From Coptis chinensis (lineage: Eukaryota; Streptophyta; Magnoliopsida; Ranunculales; Ranunculaceae), in NCBI GenBank assembly GCA_015680905.1, contig CM027378.1, positions 85,775,501-85,839,500 on the forward strand: 64,000 nt of DNA, in the 5' to 3' direction. This document shows, in pieces, positions 1 to 64,000 of the stretch. Both the position numbers and the translations under genes were made by a program. How positions within the stretch are numbered: the first letter of the stretch is position 1; each line of letters begins with the position of its first letter. The notes beneath the pieces are model-generated. The model was not told the DNA's origin and did no database searches. It saw only the letters and a program-made list of their open reading frames with translations.

Positions 1-257
1 CGATATGAACGACCGCACCATTTAGTTCATAATAGCGGGTACACGCTTACACATACAAACATTCCTCTCATACACAAGACAAGGCATAAAGCGAAAAGAG
101 CAACAAGATTCACATTCAAGCGGTGGCGACCTAACTAACAACAAGAACACCCGGTTCCACAGATTAACCGTCTTGGCGAGAATACTCGGAAATCTAGCAC
201 AATTAAACATTCAAGATCATCGATCAATAACAAAGCGAAGACAAGCGGTGCCCGAAG

Positions 258-2652
258 TCAAACCTGAGGAAACCATTTATTGTTTACTGACCGAGGCCCA
301 TTACAACGGCATGTAATAAAGCGGTATCTTAAACATTTTTCGCTTAAACCTTCTCCAAGAATCACATTCAAAGCGGACCACGGAGCTTGCACCAACGGAG
401 GACGCCACAACTGCATCAAGACCAACCACGGGGAGATCATGGACCCCTGAAGGCCGCTTTCGCTCGGCAAACCCGGCCGAGGGAGGGTGACACGATCGCA
501 GAATAGGGCCCCGGCCGCTTGCCGGTCGCGCCGAGCTTCGCCGAAATCCGGCGTTCGCTCCTCCCGCGCGGTCGTCCATTTTTTTTTTCCGCTCCTCCAC
601 CTCGGCCGACGGATGGCGAGATAGGCCTCTTTGGCTTGCAGAGTGGAAGTCTTACAGCGTTCAGCATAATCGTTCGCTGCGGCTAGTTGGCCCCTCAACG
701 CCTCCACCTCATGTTTCAACTCGATCGACTCGTTCACCGCAGAGGTCTTCTCCAGAGTCAGAGCAATGAGCTGAGGCCTCAGCGCATCCAGTTCGGCCTT
801 TTCTACCTCTTGCACGGCCCAGCAGATTCGATTTCGTCCCTCGGTCCCTTTCGGCGTCCGCTTCTCCAACTTCGGCTATCTCAAGCGGCGTCTCAAACCA
901 CGGTACCCGGCGATCAAGCGCGGACGGATCGCACCATACATCAGATCATTATCAAACAACAAAGATTCGCCGCGAATAACACGATCAAGAAGAGCCAAAA
1001 CATACTTACGGGCACATCGCCTTTGTCCATCCCCCCTCGGTTCGACTCCGGCTCCGCAGATCCAAGTCTTTTCCTATCACCGTCTAGGGTCATCCCCTCT
1101 AACAGCAAGCGGCTATAGGGGCGGACTTTGTAGCTGATCGGACCTCCTCCTCACATAACGTTTCTTCCCGGATACCTCATCAATGTACATCAAGTTGCGC
1201 TCCATTCGTCCTTCCCAAGATCTTGGATCGCCCTTTACGGTCTCTCTCAGCGCTAACCTTTCCCTTCATCTTGCCAGAGGGATCTCCAACAACCCTGGGT
1301 CGAGCGACCTCCGGGGCAACCTCAGGGGCGTCCTCACCTAGGTTACTGAAGTCGGGCATCGACCTCGCCCTCGGGTTGCGAGCCGCCTCTTCCCCGATTC
1401 AGACTTCACCACCGGTGCGGTCAACCGATACCCGGCGGCAGCTTTTCGGCGGTCGACACAGGATGTCAAAGGCGTCATCGGTCGAAGGGCGTCCTCTCGC
1501 CCCCCCCGCTCCGGACCGAAAGCCCGGCCTCCCAAAGGTCGCTTCACCCCAGTACGGCTCCGTTGCCTATCTTCCCGCGTCACCAGATCGCTCTTACGCT
1601 TTTCCATCACAGCTTTCTTCGACGGATTCCCACTCAAGTTACCCCGTGCTCGGGCTTTCTGTTCTACTCTTTTTTCCCGGATGGCAGGTCTTTCGCGCTC
1701 TTCAAAGAAATACGCAACTTATGGTAGCTTAGCCTGTTTTTCGTCTCGCGACAAGCAAGCGAACTTCTCGATCACTTGTCGACTTGACTCCTTTTTCAGG
1801 CGAATATCTGCATAACCAACAAGACAACAGATTCAGTAAAAGTTCTACGAAATCAAGTTAGCCTAATCAGACAACACGCTTCCACCCACCAGTAAAGTTG
1901 CATACTTTATGGTTCACACTGAACCCGCTAGCACAGTAGCGTCCTACAAGGAGCAGCGGTCGTTTGTCCCACGACTCGTTACTTTTATCGTCCAGAACGC
2001 GCGACAGCGTAGCTCGTGTTTGCAGGCTAAAGTTCAGCGACCTAGATTGCTTTACGAGGTAGTGCTCGATTACATCAGCGACCTCGATCCTGTACTCACC
2101 ACTGGCGTTCAAGAGATCAAAAACCTTAAATAGTCGCCATGTGTTCCCCACAAACTAAACAGGCGCCTTGCCATAGCGGTTCAGGAACTCGCAAACCAGC
2201 TTGGAGAACGGTATCGTCATGTGCGCCCTCAGCTGTCCCTCACAGATGATCACCCCATTATGTGGGGGGGTATACCTCTCGCTAAAAACCATAGCGTTCC
2301 GATCAGGCTCATGGATCTCCAGATCACTTATGGTTATCCCATATTTCTTTCGCAGATATAGGAACGCCCTAACAGCATGTCTATCCACAGCCCTAGGCGG
2401 CGGACCGCTTGAAGAAGACGACCCCTCACCGCGACCTGAAGTGCTAGCTTCAGCAGCTACAGACGCAGATCGAGCCACATCTTCCTCACTGCCAGCCCTC
2501 TCAGCCGCCTCGCCTTCATCAACACTCTCACCCATCCCACACACAGACTCATCTCTATCATCACCTTCGTCATCCCAACCAAGAGACACTTCACGAACCT
2601 CATTAGATCGAGTGTCATCGGAGTCAGACATTTTCTCTTCTAAACCTAACAA
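258..2652 (-). pseudogene. Minus-strand ORF of Retand-like element (gypsy-type transposon domain, coiled coil; fossil)
   Basis: Several open stretches on the minus strand look like parts of one gene. At the right (2652-2155) is a Ser/Glu/Asp-rich acidic leader followed by a segment with RKKYGITISDLEIHEPDR and LRAHMTIPFSKLVCEFLNRY. This resembles the Pfam 'putative gypsy type transposon' domain (Transposase_28). A further conserved-looking piece with a Trp/Phe-rich end lies at 2151-1867, a basic Arg/Lys-rich linker around 1637-1338, and a Leu/Glu/Ala-rich coiled coil around 869-660. The role of these proteins is unknown. The region is decayed. It is comparable to the minus-strand ORFs at 58.9-62 kb. 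Confidence 0.6.
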
Positions 2653-3024
2653 ATCTAGCTACTAGTATCTAACAGCGTATCCTAACAACTCTAACACAGA
2701 GGCGTAGCACCACACAAGAAGAAGAGGTTCAAAAATGGCAGAGAACTAACCTGAAGAATGATGCGGTAATGGAGTTAAATCTACCGCACGGCGACCAAAT
2801 GAAGTCTCACCAGAAAGCAAGTAAAATTTTTGAGCAACCGCCCCTCCGGTTTCAAGGCATCATGATTACACCCTAGCCCTAGCGCCCTAACGATTTCCAA
2901 CCAACCGCCCCGTTTTTCACATCCCGAAAGCGGGGCGCCACGTTTTTCTTCGCAGAATCGCCAGATCATCCACGTCGCACACGCGCGTTAAACACTCGCA
3001 CCCACTAGCTCACATGGTTAACAC

Positions 3025-3669
3025 GAGATGTTCCTCACAGATCGTGGGAGATTTCCACCTCTCACATAGTCCACGCGCGCTACCGATCTCTCTCAGCAGG
3101 TCGTTATCACAACCTATACTGAGAGGGAGCTGTGTAGGGGAGTGATATTCTCTATCCAGCACGCGCTTAACATGGTGGAAATAACACATCGACCTATGGA
3201 GACAGTCGCATCCATGAGCGAAGAAACGCGCTGACCGGATCGCAATGTCGCGAACCACGCTTAGGAAGTGACACGGATCCCCTATCCATAAGCAATCATG
3301 ACTAAAGAGTACTTGTACATATCTTGACCGTCGACCATCGATCACGGCCGCCAAGCTACTTGTCTGACCGCCACTCCACATCATTCTGGCCGGACCTATG
3401 AGAACAGTTCTCACATGCCATCCCAATCTCCACCTCACGTTTAGGACACCCTTTACACGTGGAGAGCAAGGATACACGTTCAATCTCTATAAATACCTCT
3501 CCTATGAACTACGCCAGACCTGATTCTACTCTCCCCCTTATAACCCCCTTAGAACCCAGAGTAAGATACGTAGTCAGTTCGCTCTCAAATCGAACTCGGT
3601 CTCATCCAATTATCTATTTCCAGTCCCCTAAAGACTATTTGTAAGGGAAAACCATATCACACCTTTACA
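3025..3669 (+). repeat. LTR of the first Retand-like element (5' edge uncertain)
   Basis: The 3' edge is set by comparison with the LTR ending at 22923: both finish in a similar cacacNtttaca. A TATA box (tataaatacc) lies at about 3487, and a match to the other LTR continues through tgaactacgccagacctga and atacgtagtcagttcgctc. The 5' edge is a guess, because no clear polypurine tract or TG start stands out. The flanking base run gtaaa may be one TSD copy; its partner would be outside the window. Confidence 0.55.
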
Positions 3670-5619
3670 GTAAACTAATCATCAATACTATAATTAATTA
3701 ATCAACAAACAACCTTTGATTACACTTATATACAATATGCATGCACCAAATTCACAAAACAAAAGAGTACAATGTGGTAACCTAATTGGTCGTTTAGATC
3801 AAGCCAAGTAACAAAGCGTCACTAGATCCCATCCTCATTAATTAATGGTCGGTCAAAAAAATCAGATACTAGGTTTTGCCAAAGAAGCAAGTAATAAAGA
3901 AGCTTTTTATTCTTGTTCGCCAGTACTAACTCCATTGTTTTCATTTATGTCAGATCTCCTCGTCATCATTCTATATCTCATGACTCATTACTCCATTACC
4001 ATCCTCATAAATTTCCGTTACTCCATTATTACCTCCCAGAATATTCCATTACATATCATCTATCATCTATTCATGTCCATGGTATTGCCATCTTTTATGC
4101 CAATATATTTTTGGCTAAACATTGCAAGGTGTATTCACTGTATTGCACTATTGCCCAACTTTTATTGATATTATCCATATTTAGATCTTATTACTTGTTC
4201 TTTACTACCAAAAAAACAAAGATGGGTATCCTATTCAGTAACATTTGAAAGTGTTCATGGATATATTTAGTTACAGTTTCCCTTCGCAGGGAAGAACATT
4301 AAATTTCATTGTACAAAAGGCCACAAAATATAGTTAAACATGATGCTTTACCGGTATAATAACCATTAAATGCCAAAGTCACATCATAGTATCATCTAAC
4401 TACTTTAAAGTAACTACTTTAAAGAGAAATGCTCTGTAAACAGTGAAATTTTCCGTTTATACCCCTGACTACGTTTGGTTATTACAATTATTATTAAAAT
4501 GTAGATATGTAATAAAATATGTTATGGAAAGATAAGACTGGTATTTGATCGGTAAAATTTAGACATTTCTCTCTTGATTTAGCACATTATCTTCGGTTTT
4601 ACAAATATTTATAATATTGCCACTGCCCAAAAAACTGGCACACATGGACTCTTCTTTTTGAAATTGAGACATTGTCCTCATTTTTTGCAAATATTTACGT
4701 AATTACCACTGCCCAAAACAACTGCCCACGTGTTAGAAAGCTAGTACATATAATTGCACAATGATAAATAAAAAATTAAAAACTATTATCCCCATCATCA
4801 TCGTCTAATTATTTGCTCCTATTGCAGTTTGGTCCAAGCGCTTCAAGGGGCTTACATAACAGCCACGTGGTGAACAAAATCAAAGTGACAGCCCTACCAA
4901 AAATAACCACATTTATGAGCTCCAAATTTGTCCCTCGTCACACTTAGAAATGAAAAAGAATAGTGGAAAAACTGAAAACAATAAAACCTGATTGAAAGTT
5001 TCAGTCATTTTCACCATAACATACTGAAAAAATAATCAAAAGTTAATTATTTGTAATTATGTATATAAGTTGTGTTCAACATTCTTAGTTTGAACTTATT
5101 TCTAATTGTTATTGGATGTTAAACTCATTTTCGACAAAAATAAAACCAATTTCTTATATTACAATATTTTGAGTATGATATAACCGGAACAAGAAAGAGT
5201 GTATCAAACAATACTACGTTTTAATAGATCAAAGCCTAAGTAGTAGAGGATCAATGTTTTTTGGTTAAAAAATTTCTTGAGGTTATTTACATTTTTACAC
5301 TCATTAGAGAAGAAGATATAGGCAGGAAAGGGGGGTAAAACTGGAAGTTGCAATCGTTGGTATCTTTGGCAAGCTGTCATACTTTACTTGTTAACCACGT
5401 GGCGTGGCCCCTTGGAGCGCTTGGACCCAACTTCGCTGGGAGCAAAAACTCACTCCCCATCACCATCCTCTTTTCTTCTTCTTCTTCATCAACCCAGGAA
5501 GAAATAAAAAAAAAAAAAAAAATAGTCTTTATCTCTTTTTTCACACAACACATTACACACAGAAAACAAGCACATCCTTCTTCTTCATGAAACAAGAAGA
5601 AAGTTATTATTGTTGATTG
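3670..5619. other. Intergenic DNA upstream of the GAUT gene
   Basis: AT-rich, with no convincing coding exon. It contains a diverged tandem duplication (4562-4732) and three CACGTG G-boxes (4727, 4864, 5396). Just before the gene is a CT-rich tract followed by an A16-17 run (5465-5521), typical of a plant 5' leader. The short open frames here show no conserved features. Confidence 0.6.
4727..5401. promoter_or_regulatory. Three G-box (CACGTG) motifs upstream of GAUT
   Basis: CACGTG occurs at 4727-4732, 4864-4869 and 5396-5401. The last is about 220 bp before the GAUT start codon. In plants this palindrome binds bHLH and bZIP factors (PIFs, ABFs). Three copies in under 700 bp of AT-rich DNA is more than chance would suggest, but occupancy and function are inferred only. 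Confidence 0.4.
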
Positions 5620-8600
5620 ATGAGGCAGGGTTTAAAGTGTCAGAGGATATTAATCCTCTCTTTACTTTTTATCTCTGTTTTCACCCCCATCCTTTTTCTT
5701 TCCAAACGTCTCTCCACTTTCACTTCTTCTCTAGGTAACCCTTTTTCCCCCCTTGATTCAATCTCTTTATATTCTATTAATATTATGTTTTCTTGATTCA
5801 TTTATTTTTATGTATTTGTTTCATGAACAGCTCATAAAGAATTTCTTGAAGACTTATCTACCCCTGTAAGTAATCTTATTCAAGTAATTATTTTTATTGA
5901 ATTTTTTGGTAATTTGTTTAGTTATTAAAGATTGTTTTTTGTTGTTGTTTGATTTGATGTAGAAATACAGAACAGATACTTTGAAACTAAACTCGATCCA
6001 ACAGGTTTGCTTTTTGCATTTTTTTTTATTCATTTTGGTGATACGGGGTTTTGTTATTTTATTTTATTTATTTATTTTTAATGTGTAGGAAACAGGAGAA
6101 GGTTTGAAAGAACCACAACTATTTGTGTATAAAGATGAGAAGAGTAATAATAATAATAATAATAATATTCAGTCTATAGTTAGGCATGATGTGAGAGGCA
6201 ATACGGATACAATACATACTAATGGTTGGTGCTTTTGGTACTTTATTTACTTGATTAGTTGTTGTTAGTGATGAGCATTAGTTTAACTAATCACTTGGGG
6301 TTGAACTTTTTATTCTTTAGGAAACAGTCGAGGTGGATCACATTTACACCCAATCAAAGAAAAGGTATGTTTGTTCTTTGCATTTGTCATTTTGTTAATT
6401 GGAGTACTAGGCTGAACGAAGCAAATCATGAAAGCTCTTATGATGAATTTGATATATATACAATGTACTATTGTAACAATGATAATTTTAAGAATGTGGT
6501 ACTGGTTTGGCAAATCGTTGAAAGGGAACGAGAGATGTGTTACTAAGCAACTATTATATATCTCAACAATCAATATTGATTTGAAAACCAAACTTTGTAG
6601 TGCGTTTGAAGTTTGTATTGGGAGATGTGTTTGAAATGGTGAAATCCATGGTGAGTGAGGAGATAATTTTAAGTAAAATTTAAGATTTAAATATCATGAT
6701 GATGAAGTGAGGTATGAAGTAACAACAAGAGAACGATGAATAAGCATATACAGGATAAGTAAGACGTTTGAACACGTTTACATGTAACAAGTGGATTCTA
6801 TTAATTGAAAAGAAGTTACATTCAAGTTTCGCATTCATCGGTTGAAATGGTGGCCCAAGCATATATCCTGAATGTATTTGGCTTGGGCCTAAATAATTAA
6901 AGTTACGAAGTCTGAAAAGAAATTAAGTGCTGGGATTTTTTAAATTGATATTTGATTGCTACAATTTTGAGCGGAGGAGATGGCGTTGTTTAGTTTAGCT
7001 GTCTGCTTACCAACTACTTTGATTTTGGATGCAGGTACATAATCAAACAGTAGCAAAAGTAAGTAATGGGCGCTCTCAGCCCCGGACAGTAAGTGATGAG
7101 AAAGTAAGAGAGATGAAAGATCAGGTGATCAGGGCCAAGGCTTACTTGAATTTTGCGCCTCCAGGCAGCAATTCTCACTTAGTAAAAGAGTTAAGATTGC
7201 GGATAAAAGAGATTGAACGAGCAGTTGGTGAAGCATCCAAGGATTTAGATTTGTCAAGAAGGTATGCTAATGCTTAGTCTAATTGAAAAGATGTTTTCAA
7301 TTGTAAGTAAGTAACCTGAAAATGAGTAGGACAAAAGATAAAATTTTGAAACATCTATCTAAAACCAGAAGATTGTCAGTGCTTTGCAGAAAATGAAATC
7401 CATGGAGGCTGTCCTTTCCAAAGCAGGTCGTATTTACCCTGACTGCTTTTCCATGGCGACTAAACTTCGTGCAATGACCCATAATGCTGAAGAACAGGTC
7501 CAGGCACAGAAAAACCAGGCGAGCTATCTTGTTCAGCTTGCTTCAAGGACTACTCCAAAAGGACTGCACTGCCTATCCATGCGGCTGACTGCAGATTATT
7601 TTGCTCTGCAGCCTGAAGATAGGGTGCTTCCAAACCAACACAGATTGCACAAACCAGATTTCCGTCACTATGCTGTCTTCTCAGACAATAACCTTGCATG
7701 CGCTGTGGTTGTGAACTCTACTATCGCTGCTTCTCGGGTAAAACTTTATCTTTATTATGAACTTTGTTTCAAACTCATTATGTACTTTGTTACTTAGTTT
7801 TCATTTTGCACTTTGGTCTCATGGTTTTTATTACTTGATAGTAGTTGTGTGTCCATTGAAGAAGAAGAGTAATACTAAAAAATGATTATAAAAGATAAAA
7901 ATGTTGGACCTTGACACTTTTGCTAGATCTCTGAACTTGCTTTGAAATAACTAGTTTGCAATTCCCATGTATGTAAGTAGAACCATATGTTGTTGGGACT
8001 GAGACACATCTGTTTTTAGCAGAGAGAGAGAGTCTAATCGTGGTTGATTACTTTGCAGGAGCCAGAAAAAATCATTTTTCATGTGGTGACTGATGCTCTG
8101 AACCTCCCAGCTATATCTATGTGGTTCCTGTTGAATCCTCCTGTACGAGCCACTATTGAGATTAAGAGCATGGATGATTTCGATTGGCTTTATTCCAAGT
8201 ATGGTTCGGCAAGGAAGGTGCAAGTGTCTCGGGATCCCCGATATAATTCACCCCTGAATCATCTCCGTTTCTATCTTCCAGAAATATTCCCTGCACTGAA
8301 TAAGATTGTTCTTCTTGACCATGATGTGGTGGTGCAAAAGGATCTCAAGGGTTTGTGGAGTGTAAACATGAAAGGAAAAGTAAATGGAGCAGTGCAGACT
8401 TGTCGAGAAAGTGACTCATCATTCCAAAGGATGAATAGGCTTATTAACTTTTCAGATCCATTTATTGCAAATTGGTTTGATGTTAAGTCGTGCACATGGG
8501 CATTTGGAATGAACCTGTTTGATCTAAGGGAGTGGAGGCTACAGAATTTGACAGCACTCTACCATCAATACTTGGAATTGGTAAAGGAACTCAAAATCGT

Positions 8601-9369
8601 CTGTTTTTGTATACTAAATATCTACTGTATGCATTATTGTCCCTTATTCATCAAATGCTTGTATACAGTGTAGGTCATTTCTTTGCGTCCTTATGTCGAA
8701 CCGTTTTTTTTACTCTTATGCATTCTTCTGGTATTTATTAAAATTAACATTTATACCATGTCTTGTGTTATCTTAGTCGAGTTTGTAATCCTCTTAGTAT
8801 TTACTTTTTTCAGGATATCCCTATACTGGTTGTACTTGCTGAATGAAATACTGTTCCTTTTAAGATTTCAATTGCATGTTTCAATTTCTATTTTATATCT
8901 GCTGTAGTGCTGTTGGATATGTATTTATTTTAACTTGGGATCTGGATCTAGTCTATGCGTTTGGGGTCTTATCGTGAGCATCAGAGCATGTTGATGTCGT
9001 CTTCTTGTATCATGTTACCGTGTATCACTCTGTCACCGCATACGCTTGCGTATAGGCATTGTGTGCCTAATTTGTGACTGATTGGTTTTGCAGGGAAATA
9101 AGAAGCAGTTGTGGAAAGGCGGAAGCTTGCCCTTGGGTCTAGTTACATTCTACAATCAGACTGTAACTCTAGACCGGAGATGGCACATCCTTGGTCTTGG
9201 CTATGAATCCGGAGTGGGGCGTGGGGAGATTGAACGAGCAGCGGTAATCCACTATGATGGAATTATGAAACCATGGCTAGATATTGGAATTGGGAAGTAC
9301 AAGGGATACTGGAACAGACACGTCAAGTATGACCACCCTTACTTACAACAGTGCAACATCCACGAGTAG
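5620..9369 (+). CDS. GAUT: GAUT-family galacturonosyltransferase (GT8), nine exons
   Basis: Exons read as 5620-5734, 5831-5865, 5963-6004, 6089-6224, 6321-6364, 7035-7261, 7380-7737, 8059-8580 and 9094-9369. All have GT-AG borders and the frame holds throughout: 1755 nt, 584 aa. Residues 10-28 form a signal-anchor, as expected for a type II Golgi protein. Residues 125-319 hold the GAUT stem (RAKAYLNFAPPGSNSH, RLTADYF) leading into the GT8 domain at HYAVFSDN (about 296). LLDHDVVVQ has the metal/UDP-sugar DxD-type site at 406-408, and HYDGIMKPW lies at 546-554. The family transfers galacturonate from UDP-GalA to homogalacturonan in pectin synthesis. The YLQQCNIHE end suggests the GAUT3/5/6 side of the family rather than GAUT1/4, but the exact orthologue is unsure. 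Exon 4 carries an AAT run encoding seven Asn. The short early exons make the first 120 residues the least certain part. Confidence 0.93.
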
Positions 9370-10982
9370 GCAATTGTTATATGGTTGGTATTACAAATCG
9401 ATTCTTCTTTGGTGACATCCAAGAATTAATATTAGGAACTGTGGAATTTGATTCTTTTGGCCATTTATAATCTCATGTAAATCTAAATTTTTTTTACTCT
9501 TTTTCTTTTTCCGGCCATAATTTTAGCTCTGAGTTGGTTTACAATAATAATGGGAGATGGAATAAGAGAGTCTCAGAGGGTTGTAGTGCTAATGTACAAA
9601 AGCCATTTTGAAATACTTACTGTAGTTTGAAACACTTTCTTTGAATGAAACATATTGACTGATATTCTTCTAAAATAAACCTTCCTCTCAAAGCTGTAAC
9701 GGTTTCTGTTTTGTTCCGTAACTAGTTATTTGCTTTCCTGAACTCTTGAAGTTCAAACCAAAGCTTGAAAGAAAGAAAAGTATCCAGATTATTATGACTT
9801 CCACCGTCTGTAACATTTTTTTTTTTATTGGTAAGTCTGTTTTTAAATGAGATCAGTAACTTTTTGATGCTGGCAGGGTTCGAACTCCAGACTGCTGGTA
9901 TCATCGCTCAAAGATTTTACCGCGTCTTTGGAGTCAGGATATTGTATTGGAATATAGCAATATATTTACTTGAAAGTTGAAACAGGTGTTTACGATATAA
10001 ATCAACTGGTACTAGTTAAGCCTTGATATCCAATTTCTTGGCCGAACTCTCTGATTTATATTGTTTTAAAACAATCCAATGTATTGATCGACACGGCTAT
10101 TTTGTTAGGACAGGCTAAACTTAATAAAATCAAATGATGAAATATAATCTCTACTACAAGTATAGCCTATAATGATCGTGGCCTCTTAAATTCATCCAAT
10201 TTTTTTCTGACGCATAATATCCTTAATGAATAATAAAATCAGATACCTAGCTATTTATTAATGAGGACTACTTTGTCTTTTTATGCCTTTATAAATTTTC
10301 AATACCGATATTGTCTTTAAATAAAAATATTGCTTAACTCTTTTAAATAGGAGTAATCAGTCTTTTCATGTGGCAGTATATTAGAAAACCAAATCCACGC
10401 CATTCTCAGATACTATAAATGTCATTTAATTGTTAATAATTGAGTTATTTAATAAGAGGGTAAGAAAAGAGAAAGTGTAATTAGAGAATACAAACCGATT
10501 CTTTTCTCTTCTATTTCTCATAATTTTTTTTTATCACAATGAAACTACTACTCTCATATTGGTCCATGCATAAACGACCAATTGAAAAATCTAATAACCC
10601 CAACTTGGAGATAACTGAGGTGGAGATATACAGGTAACCTCCGATTTCTTAGTTATTTGTTTCTGAATCAATCTATTTCATTTTCAATGACTGTTGGTTC
10701 CATTGATTTTTTTTTTGAAGTTGTGCTTAAGAAAATTTGATTATATCGCACTTGACCCCGTTCAATGATTGTTGGTTCTATTTATATCGCACTGGATTTC
10801 TATCTTCATATCTGCTTAAGAAAACCGTTTTCTATTTTTTTGGAATGACTGAGTAGTGTTTGTTTAATTCGAGCTATGGATGGATTTAGTTGTGGACTTT
10901 CTTGTGATTCTCAAATTGCTGATTAGAGTTTCGATTCACATCTTCAAATATTTTTCGACATGTATGTTTGTTTTAATTATTG

Positions 10983-10984
<2 letters not shown>
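9370..10984. other. GAUT 3' UTR and intergenic DNA
   Basis: The 3' UTR probably runs to about 9650, with several AATAAA-like words. After that the DNA is AT-rich with no coding signal. A stretch at 9818-9950 has a T-rich run and ggttcgaactccagac, which looks like a small retroposon remnant but lacks convincing ends. Confidence 0.5.

Positions 10985-11049
<65 letters not shown>
10985..11049. repeat. (AT)n microsatellite
   Basis: About 32 uninterrupted AT dinucleotides. It is likely length-polymorphic and useful as a marker; no function is implied. Confidence 0.97.
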
Positions 11050-11051
<2 letters not shown>

Positions 11052-11217
11052 AAATTTTTAGGTGAGTCAACTCAAATTTTTTATAAAAAGGTCAACTCAA
11101 TATTTTTGTTTTGTTGGAGTTAATTATAATAAAATAAAAAACACATGGAAATTTTAAAAGAAACTATGATGTAGTTCTTTTGGGAAATTTTTTGTTTATG
11201 AGAATGCTAACTGACTA

Positions 11218-11400
11218 GCTTTTTTTTCTTGGTCATAATTATATATTTCATGTAGGCATATGAATGTATTCCATGTGTTCATGGTATACATTCAAGTTTT
11301 GAGTCGAGGATATATTAGTGGTTCATGGTATATTCACAACAATCCAAGTTTTTTTTCTTGGTCATAATTATATATTTCATGTAGGCATATGAGTGTATGA
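11218..11400. repeat. Direct repeat pair (~50 bp)
   Basis: A run containing ttggtcataattatatattt followed by catgtaggcatatga occurs at about 11228-11265 and again at about 11355-11392, about 127 bp apart and almost identical. The intervening DNA also repeats a tggtata/tcaagtttt pattern. This is consistent with a local tandem duplication of about 127 bp. Confidence 0.75.
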
Positions 11401-12558
11401 AGAAATGCTTAGGGTCTTTTGTAGCAACTGGTGGTGTTACACTATAACATTTATGTAGTGGAGACAAGTAGTTTTGCTGATTTTTCCATTATTGTGATCG
11501 ACTCTATGTTACCATACTTTTTATTAGCATTGTTAGGTGCTATGGTCGTCATATACTATGTGAGTAATGTCTCGCTTATGCACCCTGTCAATACTATCAT
11601 GCTTATGCACGACTAGATGGAGACAATCCTGAATATATATATTTTGGACTTACGTTCTTGGAGCTAAATAGGCGTACATTGCATATGAGTTCATTGTCCC
11701 ATCTCCTTTCTTTCAAGCTATTGTTAGTTTCTGCTGAATTTAATTCATCATTCTATGATACTTAATTTCATTGTGACTTAATTACAAGGGTTGTTTATAA
11801 TGATTTAGCAACTTTCTGAGTTTTGATCTTATGCAACTAATGGTTAATGCAAGGAACTCTACAAAATTCACATTTGCCATTAAGGGCAAGCGGGCTACGA
11901 TGCATATGGTGATTGCATACACTTTTGCCACTCAGTGCAAGCGAGCGTAATCATGCTTTGAACCTATTTTTCCGAATTAGATTGGGGATAAGTAGTCTCC
12001 TTTGCTGCATACATGTGATATACTCTACTTTTTTGTTTTGTTTTATTTTTTTTCCTTTCGTTTTGTTTTGTATTGTACATACAGTTGTCTAATCTGGATC
12101 TTAATGCAGGTCTTTAAGGAATGTCAGGCACCCGATGACTCTAGAAACTCCTTTAAACTCTCTCTGATTAGCTACAAATGTTTTGGAGCTTATGTGAGAA
12201 ACAAAAAAGAAACAAAATCCGGTAATTTTTTTTGGATTTTAATCATCTTCTTGACCCTTTATATATTTTTGCCTACTCTATCTACATGACAGTGTGGTAT
12301 TCATATATGAGCCCTTAGTGCAAAAACTACAAACTGATTTTGCTATATATTTCTATAATAACATGCAGTTGGTTTTGCAAAAGCTTCAGGATTGTGTCGC
12401 GTTGTTACTGTGCATTTTTTGTTCTATAATTGTTGTATTAGGTTTACATTTTGAGGATAGTACCATGGATTAAATGAAGGGCATACAATAGTACTATGTG
12501 AATAATTGGTCTTTCTAAACCAATTATATTTTTATTCATGGTGATCCAATTGGCCCAG
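11401..12558. other. Intergenic DNA left of ClpC fragment 1
   Basis: AT-rich, with no recognised coding exon. A possible exon-like stretch with a CAG border near 12110 gives no recognisable product. Confidence 0.4.
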
Positions 12559-12808
12559 ATCACAAGTTTAATTGACAAAGGTAAAGAGAAAACCAAGACA
12601 AAGAGTGAGGCAAGTGATTCAGGTCCTGTCGTGACAGAAGTTGACATACAACATATTGTGTCTTCAGGGACTGGAATCCCAGTTGACAAAGTATCAAGTG
12701 ATGAGTCTAATAAACTCCTCAAGATGGAAGACACACTCCACCAAAGAATCATTGGTCAGGATGAAGCTGTCAAAGCTATTAGCCGTGCCATCTGCCGAGC
12801 CCGTGTTG
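12559..12808 (+). pseudogene. ClpC chaperone fragment 1 (one exon-like piece)
   Basis: The translation gives [32 protein letters not shown] and ISRAICRAR. This matches the linker before the second AAA+ module of plastid ClpC (Hsp100 chaperone, regulatory partner of the Clp protease). The left edge follows a CAG, as at an acceptor, and the match stops abruptly after the RARV codons. That could be an exon border, so the copy may be DNA-level with introns rather than processed. Trp in the usual SxWTGIP is Gly here. No other ClpC exon was found between 10 and 12.5 kb, so this is a fragment. Confidence 0.85.
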
Positions 12809-13815
12809 TATATGATATCAATGGTAATGCCTGTAACCTTTTATTGATAATATGCTCATTTCCATGGCTTTCAAGGAGGCATTTACTACATTTCAATAAG
12901 AATTCATTTCTTTCCCATTTTCAATTAATAACTTTTGGAATTTTTAGAGAGGCGAGGAAGTAGAACCAATCTTGGATCTTACCAAAACTTGAACAGTTAG
13001 ATCCTAAATCCCAATAGCCTTTTCACCTTTGTGATTGGACAACATTTGATATCTTGAATCTCTAATTGTCAACCAAAGAAATCTTAAGTATATGTACTAA
13101 TAACTGATTCGATCACGATCTCGGTACATATATTGTTCATCGGCCAGTGTATATCTCAAATCTGATTTGTTGCCTCATGTTGAGGTGAGTTATGATCATG
13201 CACTGCTAAGTTCTGTTTAGCTATAATTTGGTATATGTACGAAACTTTACTCCGAAACAAGAATCATAAGATGGTGTTCTTGAGTATGAAGCAAAAGATG
13301 AGAACCGTTTTTCGGCCAATTAATTTAAGCCCATTAATGTTTCCCTCAAAATCTTAAATATGAGCCTGCGAGGTCTTCAAAGAATGTTGGGAGTCTATTT
13401 GGCTATTGAAAAAGGTTGAAGCCCCATATTTTCAGCTTTCAATAGATACACTGAAGAGCCTTTACGTTAGGGAAATATCCCTTAACGATCACAGTTGTCC
13501 TACTCAGATGCAATCGTGGCGTAAGACATGCTTTCGGGGACATTATTTTCTTGTTCCAGAAACTCATAGTTGACAAAACCCTTGGCTTTTATCTCTGTTG
13601 AAAGTAGTGGAACTGAGCAATTAGTTATGTTCTTCCTTAGATCTTCTTCTAACTTGTGTGGACTGTATGATAGGTTGATGCAGTAGATCCAAAGAGTAGG
13701 CACAAAGGAAAGCTTGAGACAGAAAACTTACTATAGTCAAGAGATGTGAACTAGACTTCAATAAGACCAGTCTACATTTATGGCCCTTTGAACTACAACC
13801 CAGTTGAGGAATGGT
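12809..13815. other. Spacer between the two ClpC fragments
   Basis: No coding similarity was recognised. It could be intron sequence of a decayed ClpC copy or unrelated DNA. Confidence 0.4.
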
Positions 13816-14895
13816 TCGTGACAGAAGTTGACATACCGCATATTGTGTCTTCATGGACTGGAATCCCAGTTGACAAAGTATCAAGTGATGAGTCTGATAA
13901 ACTCCTCAAGATGGAAGACACGCTCCACCAAAGAATCATTGGTCAGGATGAAGCTGTCAAAGCTATTAGCCGTGCCATCCGCCGAGCCTGTGTTGGGCTG
14001 AAGAATCCAAATCGGCCTATCACGAGTTTCATATTTTCAGGTCCAATTGGTGTTGGAAAGTCGGAGCTGGCGAAAACGTTGGCTACCTATTACTTTGGTT
14101 CTGAGGAAGCCATGATCCGGCTTGATATGAGTGAGTTTATGGAGAGGCATCTTGCTCTCCTGATGATTAGTTCACCACCGGTTATGTCGGCTACACCGAG
14201 GGTGGTCGACTTTTTGAAGCCGTTCGCCGCCCGACCCTATCTTGTGGTCCTCTTTGACGAGATAGAAGGCTCACCACGATGTCTTTAATATGATGCTTGA
14301 TTCGGAAGATGGGAGGTTGACAAAAATAGCAAGGGACGGACTATTGATTTAAAAATACGCCTCGATAATGACCTCCAATGTTGGTAGTAGTGTAATTGAA
14401 AAAGGAGGCCATCGTATTGGATTCGATCTCGACTATGATGAGAAGGGAAGCAACTACAACCGGATAAAGAGCACAGTTCTTGAGGAATTGAAGCGATTAC
14501 TTTAGACCCGAGTTCCCGAACAGGTTAGGCGAGATGATTGTCTTCCGGTTAGCTTAAGTTGGAAGTCAAGGATATTGCGAGATATAATGTTGAAGGAGGT
14601 ATTTGAGAGGCTAAAGGCCAAGGAAATAGAGCTTCAAAGTTCTGAGAGATTTAGAGACGGTTGTTGATGAAGGATCTGACCGAAGCTATGGAGTAGACCT
14701 CTAAGGAGAGCAATAATGAGGCTTTTAGAGGACAACATGGCTGAGAAGATGCTCTCGGAGATATCAAGGAGGGGATTATGTTATCATGGACGTCGATCTT
14801 CGATGGAAATGTTACTGTGCTTAACGGAGTAGTGGGACTCTTGAATCGTTGCCCCCGGTACACAGTAAAAGGTGCTCTTCCAAGATCCGATGTTC
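13816..14895 (+). pseudogene. ClpC chaperone fragment 2 (second AAA+ module to C-terminus)
   Basis: Homology restarts at the same codons as in fragment 1 ([20 protein letters not shown]) and runs on without an intron. Recognisable parts are Walker A GPIGVGKS (about 14041), [13 protein letters not shown], Walker B VVLFDEIE (about 14244-14267), [48 protein letters not shown] and the C-terminal VTVLNG-type end. It is broken. A pair of compensating frameshifts surrounds the pore-loop GYVGYTEGG region, another shift follows DEIE, and several stops lie further on. In the parent this module hydrolyses ATP to unfold stromal proteins. Lack of introns suggests a processed copy, but this depends on the parent's gene structure, which I cannot see. 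Confidence 0.9.
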
Positions 14896-16860
14896 ACAAG
14901 CATATTATTTGTATTTATAATTACATCTAGATAGATTTAGTTATATGTTATATACATACAGTATTGTCACGCTATACTGAATGCATTTCAAGGCATAGGC
15001 AGGAGAATTTATCCCGTAGAGCAAATGTTCCTGAAATAACATTGTAATATAGACATAAATTATTGTGTGATGGATTAGGTGAATAGTCTCTCTTCCGTCC
15101 CTGCTTTGTTCTGGGGTGTTCTGACATCTTAATAGTATGTCATATTTTCTTTTTCTAGCCAAACTGAGTTTATTGTGCATGTGCTCAAACTGTTTGTCAG
15201 TTACTCTTTGAAGGATTGGTGCATTTTCTGCACCTTGAGGTACTTGGAAGTATGCATATTCAGAATTTCAGATGGCAAACAAATTTTAGACCACGCTACC
15301 CTACTAATATTTTACAAGAAGCTAGAATCTGGTGAGGCACAGAATTCCTTCAGTCAACATGCCCGTCACATTGCAAAACTTGTATCACTGTGGAGTGTTG
15401 CAAATGTTTTGTTCTCTCTGATTTCTTGGCATAATAATCAAGTTATCTCTGGGTCTCATTCCCGTATCTAAAGTTGCTCTATAAGATTTGGGTGTCAAGG
15501 ATGTACTTTGCATATTGCCATTTCAGCGTGTATATTTAGAAGATGGGGAAAAAAATCTTTGTAATACTGTCAAATTGTGAACATTAGGAAAATATTAATG
15601 ATTAGTATTCACGTCTTTTGTATTTTAATTATTATGGTCAAGACCTTTTAATGTGTCTTTGTAGTTAAAGAAAGTCCACCCCTTACAGATTGCTAATTTA
15701 GTAGAATTTTTTTTTTTTTTTTCTATGGAATGGAGGGGGCAATTACTATCTTTCTTCGTCAAATTTAGAGGAAACAATTATTCTTTGTGACTATGTTTAC
15801 CATGCCATAGGGACTTCAATTTCAACTTAGAACCTATGATGGACAATTGCACTTTTTTTTTATGAACTTACACAACATTACCTAATTGTGTTCCACACTT
15901 CTAAGTTCCACCTCTAAAACCACGTAACATTTTAGGTAACATTTTTTCTAAGAATATATATGTTGCCACTATGTGAATTTTTTGGTATGTACGGGCAGAT
16001 ATATGCTATACGATATTTAATGGCTTCATGCCAGTTTCAAAAGCTAATAAACTTAGTATGCTAACATAATTTCATAAAAATTAAATGTAGACACCGATAT
16101 TATATTCAAATACAAATACCTATCAACATGATCTATTTGCCATCCACGTGCAGATCACGTCATTCAAATGTGTCCCAAAGACTTTGAGAACCATATACAT
16201 TCATCTTTTTTTTCCTCCCATTTTTTTTCATGTACTTAAATTATTCTGCGATTGCGGCATTGGAGATTCTTTGTAAACAGAAAATGATATTTAAGCAATA
16301 ATATGTATTATGAACGTAATGTAGATGATTTTTAAATTGCAGTATTTGTTACACGTACAGCTTTGCTAGATTTTTTGAATTTCATGTATAAATTAATAAC
16401 AAATTAATTAGTGACAATTTGACATAGCTCTCTTCTTAATAACTATGTTCATATTCTTTTCAATAAATTTTGTGTGTCGTTCATGTGCAGAATACGTGCA
16501 TTTTGCTAGTTCACATATATAATACACGTCCATTTACTTTTTCCCGTGCAAATAGTTGACACATTGTTTCATTTTAGATGGTTCGTTTGTCTCCTTGAGG
16601 CCTTTACAAGAGGAAGTGGGGAAGATGGATGATGTGACACATGGAGTATGCTTATTGGATACAAGGGGATGAGGATATCAAATGAGGGGCTATCTATCTA
16701 TCTGTCTATCCAGTATCCACGTTGTGTGGTGCATTTACATAGACTTGTACCCAATAATATCATTCATTAAATCCACATTTGAAATAAACTCACACAACAC
16801 AAAAGCAGCTGCCACAGCAACCATCAGTACACATTCCATTTTCTTCCATTTTGGAGAACA
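14896..16860. other. Intergenic DNA and psbW upstream region
   Basis: No gene was recognised. A 98-codon open frame at 15175-15471 has no conserved features. A G-box (CACGTG) lies at 16145-16150, about 710 bp before the psbW start. The last 200 bp hold a ggggatgaggatatc run, like the GATA/I-box motifs of light-regulated genes, and a CA-rich leader. No clear TATA box was found. Confidence 0.45.
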
Positions 16861-17869
16861 ATGGCAACCAGCACTGCAATCACCCCTACTTCATCATTTG
16901 TAGGCGCTGCCATCGTCCGCAATGCGTCGATTGGGGTCTCTTCGGCACCTGTTCTTGGTAAGGTTTCAACAATACATTGGACAACTGAATTCTTGAAACT
17001 AGCTAGTAAGTTTCAGTTATGATACAAGATTACTAGTTGCGTGACCATGCATATTATACTAGTAACTGTCAATATAAGGTGTATAGTTCTGATAATTTCA
17101 GTAGAAACAAATAGAATCCTTGTCATGCAAACTTACTTATGAAGTTTGATCCGTTGTAAATCTCTCTCACGTACAAATTTTATTTCAATGTATGACAGTA
17201 CGAGTTCACTAAACAGTAAACATATACGAAGAGGGTGTCCAAAATTAACGTGCAATGAGGTTATTAGAAAGATAGTTGCAATATGTGTAATGATTTACTA
17301 TAAAAGGTTTATTGGGAAAAGAGAATTCATGTGGCTGACCAGTGCATAAGGGATGAAGGCAGACCTGATCAATAACTGAGTTCACTCTACAATGGAATTA
17401 TGTAAGTATGTAGGCATAAATAATACCCAACTGGACATAACACAGTTGAGCGTCACTGAAGCTTCATAAAATGGAATTTATGATTGTGCTTGTTTCTGAT
17501 TTTATTTTGGTGCCAAACACTCTCGCTTACATATGGTTTATTCTTTTTCGCAATATGTATTCAGGATTGCCCTCAATGGCTAGGAGGGGACGTGTAAGTT
17601 GTTCAGCAGAAAAGATGCCATCGTCAAGTGAGTCTGGACTTAGGATGGGTGCATCCTTGATCGCAGCAGCAAGTGCTGCAGCGATGTCTAGCCCAGCTTT
17701 GGCTCTGGTGGATGAGAGAATGACCACAGAAGGAACTGGACTTCCCTTCGGCTTGAGCAACAACCTCCTTGGGTGGATCCTATTTGGTGTCTTTGGACTC
17801 ATTTGGACTCTTTACTTCACATACACTTCCACTCTAGAAGAGGATGAGGAGTCGGGATTGTCTCTATAA
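16861..17869 (+). CDS. psbW: Photosystem II reaction centre W protein, chloroplastic
   Basis: Exons 16861-16957 and 17565-17869, with a 607-bp intron and GT-AG borders, encode 133 aa. The first ~50 residues are a Ser/Ala-rich plastid transit peptide. Residues 66-79 ([18 protein letters not shown]) are a hydrophobic thylakoid signal ending in ALA. The mature 54-aa chain starts LVDERM at residue 80, with one membrane span ([18 protein letters not shown]) and an acidic [11 protein letters not shown] tail. This is diagnostic of PsbW, a nuclear-encoded single-span subunit that stabilises PSII dimers and PSII-LHCII supercomplexes. Length and cleavage site fit the family, and the gene appears intact. 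Confidence 0.97.
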
Positions 17870-18464
17870 ACCAAACAGCACTGGAGGAAGCAATTCAGGG
17901 TAGTCACTTGAATGTATGCTTTAGAGCTTGTGTGCTGAATTTATGTAATTGTTCCTATAACTACAATTTTTCTTTTGCTAATGTTATGCAAGTGTTTGTA
18001 GTCTAAGTTTTGTGTAAATTGTGTATATTAGATATATGTTGGCACTTGTTCATTGCACGAAATATGATACTGAAGTCTAATCCTGATCAGTAGTTAAAAC
18101 ACATTCTTAAAACTCTGAAAACTATGGAAGTTCACACCATTTTTTCGAAGGGTTGTAATCTAAAATGCAGATAAAAAATTCAGTGATTCAAACTAGTGAA
18201 AGAACATGAACACCAAAAAAGTTCACGGGGATGTCCTGGGCTATTCCACCGTGCATAATTAGCATCTGAGAGAAAAAGCTATGCTATCGCATTATATTTC
18301 CGTGAACTATCAACTGACAACTGTTAGACCTATATTAGCTCCAGATGTATGGCGCTGTTTATTTATTTACTTCTGGTAAAAATGGCCTGTACATCACTAT
18401 GAAGGAAAAAATCGCAGGGAACGAGATAATCACTTTTCTTATATTCCAACATATAACATGATTA
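17870..18464. other. psbW 3' UTR and spacer
   Basis: AT-rich, with poly(A)-type words near 17940-18060. No other feature was seen before the PIF/Harbinger insertion. Confidence 0.5.
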
Positions 18465-18852
18465 GAGCATCATCAACGTATTGTTATAATCCATTTCCAA
18501 TGTGACAGTTGACAATTTATTTGGCAATTTTCGTCACCAACGCGCTGTCAAAACATCATTTTCATTTTAACAATTGTCAAATATGAAACCAAATTCGTCA
18601 AGAATATATAAATGACTTGCACGGGGCAAGTTGTCCTGTCCAAGAGTGGGACGGGACAAGTTTTGCCGTCCAACATTTTTTTCTTTTTTTAAATAAAAAA
18701 TTCGAACGGCTCGATTTTGTACCGTTAGAATTAACAGCTATATTTAGTTCCGTTGGACTGGGCCTATATATATTGCATATTTGCTTAACTCATTTTTCAC
18801 CAATTCACTTCATCTTCTTCTTTCTTCTTTTATTCTTCACCAAAATCACAAA

Positions 18853-20036
18853 ATGTCTTCATAAAAGTCTAGAGGTATAGGAAATAGAGGTGGTAGAAAT
18901 AGTGAAAACCAAAGCCAATAAAACAGCCAATATACCTATGTTCAAGGTCGTTCAAAAAATTTCACAACTGTAAAAGATGAAATTTTATGTCATAGTTGGA
19001 TTTTTATTTAAGAAGATACAGTTGTTGGAATGGGCCAAAATAGACATGTTTTTTTTTTGAGAAAATTGCTGATGAAATGAACAAGTGTATGAGCTAGCTT
19101 GGTCATGTAGCGCAACCACGAACTGGTGGATCGGTTCAAGTGCGTTTTCACATCATCCAACATGCAGTAAGTTTATTTTAAGGTTATTATAATCAACAAT
19201 TGAGAGTGAATGCTAGTGGTACTAATGCGGATGATACAATGTCACGAGCTCATACTATTTTCTTAACTGTTCAAAAGGAACAATTTAAATTTGAGCATTG
19301 TTATTGGATTTTAATTTTAAGTCCAAAATGGAATCATTTTTATCAAGCTAGAAGTGATAGTAGTTCAAAAAAGTAGAGAACCACTTCTAGTAGTGATGTT
19401 CGTGGTGACATCAGTGGTGGACCAACCACTAACAATATTAGAATAGCTAATATTTTGTTAGATGAAGAAAGTCAACCATCGAAGGAAGTGCCCGGATTAG
19501 AAAAATGGCCAAAGGGAAGAAAGTTTAAGAAAAGAGATGCTGATGAAGCTGCGCACCAAATAACACAAACTCTAGAGGAGGTCAGAGACAATCAACTTAC
19601 AACTGCAAAATATCTACAAGAACAAACAGAGCTAAACCGACAAATGTTCCTCTCAATGAAAAAGGAAAAAGAAGACAAAATGTTGAGGCTTGAAGCACAG
19701 AAAGAACAAGATATCATGATGCTTGATCTAAGTTAGTTTAGCGGTATTCAACTGACATTTTGGGAAGCTAAGCAAGCATCTATCTATCGTAAGGGGGTTG
19801 AACAAGAACAAGGTATTTCTGCTGCTCCTTCTATTCCTAATTATCCAACCTCTTCTACTCCATACATTCCAACCCCTCCTAGTCTATACATTCCAACCCA
19901 TCCTTCTCAACAGTTTGGGTCTTTTTCTTCTTCTGGATCAACAAACAGTGCTAGTCAGTCTCGTGGTAGGCGAGCACACTCTCCCAATCCATTTATGAGA
20001 GATGAAAATGAAGAATATGAAGATGATGATTTTTAG
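18853..20036 (+). pseudogene. PIF/Harbinger ORF1 (Myb/SANT-like and NAM-associated C-terminal type)
   Basis: Frames here read like ORF1 of plant PIF elements. There is an N-terminal Ser/Gly/Asn-rich part, a trihelix-like block (DEILCHSW, DTVVGMGQNRHVF), a middle block, then PGLEKWPKGRKFKKR and a long charged helix (EEVRDNQLTTAKYLQEQTEL). The end is a Pro/Ser-rich tail closing in EEYEDDDF. ORF1 proteins bind DNA and bring the transposase to the ends. This copy has many nonsense codons, mostly in the first half and one before the Pro-rich tail; the longest clean piece is 19455-19736. Confidence 0.85.
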
Positions 20037-20039
20037 TTA

Positions 20040-20143
20040 TAACGTTTTTAATTTTAAGTATGTTGTAACGTTTTTAATTTTAAGTATGTTGTAACATTTT
20101 TAATTTCAAGTATGTTGCAGCGTTTTTAATTTCAAGTATGTGC
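20040..20143. repeat. Tandem repeat, ~29 bp, about 3.5 copies
   Basis: Successive units of the type gtaacgtttttaattttaag + tatgtt follow directly after the ORF1 stop. They differ only by small changes (aac/cag, ttta/ttca). The repeat lies in the ORF1 3' region, between the two convergent transposon genes. Confidence 0.9.
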
Positions 20144-20387
20144 AAATCTTATTCAACAAATCACAATCTTATTTAAACAAAACAAACTTGATGAAAGTAC
20201 ACTTAACATAAAATACATAAATCACACTTATTAAAAAACACATTTAACAGAAAATTCAACTAAGACAAATCAAACTTAAACAAACTTATTTGTTGTTCCT
20301 TTGGTTGTGGCGTGCACCATAACGTGCCCAATGATGTTCAACCAGATCATTCTTCAATTGTTGATCAGTAGCTCCACAATGAATACT

Positions 20388-21599
20388 TTATATCATGGCT
20401 ACCATGTTTTGCACAAATAGATGGTCATTACTCTGCATTTCAACTTCATGCCGCAACCGTTCATCTGAAGGTGGTTTCCACTTTGGAAGTTGTACATTAC
20501 GTTCATTCTCAACAATCATGTTGTGAAGTATAATACATGTCTTTATTATACGGGATAGAGCTCCTCTGTCCCACTGACGAGCAGGCCTGCTAACAATTGC
20601 AAATCTAGCCTGTAAAACACTAAAACCACGTTCCACATCTTTACGAGCTGCTTCTTGCGCTTTTGGAAAGTTAGTATCCATGGGAGTAGCAGGAGAGATT
20701 GTTTGAATCAGTGTAGCCCATGGTCGATATATTCCACTAGCAATGTAGTAGCCCATGTTGTAAATATTGTTATTAACTCAATAAACACAAGCTGGAGCTA
20801 TTCCTCTGACTAAATTATCAAATAAATGAGAATTATCTAACACATTAAGATCATTACACGATCCAGCCATTCCAAAGTATGCGTGCCAAAACTATAGCTC
20901 CTTGTCTACAACTGCTTCCAAAGTCACAGTCGCTTTTCTAGCATGGCCCAAATGAGTTCCATGCCACGCAGTTGGACAATTTTTCCATACCCAATGCATA
21001 CAGTCTACACTACCCAACATACCTGACCAACCGCGTTCTTCACCTACTGCAAGCAAGCGTGTTACATCTTCTTCCATTGGGCTTCTCAGGTACTGTTCTT
21101 CAAAATAGTTGACAACTGCATTGTAGAAATGATGAAGTGATTCTCGGGCCGTACTTTCAGCTAGACATCCATAAGCAAGCATCTGTATTGCAGCTGTCCT
21201 TTTTACCAAACCCGAAACCCCAGGCAAACCAAGAGCATCACAAGAAGGCTTAAAATATGGATCAAAATTAGTGACAACTTCCAATATACTGTTAAAAAGT
21301 GATCTTCTCATACGAAACCTATGCCGAAACTTACCTGCTTTATAAGTTGGTCTAGCAGCAAAATAATCAGCCACCAATCGTTCATGCGCACCAACACAAT
21401 TGCGGTTAGTGTATTCTCTACCATCAACAAATCCACCCCATTTTGGTATAGATAAAGCGTTGAAAGCTGGAATCATTGACACCACTACAACTGCGTCACT
21501 TTGCATTTGTTGAACGATTGCGGCATTTTCATCATCGTCGTAAAAAATTAGTTCACTTACTATTTCGCACCAATTGCTATTATGACTACTAGAACCCAT
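20388..21599 (-). pseudogene. PIF/Harbinger DDE transposase, two nonsense codons
   Basis: The minus strand reads from ATG at 21599 to a stop at 20388, one frame of about 400 codons, near the usual transposase length. Catalytic positions are visible: first Asp in GSVDCMHW, second Asp in GSCNDLNVLD, Glu in ARKDVERGFSVLQ. RESLHHFYNAVV and IIKTCIILHNMIVEN are family signatures. The frame is kept throughout but is cut by TAG at 20892-20894 (where the family has Trp in KELWFWHAYFG) and a second stop at about 20776. The helix-turn-helix region near RMRRSLFNSILEVV is intact. Confidence 0.93.
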
Positions 21600-21943
21600 G
21601 ACAAAATATAAAAAGTTTATGACTGATGAGAGGAGATGATGAAATGAAAAAAATATATGGATGCTTCACCTGTGATTCATCTGATATATAGCATAGAAAA
21701 TGGAGGGAAACGATGGGCGCAAAAATGGTTTGGCGCCATAGAAATGGAGGGAAATGATGGATGAGACAACTTTTGCCATTTATATAAAAAAATTGTTTGG
21801 ATGGGACAACTTGTGCCGTGCGAAATTGAAACAAGAAACTCTTGAATTTCGCATTGGTACTTGACTCGTTTTTAACCATTTTCATCCACTAAAAACGCTG
21901 ATGTGTCACAACAAAATTTAGAAATGCATTGATGATGCTCTTA

Positions 21944-22249
21944 GTTGGTGATATTTTGCCACTCGGCCTCACTTTGATGAGGATTGCCAAAGTTCTCTTG
22001 AGGCGGTAAGCCAGCTTCAAAGTAATATAGTTTTAAGAGAACTAGCATTAGCAAGCTTTAGACAAAGTGACGCCATCAAAGAAACCAAATGATTCCCCTT
22101 CAAGGGAAAATAAATGTTCATTGCTTGTATTTGTTGTTACATTGGTATATACATTGAAACAAAGAAAAAAACAAAGGAACATACTACTTCATAGTTCAGA
22201 GCACATGCTCCTCCAAATGCAAACTAGAAATCCCCAATTCCTTCTGTGA
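21944..22249. other. Spacer between PIF element and Retand-like LTR
   Basis: No gene was seen. The left edge of the Retand-like LTR is not defined, so part of this stretch may belong to it. Confidence 0.4.
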
Positions 22250-22923
22250 AGATACCCCTACACCCACCAAGAAATGGGGCCTAAACTATCGAAGTCAATT
22301 GACGCCTGCTATGAGGGAGTGATGTCCTCTTTCAGAAACATCAGGCTCGTGTCCAACATAAGTAGGAATATTCCACTGACCTCATGTCCTCGTCTTCCAA
22401 GATCGCTTCATAAGCAACTCGCCTCATGTAGGTGCTCTACTTCAGCTCGTACTACAAGCAATGATATCATCACCCGATCTAAGATGTTCGCCCTACCAGC
22501 TCGCTCCAGAAGAGCGCAGGTTGCATGGACGAGCTCACACATAATGTTCCTTATAATGACATCATCCTTCTTCTAGATGCAATCATTACCAAAGCCATAC
22601 TTGCACATTCCAATACTGCAAAACACGAACCACTGTAACCACTCCCCATAATTACAAAATTCCTACCAATACCATACATACACTCCTTCTCAATCTCAAC
22701 CATACATTTGTGCTTGTCAATACACGTGTTGAATGGATCTCCACGTTCATCAGCTATAAATACCCCCTACATGAACTATGTCAGACCTGATTCTACTCTT
22801 CCCCCAGAAGTGAGAGATAGATACGTAGGCAGTTCGCTCAACAACAAACTCGGTCTTTCTAATATTCAAACCCATTATCCTTTTCATCACTTTTGTAGGG
22901 TAAATCTAAATCACACATTTACA
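22250..22923 (+). repeat. 5' LTR of the Retand-like element (5' edge uncertain)
   Basis: The 3' edge is set by the adjoining primer-binding-like site at 22924. A TATA box (ctataaatacc) lies at about 22756. About 190 bp at the 3' end match the LTR at 3.5-3.67 kb in blocks, so two subfamilies of one lineage are present in this window. Confidence 0.65.
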
Positions 22924-22940
22924 TTGGCGTCGTCTGTGGT
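22924..22940 (+). other. Primer-binding site of the Retand-like element
   Basis: ttggcgtcgtctgtggt directly follows the LTR. The close form tggcgccgtctgtgg is the usual primer site of plant Tat-type elements. I do not assign the tRNA. Confidence 0.7.
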
Positions 22941-22995
22941 CTCGATTTCTTGAGAAACCACTTTACATAAACAAAAATCCTCAAGCCTACGAAGT

Positions 22996-24444
22996 ATGGC
23001 AAGCCTCGAAGCTCAAATCCAAAGCTTAGTAGGTCAACTAGGTACCATGAATGAGCACATCACCCTACTCATGCAGGAGAATGTTGCTTTGAAAGCACAA
23101 GTGGACGCACAAAATCCACCTGGTGCTATAACAGAGGACGGTATCAACGAAGTTAATCAGTAGATTAACGAGCTGTCACAAAGAATAAATCAGAGCACAG
23201 TCAAGAAGGATGCCACCCAGATCATTCAGAAGATGCTAAAGACATACCAGGCATCCCCTTTCATTGCTGAGGTGCTCAGTAAACCTTCCCCTCTGGATTT
23301 CGTCCAACCAAACTTTGCAATGTACGATGGCAGCACGTGTCCCGATCAACACGTGGCTCGTTATATTCAAAGCCTTGCACTCTATAGTTCCCAGGAGTTC
23401 GATCATCTCCACTACCGTCTGTTTCCGGCCAGCCTGAAAGATGGCACTCTCGATTGGTTCTTTTCACTCGAGCTAGACTCGATAAAGAACTTCGAGAATC
23501 TCACAGATCTATTCGCTAGCCAGTACGTCCACAACAGGCGTAAAAAAGCAAATCTAGATTCACTTTTCCAGCTCTCACTAGGCGAAGATGAAACCGAACT
23601 ACTTTGTATGGAGAGCGACCTCAAAGAGTCATTTGCCACATTGGCATTTTCCAACGATTATCATGTGGGCAACACAACGCTCTCCAGATCGCTCTTGAAA
23701 GAACGTCCAGAAACATTGTCTAAGATGTACACTCGAGTTGACAAGTATATCAAATTGCAAGAAGGCCTGAAACGACAAGGCCTTCCCGAAGAACAAGAGG
23801 TGGCAGCAATTTCTGATGATGCCCCACCTACAAAGAAATGACCTAGAAAACAAGGACAGAAGGCTGGAAACTAAACAAGCAACAGCGGCGAGTTTGCTGT
23901 ACTCACCTGATCTCCCAGTTAAATATTGGAGAAGATCAAGAAAGCTGCATATTACCGACTAGAGGTGCGGCAACCTGAAGATCGACCAGGAAAGCCATAC
24001 TGTGCCTTTCATAGAGCCAAGTGTCACAACACCGACGAGTGCTGGGGGCTCAAGCACTACCTCCAGGACCTCGTCGAGTTGGGACATATCAAGCATTATA
24101 CCAACATTGCGGATGATGACCTACGCCATAAACTCATGGCCCGTAGAGAACGTAGTAGATCTCCATTTCGCCATAATCACCACGATGTCCAAGCTCGCTC
24201 TCGTAGCAGAGGGCGTCCCAATGATCGACCCCATCATGAACGCCGTCAGCACTCGTCAGATAGAGATAACAACAGGACAATTAACATGATCATGTTCCAA
24301 GATGATTCCGTTACATCCTCTAGAGAAAAAAAGGAGGCGTGTATGCGCTCTCCAAGAAGTCTACCAGTTCTCTTCACAGGCTGCAACTGCCCCGCGCAGT
24401 TCAGGTCGCAATTCAAGCGACATAACTTTCACGGAGGCCGACCT
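22996..24444 (+). pseudogene. gag region of the Retand-like element (fossil)
   Basis: It starts MASLEAQIQSLVGQLGTMNE, a typical short coiled start of Tat gag proteins. It continues with a retrotransposon gag (capsid-like) domain at 23233-23840 (PFIAEVLSKPSPLDFVQPNF; LKDGTLDWFFSLE) and a His/Cys block with CAFHRAKCHNTDECWGLKHY near 24001-24050. The C-terminal part is Arg/Ser/His-rich. The region is broken and ends where the LARD-like element is inserted. Confidence 0.85.
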
Positions 24445-27428
24445 TGTAACGCATGTATTTAGTTATTTATTAATTAATTTATTTTTTATTTAAAATTTGT
24501 TGGATTGGATTTGGGATATGTGGGCCTGATTTCTGGGATCGAATCTATGTTGGGCTTAGGTTTTAAACCCAGGTATATATTCATATTTTTCTAGAGAATA
24601 GGGTTTTTTGGATAAAAATAAAAATAAAATGGAGGCGGCTCGCTTGCTAGAGAGTTGGAGCAACGATTCAGACTATGAGGGATTCGTGGAGCTTTTAATT
24701 AAAGTGAGTAGTTAGTTTTTCTATTTAAGGTGTATACAGAAATAAGTTTACTGTCCAATGTCTCTGCTCACTTTTGCTGCTCACCTTCTTTCATTATTTT
24801 TTGGTCTATCGTAGGTGTTAAATATTAGTATGTCGATTTGTTTAATAATTATTGAAACTCTGAAACTTGTTAATTATTGAAAACTGTCGGAACTGGGAAA
24901 CTCTGAAATCGACATTGAACTATCGAAGCTTGATTGGGCCCGTTAATGGCGTTATGAGCCAAAGATAAAGGAATCATTTTGCCTTTTTGTTTGAACTCAT
25001 TTTTTTTTTGTGGTTTTGAATCTGTTGGTTGATGTCGGGGGTTAAGGGTTGATGTTGGGCTAATTTAGTGCTAGTGGGGGGCGGGGGTGTTGTTGAAGCT
25101 TGGAAAAAGCTTGAACAGGTGTTAATGGCGTCGCCAAGCCAAAAGAATGAAATCCTCCTGATTGATTTGTTTGAACTCTTTTTTTATTGTGATGTTAAAT
25201 AATTGGTTGGTTATTAGTTGTTGAGGTTTGATTGGGTGCTGGACAGTAGGGCGGATTGAAGCTTTGAGTCTGGCATTAATGGCGGCGCGAATCCAGATCT
25301 AGATTTGATGAAGGATATTGATTTAATGAAGTGAGGTTTTCGCTTTTGTTAAAGTAGTTGGGGTTTTTCCCCTAATCATTTTCGGTTAGGTTTGGAGTTT
25401 AGTGGTTGTCGGACGTGAGTTGATCCGGTGGTGGCTGCTGGTGGTGGGAGCTGAGGGAGACGACCTGTTGATGTGGTTGGGCTTGGGCTTAGGCCAAAGC
25501 CAATGGGTTTTGTTTTGTTTGGGCTTGGGCCGAAACTTAGTTTTGTTTCTTTGGGGCCAGTTTCTATTTTTTGTTTGGGCTGGACCACATTAGTTGTTTT
25601 GGGCCAGTTTCTATTTCTTTTGATTTGGGCCAAACTAATTAGTGTGTTGGGCTAGTTTCTATTTTTGGTTTGGGCCAATTTCTATTTTTGTTTTGGGTCG
25701 ACCCATTTGACTTAAAATGGGTCAAGGTGAGTCTTTAAATGTTTAGACTCTTGGATTTTGGTTTTGGGCTTTGATTGTGGACTTTTGAATGCTTAATTGT
25801 GTTACATTTTACATTATAAATTGTATGGACAAATCAAATGTTAAAATGGTGCAGAAGCCTATACAAATTGGTTTGTCATTATCTAAGAAAGATTTGACGT
25901 TGATATTGTGCAATTTTTGACACATGACGATATATAAATCTTAAGAGACATAATATTCCTAAAACGCTATAAAAATGTTATGCGGTACGTTTGGAGAAAT
26001 TGTGACATTATGTGGTATGTGAAAAAAGTTGTTATGAGATGTATTGAGATAATTCTAAATATATTTGGCTTAGTGCAATAATGTATTTGACATGCATGTG
26101 ATAAAGTGAAATGGTTATGAGATATAAATGTATAACACCTGAATAAATTATGTAACGAAAATCCTGGAACCTAGCTACCACAACTTATGTGATTGGCCCA
26201 TGTGAAGGGCGTATGTGATTTGATTGGCCCTCCTGGCGTTTCAGTGAATCTGAAGGTCCCTCCTGGCGTTTTAGTGAATCTGAATGGCCCTTCTGGCATT
26301 TCAGTAAATCTGAATGGCCCTTCTGGCGTAGCCGAATAGTGGCTTGATTATTCCGTTCGCAAAATTAGAAAGAGACGCGCGATATTTTATGCCGAATAGT
26401 GGCAATACTCACATAATAGCTTTCATGTGAGGGTTACCTGGTATAGGATATCCCGCTTAGGGTAGCTACACACGGAGTGGTTTATTATGTGAGGGGACGC
26501 ATGTGGATGTACATGTTCGGCGTTGGGAAGTGATTGTGGTAGCCAGGGAAACTAGGTAAAACATAGAGACGACGTGATTCTAGAGACACTTGAAGAAACT
26601 CCAAACAATAATTGTAATAATATAACAAAGTGTACGTTAAAGCTCTAATAAATGATTTATTATAAGTTATGTTGCATTCACAATGGTTTTGCAGAAGGGT
26701 GGGTTGAATTGATTATTCATGCAGGTGTGACCCACTCTGTGATTAGGCTTACACCAGTGTAAGTATAGAGTGAGTTTTAGTTTTGTTATGTTATTATTAG
26801 ATACAGTTGACTTAGTACGGTTCGAAACTAAGGCACCTCAGTGGAGGAACTACTTGCCTTAATTATTATAAGTTAGAATGTCGTATTAGTCGTTAGAAGT
26901 TAAGGCGCCTCGGTGGAGGAACTAACTGCCTTATGGATTATGTATATATATGTATAAGTATATGTTGTATTTTAGGGCTACTCACACCAGCATTGTTTAT
27001 AATGTTGACCCAATTTGCATGTTTGCTTATCGGGTGTGTTCATTAAATGAACATAGTTGATAAGTCTTGACAGGATTAGTGTTGAAGAAGGTTGGTTGCT
27101 GCTTGTGGTTTGCATTAGCGTCGCATTCAGGATATGTTTTGTTTTCTATTGAGGTGTAATAGATTTTCAGTTGATACAATGTTTTTGTATTTTCAGTTGT
27201 AATTACAATTAAAGAGTTGTTGAAAGAAAATTTGTAATTTAATCATATTTGTGAATTTTTGTAATGAAGAGGACTTTTGTTTATTAAATTTTTTTATTGG
27301 TTTCAAGTTATTAGTATAATAAAATAGATGATGGGTTTTTGGAAGTTGAGAGTACATCACACCTCAAAAATCGAAGAGTCGGGAACAAATATTGTTTTTC
27401 CAATTTTGTCAAAATTCGGGGTGTGACA
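24445..27428 (+). repeat. 5' LTR of the LARD-like element
   Basis: Starts TGTAA and ends GGGGTGTGACA next to the primer site. It contains a tandem block at 26221-26335 (about 29-bp units around cctcctggcgtttcagtgaa) and a block at 26826-26940 with two units of the aaggcgcctcagtggaggaa type. Confidence 0.95.
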
Positions 27429-27431
27429 GTT

Positions 27432-27443
27432 TGGTATCAGAGC
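27432..27443 (+). other. Primer-binding site, initiator-Met tRNA type
   Basis: tggtatcagagc lies 3 bp after the 5' LTR and is complementary to the 3' end of plant initiator tRNA-Met, as in most chromoviruses. Confidence 0.9.
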
Positions 27444-29094
27444 ATTTGGTTAGCTTAGACTTAGGTGAGTCTAAGTGATTCTCGGATCGTAGTTTATGGG
27501 TAGTGTTTAAAAAGTATTATTTTCAAAACTATTTCCACTAGTCGTTTTACTTTTACAAAGAAAAAAAAATACATAAATAAAGCGAGTCAATATTTTTCTT
27601 GATTTGATTGTATGTGTAATGTGTATATTTATATTAGTTACTTATGGAGTGGATATGAAATGATTTTTATTTTCCTTATCATATGAGGAGTAGTTACATT
27701 TGTCGTATGTTAATTATTAATAGATTTGATCCAAATGATGTGTGCTGCTATAGTGTTGTTTTATTGTTGGTGATCATTTTTACATGGAGTATGGATTAAG
27801 TATGACAACCTGCCTGTGAACTTTGTATTTGAGTGTTATGTTATTATTGAAGAAACAATAAGATATTTTAATCTATATTGAATAGGCTGCATTAACTGAT
27901 GACTTTATAACGTATTAAGTGAGGAACTCATTGCCTAGGTGTTGGAGGAACTATCTCGCCTCACTCGTACACTTTAATGGATGAATAATGTTTTAAAGTA
28001 TAAGAGATTAATTTGTTAGATGTGATTAGTTAGAAATAGAAAGAAAAATAAATAAAATATACGTGTATTTCTTTTGAGATGTGTATACTTGCGTATACAC
28101 GCTTTCTTATATTATCGTATATAGATGAGCTATTACCGTGCGTATATGACGATAATATTGTTTCACCAATATATAAGACATGCATGTGTAGGTTGTTTTC
28201 TTAATGTCATGTTATTAATGATTAATTAAAATAATTATGATAATTGTTAGTCTTAAAATATATTGGGATTTCTGTAGAGGATGCCTTAATAAAATGATGA
28301 TCTTATTTTAACAACAAACGGATTTTTATTTTTGTCTTATAAGTGTTTCGTGCCTATAAATTATGACATGATTGATTAGTATTGTTAAATTAGTCTCACA
28401 GTGATTTTTGCATCTTCAAGTATTCTTAAACATATACCTTGATTTATTGTTCATAAATATTATATTGAGAATATAACTTGTTGTGGGTGATATATTAGAA
28501 GTGGGTTTATATTATCCTAAATTTTTTCAATTCGTATTATACGGTAGCAAGTATTATTTTAATTGTCATTGTATATTGAGATTTATTTTTGAACATTTTT
28601 ATTATTTAAAATAATTAGTAATAATAGTAATAACAATGAACGTCGAGTATTTATTCTTAATTGTTTTGCTTCAGTCTATATAATTTTGATGGATGGATAA
28701 GAAAAATTATTTTTGAATACGTGTTATATTTGATCTAGTTGCATTCCTGAATTAGGATTCGATGGTTGTTTACATGTTCATGATTTATATAGCTTTAAAT
28801 GATTCATTTTTGCTTTGCTGAAATGAGAATATTATATGTTTGATTGTTTATCTTCCTCTCATGTTGATGGATTATAGTTGCATGAAGTTGAGTTAGAGTT
28901 CTTTAATATTTTGTTTGATAATGCAAAGAAATAACATTTGTAAATACAATAAAATAAAAGGGTTTATGATAGCATGACTAAAGTAAATATAAAGTTTTAT
29001 TGTTTGAGGTTGTTACTATCATGTGACATTTTTAATAAATTTCACATGCATAATAATTAGTGTAATTTATCCGTTCTCTATAACTGTTGTCAAC
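27444..29094. other. LARD interior, left part
   Basis: AT-rich with no coding capacity. At about 28078-28102 gtgtatacttgcgtatacac forms a small palindrome; a close version sits in the short LTR-derived element at about 50873. Confidence 0.6.
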
Positions 29095-32000
29095 TACTAC
29101 AAGAAAAAAGACTTCATATCACTGTTAAAAACAGTGATAAAATGTCTTTTGTCACTGTTTTTTTTTTTTTTTTTCCCAAAACCGTGACGGAGTGAGAGTC
29201 ATTTATTTTTTTCCCAAAACCGTCACAAATAGTTTTTCAGGAGAAGCTTGCCTACCGAAAAAGAACAGTGACAAAAACTTAAAAACAGTCACCATAAAAC
29301 TAGTCTTTTGTGACGTTCCTGGTAAAACAGTAATAAATTATAATCAAAACAATGACAAAAGGTAATGTTTTGAGTACAGTTCAGTTAAAACTGTGACAAA
29401 AAATAAATAAATCTAAAAAAAAAAGAATCAAAATATGATTTTAAGCTGCGCTGTAAACTAGTAAATAAACCACGTGGTATAAATTGTCCAAAAAACGAAG
29501 AATATATACATATTTTAGAAATCACTCATCCGAAACAGCATTTCAATTATAACATCCCAATCCATTGCAAAAAGACATCCAAAATTTTGGATAGTCCAAA
29601 ATGTATTCCATAAAATCAAAATTTAACATCCCAATCCCAAGTTCGCATATCCACACGTTTATCATCTTGAGTGTTGTCGGCACTACTATCTTGGAGAAGT
29701 GAACACACTTGATTCGAACTTGACCTAATATCAGAAGAGGTGCGGGTCTTCATAAGGGAAAGTTTCTTCGTCTGAAAATTTAATAAAAAAAAAAGAACGT
29801 TAGTTTGTATGGTGCTAAAATATATATAAGACTGATAAAATAAAGAAACGGAAGTCTTTTGGATGAATTTCTTCTAAGATTACCAAAATCGATATTCTAC
29901 CACTTTTTTTTGCACAAGTAGCACCCAACCCTTTCCTTTTCTCCTGGAAGATAACAAGAACTTAACGGATAGAACAATAAAATTGGACCATAAACAAGTA
30001 GCAACATGAATATTTGCAATAATATTTAATCACTATGACTAGAAGAAATTTTTTCTTTGTAGAATAATATAAAAGGATAAGGAGTTACCATCCTCTGCAA
30101 CAAAACAAGGCGGTAGCTAAGTGGCATTGATTTCCTCAAAAAACAGTATAACGCTCAACAAGCGATTTTTCTAGGAAAGATTGCATGTAAATCTGTGCTC
30201 GGGTTTCTCATTTCAATTACTGGAAGAAAAAGAAAAACAGTATCAACAACTTTTTTATTTACTCCTCTATGATGTACAAAGCTCAATTTGAAGTCTGAAT
30301 AACCATCAAGAAAGCCTTGTTGCTGAAAATCCCAACTTCCATCCAATTTAGTAAGTATACAAAGAAAAATAAGAAATCACTTCAGTAAGTAGACTCCACT
30401 AATCAAGTACCCATCAGCCTTAAAAGTCCAAATAAGTAATTGAAATTACAAGATACCAAGAACCAGCGGGTTGTAACTAAAGATGAACTGATCAATACAC
30501 TATAAAGAGAGAAAAACATCATTGAATAATTCGCTCCAACAGGTTAATTACAGATATGTACTTGAGATTCTTCTTAAAACCTTATGAGATTAGAGCAAGT
30601 TCCACTATATAGACTAAACAACAACAAACAATTCGAAAGGACTAAGAAAAATGTTAGAAAATAAACCTTCGATAAGTCAATGCAAGCAATGTGATAGACT
30701 ACCAACTTCCACTTTGAAGCCTTATCCCCTTGAACATATTACGAAAAACTATTAGAATAATTCTCTTCTCCATTAAGTTTTCTGTCAGCAATTCAATTAA
30801 ACACAAAAATAGTATATGGAGATTAAAATGTTGAATTTTCAAAAGCCAAAGGATATAAATGCATAGAGAATAACATTGTATCAACCATACTATCCGCTAA
30901 CAGTACAAACAAATAATGACCACTAAACATCAAGGTGCTCACATCCGAAAGGAAATGTAAAGAAAGAAAAGATACAACTCTTGCTTAAGCAGCACCAGTA
31001 CAAGGCTCACACTAACATTAGCTTATACAAACATACTCATTGTTCCAATATGGAATGTAAGATTTTCCATTCACGAATATAAACTTAATCTTGAATAAAA
31101 ATCATCTTAAGGAACATCAATTAAAATTATCTGGAGGAACATGTGACATCCTACTTTGGAGCACACTACTCATGGGATGCACTTGGTGACTCAATAGCAC
31201 GAGTCCTCATAAAAACGCCAGCTACAAATCTCACAAGCTGCAATACAATATATGAAATACAAAACAATTTTGGAAGCCCTTTCTTTTTAATAAAAATAAA
31301 TAAGTATGTAAAACGACTAAACATCATTGGCATCTAGAGATGTCATTCACAAAAGTTAAGAAGTTTTAGTATGCAAAAAAACTTGTAAGCAGCTTTGGTC
31401 CAAAATTACAAGTTACACAAAATATACAAGCATAAAAAAATGGAATACTACATTAGTCCCGATTAGTTACAAGAGATGTACAAGAACACAAGATCTACAC
31501 TTAAAGTGTAATCACGCTAAACCGATACAACCAATCAAGTAAAGTAGTCCGAGTCTGCAACTGACTTGTCTAGTGGAGGGTCCTCAAGTTGCGTATCAGG
31601 ATAATGCTCAAAACTAGCATCTAAATATGGATCTGAAAAAAATAATTGATACAGTAGGGTGAGCAAACAACAATGCTCAGTAGGTGGCTCACACTACCCC
31701 TAAACTGCCACCACAGCTAAAAAGAAATGATATAAAAAAAGATAACTAAACAAAAAAAAAAAAAAATGAATCTATACGATAAATTACATATACCCAAAGA
31801 CACGTAGCATTGAAATATATAATAGTAAGGATAAATGGAATTCTGCGATAACAATATCAAGGTAACATAAATAAGCCAATACCATACTTAAGTAATGAAA
31901 CACATAACCCTATGCAATAATTGTATATCCTTTGTACCGTTTCTATTTATCGAAAACCTTTTACTCCATTCACCTACATTTTCCAAGGAACCAAACTAAC

Positions 32001-34746
32001 AACCAAATGCACCACTAGGTAAGTCCCTAATCATATTAAAACCTATCCAGTAACCGCGTGTTGTCAACTAACGGCCGACCCAACACTGATACCAACCAAA
32101 TTAGAGTTATATGTGTTGTCAACTAACAGGCGACCCATCAACTGAACTATAAAGCCACATCCAACACTAATGTTCATTTCCAACAGATTATAAAACCATG
32201 GGGACTACGACCTAGTGTGCCACACAAGTCAAGACCCTTTGTCTCGACATTCACCAATCAATAATACAACTACCAACAATAATAAACCAAATTATAACAC
32301 CTGTGAATTCAAGTTTCAAACCTGATTCAAGTCATTCTACTTGGAATGTGAAATGCAACAGTGAAAATGGTTCGACAAACGGAGCTATAACGAGAAAGTT
32401 ATGACCAAAACAATATACGTTCTAATTAACCCAATCAACAATTCCGAAAATTCTTGCTGAAGTATTGCAATTTCAGAACTGAAGACTTGTTGCAGTCCAA
32501 GTTGTGTGGTTAAATGCATAATAAGAAAACATAAGTAAGCTACTACAATCAATGAAAATGGATTTACATCATTCTAAACAAGTACTGTGTGCATTAGTTC
32601 AAAATGCGTCATAAACCTTGCTTGTGAAACTATGGGTTAACTTGTACCAAAAATCAGCACTTAACAAACTACAATTCAATTCTATCGCAACTAGAACATA
32701 AATCAATTATTGAGTAAAGTCTCTAGCAAGCTCCTAACATGGTGGGAATAAAGGGGGAGGAAGACACCTACCTCAAACCTTGAGCAACCCAAGCTATAAA
32801 GAACTAAAGACTCCAATCTTCAAGAGTGAATGCTCCCAAATGCCATTCCCCACAAAAGTTTCAAACCAAACTATTTTGAGTTTCCAATTGATTGTTAAGA
32901 GTTTTAATAGGGGGTGAGAACGATTAGAGGATGAGTTTCCAGCAGCAAAATGCCCATATACTTGTGTGAAGAACCAAACTAATATAGCACACAAGAAAAC
33001 TCTGCCAAGGATTTTCAACTACTCATGAGAAAGTGAAATTTTAAATCTTCAAAGACCAAGTGTTTTCACGAATTTGGTAGCTAGAAGTGGAAATTTCATA
33101 TCTGAAATTTTATGAGGAACAGTGAGAAGGAGAAGAAAGGGTTCTCTTCTCTGAGTTGGTCTTAGATATGCATGGATAGGGAAAGGCCGGGTTATGGTGA
33201 CATGTGTCCTATTCACTACATTTGTCAAAAGAAAGGAAAAAAATGCGTACTCATTAATTTAATTAATAAACACCTAACTAACTTAAAACAAGTGCAACTC
33301 TATTTACTAAAAGAAAAAAAAAAGAAATGGCACACCAAACACAAATGTCAAAATGAGGTTACTACAGAACATGAATTAAAGCATATATTCAAATCATTCA
33401 AAAGCTAAAATCCGTGTAGACAAACCAAAAGACAAAAAAGAAGAGCAAAAATTGCAACAAACCAGACCAAGCGAGACGACACCTTAACGCCTCAAATTAA
33501 ATCAGTTCTTGTATCTGCCTAGGAAATCCAAAACAAATTAACAAACTATCGACAATTCTCGTTCTGATCTGCACCGGGGGTTGCTTCGGTAAGTTACAGG
33601 GGTGGTCAGTAGGTAGTTTCGATTCTAGCTCCTAGCTCTAGAGAAGCCAACTTCAATCACAAAGATTTCACTACACTACTTATTTTTATTTTCCTACGAC
33701 AAACATTCCTCTTTTCTACTTCTGACTCTCGCATGGATAGAGATGGAGGTCGGGATTCCCTTCCTCAGAGGGTGAAAAAACCCGAATCACCAGTCCCTGG
33801 CTTTCATTTACATAACACAATTACACCACTAAAGAAAAGGGACAGAGGCCTTCTACGAAAGACCGAGATAGAACTCCAAGCCCAAAACCATCAGCGAAGA
33901 GGCTTAGAAGAATTGACCGACAAGAGTGCTACATGGACTACTCGCAAGACCACTTCTTTCCTTTCTCACTTTGATTGAAAAGCGAAGTGAAGTTCATGGG
34001 ATAGTACAACATAATCAACAACAAATAATCATATTGAATTGAAGGAATTGAAACCTGAACCACGGCTGGAGTCTCGATCTTTGCTAGCTTCTCCATTGTT
34101 CCAATCTCAACTCCCAGTCCTCTGTTTCTTCTTCTTCTCCTTAAAAAAAAACAACCTAACTTTCAAATTCTACTTTGCGCCCACCAACCAAATGTCTTCA
34201 ATATTTGATTTTTACTTTACTACAAAGAAATCAAAGGATTCGGCACAAGATACGACTTACCAGATCTAAATATGATGATGGTATTTCTATGATTCAAGAG
34301 AAGAAAAAAAATGGATCTAATTGACAGAGTTTTAGTTTCTGGTAGGCTTTCAACCAACTTAGAGGTGAGCGAGTATTTTTAACTTTTTGAGTAAGTGGTC
34401 GATCATGGGCTCGGGTAGTTGGAATTGGGATTAGAGAAACCAACATACAGAACAACACTTGTTACTATTTTCTTAAAACAGTGTCAAATAGTGGCATGGG
34501 TATATTGTTGTGCCTGGGCGCAAATACTAAAACGATAGTTGTCACGTTTTCCACTGAGCAAGTTCTCCACACATATACGCCTTTTTTAGAAAAAAAAACC
34601 ATTTGTGACCGTTTCGAAAACACACGTCACCAAAAACTTTTTAAAACAGACACAAAAACCTTTTTTTGCCATTTGTGGCCGTTTCGAATAGAACAGTCAT
34701 AAATAACATTTTAAAACAGTCACAAAAACCCTTTTTTGTACTAGTA
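29095..34746. mobile_element. CACTA-like DNA element inside the LARD interior
   Basis: The ends are imperfect inverted repeats (tactacaagaaaaaag at 29095; cttttttgtactagta ending 34746) with the CACTA character but a T as first base. Sub-terminal arrays of one motif, aacagtgacaaaa or its complement, occur at both ends (29120-29400 and 34600-34735). This is typical of En/Spm elements, where the transposase binds. I could not fix a clean 3-bp TSD. No TNPA/TNPD-like protein was recognised. Minus-strand exon-like pieces exist (LKTRTSS-type near 29.7 kb; one ending DKSVADSDYFT near 31.55 kb), origin unknown. 31640-33640 may hold a further LTR-type insertion that I could not bound. Confidence 0.75.
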
Positions 34747-35656
34747 TAATTAATTTTATTCTTGTGTGATTAAAATGTGTTAGTGTGTTGAAGTTTTCTT
34801 ACACTTTTAGTCTCATGGTTTATCATAATTAGTTGTCAGGGATGAAACTATAAATTATGTGTTTTGTTGTTTAAAATTTTCTTATGAAATACGTAGTATG
34901 TCCGTTGCTTAGATTGTCATCCATGATAAGAAGAGAAACTTGATTTGTTTGTTTAGTAAGAAAAAAAAATAGTTTACTAGTAAAAGAAAATAAATTTTGA
35001 TATATGCATGAGAAGAAATTGATGTAAAATTGGATATATAAGAGTGTTTTAATGCATTATTGACGACGATACATTAGTGTTTAGAGTAGTGAACGTTATT
35101 GATTCATTTGATTGTTTGTATTTTTAATTAGATGTTTCCCTTTCGATTTGACTCATATGATACAGGAGTACGCTTAATTAAAATGTTTGAGATTTTTTTG
35201 TAGTTTCCATGACATGAGTGATTTTTGTTTTAAGTGTATTAGGGTACTAATTTTCTTTGGTGCATGATAATGAAAGACTCCCTAATGTTTTATACATGGA
35301 TAAACTTACTCCGATCCATATTATTGATTAGTTTAAGTAGAATATTATTTTTTGTAAAGGTTGCTACGTGTCAAGAAACTGCATGCTAATGAGAAACGAT
35401 ATACTTGTCTTGTGTTTAAGTGAAAGTAGTAATAATTTATTTTAATATAGACAGTTAAACTATAATAGATTTTGTAGTGGCATGAAGACATATATTCTAG
35501 AATTATTTAAAAATAATTAATGTCAACGTTATCTTGCTTAAGTTTAATCTATGTACATTCTTGTGTAGGTTATAAGTTAATAACTATCATTACTTGTTCG
35601 TATAGCTTACCTTGCTTCCGAATCTCGGGACGAGATTCTTTTGAGATGTGTATAAC
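34747..35656. other. LARD interior, right part
   Basis: No coding capacity. It ends with the chromovirus-like motif ctcgggacgagattc (about 35625-35639) just before the 3' LTR. Confidence 0.6.
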
Positions 35657-37019
35657 TGTAATGTCCGTATTTGTAATATGTACTTAGTTATTTATTAATT
35701 AATTAATTTTTTATTTAAAATTTGTTGGATTGGATTTGGGATATGTGGGCCTGATTTCTGGGCCCGAGTCTGTGTTAGGCTTAGGTTTCAAACCCAGGTA
35801 TATATTCATATTTTTCCAGAGAATAGGGTTTTTTGGATAAAAATAAAATAAAATAGAGGCAGCTTGTTTGCTAGAGAGTTTGAGCGCAACGATTCAGACT
35901 ATGAGGGATTCGTGGAGCTTTTAATAAAAATGAGTAGTTAGTTTTCTATTTAACGTGTATACAGAAATAAGTTTGCTGTCCAATGTCTCCGCTCACTTTT
36001 GCTGCTCACCTTCTTTCATTATTTTTTCGTCTGTCGAAGGTGTTAAATATTAGTATGTCAATTTGCTTAATAATTATTGAAACTCTGAAACTTGTTAATT
36101 ATTGAAAATTGTCGGAATTGGGAAACTCTGAAATCGACATTGAACTGTCGAAGCTTGATTGGGCCCGTTAATGGCGTCACGAGCCCAAGATAAAGAAATC
36201 GTTTTGCCTTTTTGTTTGAACTCTTTTTTTTGTGGTTTTGAATATGTTGGTTGATGTCGGGGGCTAAGGGTTGATGTTGGGTTGATTTAGTGCTGGAGGG
36301 GGGGGGGTTTGTTGAAGCTTGGAAAAAGCTTGAACAGGTGTTAATGGCGTCGCCAAGCCAAAAGAACGAAATCCTCCTGATTGATTTATTTGAACTCTTT
36401 TTTTGTTGTGATCACTACACCAAAACAGCAAATTTGTGACGGCTATTTGGCGTCACAATTATTTTTTGTGACGCCATTTTGGCGTCAAAAATTTGGCGTC
36501 TCAATTTGTGTCACTTTTTTGTGATGGTGACGTGTATGTCACAAATATTTGTGACGCCATGTTGGCGTCAGTAATTTGTGACAACACTGTGGCGTCACTT
36601 TTTTTTTGTGACGGCATTCTGGCGTCACAAATATTTGTGACGGCATTCTGGCGTCAGTTATTTATGACAGCCCTTTGCAATTAGTGACGCCTGACAGGCG
36701 TCACAAAATATCATTTAATTGAAAAAAAATAACTTTCATTTTTGGTTGCCTTCCTGTTTTTTTTTTCTCCCCCTTAAATCACCTGCATAAATACAACCAC
36801 AAAAACCCCAAACACCAAAATTTGACAAAGCATGTATCACAAAATGATTAACACAAAATATATATCAAAAAATCTATCAACATACCATTTCAATTAATGT
36901 AATCACTTGACTACAAGTTTACAACTCAAGATCACATATTAAGTATTCAAGTTCATCTATGAGCAAAAAATAATACAAAAAAATTCATCATACATTTGTT
37001 TTGTATTCTGCAAACGAGT

Positions 37020-37142
37020 GAACATATAGCGCCAATTGGCCCGGTCAAGGAATTGTGGCTAATATTCTTGTGCACAACAATAGAAAAAATGCTCGGAGGT
37101 TGACATAGGCACCCAGATGTTACTAGCCAGTTCCTCTAGCAA
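37020..37142 (-). pseudogene. Unidentified host exon-like fragment in CACTA
   Basis: On the minus strand an AG acceptor-like site precedes a frame with VLLEELASNIWVPMSTSEHF, then one stop, then PQFLDRANWRYMFTRLQ. The composition looks like a real conserved protein, but I do not recognise it. It lies downstream, in minus direction, of the PDI-type pieces. Confidence 0.45.
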
Positions 37143-37429
37143 TACCTACACATTACACAGTCCCTGTCAATTCAAAACTTTTTTGAAAAAAAAAAAGATG
37201 GTCAAACACTAAACTCTAGGATTTGTATCTAACCTGAAAGAGTTCCTTGTAGGTTATTCATAATAACTTAGATACAAACTAAAAGAACCATTGCTATGAC
37301 ATAATCTACCACCTCCTCATTATTGTACGTGTATACCATAATGTGTCGACTCAAGAAAAAAAATAGATAACAGCGTTGTACATATAATTCCCAAGCTTTT
37401 GGTATTGTTGTGCCACATAAGCTTGACCG

Positions 37430-37690
37430 TATAGTGTTGAGAGTGAACTCATCTGCGTTGGCGGAGTTGATTGACAACACCAATAAAAAGAAAAGAAGGT
37501 TAAAGTCTAGGGGTTGTTCACGAGGTTGAACATTTCTTGAAAGTTTTAAAAAACACAAAAATTTGGAATGTCACCTTTTCAAGATTGCGCTAAGTACGCT
37601 CCATCTCTTTCTTGGCATAGTCAGAACCTTTCTCCAAACTGCTCTTGGCTGCTTTCTAGTAGATCTTGCCATACCTAGAAATAGGACCTA
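37430..37690 (-). pseudogene. PDI/ERp29-type domain fragment captured by CACTA
   Basis: Two minus-strand pieces are separated by an intron-like stretch: about 37686-37580 (KSSLEKGSDYAKKEMER, then LEK followed by a GT donor) and about 37485-37430 (SINSANADEFTLN). They match the C-terminal ERp29c-type domain of plant PDI-like 2 proteins, where the LEKG.DYAK.E..R....LEKSI...KADEFTLK pattern is typical. Such proteins are ER disulphide isomerases. Two stops and loss of the thioredoxin domains mean only a relic remains. The retained intron argues for DNA-level capture. Confidence 0.7.
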
Positions 37691-38048
37691 AGATAGTATG
37701 ATGAATTCATAATTCAGTATACAACAACCTAAGATAGTTAATAATTCAACCAATAAAAATGTTACTTAAACCAAGGAAATCTAATTCAACAAAGTATCTC
37801 AAGAGCGCATAAAAATGAACGAAATAATTACTACTACAAATCTACAAGACAAGGAAGAATGGGACTAACGAGTAGAGGAGATTTGCCCGAGATTTACAGT
37901 AAGAAAAGGTATATTATAGCATCCAAAAGCTCCAAAACTCGTCCTGTCCTAATATTGGTCCTGTCTTATCTTCGACGGGTTATCACATGGTTTTCACCCC
38001 CTAAATGAACTGAAATGGGTCTATCTTCTAGAAGAAGAAGATAGATAA

Positions 38049-40589
38049 TGTCGCGCCTCGATTTTTCAGACAATTGAATATTCAGGTAAAAGAGCTCAAT
38101 CTGAATATTCAACAATCTAATAAACCAAGACGTGAACGGGTTTGACTCACACGAGTCCAAACTATAACTAAAAATAAAATCCTCTCTGAACATTGTGTTC
38201 TAAAAAAAATAAATAAATAAAATAAAAAAAATTCGGCAGAGTCTCCTCTGTATTTCTAACATTTCATAAATCTACAACATGTCCTAACCTGAAAATCAAA
38301 TAATACACTTCCATTTATTATATTAAAACCTCAGCCATAAACCCAACTACTAAAGATATTGATTCGTGGCACCGGCTACTTAACCATCTCGACAAATGCC
38401 AGTTAAATCAAGTAGCTGCAGCGCCCCGAAACAAATCTCATACTCCAGATCGGTCTTTCCCAATTGACGCTAATCCATGTCATAGTTTCTAACTAATAGA
38501 TGCATCCTAATATGGACTCATTATTAAAGACAATAAAGAAATACTAAATTATTACAAAACAACTTAAATGAATAAATTTATAAACAAGAAAGAGCTAAAA
38601 GAACCGCCTTAGCCAATCCGAGTGCGCTTCACGTTAACTTGTTCTTAATTTACCCGTACGCCTTTTCTTGTCTTATGGGAGCACCTGTAAAGATACTCCA
38701 ACGCTCAACGTTGGATACGAAGTCAATATATAATAATCCACTGGAAATGAAATTGAAACAAAAGACGAGGTTAACACATACCTTTAGCTGCTTAATACCA
38801 CTTACCGTTTCCTTATTAAATCCTCGTAAGTGCATTGATTAACATACTCTCAAGAAAAACATTAGCATTCAATATAATTCATACTCACAAGATTTCTATC
38901 ATGCTTAACACGTAGGCAAATGAATTGTACTAGAATTAACTAGAAATAAAATAACTTGAACTACCGATTTTCTTACTACAAGGGGTGGGGGTTTTCCTAT
39001 GGAAGCGGCTGAGCCGAGTGGCTGCCTATGTACCCATTTAGGGATCAAGCCAATCGTAGTTCTCCTATTCGGGTAAGGATCTATGGGATGGATTAAGCCA
39101 TTTCCGATGAGGAAGGCGGTATAGGTTCCTCACTCTTGTTCTAACCATGTAACGTCCCCTCACCGATTCTCAGCCTTGAATCGGTATTCTACCTAGTATG
39201 TCACTTCATTTCTAGTTATTCGAGGTTTTTCCCGAATTCTCGAGTAAACGCACCATATATATATTATTCAACCTAGACAAAATAAGTATTTAGCGCAAGA
39301 GAACCTATGATAATCGCATGTCATTAATATACTTATCTCAATACTATTTTAACAACCAAGTAATTATGCGGGAAATAAAACAATAAGTTAATAAAATAGA
39401 CACGGATATATTAAAGCTCATTGCGGCTTGTGTCCGTCTGACAATGGCTCGCCGTGACCTAACATGGTCTGTAGCGGCCTGGCCGGTGGCATGGCGATAT
39501 GGCATATTAGTGACTTGGATGCCGCCTAAAACAGCTTAACACGGCCTAGTGATGGCCTAGTGCGGTCCTTTGATGTGGCTCGACGTGACCTTGCTGCGGC
39601 CTTATTGCGGTCTGACAACGGCCTGACAGTTGTCGGTCTTAATAACTTATATATATATATATATATAAGCTAATAATTAATATCCAACTTAAGGTGAAAT
39701 ACACATATTGTACACTAAGAAGCCACAGAAGAAATTAGAAGATATGGGTAGTGTCCAATATAAGTATATTTGTTCAATATATACAAATGATGCGTGTCTA
39801 CTATACGACAAGTCAAACAGATGAAGTATGCATGATTAAATTACCCGCTAGCTAATGATTTCGGGTTCACAATTCCTTCAAGATAAACATGAAAACCAGG
39901 TACTGAAATTCTCCAGCCCGCCTCTCTTCCAATAGCTCCTGATCCGTAGAGCAGTGAGTGCTCAAACGACATAATCAAAGTCGTTCCCCCTTTCAAATTC
40001 TCTGAACACCAGCTCTTTTTCCCTTTAGTTCCCGAAGGTTTTCCCTTATTAGTACCGAAATTAATTTAAGTTGTGGATTAACAACGGATGGTGGTGGCGG
40101 AAGAAGTTTTGATTAAGCTGAGGGAGACGGATTTCGGGGAAATCAAAACCGAGAGATATTTCTTCGAAAACCCCCAGAGAGAGAAGAGTGCGATCCCCTT
40201 TTTCTTCTTCTTTTTGTTTTCGTCCTTATCCCTCCATAAGCTCTGTCTCCCTCTAATAAAACAGGCCCAAACATATATAGCCCACTCCCTAATCTCCTAA
40301 GTCCACTATAATAGCAAGTCTAATACTTAACAGGCCCACTAACATAAAAGGTGGCCCAATAATATAGAGCAAGCCCAATAATTATCTAACAGCCCAACAG
40401 AATAACAAGCCCAATACAATAACCAGGCCCAATATAAAAATAATCATCAATGAAAAACCCTATATCAATTAATCCAGCCCGCCAAATGATAAATGTTCAA
40501 CCTCGCCATATACGTAAGTACCTAGAGTGGCACTGAACTAACACGTAAAATGACCAGTTTACCTGTAGGTAAAATTCCGGGTCATTACA
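38049..40589 (+). repeat. Solo LTR, 2541 bp, TSD gataa, inside CACTA (fossil)
   Basis: It begins TGTCGCGCC and ends GGTCATTACA. Perfect 5-bp duplications gataa lie at 38044-38048 and 40590-40594. No second LTR or internal region is present, so it is the product of LTR-LTR recombination. The tgtcNcNcc start suggests a gypsy/chromovirus family. It contains a run of gcggcct-type short repeats at 39415-39610 and a TA tract at about 39650-39667. Confidence 0.92.
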
Positions 40590-41724
40590 GATAATGAGAT
40601 GGGTCTAGGGGTTTCTTACCTTATCCGTTTTGTACTCCGGATTAGGTTCGAAAGATCAAGTTAATCCCAATTAGTTGGGATGTCCATCACTCAACATTCT
40701 ATGCTAATGGGGGTCTTTAAACTAAAACCAACTTAAGGCCCCTGAAAGCCCATAAGATGTTTACTTTCTAATCCAAATATACGGGGTTCTACATTTGGAG
40801 TTTATGCAAAGTGGAGCACACACTCTCGAAAGAGAGCAAAATAGATTAAAGGGGTCAAGAATATAATAGGCCTAGAGAAACACATAATTTGTTCAACAGT
40901 CATAATTAAATAAGTTTTTAGACATACCCCTATCCTATATCTTACAAACTCTATATAAATTAATCATATGCTCAATCAATTAATAAGTCCTTCAATTCTA
41001 ATTAAAAGAACATACTTGTGCCACTAAACTTACACATTGTTCCTACGAATTGTGCGGTGTCATTAATAAAGGCAAATAGTGAGATCGAATTTAGAAGTTA
41101 CATAGACAAAAAAAGTTGTATAGGAGTGCTTCAAGTAGTCAAGTAGCCAAAAATTCACATGATTTCATGCAATCTAGTCCAGTTACTAGCTAATTATAGT
41201 GGGATCAGCTTAATGATATATACATTATAATAAATGGATACCAAACAGAACACTACATAATAAAGGATTAGCAAGTACTCAAGTTGCAAATCAGGCAACA
41301 AACAACTATCGAATATTGAGAATTGGACTCTACGAGTCTACAAATCTAGAGTCGCAGTTCAGCTATGCAAACAAAGGAACCATGATTACCTACCATAGTC
41401 CTGAATCCGTACAAATGCACATGAATTGAAAATAAAGGCAAGCAAAGGATAACGCAAACATTGGAAATAAATAAAACTAGATACAATTCTCAGCCTACTA
41501 TTGGTGAAATAGTGCTCCAGTGTAAAGTGCAGTACCAACACCTTGGTACTTAACAAAATGAAGAAATGCTTGACACCATTCCTTCCAAAAAAGAGGGTTT
41601 TGATGCTTTTAAATGAGTTTTAATGATCATTGAAGAAGCCACAATGCGTTTTCAAAGAAAAACACTAAATTGTGATGCATTTTGATCCTAAAAATTAGAG
41701 TCAAACACTAAAAAATCATATACC

Positions 41725-41823
41725 TGAGCAGCCTTGTAAACGTGCATAGCATCATCTTTGCGTTCAACAAGGTATCAATCGTAACCACTTTCAACATCAA
41801 CATCAACAACAGCAAAAAATTTA
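41725..41823 (-). pseudogene. Unidentified host exon-like fragment in CACTA
   Basis: The minus strand reads VVDVDVESGYD, one stop, then YLVERKDDAMHVYKAAQ followed by a GT-type donor. It looks like one exon of a host gene. The family was not recognised. Confidence 0.4.
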
Positions 41824-44654
41824 AGAGAAATTGAGAAAGTAAACCCTATAAATTTTTGTTGATTAAACAATCAACGATTGAAAAAGTAAACCCTATAAAT
41901 TTTAACTTACCTTTCAATTTTAATTTTCATCTTGATTACTGATTTTCATCTTGATTACTGATTTGAGAAGATATATTGGTGGTTTCACCATTGAAGCTGC
42001 AGAAACTTGAAAGAGACGAGTGAAAACACGAAAATCAGGCATGGGTACCTAGTTACCCATTCTTGCTGGTTCAATAAGATTGAGATGAGGAGGGAGTTAG
42101 GGTTTCGGTGATAGAGAACTGAATTCAAAAGGGGGAGCTTGAGAGTGAATGAGAGATGAGATCGTGGGAATTGATTTTGAGTGATGGCTTTCTTTTTTCT
42201 TCATAAGTTTATTCTCACGTTTCTGACGAGGTCTTGCCATCACTTAATTTGATTAAATTCAGCCATTTATTTCGAGTAATTGTATGAGTTTTAGTCACGG
42301 CTTTTACCAAATAGTGACGCTACCTTGCCGTCACAAACTTACTGACGCCAAACTGGCGTCACAAATGGAAAAAACCATGGGTCACAAAATTGTTGTTATG
42401 GTGTAGTGGATGTTAAATTGTTGGTTGGTTATTGGTTGTTGAGGTTTGATTGGGTGCTAGACAGTAGGGCGGATTGAAGCTTTGAGTCCGGCGTTAATGG
42501 CGGCGCGAATCCAGATCTAGATTTGATGAAGGGTATTGATTTAATGAAGTGAGGTTTTCGCTTTTGTTAAAGTAGTTGGGGTTTTTCCCCTGATCATTTT
42601 CGGTTAGGTTTGGAGTTTAGTGGTGGCCGGACGAGAGTTGATCCGGTGGTGGGAGCTGAGGGAGACGACCTGTTGATGTGGTTGGGCTTGGGCTTGGGCC
42701 GGAACTTAGTTTTGTTTCTTTGGGGCCAGTTTCTATTTTTTGCTTGGGCTGGACCACATTAGTTGTTTTGGGCCAGTTTCTATTTCTTTTGATTTGGGCC
42801 AAACTAATTAGTGTGTTGGGCTAGTTTCTATTTTTGGTTTGGGCCAGTTTCTATTTTTGTTTTGGGCCGACCCATTTGACTTAAAATGGGTCAAGGTGAG
42901 TCTTTAAATGTTTAGACTCTTGTATTTTGGTTTTGGGCTTTGATTGTGGACTTTTGAATGTTTAATTATGTGACATTTTATGTTGTAAATTGTATGGACA
43001 AATCAAATGCTAAAATGGTGAGGAAGCCTGCATAAATTGGTTCGTCATTATCTAAGAAAGATTTGACGTTGATATTGTGCAATTTTTGACACGTGACGAG
43101 ATATAAATCTTAGGAGACATAATATTCCTAAAACGCTATAAAAATGTTATGCAGTACGTTTGGAGAAATTGTGACATTATGTGGTATGTGGAAAAAGTTG
43201 TTATGAGATGTATTGAGATAATTCTAAATATATTTGGCTTAGTGCAGTAATGTATTTGACATGCATGTGATAAAGTGAAATGGTTATGATATATAAATGT
43301 ATGACACCTGAATAAATTACGTAATGAAAATCCTGGAACCTAGCTACCACAACTCATGTGATTGGCCCATGTGTAGGGCGTATGTGATTTGATTGGCCCT
43401 CCTGGCATTTCAGTGAATTTGAAGGGCCCTCCTAGAGTTTCAGTGAATATGAATGGCCATTCTAGCGTTTCAGTAAATCTGAATGACCCTTCTGGCATAG
43501 CCGAATAGTGGCTTGATTATTCCGTTCACAAAATTAGAACGAGACGCGCGATATTTTATGCCGAATAGTAGCAGTACTCACGTAATGGCTTTCGTGTGAG
43601 GGTTTCCTAGTATGCGATATTCCACTTAGGGTAGCTACGCACGGAGTGGTTTATTATGTGAGGGGATGCATGTGGATGTACATGTTCGGCGTTGGGAAGC
43701 GATTGTGGTAGCCAGGGAAACTAGGTAAAACATAGAGACGACGTGATTCTACAGACACTTGAAGAAACTCCAAACAATAATTGTGATAATATAACAAAGT
43801 GTACGTTAAAGCTCTAATAAATGATTTATTTTAAGTTATGTTGCATTCACAATGGTTTTGCAGAAGGGTGGGTTGAATTGATTATTCATGCAGGTGTGAC
43901 CTACTCTGTGATTAGGCTTACACCAGTGTAAGTATAGAGCGAGTTTTAGTTTCGTTATGTTATTATTAGATACAATTGACTTAGTACGGTTCGAAACTAA
44001 GGCGCCTCAGTGGAGGAACTCAATGCCTTACTAATGTTGAATTGGAAGCTAAGGCGCCTCAGTGGAGGAACTACCTGCCTCAATTATTGTAATTTAGAAT
44101 GTCGTATTAGTCGTTGGAAGTTAAGGCGCCTCGGTGGAGGAACTAACTGCCTTATGGAATGTGTATATATATGTATAAGTATATGTTATATTTTAGGGCT
44201 ACTTACACCAGCATTGTTTATAATGTTGACCCGATTTGCATGTTTGCTTATCGGGTGTGTTCATTACTTGAACATAGTTGATAAGTCTTGATAGGATTAG
44301 TATTGAAGAAGGTTGGTTGCTGCTTGTGGTTTGCGTTAGCATCATATTCAGGATATGTTTTGTTTTCTATTGAGGTGTAATAGATTTTCAGTTGATACAA
44401 TATTTTTGTATTTTCAGTTGTAATTACAATTAAAGAGTTGTTGAAAGGAAATTTGTAATTTAATCATATTTGTGAATTTTTGTAATGAAGAGGACTTTTG
44501 TTTATTAAATTTTTTTTATTGGTTTCAAATTATTAGTATAATAAAATAGATGATGGTTTTTGGAAGTTAAGAGTGCATCACACCTCGAAAATTGAAGAGT
44601 CGGGAACAAATATTATTTTTCCGATTTTGTCGAAATTCGGGGTGTGACAGACCT

Positions 44655-44897
44655 CAACAAGGTTTGCCTCCCCCATAATGATGCTTTAGTTGTCCATGTC
44701 AAAATCAGTGACTGGACAGTCAAACGTGTCCTAATAGATCCAGACAATTCGTATGACATCTTGTTCTATCATACCATCAAAAATATGAACTTGCCCATAT
44801 CGGTCTTCATAGATCCAATAGCCCCTCTCTATGGATTCAATAGCTCTTGTGCCAACCCAATTGGAGACATCATACTCCCTGTCTCTGTTGGATCTAG
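44655..44897 (+). pseudogene. Protease region of the Retand-like element, left part (fossil)
   Basis: The translation has LPHNDALVVHVKISDWTVKR and VLIDPDNSYDILF, the usual Tat-type protease start. It lies between the LARD-like insertion on the left and a CACTA insertion on the right; the protease resumes at 54014. The only host-element DNA between the two insertions is about 250 bp. Confidence 0.9.
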
Positions 44898-45153
44898 CAT
44901 TACACCATAAGGGCCATTTTGTAACAGAGCAAAAATTTTATTTGTAACGAATATATCCGTTACTACCTTTCTAACGGACATAACTGTGAGGTTTGTTGGT
45001 ATCCGTTAGTATATTTCAATTGATTTTTCTAATTATTATCAAACAACTTTGGTAAAAATTGTGCTAGTTAGCAAACAACTAAAATAATGACTAGAAGGGT
45101 ATATTCAAAACTAACGAACAACATTAAATTAAATAGAAAGGAATTGTGCCCGA

Positions 45154-45250
45154 TGATTTCCCATTCTCATCTCTCTCTTCAAGCCTCTATCGAACACTTC
45201 CTCAGTCTCCTCTGTCAAACCCTCGTCGACGAAGAAGGAAATAAACCAGG
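45154..45250 (+). pseudogene. Possible first exon of a captured gene
   Basis: ATG at 45154 opens a frame MISHSHLSLQASIEHFLSLL that runs to a GTACGT donor at about 45251. It sits just inside the left sub-terminal repeats of the CACTA and could supply a start for a chimeric transcript. It is not recognised, and may or may not belong with the 14-3-3 piece downstream. Confidence 0.4.
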
Positions 45251-45910
45251 TACGTGTTTTTTCTTTTCTTCTACCCAAACCCCATCTAGCGAATTTCTAC
45301 GGGGGTTTTTTTTTTTTTTTTAATTGTGCTCCATGATCGAACTATTCAAGTTAGTTTTATTTGGTTCACTTGCTGATAAATTTGGGGAAATTAAGTTTTG
45401 TATTGAAATTGTAAGATTGGACTCTAAATTTACGCTTCTCGATCAATTGGGATATTTCGTTGGTTTGGGGTTCTGTTGGCTAATAAACAATCAAAAGAAT
45501 TTTGGTATTAATTAAATAGTTTCTGTTTATCTAAGATCCAGTTTTCTTTATAAACTGTTTATGTTTTTGTTTGATTTCCTAGGTTGTGACTACTACATAG
45601 CTTTTTCTCTCTTCCTTTGACGGACACGCAGGTTATCGAATTTTGGTTACTTATTATTTTTTTTACTAGTTTTTTTTCCAGTGAATTAAATCTTCAGATA
45701 ATGGGTTGGTTTATTCCTTATTCATTTTTGTTTTTGTCAAGTGAAAAGCTTTGCCACATTGAACCTTTACAGTGTTGTTATGGAACATGCACGACATTCT
45801 CAGATTGATGAGAGCAACTCTTTGGAGTCTGGTTATTGTTTGGAGTTGAATTGGATTTTTGTTCAAGGTAGTATGATTGATGGTTTATTTGTTTTGTTTT
45901 TGGGGTTTAG

Positions 45911-46031
45911 GATATTGCGGTTGGTGACCTTCCTCCAACGCATCCTATTCGATTGGGGCTAGCACTGAATTACTGTGTTTTACTATGAGATACTGAATTC
46001 TTCTGAGAAAGCTTGTAGCATGGTGAAACAG
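45911..46031 (+). pseudogene. 14-3-3 protein gene fragment captured by CACTA
   Basis: After a TTTAG acceptor the frame reads [20 protein letters not shown], then (after a 1-base deletion) YYEILNSSEKACSM. This matches the highly conserved central helices of 14-3-3 proteins ([21 protein letters not shown]). 14-3-3 proteins bind phosphoserine clients; the fragment keeps only about 40 residues. The deletion breaks the frame within GVFYYE. The piece ends near a CAG/GGTTGC border resembling a splice site, so it was probably copied as genomic DNA with introns. Confidence 0.85.
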
Positions 46032-46082
46032 GGTTGCTTACTATTTTGGATTCAGGATATTGATTGGTTCTAATATGATGGG

Positions 46083-47887
46083 TGTAGACACCCCATTTTT
46101 GCACCCTAGGCGTAATTTATTCATGATTTTACCTTGAATTAAATATGATCATATAAGGTGATTTGCTTTCTAGAGTCTTCATTTCTACATCAATCTTCTT
46201 TCTTTTCATCTTCTTTTAGTGTCTTTAGACTCTCCTCATCATGTTCTAGCTATGGCTGAAGTTTCATTGCTTTTTGAGTTTTGAGCTAAAAATGACCAAA
46301 ATGCCCCTGTAACCCTTTGGAGCCCAAATCTCGTTTTTTCTACTCTTTCTTTGGATGAGATTATCTCATATTTTAATTCCCCTTAAAAAATCCTTCAAAA
46401 TGAGTACAAGCTTGCCTAGGTTCCTTTTGGATTTCAGAAACCCTAATTTTGCCCTATCCCGTTTCAGCCCGTTGTGCGCACTGTTGAGTGCAACAATTTT
46501 TTGGAGTAAGATTTTGACCCAAGGGTATTTTTAAGAGTTCATAGACTTTCCTAATGGATTAATTAAATTTTTTTGTGAAGAAGAGCTTGCCTAATTTTGA
46601 CCCGGTCAAAGGGAATTTGCAGTGTTCATAAAATGGTCAGAATGGGCCTTTTTGTGGATTTTGGACTTGTACTCGTGGGCTGTGGATCCAGCTCGAGTTG
46701 GACCTTTTCATTAGGTTTTCTAGCCCATTTTCAAGCCTCCAAAAACCTAGAGAATCTTCCTTAATTGTTTGATATGATTTGATCCCTAAAATCAAGAATA
46801 TTCTAGAGAATATGCCATTTTGGAGCCATGTTTGGAAACCCTGGATTATGGGCTCATTGAGGACGTGTGGGGTTTGATTTTTTCCCTAATCCATCTAAAA
46901 GATCCAAAAACCAAGGGTCAAGATCGCACCCTTTATCCCACCTCTTGAATCAAGGGCCAGATTTAGGAGGTGCAACCAGAAAGAGATCAAGCCATTGGAT
47001 TTTTCTTCATCAATACTCAGCCATTGGATCAAAATCTTTACCATATTTGAATCCATGCCCAAAAGCTATAAATATGGGTCTCATTCACCCACAAAAAACA
47101 TCTGGAGCTAGGAATTCGGAGTTAATAATCTGGACCTAGCTATTCAGAGCTAACTAAATGTAGTTTTTTTTTCTTTTTTTTTTTTTTTTTTTTTTTTTCT
47201 TTTCTAGTTCATCATTCTAGAGTAGAATTTCTTTAGTTTAATCTGGAGTTAAAGGTAAAATTTTGACTTCGAGGTTTTTCTAATGAATTTCTTCGTGTTC
47301 TTCATTTTTAGTCTTTTTTTCCCCTTTTTTGATCTTGAGTAGAAGCTTCTTTTCACCAAAAGTTGTTTTTTTCTCAAATTACCTATTTCAATCCAAAAAT
47401 CATAGTTGTCAATTCCAAATCAAGTTTATCATCATCATTTATCAACAATCAATTAAGATCATCAATCAATCAATCTACAATCAAGTATGAGACAACATTC
47501 CAAACAAGGTGACATCTTTCTTTTCTCTTTTATTTTAATTCGTATTGCATATTAGGATTATTTGTTTTTCTTAGTTTTACTATAGCATATAGTCATTTGC
47601 TTTTAAATAATTTAGTGAAGATCATCCAACTTGGTAGATTAATTTTTCAAGCTTTCTTCGTTCACCTATCTTAATACATTACACCTCAATAGAAGTAAGG
47701 CTGGTTTTACTAGGCGAGCGTGGGTGCCTAACACCTTCCCACATCGTACCTTGACTACCGAACCCAATAATCATCTAGTTTCGAGGGCTAGTCCTTCACA
47801 TAGGTTTTACTCAATTTTTCCTTAATAAAACTAGTGGCGACTCTAAAATTAATTACATAGACCTAGGTACACATTTTTGTGCGTACA
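46083..47887 (+). repeat. Solo LTR, 1805 bp, TSD atggg, inside Pack-CACTA (fossil)
   Basis: It starts TGTAGACACCCCATTTTTGC and ends GTGCGTACA, with atggg at 46078-46082 and 47888-47892. It contains a T-rich run at 47165-47200 and a gccgtgggtgcctaacacc-type run near the end, common in plant gypsy LTRs. It is a single LTR with no internal part. Confidence 0.92.
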
Positions 47888-49171
47888 ATGGGTTTTTAGC
47901 ATTTTTATGGATTTGGTATGTCATATGTGGTAACATAATTTGTAGGTAATATAATTAAATGAAGTAATTAGATTGTAATGAAAACATGCTTAGTCAGCTA
48001 ACTAACACAACGTTTAATTCTTTACTTTTTTTCTTTGCTCGGTAATGAATGAAATTAATTCCTTGTTTGACGTCTAGATTTATACATGTCCTTCCACAAA
48101 GGATTTCTTGTGTAACTTAGTTATTGTGGTTAAAACTAAGGTATTGAGACTGAATTCCGCCTTTCACCAGGGATAGGGGGAAAGGGGAAGTGTTATAGCA
48201 CTGTCGCCTTATAAAAATACTTACCAAAAAGTAGAAGGAAAAGAAAAGCTTAATTACCAGCTATTATAATGACTTGGTATTGAATTAGTAAGGAAATGAT
48301 TTTCATTATGTATGTCTTCTTGATGAACTTGCTCAAGAATTATGTTTGGAGATAGTTGGCTCTGCGTTGTTGGAAGTTGGGAAGCTAGTAGTATTGCTCA
48401 GGTGAACGGGTGTTAAGGATCAAGGTTTATGTTTTACAAGAAAATTGATATTTCTATTTGTAAAAGTATGTAATTGTGCCATTTCTTTAGTTGTTTAGTC
48501 AATTAGTAAAGACTAAAGAGAACACTGAGCAATACTAAAAAGAAAAATAAAAATGAATGTCTGTTAATTTTGTCAATTCTTCCTTAGATGCGATTGTTTC
48601 TTTCGTGAAGGAGAACCTTAACGTAACTGATGAAGAGTAGGCCGGACTGCATAGAATTTGCAAGCACATTGGAGTTTGTCTAACTGACTTGTGTGATTTT
48701 CATGTTTTTCTTTTCTTTTAATTCCTTTTTCTTTTTGCTTGTTCACGTATTTGTGGTAAGTTTGTATAATCACGAATGAGTGTGCATTTGTATTACAAGC
48801 AAAGGGACTTGGAATCCATCTCGTACCAATAAAGCTTTCATGGTGCATTTTCTTCAGCAAATGCAGCAGTGAGTCGGATAGAGCAAGAGAAACAAATGTA
48901 CGTTTACTTTCTTCATTATCTTAATTAACTAGAAATGTGAAATTTTGTTATTGAGTTATGGTAATCTTGCTTTTATGTGTCGCTGGTTTCAGTGGCACTG
49001 TAAGGGCGGTTGTTGCCAAGGAAAATATGAAACCAGTTGAAGTGATGACTACCACTGAGGTTTCTTGATTTTGGATATCAAGAAATATTCATCTCCCGGG
49101 AGGTACCATCTTTGAACTTATTTCTTGTTATTTGGCCTTGTTTTTTTGCTTATCTTTTTTCCGCTTTTCCT

Positions 49172-49562
49172 TTTTTTTTTCGCTAAAAGGTAATTGATTC
49201 AAAAAATATGAGGTTACAAGAAAAAAGAATATGAAGTGTGAGACCTGTATAGTATGGGTTTCATCATATGTGAACCCACCTATTACATCAAAAAGCTAGC
49301 TTATGAACCGGAAATAAGTAGTAAAATGGTTTTCTAAGTTCCTCACAAATGGAGGCTTATCATCCCACCATATACATTCTCCATTTTGTAAAGCAGCACC
49401 ATGCCTCGCACAACTATCCGCTCCTAAATTTGTTTCTCTCCATGTAGATGATATATTGATCCATATTGCTTTCTCTCTTTGTTGCTTCCATTTTGATCTT
49501 ACTCTCCAATGCACTTTATCCTGCTGGAATGCATGAACCACTGACATATCTTACAAATTCCA
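49172..49562 (-). mobile_element. 5'-truncated LINE fragment (RNase H end), minus strand
   Basis: The minus strand encodes 83 residues (49547-49296) with WRETNLGADSCARHGAAL and an Trp/Pro end, WWDDKPPF. This is the pattern of the C-terminal RNase H domain of plant LINEs. A T10 run at 49171-49180 would be the poly(A) tail. Near-identical flanks (tttttccgcttttcct at 49156-49171 and tttttctgcttttcct at 49563-49578, 15 of 16) fit a LINE target duplication. It is strongly truncated and not mobile. Confidence 0.75.
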
Positions 49563-49675
49563 TTTTTCTGCTTTTCCTCCCGATAGATAAATGGTATTCA
49601 TTGACATATCTTACAAATTACATAAAGAAAAATTCTTATGGATGATCAGTAAGCAGTTAACCCCCCACCCCCAAA

Positions 49676-50402
49676 GAGTTTATGACTATTTAGTACCATG
49701 AACTTTCGCTTTTTTTCCTAAATGGTACCCGAACTTTATTTCTCGTCTATTCGTACCACGAAGTTTCAATTTAGTACCTCAGTTAATTTTCCATCCAATT
49801 CCGTCCAATTTCACTAACGGCGTTAGCACTATTCACACAACACTATTCCCGTGAACAGTGTTTTTTTTTTATTGTTCACGTGAATTTTCAAAAATCAAAT
49901 TTTGAAAAACAAAAAACACTATTCACGTGAACAATTTTTTTTTGTGAGAATCTTAAAAATAAATTCTTTAATGAAAAATAATAAAAAACACTATTCACCG
50001 TGAACAGTGTTTTTAATATTCACGAGAACAGTTTTTTTTTTTTTAAGATTGATTAAAGATTATTCAAAAAAAAAAAAAAAAAAACTGCTCACGTGAATAG
50101 TGAAAACACTGTTCATGGTGAATAGTGTTTTTTATTATTTTCATTAAAGAATTTGTTTTTTAGATTCTTACAAAAAAAAAAAAAAAAAAAAAAAAACTGT
50201 TCATGCGAATAGCAAAAACACTGTTCACGTAAACAGTGAAAACACTGTTCACATGAATAGTGCTAACGCCGTTAGTGAAATTAGACGGAATTGGATGGAA
50301 AATTAATTGAGGTACTAAATTGAAACAAATTGAAACTTCGTGGTACGAATAGGCGAGAAACAAAGTTCGGATAAGTTCGTGGTACTAAATAGTCATAAAC
50401 TC
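49676..50402. mobile_element. Foldback Mutator-like element, ~727 bp
   Basis: Long inverted arms start gagtttatgactatttagta (49676) and end with the complement tactaaatagtcataaactc (50402). They continue through gtaccacgaagtttcaattt and cactaacggcgttagcacta. The centre is an array of gtgaacagtg/cactattcacg units in both orientations and poly-A/T runs. Flanks acccccaaa (49667-49675) and acccctaaa (50403-50411) differ at one of nine positions, fitting the 9-bp Mutator-type TSD. There is no coding capacity. A transcript would form a long hairpin. Confidence 0.85.
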
Positions 50403-50551
50403 ACCCCTAAAAGTGCAAAGAAATTACATGTAATAGTTACAGTAAATACCCCACTCAAGGAACTATAGCCAAAAGGACCCTATTTGTTTCTCGTTTAGTT
50501 AGACACATTCTTTAATGAAAGTGGGATGATAAGTGGCACCTATGCCACTAT

Positions 50552-51711
50552 TGTCACACCCCAAATTTCCAGACAATATTTAAAACAATTATATTCAATT
50601 ATCTGGAAACCCGGGGTGTGATATTTTGGTATCGGAGCCTAGGTTAGCCTAGAATGAGAAGGTCTAGGTGATCCTCGGATTGTGGTAATGGGTAGTAGGA
50701 GTGTTTTTGTGGTGTTAAGTTTTCTTGTTGTTTTCAAGTTTGTTTGTTCCCGTTTTGGATTTTGGTCTTTCATATTTTCGTATAAAGGAGTGTTTCTCAA
50801 TACGTGATTTTAATTTACGTATGTCCACATGTAAGGTTATACATTATTGTATATGTGTATTCCTTTTAAGGTGTGTATACTTGGGTATACACTTATATCT
50901 AATTTCTAATATTTGTTTATCATGACCTTTTGGTGCAAGTTGTAAATGAAGTGTAATTAACCTTGCTGACATGTTTTAGATGATCACATAAAATTCAGTC
51001 ATTGAGATATGATCAGTTAACTTAGAAGAATTATTACTTGGCATATGTTTGTTTGGTTAATCTACATTCTTTTCTAGAATCTCGGACGAGATTCATTTAA
51101 AAGGTGTATATTATAACAACCCAATTTTTTAAACAACATAAATTAAATTATTTGATTGAAAATAACTATTATATTATGAAGTCTAGCTTATTCTAGAATT
51201 TGTTTAGTTATTGTTGATTTTAAAAAAAATTCATATTTTTTTACTTGAATTGTTTGTTAGAACTTATGTGGGCATTTTATAATCATTTTTGGGCTTGAAA
51301 ACATTGTTAAAATGTATTCATTCATATAGGTATGGACCTTGGGTGTTTTTAGACCCATTAGAGGGCCATATGTTAACTTAAACAGACTTAAAACTGGGAA
51401 TAAAGAAGAGCTGCGAATTTTTTATTCCCAGTTTTAAGTCTGTTTAAGTTAACATATGGGCCTCTAATGGGTCTAAAAACACCCAAAGTCCATACCTATA
51501 TGAATGAGTACATTTTAACAATGTTTTCAAGCCCAAAATGATTATAAAATGCCCACATAAGTTCTAACAAACAATTCAAATAAAAACATTAACTTTTTTA
51601 AAAATCAATAATAGCTAAATAAATTCTAGAATAAGCTAGACTTCATAATATAATAATTATTTTCAATCAAATAATTTAATTTATGTTGTTTAAAAATTGG
51701 GGTTGTTATAA
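50552..51711 (+). mobile_element. Short non-autonomous LTR-derived element (fossil)
   Basis: A short left terminal piece, tgtcacaccccaaatttcc to ggggtgtgata (50552-50623), is followed by a Met-type primer site tggtatcggagc (50627-50638). About 480 bp of interior follow, related to the LARD interior (gttagcctag, ctcggat, gtgtatacttgggtatac). The interior ends with tctcggacgagattc (about 51080) before a palindromic segment starting ttataacaaccc. This is the skeleton of a chromovirus-derived miniature element, with no coding sequence. Its TSD was not found. Confidence 0.6.
51111..51711. repeat. Near-perfect 601-bp palindrome (arms ~292 bp)
   Basis: Arm 1 (51111-51404) begins ttataacaacccaatttttt. 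Arm 2 (51421-51711) is its reverse complement, ending ggggttgttataa. Only scattered differences and a spacer of about 16 bp (agaagagctgcgaat) separate them. The outer ends look like LTR ends (tataacaaccc and ggttgttata), so two LTR halves may be fused head to head. Confidence 0.95.
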
Positions 51712-51841
51712 CTATGCTGATCCATACTGTCCTGTTTAATTTAAAAGGGTCAGTTAAGCTCGTGGCATATGCAATCTTTATACCAAGCAAACAAAAATTG
51801 TAATCTTTATACATCTAACTTTGATGATGACTTTGTTTGAC

Positions 51842-52175
51842 GTGAAGACATTTGGATGGACACCTCCGGAAGCTAAGTTGCATATGGTATCTGATTACTT
51901 CAGTGAATCTGAGGTGGGTCTTCATTCCTGACTGGAAATTTCTCTCTTTTCTACTTGTTAAGCTATAATTTTTCCCTGTTTTTTTAAGCTATATTAGTTC
52001 TATCAATCAAAGAAAAACAAAAATTATAGTTACTTTTTTCTGGTTGACCTTGTTTCTCGTCTGACATTTTTCTTGTTGGAATCGCAGTGGAAGGTTATTG
52101 TAGAGGTGCTTGGATCAAACCCAAGACATATCTCCGAGATTTACACACTGAAGCAAAGTAGCTACTACGTCCAGT
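51842..52175 (+). pseudogene. Two clean exons of an unidentified host gene inside Pack-CACTA
   Basis: Exon-like stretch 51842-51916 reads DVKTFGWTPPEAKLHMVSDY and on to SESE, then GTGGGT donor. After an intron with CAG acceptor, 52088-52174 reads WKVIVEVLGSNPRHISEIYT and on to SYYVQ, then a GTAAG-like donor. The pair is free of stops and in frame. It recalls plant P-loop ATPase-type proteins (SEWKVI.E.LG.NPRHL.E.Y.L), but I am not sure of the family. The clean state suggests capture was recent or the donor gene is close by. Confidence 0.6.
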
Positions 52176-52759
52176 AAGCACCAATCTTATTTTTATCTTA
52201 TATCAATTTCTATGAGTTTATTTTTTCTTCAATGTGTAATTATCCGAGCGGCCAATTTTTAAGTTGCATTAAAAAAGTATGATGGGTTGAGCTGCTCCTT
52301 TTTAATGGTGCATAGCTATATAAAGATATCCCTATATCTATTGATCCATGATAAAATTCTTAGGCACAGGCTGTGTTCACTTTAGTATCTCCCTCTTTTA
52401 TTAATCTGTTGCTCAGGGTTGCACATGTTTTGTACGTTCGAGTGTGTATCCTGGGTCATATATGAAGGGGTCAGTCCTCCAAATCATTAGTTCTAGGGGT
52501 ATTGAAAAAAAAAGGTTTATATTTGGGTTTCTCACTCCTATCGTATCTGTCCATAAAGATCTAAATATTGGAAAGTCGAACTTTGAGGTGATGTTATCAG
52601 GTCTTGTATGAAACCATTTCTTCTCTGACTGATTGGTCGATTGATTTCTGTATATCATACTTTTTATCGTGCGTTAGACTCGGTGCTTAAACTTTGATAC
52701 TTTCTTCCTGTCTCATTAGCATAAATCATTTTCAATTGACCCTTGGTCTTCTTGGTCTT

Positions 52760-53040
52760 CTGAAGATGGCCATCTGCCCCCTGAGCCACGTCAGTACAAT
52801 CCAACAAATATAATGGGACAGGAATTCTTGGGCAAGTAGGTCAGGACGTTGATTTCTAGCGTTATCGCTGTTTACTTGTTTTTTTCTTATTTTTGAAGAG
52901 ATTCTGCACCTAATGCATTTAGAGATGCAGGTTTACTAGGAATGCGAGTATGGTGGCTTCAGGTGTGGCAAGGAACATGCAACAAGTGGGGAAATATGTC
53001 AAAGACAATCTTGATGATGCACTATACCCATACTGAAGAC
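52760..53040 (+). pseudogene. Captured piece of a third host gene
   Basis: 52760-52840 reads WSSEDGHLPPEPRQYNPTNI to MGQEFLGK and then a TAG that may be the edge of an exon. After an intron-like stretch, 52933-53030 reads FTRNASMVASGVARNMQQVG and KYVKDNLDDALYPY, then a stop where Arg is likely. The SGVARNMQQVG..VKD.LDD pattern looks like the end of a small conserved plant protein I cannot name. Confidence 0.5.
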
Positions 53041-54013
53041 AACCCAAATAGCATGTAACAAGTGTGTCATCTCATTTTTCGTTAATTTGTAGCAACAATG
53101 GTGTTCTTTTGTCCATTTTTTCTTTGTAATAATGCTCTAGCACTTTGCTTAATTTCCTCCATCTAAGTTAAGAAATAAATGAGATGCATGAAATCGCCTT
53201 GTTTTCAAGCTTTAACTTTTATCTTGTTTTCAAGCTACTAACGAGATGCAGGTTTGCTGATGCTTGAGGATGAGGTTTCCCTCATTGTTTTAGGAACAAA
53301 ATGAAAAACTGATAATGCAAATTGTAATTGGGGTTTTTGCTTCTAGTGATTTTTGGTATGAGATATTAAGGATGAATATGGTAGAACAGACACCATCATG
53401 ATACATTTCAGTCTGGTTAGTGTTCAGGTGTTAGGCATTTCCGAGAATAAATCAAAGACACTCGTATGTTCTTATTTGGTCTTATGAATTATATTTTGTT
53501 AATTTGGCTTCCTTCATTTTTGTTTGCAAGCTTTCAATTTTGCTAGATTGGAATAAGTCTTGTTTCCAACCTTTTTTTTTCCTGTGTTGAAAAGAACCTT
53601 TTTTGTTATTCATTTGTTGATTAAGTTTGTAGAATGTGATATTTATATCATATTTGCTAGAATTAGATGTGAATGGTGGACATTATTTGACCCAGGATTT
53701 TTTTTTAGTGGCTACAGTTTACTAACGGATATTTCCGTTACAAACAATAGTTAGTAAATAGCACATCCAGTACTAACGGATATATCCATTAGAAATGACA
53801 AATTTAATCAGGCTATCAACAGTTGGCTATCTGTGACAAAGAATTTTAGTAACGGATATAACCGTTACTAAAATTATTATCAGTAACGGTTATATCCATT
53901 ACTAAATTTGGCCTAAGTGAGAGTGACGCCCCAAAACTAACGGATATAACTGTTAGTAAAAATATAAGTAACATATACAACCGTTAGTAAATGCCTTTTC
54001 TGGTGTAGTGTAG

Positions 54014-57000
54014 GGAGGACAAAGTCTGCTTCAACACGTATTTCAGCGTTCTGGACATCCACTCGTCCTACAATGCCATCCTAGGACATCGCTGGATCCA
54101 TCAAATGCAAGCTATACCATCAACACTCCATCAGGTACTCCATTTTCCAAGCCCCAGAGGTATGATGGAGCTTCGCAGCAACCAACTTAAGGCTTACCAC
54201 TGCAATCAGATCCTCTCAGCGAACAAGTCCGCTGGGCCTTCTACCCGAACCACCAGCGAGCCCACCAGCTACACGATGGCCAAAGATTTAATTGCTGAGG
54301 TCAAATCTAAAAAGCCAAAGGAGAACATTGGGAGCTTTAGCAAAAAAGTCACTCCAACAGTCAGGACCCCAGAGGTCGCCCCAATTCCTGTTACTCCATC
54401 AGTCAGGACCCCAGAGGTCGCCCCAGCTCTTGTTACTCCACCAGTCAGGACCCCAGAGGTCTCCCCAGTTCCCGTTAATCCACCAGTCATGATCCCAGAG
54501 GTCGCACTAGCCCCTGTTATCATGACCACAGAGGTCGCATCAACCCCTGTTGTCGTAACCATAGAGGTCGCTCCAACTTCCATGGCCAAGATCCCCACTC
54601 CTCAGATCGATAAAGCATCACCCGCGACTAGCTCCACGGAGGTCGCTTCGGATTCTAACTCAACAGTTCCAACTTAAGAAAAGGAGCGAGTGAACCTAGG
54701 GACTAAAGATGATCCCAAGTTTGTCTATGTAGGGGCTAACCTTGACCCCACACTCAAAGCACAACTTGTAAACTTTTTGTCATTGAATAAAGATGTTTTT
54801 GCTTGGTCGACATCGATGTGCCTGGTATAGATTCTAGTGTTGCATGTCATAGATTAAACATCAACCCTAATGCTAAACTAGTTGGGCAGCGACCTAAGAA
54901 GCTATCCCTAAGATTTCAAAAAGCAATCAAGGATGAGATCGACAAACTCAAACAAGTCGGCTTCATCTGGAAGGTCGATTACCCAGAGTGGATCGCTAAC
55001 ATAGTAGCAGTCCCAAAAAAGAACGACACAGTTGGCCTCTGCGTCGACTTCACCAATGTCAACCAGGAAACACCTAAAGATAGTTTCTCCTTACCTAGAA
55101 TTGACCGACTTGTGGACCAGACCTGTGGCCATAAGTTCTTGTCATTTATGGATGTATATAGTGGGTACAACCAGATCCCACTCACTGAAGAAGATCAAGA
55201 GAAAACTGCATTCATCACATAACAGGGAATCTACTGCTACAACGTCCTCCCATTCGGCCTCAAGAACGCAGGAGTAACCTACCAACGACTCATCATTAAC
55301 ATGTTCCAGGACATGTTGGGGGACACTATGGAAGTCTATATCGATGAAATGGTGGTTAAGAGCAAGAAAACGGTTGACCACCTCACTCACCTTGAGCAGG
55401 CGTTCTCCAGATTAAGCCGAACTCAGATGAAGCTAAATCCCGAAAATTGCCTTTTTAGAGTGTCCTCCGGGAAATTCCTTGGGTATCAGGTATCACAGCG
55501 AGGGATCGAGGCCAATCCAGACCAGATCCGAGCATTCTTGGAAATGCCCGATCCAAAGACAAAGAAGCAAATATAGAAACTATCAGGAATGGCTGCAACG
55601 CTCAACAGATTCATATCAAGGGCTTCAGACAAATGTCGACCTTTCCTGCAGCTTCTCAAAAAAGGGGAACAGTTCTCATGGAGCAACCAGTGCCACCAAG
55701 CATTCTCTACTCTCAAAGAATACTTGACAACACCGCCCGTCCTAGCAAAACCAACAGATGGTGAAACGTTGGGGCTCTATCTTGCGGTGTCTGACTTTGC
55801 TATCAGTTCGGTTCTCTTCAAGGAGGACAACAACTCAGAGAAGCTGATCTACTTCACAAGTAAGACATTAACACCAGCTGAAAAGAACTACTCTTACATT
55901 GAAAGAGCAGTACTCGCATTGCTATACTCTGCAAGGAAATTTAGGACTTATTTTCAAGCACATCCGATCAAAGTACTCACCGACCTCCCACTGAAGAAGA
56001 TCCTTCTTAAAGAAAACAAGACAACTCGCATGGCAGTATGGGCAGAAGAGCTTGGGGAACATCACATCGAGTTCATCCCGCGCACTTCTCAGAAATGACA
56101 GGTTGTTGCAGATTTTCTAGCAGATTTTCCTGTCGGCGACCTGAATTCGGAACCAGAAACAGACATCCCATCCATTAAAAAATAGGACAAGTCCATTTGA
56201 TCACTCTTTGTGGATGGTTCTAGTAACCCTGGAGGCAATGGAATCGGAGTCGTCTTAGTATCCCCAGAGGTAACTATGGTTAAGAAATCAGTTCGCATCG
56301 ACTTTGCGACCTCTAACAGCGAGGCGGAGTACGAGGCTCTAATCATGGGACTCAGAATGGCGCTACAGCTCGGTGTGCAGGAGCTACAAGTCTTTAGTGA
56401 CTCGCAACTGGTTGTTCACCAGATTGCTAAAGAGTACACTACCCATAAAGGTAACCTTCCTAAATACCTTCAAGTTGTTTATTAGTTAGTTCTTTATTTT
56501 AAGACATCCACCATACACCACTTCTTGCGTGACAAAAACTGCCACACGGATAGTCTAGTTTATTTGGCTACTCAAACACCAAACTACACCCCTAAACAAT
56601 TACTCATCAAAGTAATTGACTGACCTGCTTACCAAGCTGAGCACATCCTGGAAATCAGTGACATGTGCCCACTCTCTGACAGTCAAATGAGTCAAACATG
56701 GATGCAGCCTATCATAAAGTACATCCAACATGGTACAATCTTAGAAGAACGTACCAAAGCCAGACAAATTTAATATCAGGCAAGTTATTACTGCCTAGTC
56801 AATAACAAACTATTCAGAAATTCTACTGGCAGACCTCACTTGAGGTGCATAAGCCCAGAACAAGGTCAGTTGATTTTTGCAGAAATTCATGAGGGCGAAT
56901 GTGGGAACCATGCTGGAGGTCGCTCTTTGGCTCATAAAGCAATCTCCCAAGGGTACTTCTGGCCACGAATGCAGGTCGATGCCAAAAAGTACGTACTTAA

Positions 57001-57860
57001 ATGCATCAAATGCCAGACTTTTGGCCACAATATCATCCAGCCAGCTCGCGAGTTAATCAACATCGCCAGCCCTTGGCCATTTCACATGTAGGGTTTGGAT
57101 ATCATGGGACCATTCATCCCACAAAAAAGTACTGGCTTTCGGTTCGTCTTAGCCTCAACTGATTACTTTATACTAAGTGGGTCAAAGCAATCCCCTTAGC
57201 TCATGTCAAAGACTCACACGTCAGAAACTTCATCTGGACACACATCATCACCAGATTTGGCTTCCCACACACACTGGTAATGGACAACGGTTCCCAGTTC
57301 AAGGGAAAATAGTCAAGGAGTTTCTAGCCAAGTGGAAGATCGTTCATGCATTTTCCACTCCCCAGTACGCCCAGAGCAATGGCCAAGCAGAGGCCAGCAA
57401 CAAAGTAATTCTGGAAAATTTGAAGAAGAAGATTGAAAAGAACAAAAGCCAATGGCTAAATCAATTAGAGAACATCTTATGGGCTCACCGAACAACAACT
57501 CGCTCTAGCACAGGCGAGTCGTCATTTTCACTATGTTATGGCACGGAGGCCGTTATTCCTACTGAACTGACAGTCACAACGACCTAGTTAGAACTCGTCG
57601 AATCTGGGTAGAATGACTCCGTCCTAGCTGGAGAGGTCGACTTACTGGAAGAATGCCGCGACCTAGTAGCCATCAAAGTAGCAGCTTATGTTCAGACTCT
57701 AAAAAAGTCATACAATAAGCGAGTCAATCCTCGATCTTTTCAACCTGGTGACCTAGTTATGAAAAAGACTCAATATGACTCTAAACTAGCACCAACATGG
57801 GAGGGTCTATACATAGTGGAACGAGTCGTCGGCAATGGAGTGTACTGGATCAAGACCTAA
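54014..57860 (+). pseudogene. pol region of the Retand-like element: PR end, RT, RNase H, second RNase H, integrase (fossil)
   Basis: Domains in order are the end of protease (DIHSSYNAILGHRWIHQMQA), a Pro/Thr/Val linker (54.35-54.6 kb), and reverse transcriptase around 54.8-55.6 kb (LCVDFTNVNQETPKDSFSLP; FLSFMDVYSGYNQIPL; FGLKNAG). Then come RNase H around 55.7-56.1 kb (LYLAVSDFAISSVLF; YFTSKTLTPAEKNYSYIE), an archaeal-type RNase H around 56.2-56.5 kb (FVDGSSNPGGNGIGVVL; NSEAEYEALIMGLRMAL) and integrase around 56.85-57.86 kb (HEGECGNHAGGRSLAHK; CIKCQ). The second RNase H is diagnostic for the Tat lineage. Broken in several places. Confidence 0.92.
54350..54580 (+). repeat. Tandem coding repeat in the PR-RT linker
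   Basis: About six units of 42-57 bp encode variants of VRTPEVAPxPVTPP. The first three are nearly identical and the later ones degenerate. Such low-complexity linkers are variable between elements of this lineage. Confidence 0.85.
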
Positions 57861-58074
57861 AAGGGAAAAACATTACCACGTCCTTGGAACACTTATTTGT
57901 TAAAGAGATTTTATCAATAAAAATGCAATATGTTGGAACCCATATTTTTATTTACTGTAACTCTATGTATACTTTACTTATGGTTATTACAACCTACTCC
58001 ATTCAAGTTTACTAACAGACGCAGAACTCGCTCTAAAAGAGCCACCAGCATGTGTGACCCACAAACACTCTCAG

Positions 58075-58265
58075 GAGTTCAAATGTTCAACAACACACTT
58101 TCTTAAGCTAACACGCTCTCTGCGAGCAACACACTTTCTTAAGCTAACACGCTCTCTGCGAGCAACACACTTTCTTAAGTTAACACACTCTCCGCGAGCA
58201 ACATACTTTCTTAAGCTAACATACTCTCCGCGACCAACACGCTTTCTTAAGCTACCACACTCACT
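58075..58265 (+). repeat. Tandem repeat downstream of pol, ~38 bp, about 5 copies
   Basis: Units of the type caacacactttcttaagcta + acacgctctctgcgag follow one another, with isolated related units at about 58350-58390 and 58470-58500. A tandem repeat in this position, between pol and the right LTR, is the feature that gave Retand its name. Confidence 0.92.
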
Positions 58266-58920
58266 CGAGCTACGTACCAGGCTCTATAGCCTGTACATTT
58301 CTTACTAGTTGACGACCTACAACTCTAGGCTCAACTCAGCGAGAACGCTCTCTACGAGCATCACACTTTCTTACGCTAACAAGCTCTCTTGAACTCATAG
58401 ACTCCATAATCTCTCTAATTCTCACTAGTTGAGAACCTACAACTCTAGGATCAACTCAGTGAGAACGCTCTCTACGAGAAGAACACTTCCTTAAGCTAAC
58501 TTTTAGGCTTCTTAGCCTTTACATGCCTTATTTATTGTAGACCTACCACCCTAGGCTGCAACGAGGAAATGAAAACCATATGTACAAGCAGATGGACATA
58601 AGTAAACTACATGCATTCCATAACATCCATAATTTAAACTGCCTGAACAAACTCAGGAAACCAATTCATAAATCCACCGATCTGTTGGGTCTACCTAGAA
58701 ATCCAGATCGGTCTGCTTACAACTTTTGAAAATAATGAACTGCCACTTACATGGAAACCAGTTCATTCTGTAACTGTGTAACCATAAGGCAAGGCGAACT
58801 TCCCAAACAAGCCTGAGAAACCAGTTCTATAGTTTTTACTCTCTTACAAAGATGGGAATAGCCAAAACATTCAAAATATTTCACAACTTACATCCAAGAT
58901 GACAACTCCTGCAACCATAG

Positions 58921-59926
58921 TCAAAAACCAGGAACAATGTGTTTATTGTCAGCAGGCATAATGGGAGTAGCACTGGTCGAAGGAACATTCCTCGCATCTC
59001 TTGGTACCACACGCATACTCGTACCTAGAGCCCCACGTTCACACTCCTCTTTCAGCTGCAAGTACTTCTCTTCTAGCACTGCATATTCTCCGCATACCCA
59101 GTCGTATACACCCTGCGGCTTTCGTGTAACGCCCTGGCAATGCTTAGCGCACTCCGTCACTACCGCCAGCTTCTCTTGCAAGTCAATCATTGAACTGACC
59201 AGCACCGACCTCTCATCAACAACGTCTTGGTGCTTTTTCATCATAGCCTTCAATTTCTTTTTATCAGTCTCCCATGCAACCCGCATGCGTAACAGCTCGA
59301 CCTTCGCACTTTCACCATTGTCAGCATGTTAAACAGTATCTTTCAACTTATCATACCCAACAAGGAACTACAAATAAAACACCAATGTTAGATTCGCCAG
59401 TCAAACGACAAAAAATCAAACCAGATGAAGAGCTTACCAAACAACAAGCCATATTCATGGTCCCCAAAATCGTCCCCAGATCTTCATCTTCAAGCTCTGC
59501 TTTATCACCATCCAATACAATCCCTTCCAGAATGCAGGTTGCTATGGGTGCCGAGTGGAAGCTATAGTCAGAGCGTTTGACCATACGCTTCTTCCCCGTC
59601 TTCCCAATGTAGAAGAACTCGCTCCTCAGGTCGTCGACACGCTGTGCAGAGCTTTCACCAGCAGCACTTTGGCCCTGACCCAGGTCGCCACATTCCTCAG
59701 CAGTCAAGTCAGCCCCATCCCTACGACTAGGGAACTTGAACACAATACCTCCAGTAGAGCAACCTGCAACTTTAGATCATTTTCTACTTTTGGAATCAGG
59801 AGCAACCACCTTCCGTTTGGCACGATCGCATTGACGACGAGGCTCAAATTCTATCTCCTCCATCACGAGGGGGGAGGCTTCCCTCGCCCCTCCATCATCA
59901 GCAACACTTCCATGTCGCCTGGCCAT
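58921..59926 (-). pseudogene. Minus-strand ORF B of the Retand-like element (fossil)
   Basis: It starts at ATG 59926 (MARRHGSVADDGGAREASPL) and is followed by a basic patch, a block with FFYIGKTGKKRMVKRSDYSF and LEDEDLGTILGTMN (59.6-59.4 kb), and a coiled coil ending KEECERGALGTSMRVV (59286-58921). It is broken. The function of Retand minus-strand ORFs is unknown. ORF A, 0.9 kb to the right, has the same arrangement. Confidence 0.75.
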
Positions 59927-60792
59927 AGCATATTCTACAAACAACCCAACGTTCAGTGAACTAACACAAAAGCAAAGCCCTCTTATTCAAAAGTAAGGGA
60001 AAACAATGGAAGACACTTACTTGCAACGAGCAAAGAACAGAGACAAGTACCTTGGAGAACAACTTGAAGAAGAGGTAGAGCAAATACCCTTGAATTTCTA
60101 GCAACAGTTCTTTTTATGTTCAAGTTGCGTACCTTCCCAAGGCATATCATAATTACATCGAGACATCAAACGACAGGCCACCTGGCAAGTATCATTTTGG
60201 TATCCCCAGTTGTTCATATTCCTACACGTTCCACGCACGTGCTGCGATCTTCTCTCGCCAGAACGTTCCGATAGGGAGAACACCTCATATGCACATGACG
60301 TTCCCCCGACCTCCCAAGTTACAGGGCTTTAATACCTCTCACTATTTGGTCCTACAACTCCAGGACTGATTAAAGAGCAGGACGCTCACTCAAGCTCGCA
60401 GGCTACTTAGCCTCACCCACTCTTACCAAAGGTCGCATACACAGCCAGACAATTACAACATTATCAAGAATATCACATTCAGCATTAAGGAGCTAAGCAA
60501 AAACAAGAAGCATGCATTTAATAAAGGTAAAAGAATGAACTGCCCACCCAAACTTAAGCCCCAGCTCGTCTACTAACCGAGCTACTGAGACTACTCAGGA
60601 AACCCAGCTCGGTTAGCCACCATTCATCATCCCATGACCTCCCCAGAATAGTCCGGGAAGACAGGTCGTTCAAAGTACAACAAAAGAAACCTACTAAGTA
60701 CGGTGAACTGCCCAGGTTACCCCAGAAAACCAGCTCTAATGTATCACAACATACAATATCAGGACAAGATAAATCACTCAAAACTCACAAAT

Positions 60793-62050
60793 TCAAGAAA
60801 GAATAGACAAATTTTTAGTAGACAGGGTATCCAGTTCAACCTCTGCAGTGTTCCCATCACCTGTAATAATAGAGAGACTAGCATCATCCACATCCACATC
60901 CACAAGCACAACAGAAGCGACCTCTTTAGTTTGAGACTCAATGACCTCCAAAGCAGTTCCAGGCAAGATAAGAGCATCACATGCATCTCCCAGTATGTTT
61001 AACACCGGTGTACTGGGAGTCCCGCGTTTATGCTCCTCTTTGAAAGCTTTATACTCTGCCTCCAGCTCGAGGAAATCCGTGTCTAGGGTTTTGTATGTTT
61101 TAGTATCCTGCTGAGCGATATCTTTACAGTGCTGGGTGTAGCTAGTTAGCCTGACAATCTCTGCCTTTGTAGTATCAAGTTCCACCCTCATGGCATTAAG
61201 CTCTAACTTCGTTCCGTCCAGCTCGGTGCTCATCAGGATCTTCCCCAAACAAACATTCGGATGCTCTTTCTTCAGGTCCTCGAGCTCCTGGCGATCAACG
61301 GCATACGCCTCCTAGACATTCTTCAACTCCTCGCTCAGCTTCGCCACAGACTCCCTGTCCGACTCATATATCTGAGCGATCTTCTTCAACTTCTTATATC
61401 CGCTCACAAGCTATATGAGCACACACATACAACAACAATCAATCCCTGATGTTCTAATAAAGAATTAAAGAGCAAGATCTGGAGAATGTCACTTACCAGA
61501 TAGTGAACAAGATCCATTCGCCTCAGATTCTCAGCAAGGCCCTTGGAGTCCAGTTCCTTAAGATTACCATCCAGAGACATGTAATCAATCATGCAAGACA
61601 CACTCTTACTCGACTTGAAGCTCACATTAGTTTGCTTCACAGTTCGCTGCACCCCCTGGTTGTCCACATATACCACTTGGCGATCCAAATCATCATCAGC
61701 CATAACAGATTTCCTACTCACCTTACTCGGGACTTTCAACCTCGCCGATGAGCTGGGCTCTCGAGGCATTGGTGGTGGACTCTGACCGACCCCAAAGGTC
61801 TCTAGATCCAAGAGACTCAAGTTGGGCGTAGGCCTCGACCTGGTGCTACGAGTGGTTTTGCCCCCAACTCGCTCACCACCAGCGCCAGAGCCACCCCCAA
61901 CAAGGAGCTCCGTAGCCCTTGCAACCTTAGCAGCCCTAGGCTCAGTCACATCAGCTTTTCTTTTCAATGAGCTGCTTTACTCACGAGGCATGAAAGTGAT
62001 CTCCTCCAACTTAAGGGGAGAGCTACTAGACCCCCCTCCCCCTTCAGGTC
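60793..62050 (-). pseudogene. Minus-strand ORF A of the Retand-like element (fossil)
   Basis: It has a Gly/Ser-rich start with LKLEEITFMPRE (about 62.0 kb), a basic KRKADVTEPRAAKVAR stretch, a block with VVYVDNQGVQRTVKQTNVSF and LDSKGLAENLRRMDLVHYL (61.7-61.5 kb), and a coiled coil (61248-60793) containing EEHKRGTPSTPV. Block order and spacing parallel ORF B. It is broken. The start lies near the point where recognisable element sequence ends (about 62.1 kb). Confidence 0.72.
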
Positions 62051-62099
62051 GCCTACTCGACCCACCAACCCCTAAGGCTCTAGCACCTCTGACCCACGC

Positions 62100-64000
62100 T
62101 CCTTTTTTGTGTTTATGAGATGGTATATGGATGATGCAGATAGATGATATAGATGGATGATGTAGATAGATGATGGTCATTGAACAAAATAGAAGAGTAT
62201 CAAAACCTAATTATCTCTCAATGAGTAAAGGATGAGTAGGATATCGTTCCACTTTTAAGTGTATGTTTATATGAAGGACATGACTGGAGAGGGGGTTTGA
62301 GAGATTAAAAACTATGATTATAGATATTGTAGATTCTAATGCTAAACTAAACTATTGAGAATTTATAAGAGAGGGAATTCAAGAGATTAGAATCCACCGA
62401 TACTTTTGATTCAATGACCTTTTGCTTCATGGTTGTTCTCACAAGCAGACTACAATTAGGCAATCGAGCGAGTGTCGATGCCCTCTTAGACGAAACATCG
62501 TTAACGAATTACTCTACTTAAGGTTGTTCCTATGTTCATGTTACTAGTATCTTCTTTCCTTTTATGTGAGCTTGGGCAGCTATTCAATGAATCACCATCT
62601 AAGGCAAACACAAGAAATACTTCTCTTACTCTAAAACACTACACAACTAGAAGAAAAGTAGAGAATAATAGTATAATATTCAATTACAATAAATAAAACC
62701 CTATTCTAGCATTATATTTAATTGCAATAAATAAAAGCATGTTACTAGCAAATATTCAATTGCAATAAATAAAACCCTAAACTAGCATGATATTCGATTG
62801 CAATAAATAAAAACCTTAATCTATACTTCCATTCCTTGGTCTGGGCAATGGAACTAATAACTAAAAACATAAATAACTAACCTGATTGAAGAACACCATA
62901 AACCAAAAGAATCAACAAACCCTAAGCACCGACTTCATCTCCTCCCTTGAAAGAGAAGATTAGCCTTCCATAAAGAAAGAAGAACACAAAGAACGAGAAG
63001 AAGAAGAGTCGAAGAACATAAGACTAGAAAGGCTAATTTATTAAGACTCAGCTAGTTAAAACCGAATCTTTTATTATTAATCTCTCTCTGCCTCAAGTTC
63101 TGGAGACAAGAGTATAAGTGAATTGGCAAATTACATGAGGCACTTAGGTCCTCTATTTATAGGGGTTACAATGAGTTCTAGAAGCATTCCAAACCGCCAT
63201 TTGTTTCCAAATATAAATATACTTATTTCAGAGTCCAACTTCGTCTCTAAAACTGAGAAGGAATTGGCAATAGTGTCTTTTCATGTGTCTGGACGCACGA
63301 TCCATGCGTCCCAGATACGATCAATGCGTCTGGACGCGATCCATGCGTCCCAGATGCATAAGTCTATTTTTCCTCTTCTGCTATATCCTTCTATCCTCTT
63401 TTGCAGGCTTTGGTCCAAGCAACGAATTCTTTGGCCTTGCGCTTCCAAATAGGCTTTAAAATAGGTCCAAGTCTCATCTTTAATAGCTTCAATTCCTTGG
63501 CCTTCTCCATGATTGTCCACAGGCTTCCCATGTGATCCTTAATGCTCCGAATTGCTCCGTTTTACCCCTTTTTCTCTAATATTCTACAAAATTCTCTTTT
63601 TCACCTGTAAAATCATAAAACATAACTTACAAACACTATTAGTCCACTAAGATGGCTAAACAAGAGGCATAATCAAGGGTTAAATCGCATCTTTTTCTCC
63701 TATCTTGCATGATATTGTAGGACTTCCTGGATCTTTGAGCTTGACTAGAGCTTCCTGATGGATAACAGATGTTGTTTGTCCAGCTAGAAACACTCGCTTT
63801 GGAACATGAGTACTTCTCTTTATGTTGCATGCATCATTCAAGAATTTCGCATATGATGGCTGATAAGAGCCCAAAACTGTAGTTTTAACCCCTTTAACAA
63901 TATTACTTAAGACCAATTATGTGATTAATAAGTAAGAGTTAGTACTGTTATCATGCTTTTGTGTATTTCAGGCTTAAGAGTCGAATATGTGCAGAAATGC
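62100..64000. other. Unassigned repeat-like DNA to window end
   Basis: No gene was recognised. A gatagatgat-rich stretch (62118-62176) opens the region. On the minus strand cctataaatag (about 63156-63166) looks like a TATA box, with a short repeated block (gatccatgcgtcccagat, 63290-63357) upstream of it. The region may be an LTR in minus orientation. At 63861 tgataagagcccaaaactgt could be another repeat edge. None of these edges could be confirmed inside the window. Confidence 0.35.
62650..62815. repeat. Tandem repeat, ~45-50 bp, about 4 copies
   Basis: Units built on atattcaattgcaataaata + aaaccctaaactagcatg recur at about 62677, 62720, 62750 and 62790 with small changes. Confidence 0.8.

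Follow-up and report, generated by a model that had tools for sequence, protein, structure and literature searches.

The window analyzed here, a stretch of 64,000 nucleotides of Coptis chinensis contig CM027378.1 (hereafter C2; C2:85775501–85839500), contains between positions 44898 and 54010 a CACTA-type element of about 9.1 kb, which encloses fragments derived from three or more host genes with their introns kept. As listed in Table 1, these pieces lie between a 5′ and a 3′ CACTA module and are interrupted by further insertions. The sources, a sister copy and relatives of the element were searched for in the whole genome (935.6 Mb, 116 contigs), whose gene content, judging by a PsbW match, is that of a plant.

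Structure, insertion site and sister copy of the element

The borders of the element read tag/CATTACACCA...TGGTGTAGTG/tag, and both the CACTA ends and the perfect 3-bp target site duplication (TSD) were found exactly where the first-pass annotation had placed them. The 3′ terminus, when read inwards, is CACTACACCAGAAAAGG, i.e., a CACTA-type terminal inverted repeat. At the 5′ terminus the window copy carries CATTACACCATAAGGG, while its sister and other relatives have CACTACACCATAAGGG, indicating that this end of the window copy has mutated from CACTA. The sub-terminal palindrome arrays that had been reported were confirmed by a motif scan: TAACGGATATAACCGTTA, with up to 3 mismatches allowed, gave 14 matches on both strands of the window, all of them in 44945–44989 or 53723–53986, whereas 100 shuffled sequences averaged 0.03. 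Such repeated sub-terminal motifs are a mark of the CACTA superfamily. The CT-rich exon-like stretch of the 5′ module ends in a site resembling a splice donor, AACCAG/GTACGT, at 45249/45250, and the GT after this motif is kept in 20 of 22 loci, which represent a collection and not a census.

Table 1. Features of the Pack-CACTA element and its borders (positions in the window).
Feature	Start	End	Strand	Evidence
TSD tag, left	44895	44897	.	Ends read; joined-flank matches
CACTA 5′ module: terminal repeat CATTACACCATAAGGG, palindromes 44945–44989, CT-rich exon-like stretch, intron start	44898	45831	+	Repeated in genome
14-3-3 piece, first part; exon 45911–46031	45829	46082	+	Pfam, DNA match, junction
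Solo LTR in 14-3-3 intron, TSD ATGGG (46078–46082/47888–47892), TG...CA ends	46083	47887	+	Absent from sister and 14-3-3 gene
14-3-3 piece, second part; intron of parent gene	47888	48642	+	L068 match 47890–48642; junction
S3, common to another CACTA subfamily (L063, L064) and partly to C8/C6b elements	48639	48889	+	Genome matches, junctions
S4, first part; exon-like 48993–49059	48884	49171	+	Genome matches
Later insertion resembling a retroposon, with a terminal T-run on one side and the imperfect repeat TTTTCYGCTTTTCCT flanking it	49172	49562	.	Absent from sister, L065, L066
S4, continued; first bases are flanking repeat of the retroposon-like insertion	49563	49675	+	Sister, locus matches
Later insertion, MITE-like, long inverted repeats	49676	50402	.	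Inverted-repeat arms; absent from sister
S4, continued	50403	50551	+	Sister, locus matches
Later insertion, 1.16 kb, ACTAT on both sides, internal hairpin	50552	51710	.	Absent from sister
S4, continued; second-gene exons 51848–51913, 52088–52173	51711	52683	+	Best source L066, C9:26.117 Mb
S5: two last exons (52720–52835, 52931–53051) of third gene	52681	53202	+	Best source L067, C6:42.97 Mb
CACTA 3′ module: 68-bp stretch 53258–53325, palindrome array 53723–53986, terminal repeat TGGTGTAGTG	53203	54010	+	Genome matches, motif scan
TSD tag, right	54011	54013	.	Ends read; joined-flank matches

When the flanks of the element were joined with a single tag, the match ran across the join in all 40 places scored (of 1296 candidates), with 87–92% identity. 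Frames downstream of the element match RNase H (above the cut-off) and reverse transcriptase (25.6 bits vs. a cut-off of 29.6, i.e., below it). Together, these results indicate that the element is inserted in a common multi-copy retrotransposon and not in a gene. We take this host retrotransposon to be of the Ty3/gypsy type.

A sister copy of 4706 bp was identified on the minus strand of C6 (C6:44092198–44096903), with both ends and a TSD of its own (cat/cat). It aligns with the window element end to end and contains all five segments in the same order. Once the four insertions specific to the window copy had been removed, the copies aligned at 4674 sites with 95.6% identity (K2P 0.0456, 374 gap columns). 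At substitution rates of 6.5 × 10⁻⁹ to 1.3 × 10⁻⁸ per site per year, which are not species-specific, the copies would have separated about 1.8–3.5 million years ago. Of the 9.1 kb, about 4.1 kb is accounted for by the four insertions that the sister lacks, so that the original element had approximately 5 kb. Since the gene pieces recur in unchanged order in a sister with a TSD of its own, they have travelled as one unit, and what was captured is mobile together with the element.

It could be argued that the CACTA ends merely enclose a resident gene or separate later insertions, especially as four real later insertions are present in the element. Yet, the first-pass annotation had itself named sister copies lacking the gene pieces, or exons belonging to a resident gene, as findings that would speak against capture, and the data point the other way on both: the C6 sister carries the pieces between its own ends and TSD, and the joined flanks correspond to a multi-copy stretch next to retrotransposon frames. 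Both an interrupted resident gene and gene pieces as later insertions are ruled out by the sister and the empty site, which leaves this reading with next to no probability. The region 44898–54010 is a non-autonomous multi-gene Pack-CACTA, a known kind of element.

Likely sources of the captured segments

A 23-residue query from the 14-3-3 piece matched Pfam family PF00244 (E 2.4 × 10⁻⁵); its score of 24.4 bits does not reach the gathering score of the family (33.2). At the DNA level, the segment 45829–48642 without the LTR matches L068, a 14-3-3 gene at C2:97962046–97964594, with three exon matches that are stop-free. The 14-3-3 fragment is thus real, and judged by this match L068 can be considered its firm source. 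The captured exon corresponds to about 42 residues of the protein. In the window copy it bears a 2-bp deletion and has lost its donor GT, whereas the same exon is intact in the sister.

The S3 segment matches two loci, L063 and L064, at 95–96%. These are two copies of an element of another CACTA subfamily, 97% alike over 3.5 kb and with 5′ ends CACTACACCA. More copies of S3 are present in the genome at 90–93%, and a Pfam search gave no name for it. Other genomic copies of the exon-like stretch 48993–49059 were detected at about 86–91%. With several similar copies of each present, any of these may stand closest to the primary source of S3 or of this exon.

For the second gene, 49065–52683 matches L066 (C9:26.117 Mb) and 48884–52723 matches L065 (C2:97.418 Mb); the S4 exons were located at four places, namely the window, the sister, L065 and L066. 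We consider L066 the best candidate for the S4 gene, in part because of a further exon-like frame located downstream in it. This frame occurs nowhere else; since the query for that frame was taken from L066 itself, the search shows only its absence elsewhere. L065 could be ruled out as a plain S4 source, as it already includes the first 43 bp of S5 and so has the S4/S5 junction in common with the element. In the 14.5 kb read around L065, neither a family end (1 mismatch allowed) nor a palindrome (3 mismatches allowed) was found. Having the junction but no CACTA end, L065 is not explained by direct capture into a CACTA element. When the two loci L065 and L066 were compared, 0 differences were counted in 151 exon sites vs. 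48 in 1140 other sites, suggesting constraint on at least one of them.

The best candidate source of the third gene is L067 (C6:42.97 Mb), which matches 52681–53202 and has an unbroken last exon. Both S5 exons are present in the window and in L067, only the first in the sister, and only the second at C2:109.69. In the window copy this second exon is interrupted by an early TGA, and in the sister it has lost 40 bp. No Pfam family was assigned to the second or third gene pieces at E ≤ 1. A comparison of the second gene with PDB sequences returned nothing below E 0.41, with weak matches to MBD4 only (best E 0.41).

The proposal of at least three intron-bearing gene pieces thus holds, the second and third pieces matching other loci with introns, and the search for donors and a sister that had been suggested was productive: sources could be assigned to the captured host gene fragments, firmly in the case of L068 and as best candidates in those of L066 and L067. 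The captured segments are wider than the exons that the first-pass annotation had named, include the additional exon-like stretch 48993–49059 and are interrupted by the later insertions.

Exchange of the cassette and joining of the pieces

The 14-3-3 piece had been annotated as a capture of this element. It is indeed present, but it is not private to the window copy: a search with 45140–46084, in which 40 of 159 candidates were scored, revealed at least 10 copies beside the gene, with about 88–100% DNA identity to the window piece. The ten copies, i.e., the window, the sister, C8:20.43, C6:14.27 and six loci designated group Z, belong to three element architectures. The group-Z loci are alike over approximately 3.4 kb, one of them (L049) being interrupted. 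One member, C7:66.82 Mb, proved on complete reading to be a CACTA element of 4297 bp with TSD cta/cta and the same CACTA/14-3-3 junction as in the window; its 5′ end is only 72–77% like the window type over the first 150–200 bp. We thus rejected the possibility that group Z represents 14-3-3 paralogues, the other five loci being judged by their similarity to C7:66.82. The elements at C8:20.43 and C6:14.27, delimited without a 3′ end or TSD, combine the 14-3-3 piece with a portion of S3; both bear the same internal deletion and are of a different type in their 3′ half.

The junction common to such different elements shows that the CACTA+14-3-3 cassette has passed between transposon lineages. 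The boundary between the 5′ module and the 14-3-3 piece lies at 45829–45831, and the CACTA part of this join (45713–45828) was found also in elements without 14-3-3 in the stretch read. Hence, the join most likely arose in an element of the window type and the cassette would have entered the other type afterwards. Trees of the short segments were weakly resolved. In relatives designated group Y, a PRP38 exon stands in sense orientation in place of 14-3-3 (4 of 4 loci). Perhaps these elements form a shared exon-trap family, with a constant 5′ module and splice donor, swappable sense exons and finished cassettes traded as units between CACTA subfamilies instead of arising by a fresh capture in each case, a proposal that we put forward tentatively.

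Short sequences are shared by the neighboring pieces at all four joins measured: CTG (3 bp) at CACTA/14-3-3, AGGC (4 bp) at 14-3-3/S3, CAAGAG (6 bp) at S3/S4 and CGG (3 bp) at S4/S5. Two further joins lie near 49065 and 53202. The chance of an overlap of at least 3 bp at all four is approximately 2.4 × 10⁻⁵, given the base composition of the element and assuming independent joins. In a study on animal Pack-TIR elements, microhomology at capture breakpoints was read as a sign of template switching (PMC8277862). The pieces here may likewise have been joined when breaks in CACTA copies were repaired, through template switches between short stretches of common sequence.

Another route was proposed for Arabidopsis Pack-CACTA and also for other Pack-TYPE elements (PMC8903248, PMC13317346): two neighboring CACTA copies lose their facing ends, and the outer ends mobilize the DNA in between. 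Shared 5′ and 3′ modules with differing centers, as found here, would be expected also from such hybrid elements. Against this, no palindrome was found at L066, L067 and L068 (4.2, 4.5 and 4.0 kb read, respectively), and a loose end scan (2 mismatches) of the same loci yielded only scattered hits lacking the bases that come next in the ends of this family, although past excision could explain the absence of a footprint. The short shared sequence at each of the four joins likewise counts against the tandem-insertion route, which we regard as rather unlikely.

With template switching as the preferred route, a CACTA transposase acting in trans would have moved the finished product. In the window copy, four other elements inserted afterwards and some exons decayed, so that today it is most likely passive cargo. 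Taken together, the data make it very probable that the element is a Pack-CACTA assembled as a mosaic of several loci and moved as a finished unit, with a cassette exchanged between lineages, and that it is now passive cargo. Because a single genome offers the likely sources, the sister, partial relatives and junctions for reading, it becomes possible to test in which order and by which mechanism the pieces were joined. The results also call for caution, as a gene fragment in a Pack element may derive from another transposon and not directly from a gene.

Transposase, coding potential and comparison with known elements

No transposase had been seen in the element, and our scan agrees with this, as expected for a Pack-CACTA: 11 of the 23 stop-to-stop ORFs of at least 60 aa were scanned against Pfam and gave no match at E ≤ 0.1, and 7 of the other 12 are located in the solo LTR. 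The genome is rich in Transposase_21. Among the candidates scored (150 of 2715 for transposase, 40 of 239 for the 5′ end and 40 of 564 for the 3′ end), none proved to be an autonomous partner with these ends. The stretch 53258–53325 of the 3′ module recurs in L072, where it lies upstream of a Transposase_21 frame. Over the 9.9 kb surrounding this transposase, L072 has only these 68 bp of element sequence in common with the window, plus T-runs; its apparent 5′ end, CACTACAAGAAA, is unsupported by a 3′ end or TSD. A 5′ relative at C6:74.08 Mb (L034 and L071) contains no ORF longer than 114 aa and has no matching TSD at a 3′-like end 4.4 kb away.

The clean exons of the second gene had led to the suggestion that the element is more than a dead relic. 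The S4 exons are open in the window, with 2 differences in 152 sites when compared with L066 and 1 in 151 when compared with L065. The window's own branch (0.016–0.021) predicts about 2–3 differences without selection in these exons, vs. the 1–2 observed. For the sister, the corresponding count against L066 is 6 of 152 S4-exon sites, and window and sister differ from each other at 6 of 152 S4-exon sites and 39 of 1153 sites elsewhere. The divergence of the S4 exons thus fits neutrality. With these neutral-like exons, the 2-bp deletion and lost GT in the 14-3-3 exon, and the early TGA in the third gene, the suggestion could not be upheld.

Expression of a chimeric protein under selection might be envisaged from the exon-like 5′ stretch with its conserved GT, and from the fact that all exons of clear direction (14-3-3, 48993–49059, second gene, third gene and the PRP38 exon of the relatives) are in sense to the 5′ end. 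However, among ATG frames over ordered combinations of seven predicted exons none exceeded 106 aa. Furthermore, the 14-3-3 exon is frameshifted and without its donor, S5 is broken by a stop in the window and by the deletion in the sister, and exons and remainder diverge alike between the two copies. We therefore consider such a protein very improbable. Small RNAs from the repeated 14-3-3 cassette might in turn act on the resident 14-3-3 gene, given the number of cassette copies and their identity to the window piece. The captured exon is only some 42 residues long and stands in sense orientation wherever the 5′ end of the element was read, which makes this effect unlikely.

Multi-gene Pack-CACTAs are already known, and several known systems resemble the element. 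Tgm-Express1 of soybean (PMC1947982) is likewise a non-autonomous CACTA element with intron-exon pieces of unrelated host genes, five in that case, and at 5.7 kb is similar in size to the sister reported here (4.7 kb). It resides in an intron of a gene, and splicing brings its captured exons into transcripts, an arrangement that the 5′ splice-donor-like site and sense exons of our element recall, whereas the present element lies in a retrotransposon and has some broken exons. Chenopodium CACTA elements (PMC8978399) also contain captured gene fragments, which in the cases described are placed upstream of a transposase domain, in contrast to the element described here, where no transposase was found in the ORFs scanned. 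Breakpoint microhomology occurs as well in Pack-TIR elements of animal hosts (PMC8277862), at one or more breakpoints in 67.6% of 190 cases and with a median overlap of 2 bp vs. 3–6 bp at the four joins here. The Pack-CACTA/Pack-TYPE elements of Arabidopsis, rice and maize (PMC8903248) share with ours the CACTA ends, the 3-bp TSD and coding DNA from multiple loci; our element differs in that no tandem-insertion footprint was seen at its sources and its cassette is common to different architectures.

Captures and rearrangements among relatives of the Pack-CACTA

A PRP38 exon is present in sense orientation in four relatives of the window Pack-CACTA (L044, L038, L046 and L050), which have the same 5′ module as that element, i.e., the CACTA 5′ end followed by an exon-like stretch with a splice-donor-like site. 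PRP38 is a second gene capture within the family. At L033/L040 (C6:14.274-14.276 Mb) this module is partly duplicated in tandem. L033 also carries a 14-3-3 piece and part of the captured segment S3, and its S3 piece ends (minus strand, at 2815) in the same CACTACACCATATAGAAGC as that of another relative, L032 (at 2812). As this string resembles a CACTA end, it may mark a nested insertion, or else the likeness may be due to chance.

The junction between captured segments S4 and S5 is present at a further locus (L065, L075 and L076; C2:97.412-97.427 Mb), although no CACTA end was found within the 14.5 kb of sequence that was read there.

Other open frames in the window

Open frames matching Pfam families were also observed elsewhere in the window. 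The two frames of the ClpC-like pair are alike and have an 18-residue string in common; the Pfam scan gave no match for the first. The pair looks like a duplicated portion of one gene, presumably of ClpC type. The PsbW match is strong. The Plant_tran transposase match, presumably of PIF/Harbinger type, lies in the listed frame; a neighbouring frame is at 20388-20777.

Open frames in the window and their Pfam matches
Feature	Window position	Strand	Pfam match	E-value
Glycosyltransferase family 8 frame (putative)	8038-8673		PF01501	1.2e-39
ClpC-like frame pair	12502-14288		AAA_2, PF07724 (second frame)	5.2e-17
PsbW frame	17450-17869		PF07123	9.8e-51
Plant_tran transposase frame	20892-21665	minus	PF04827	3.3e-23
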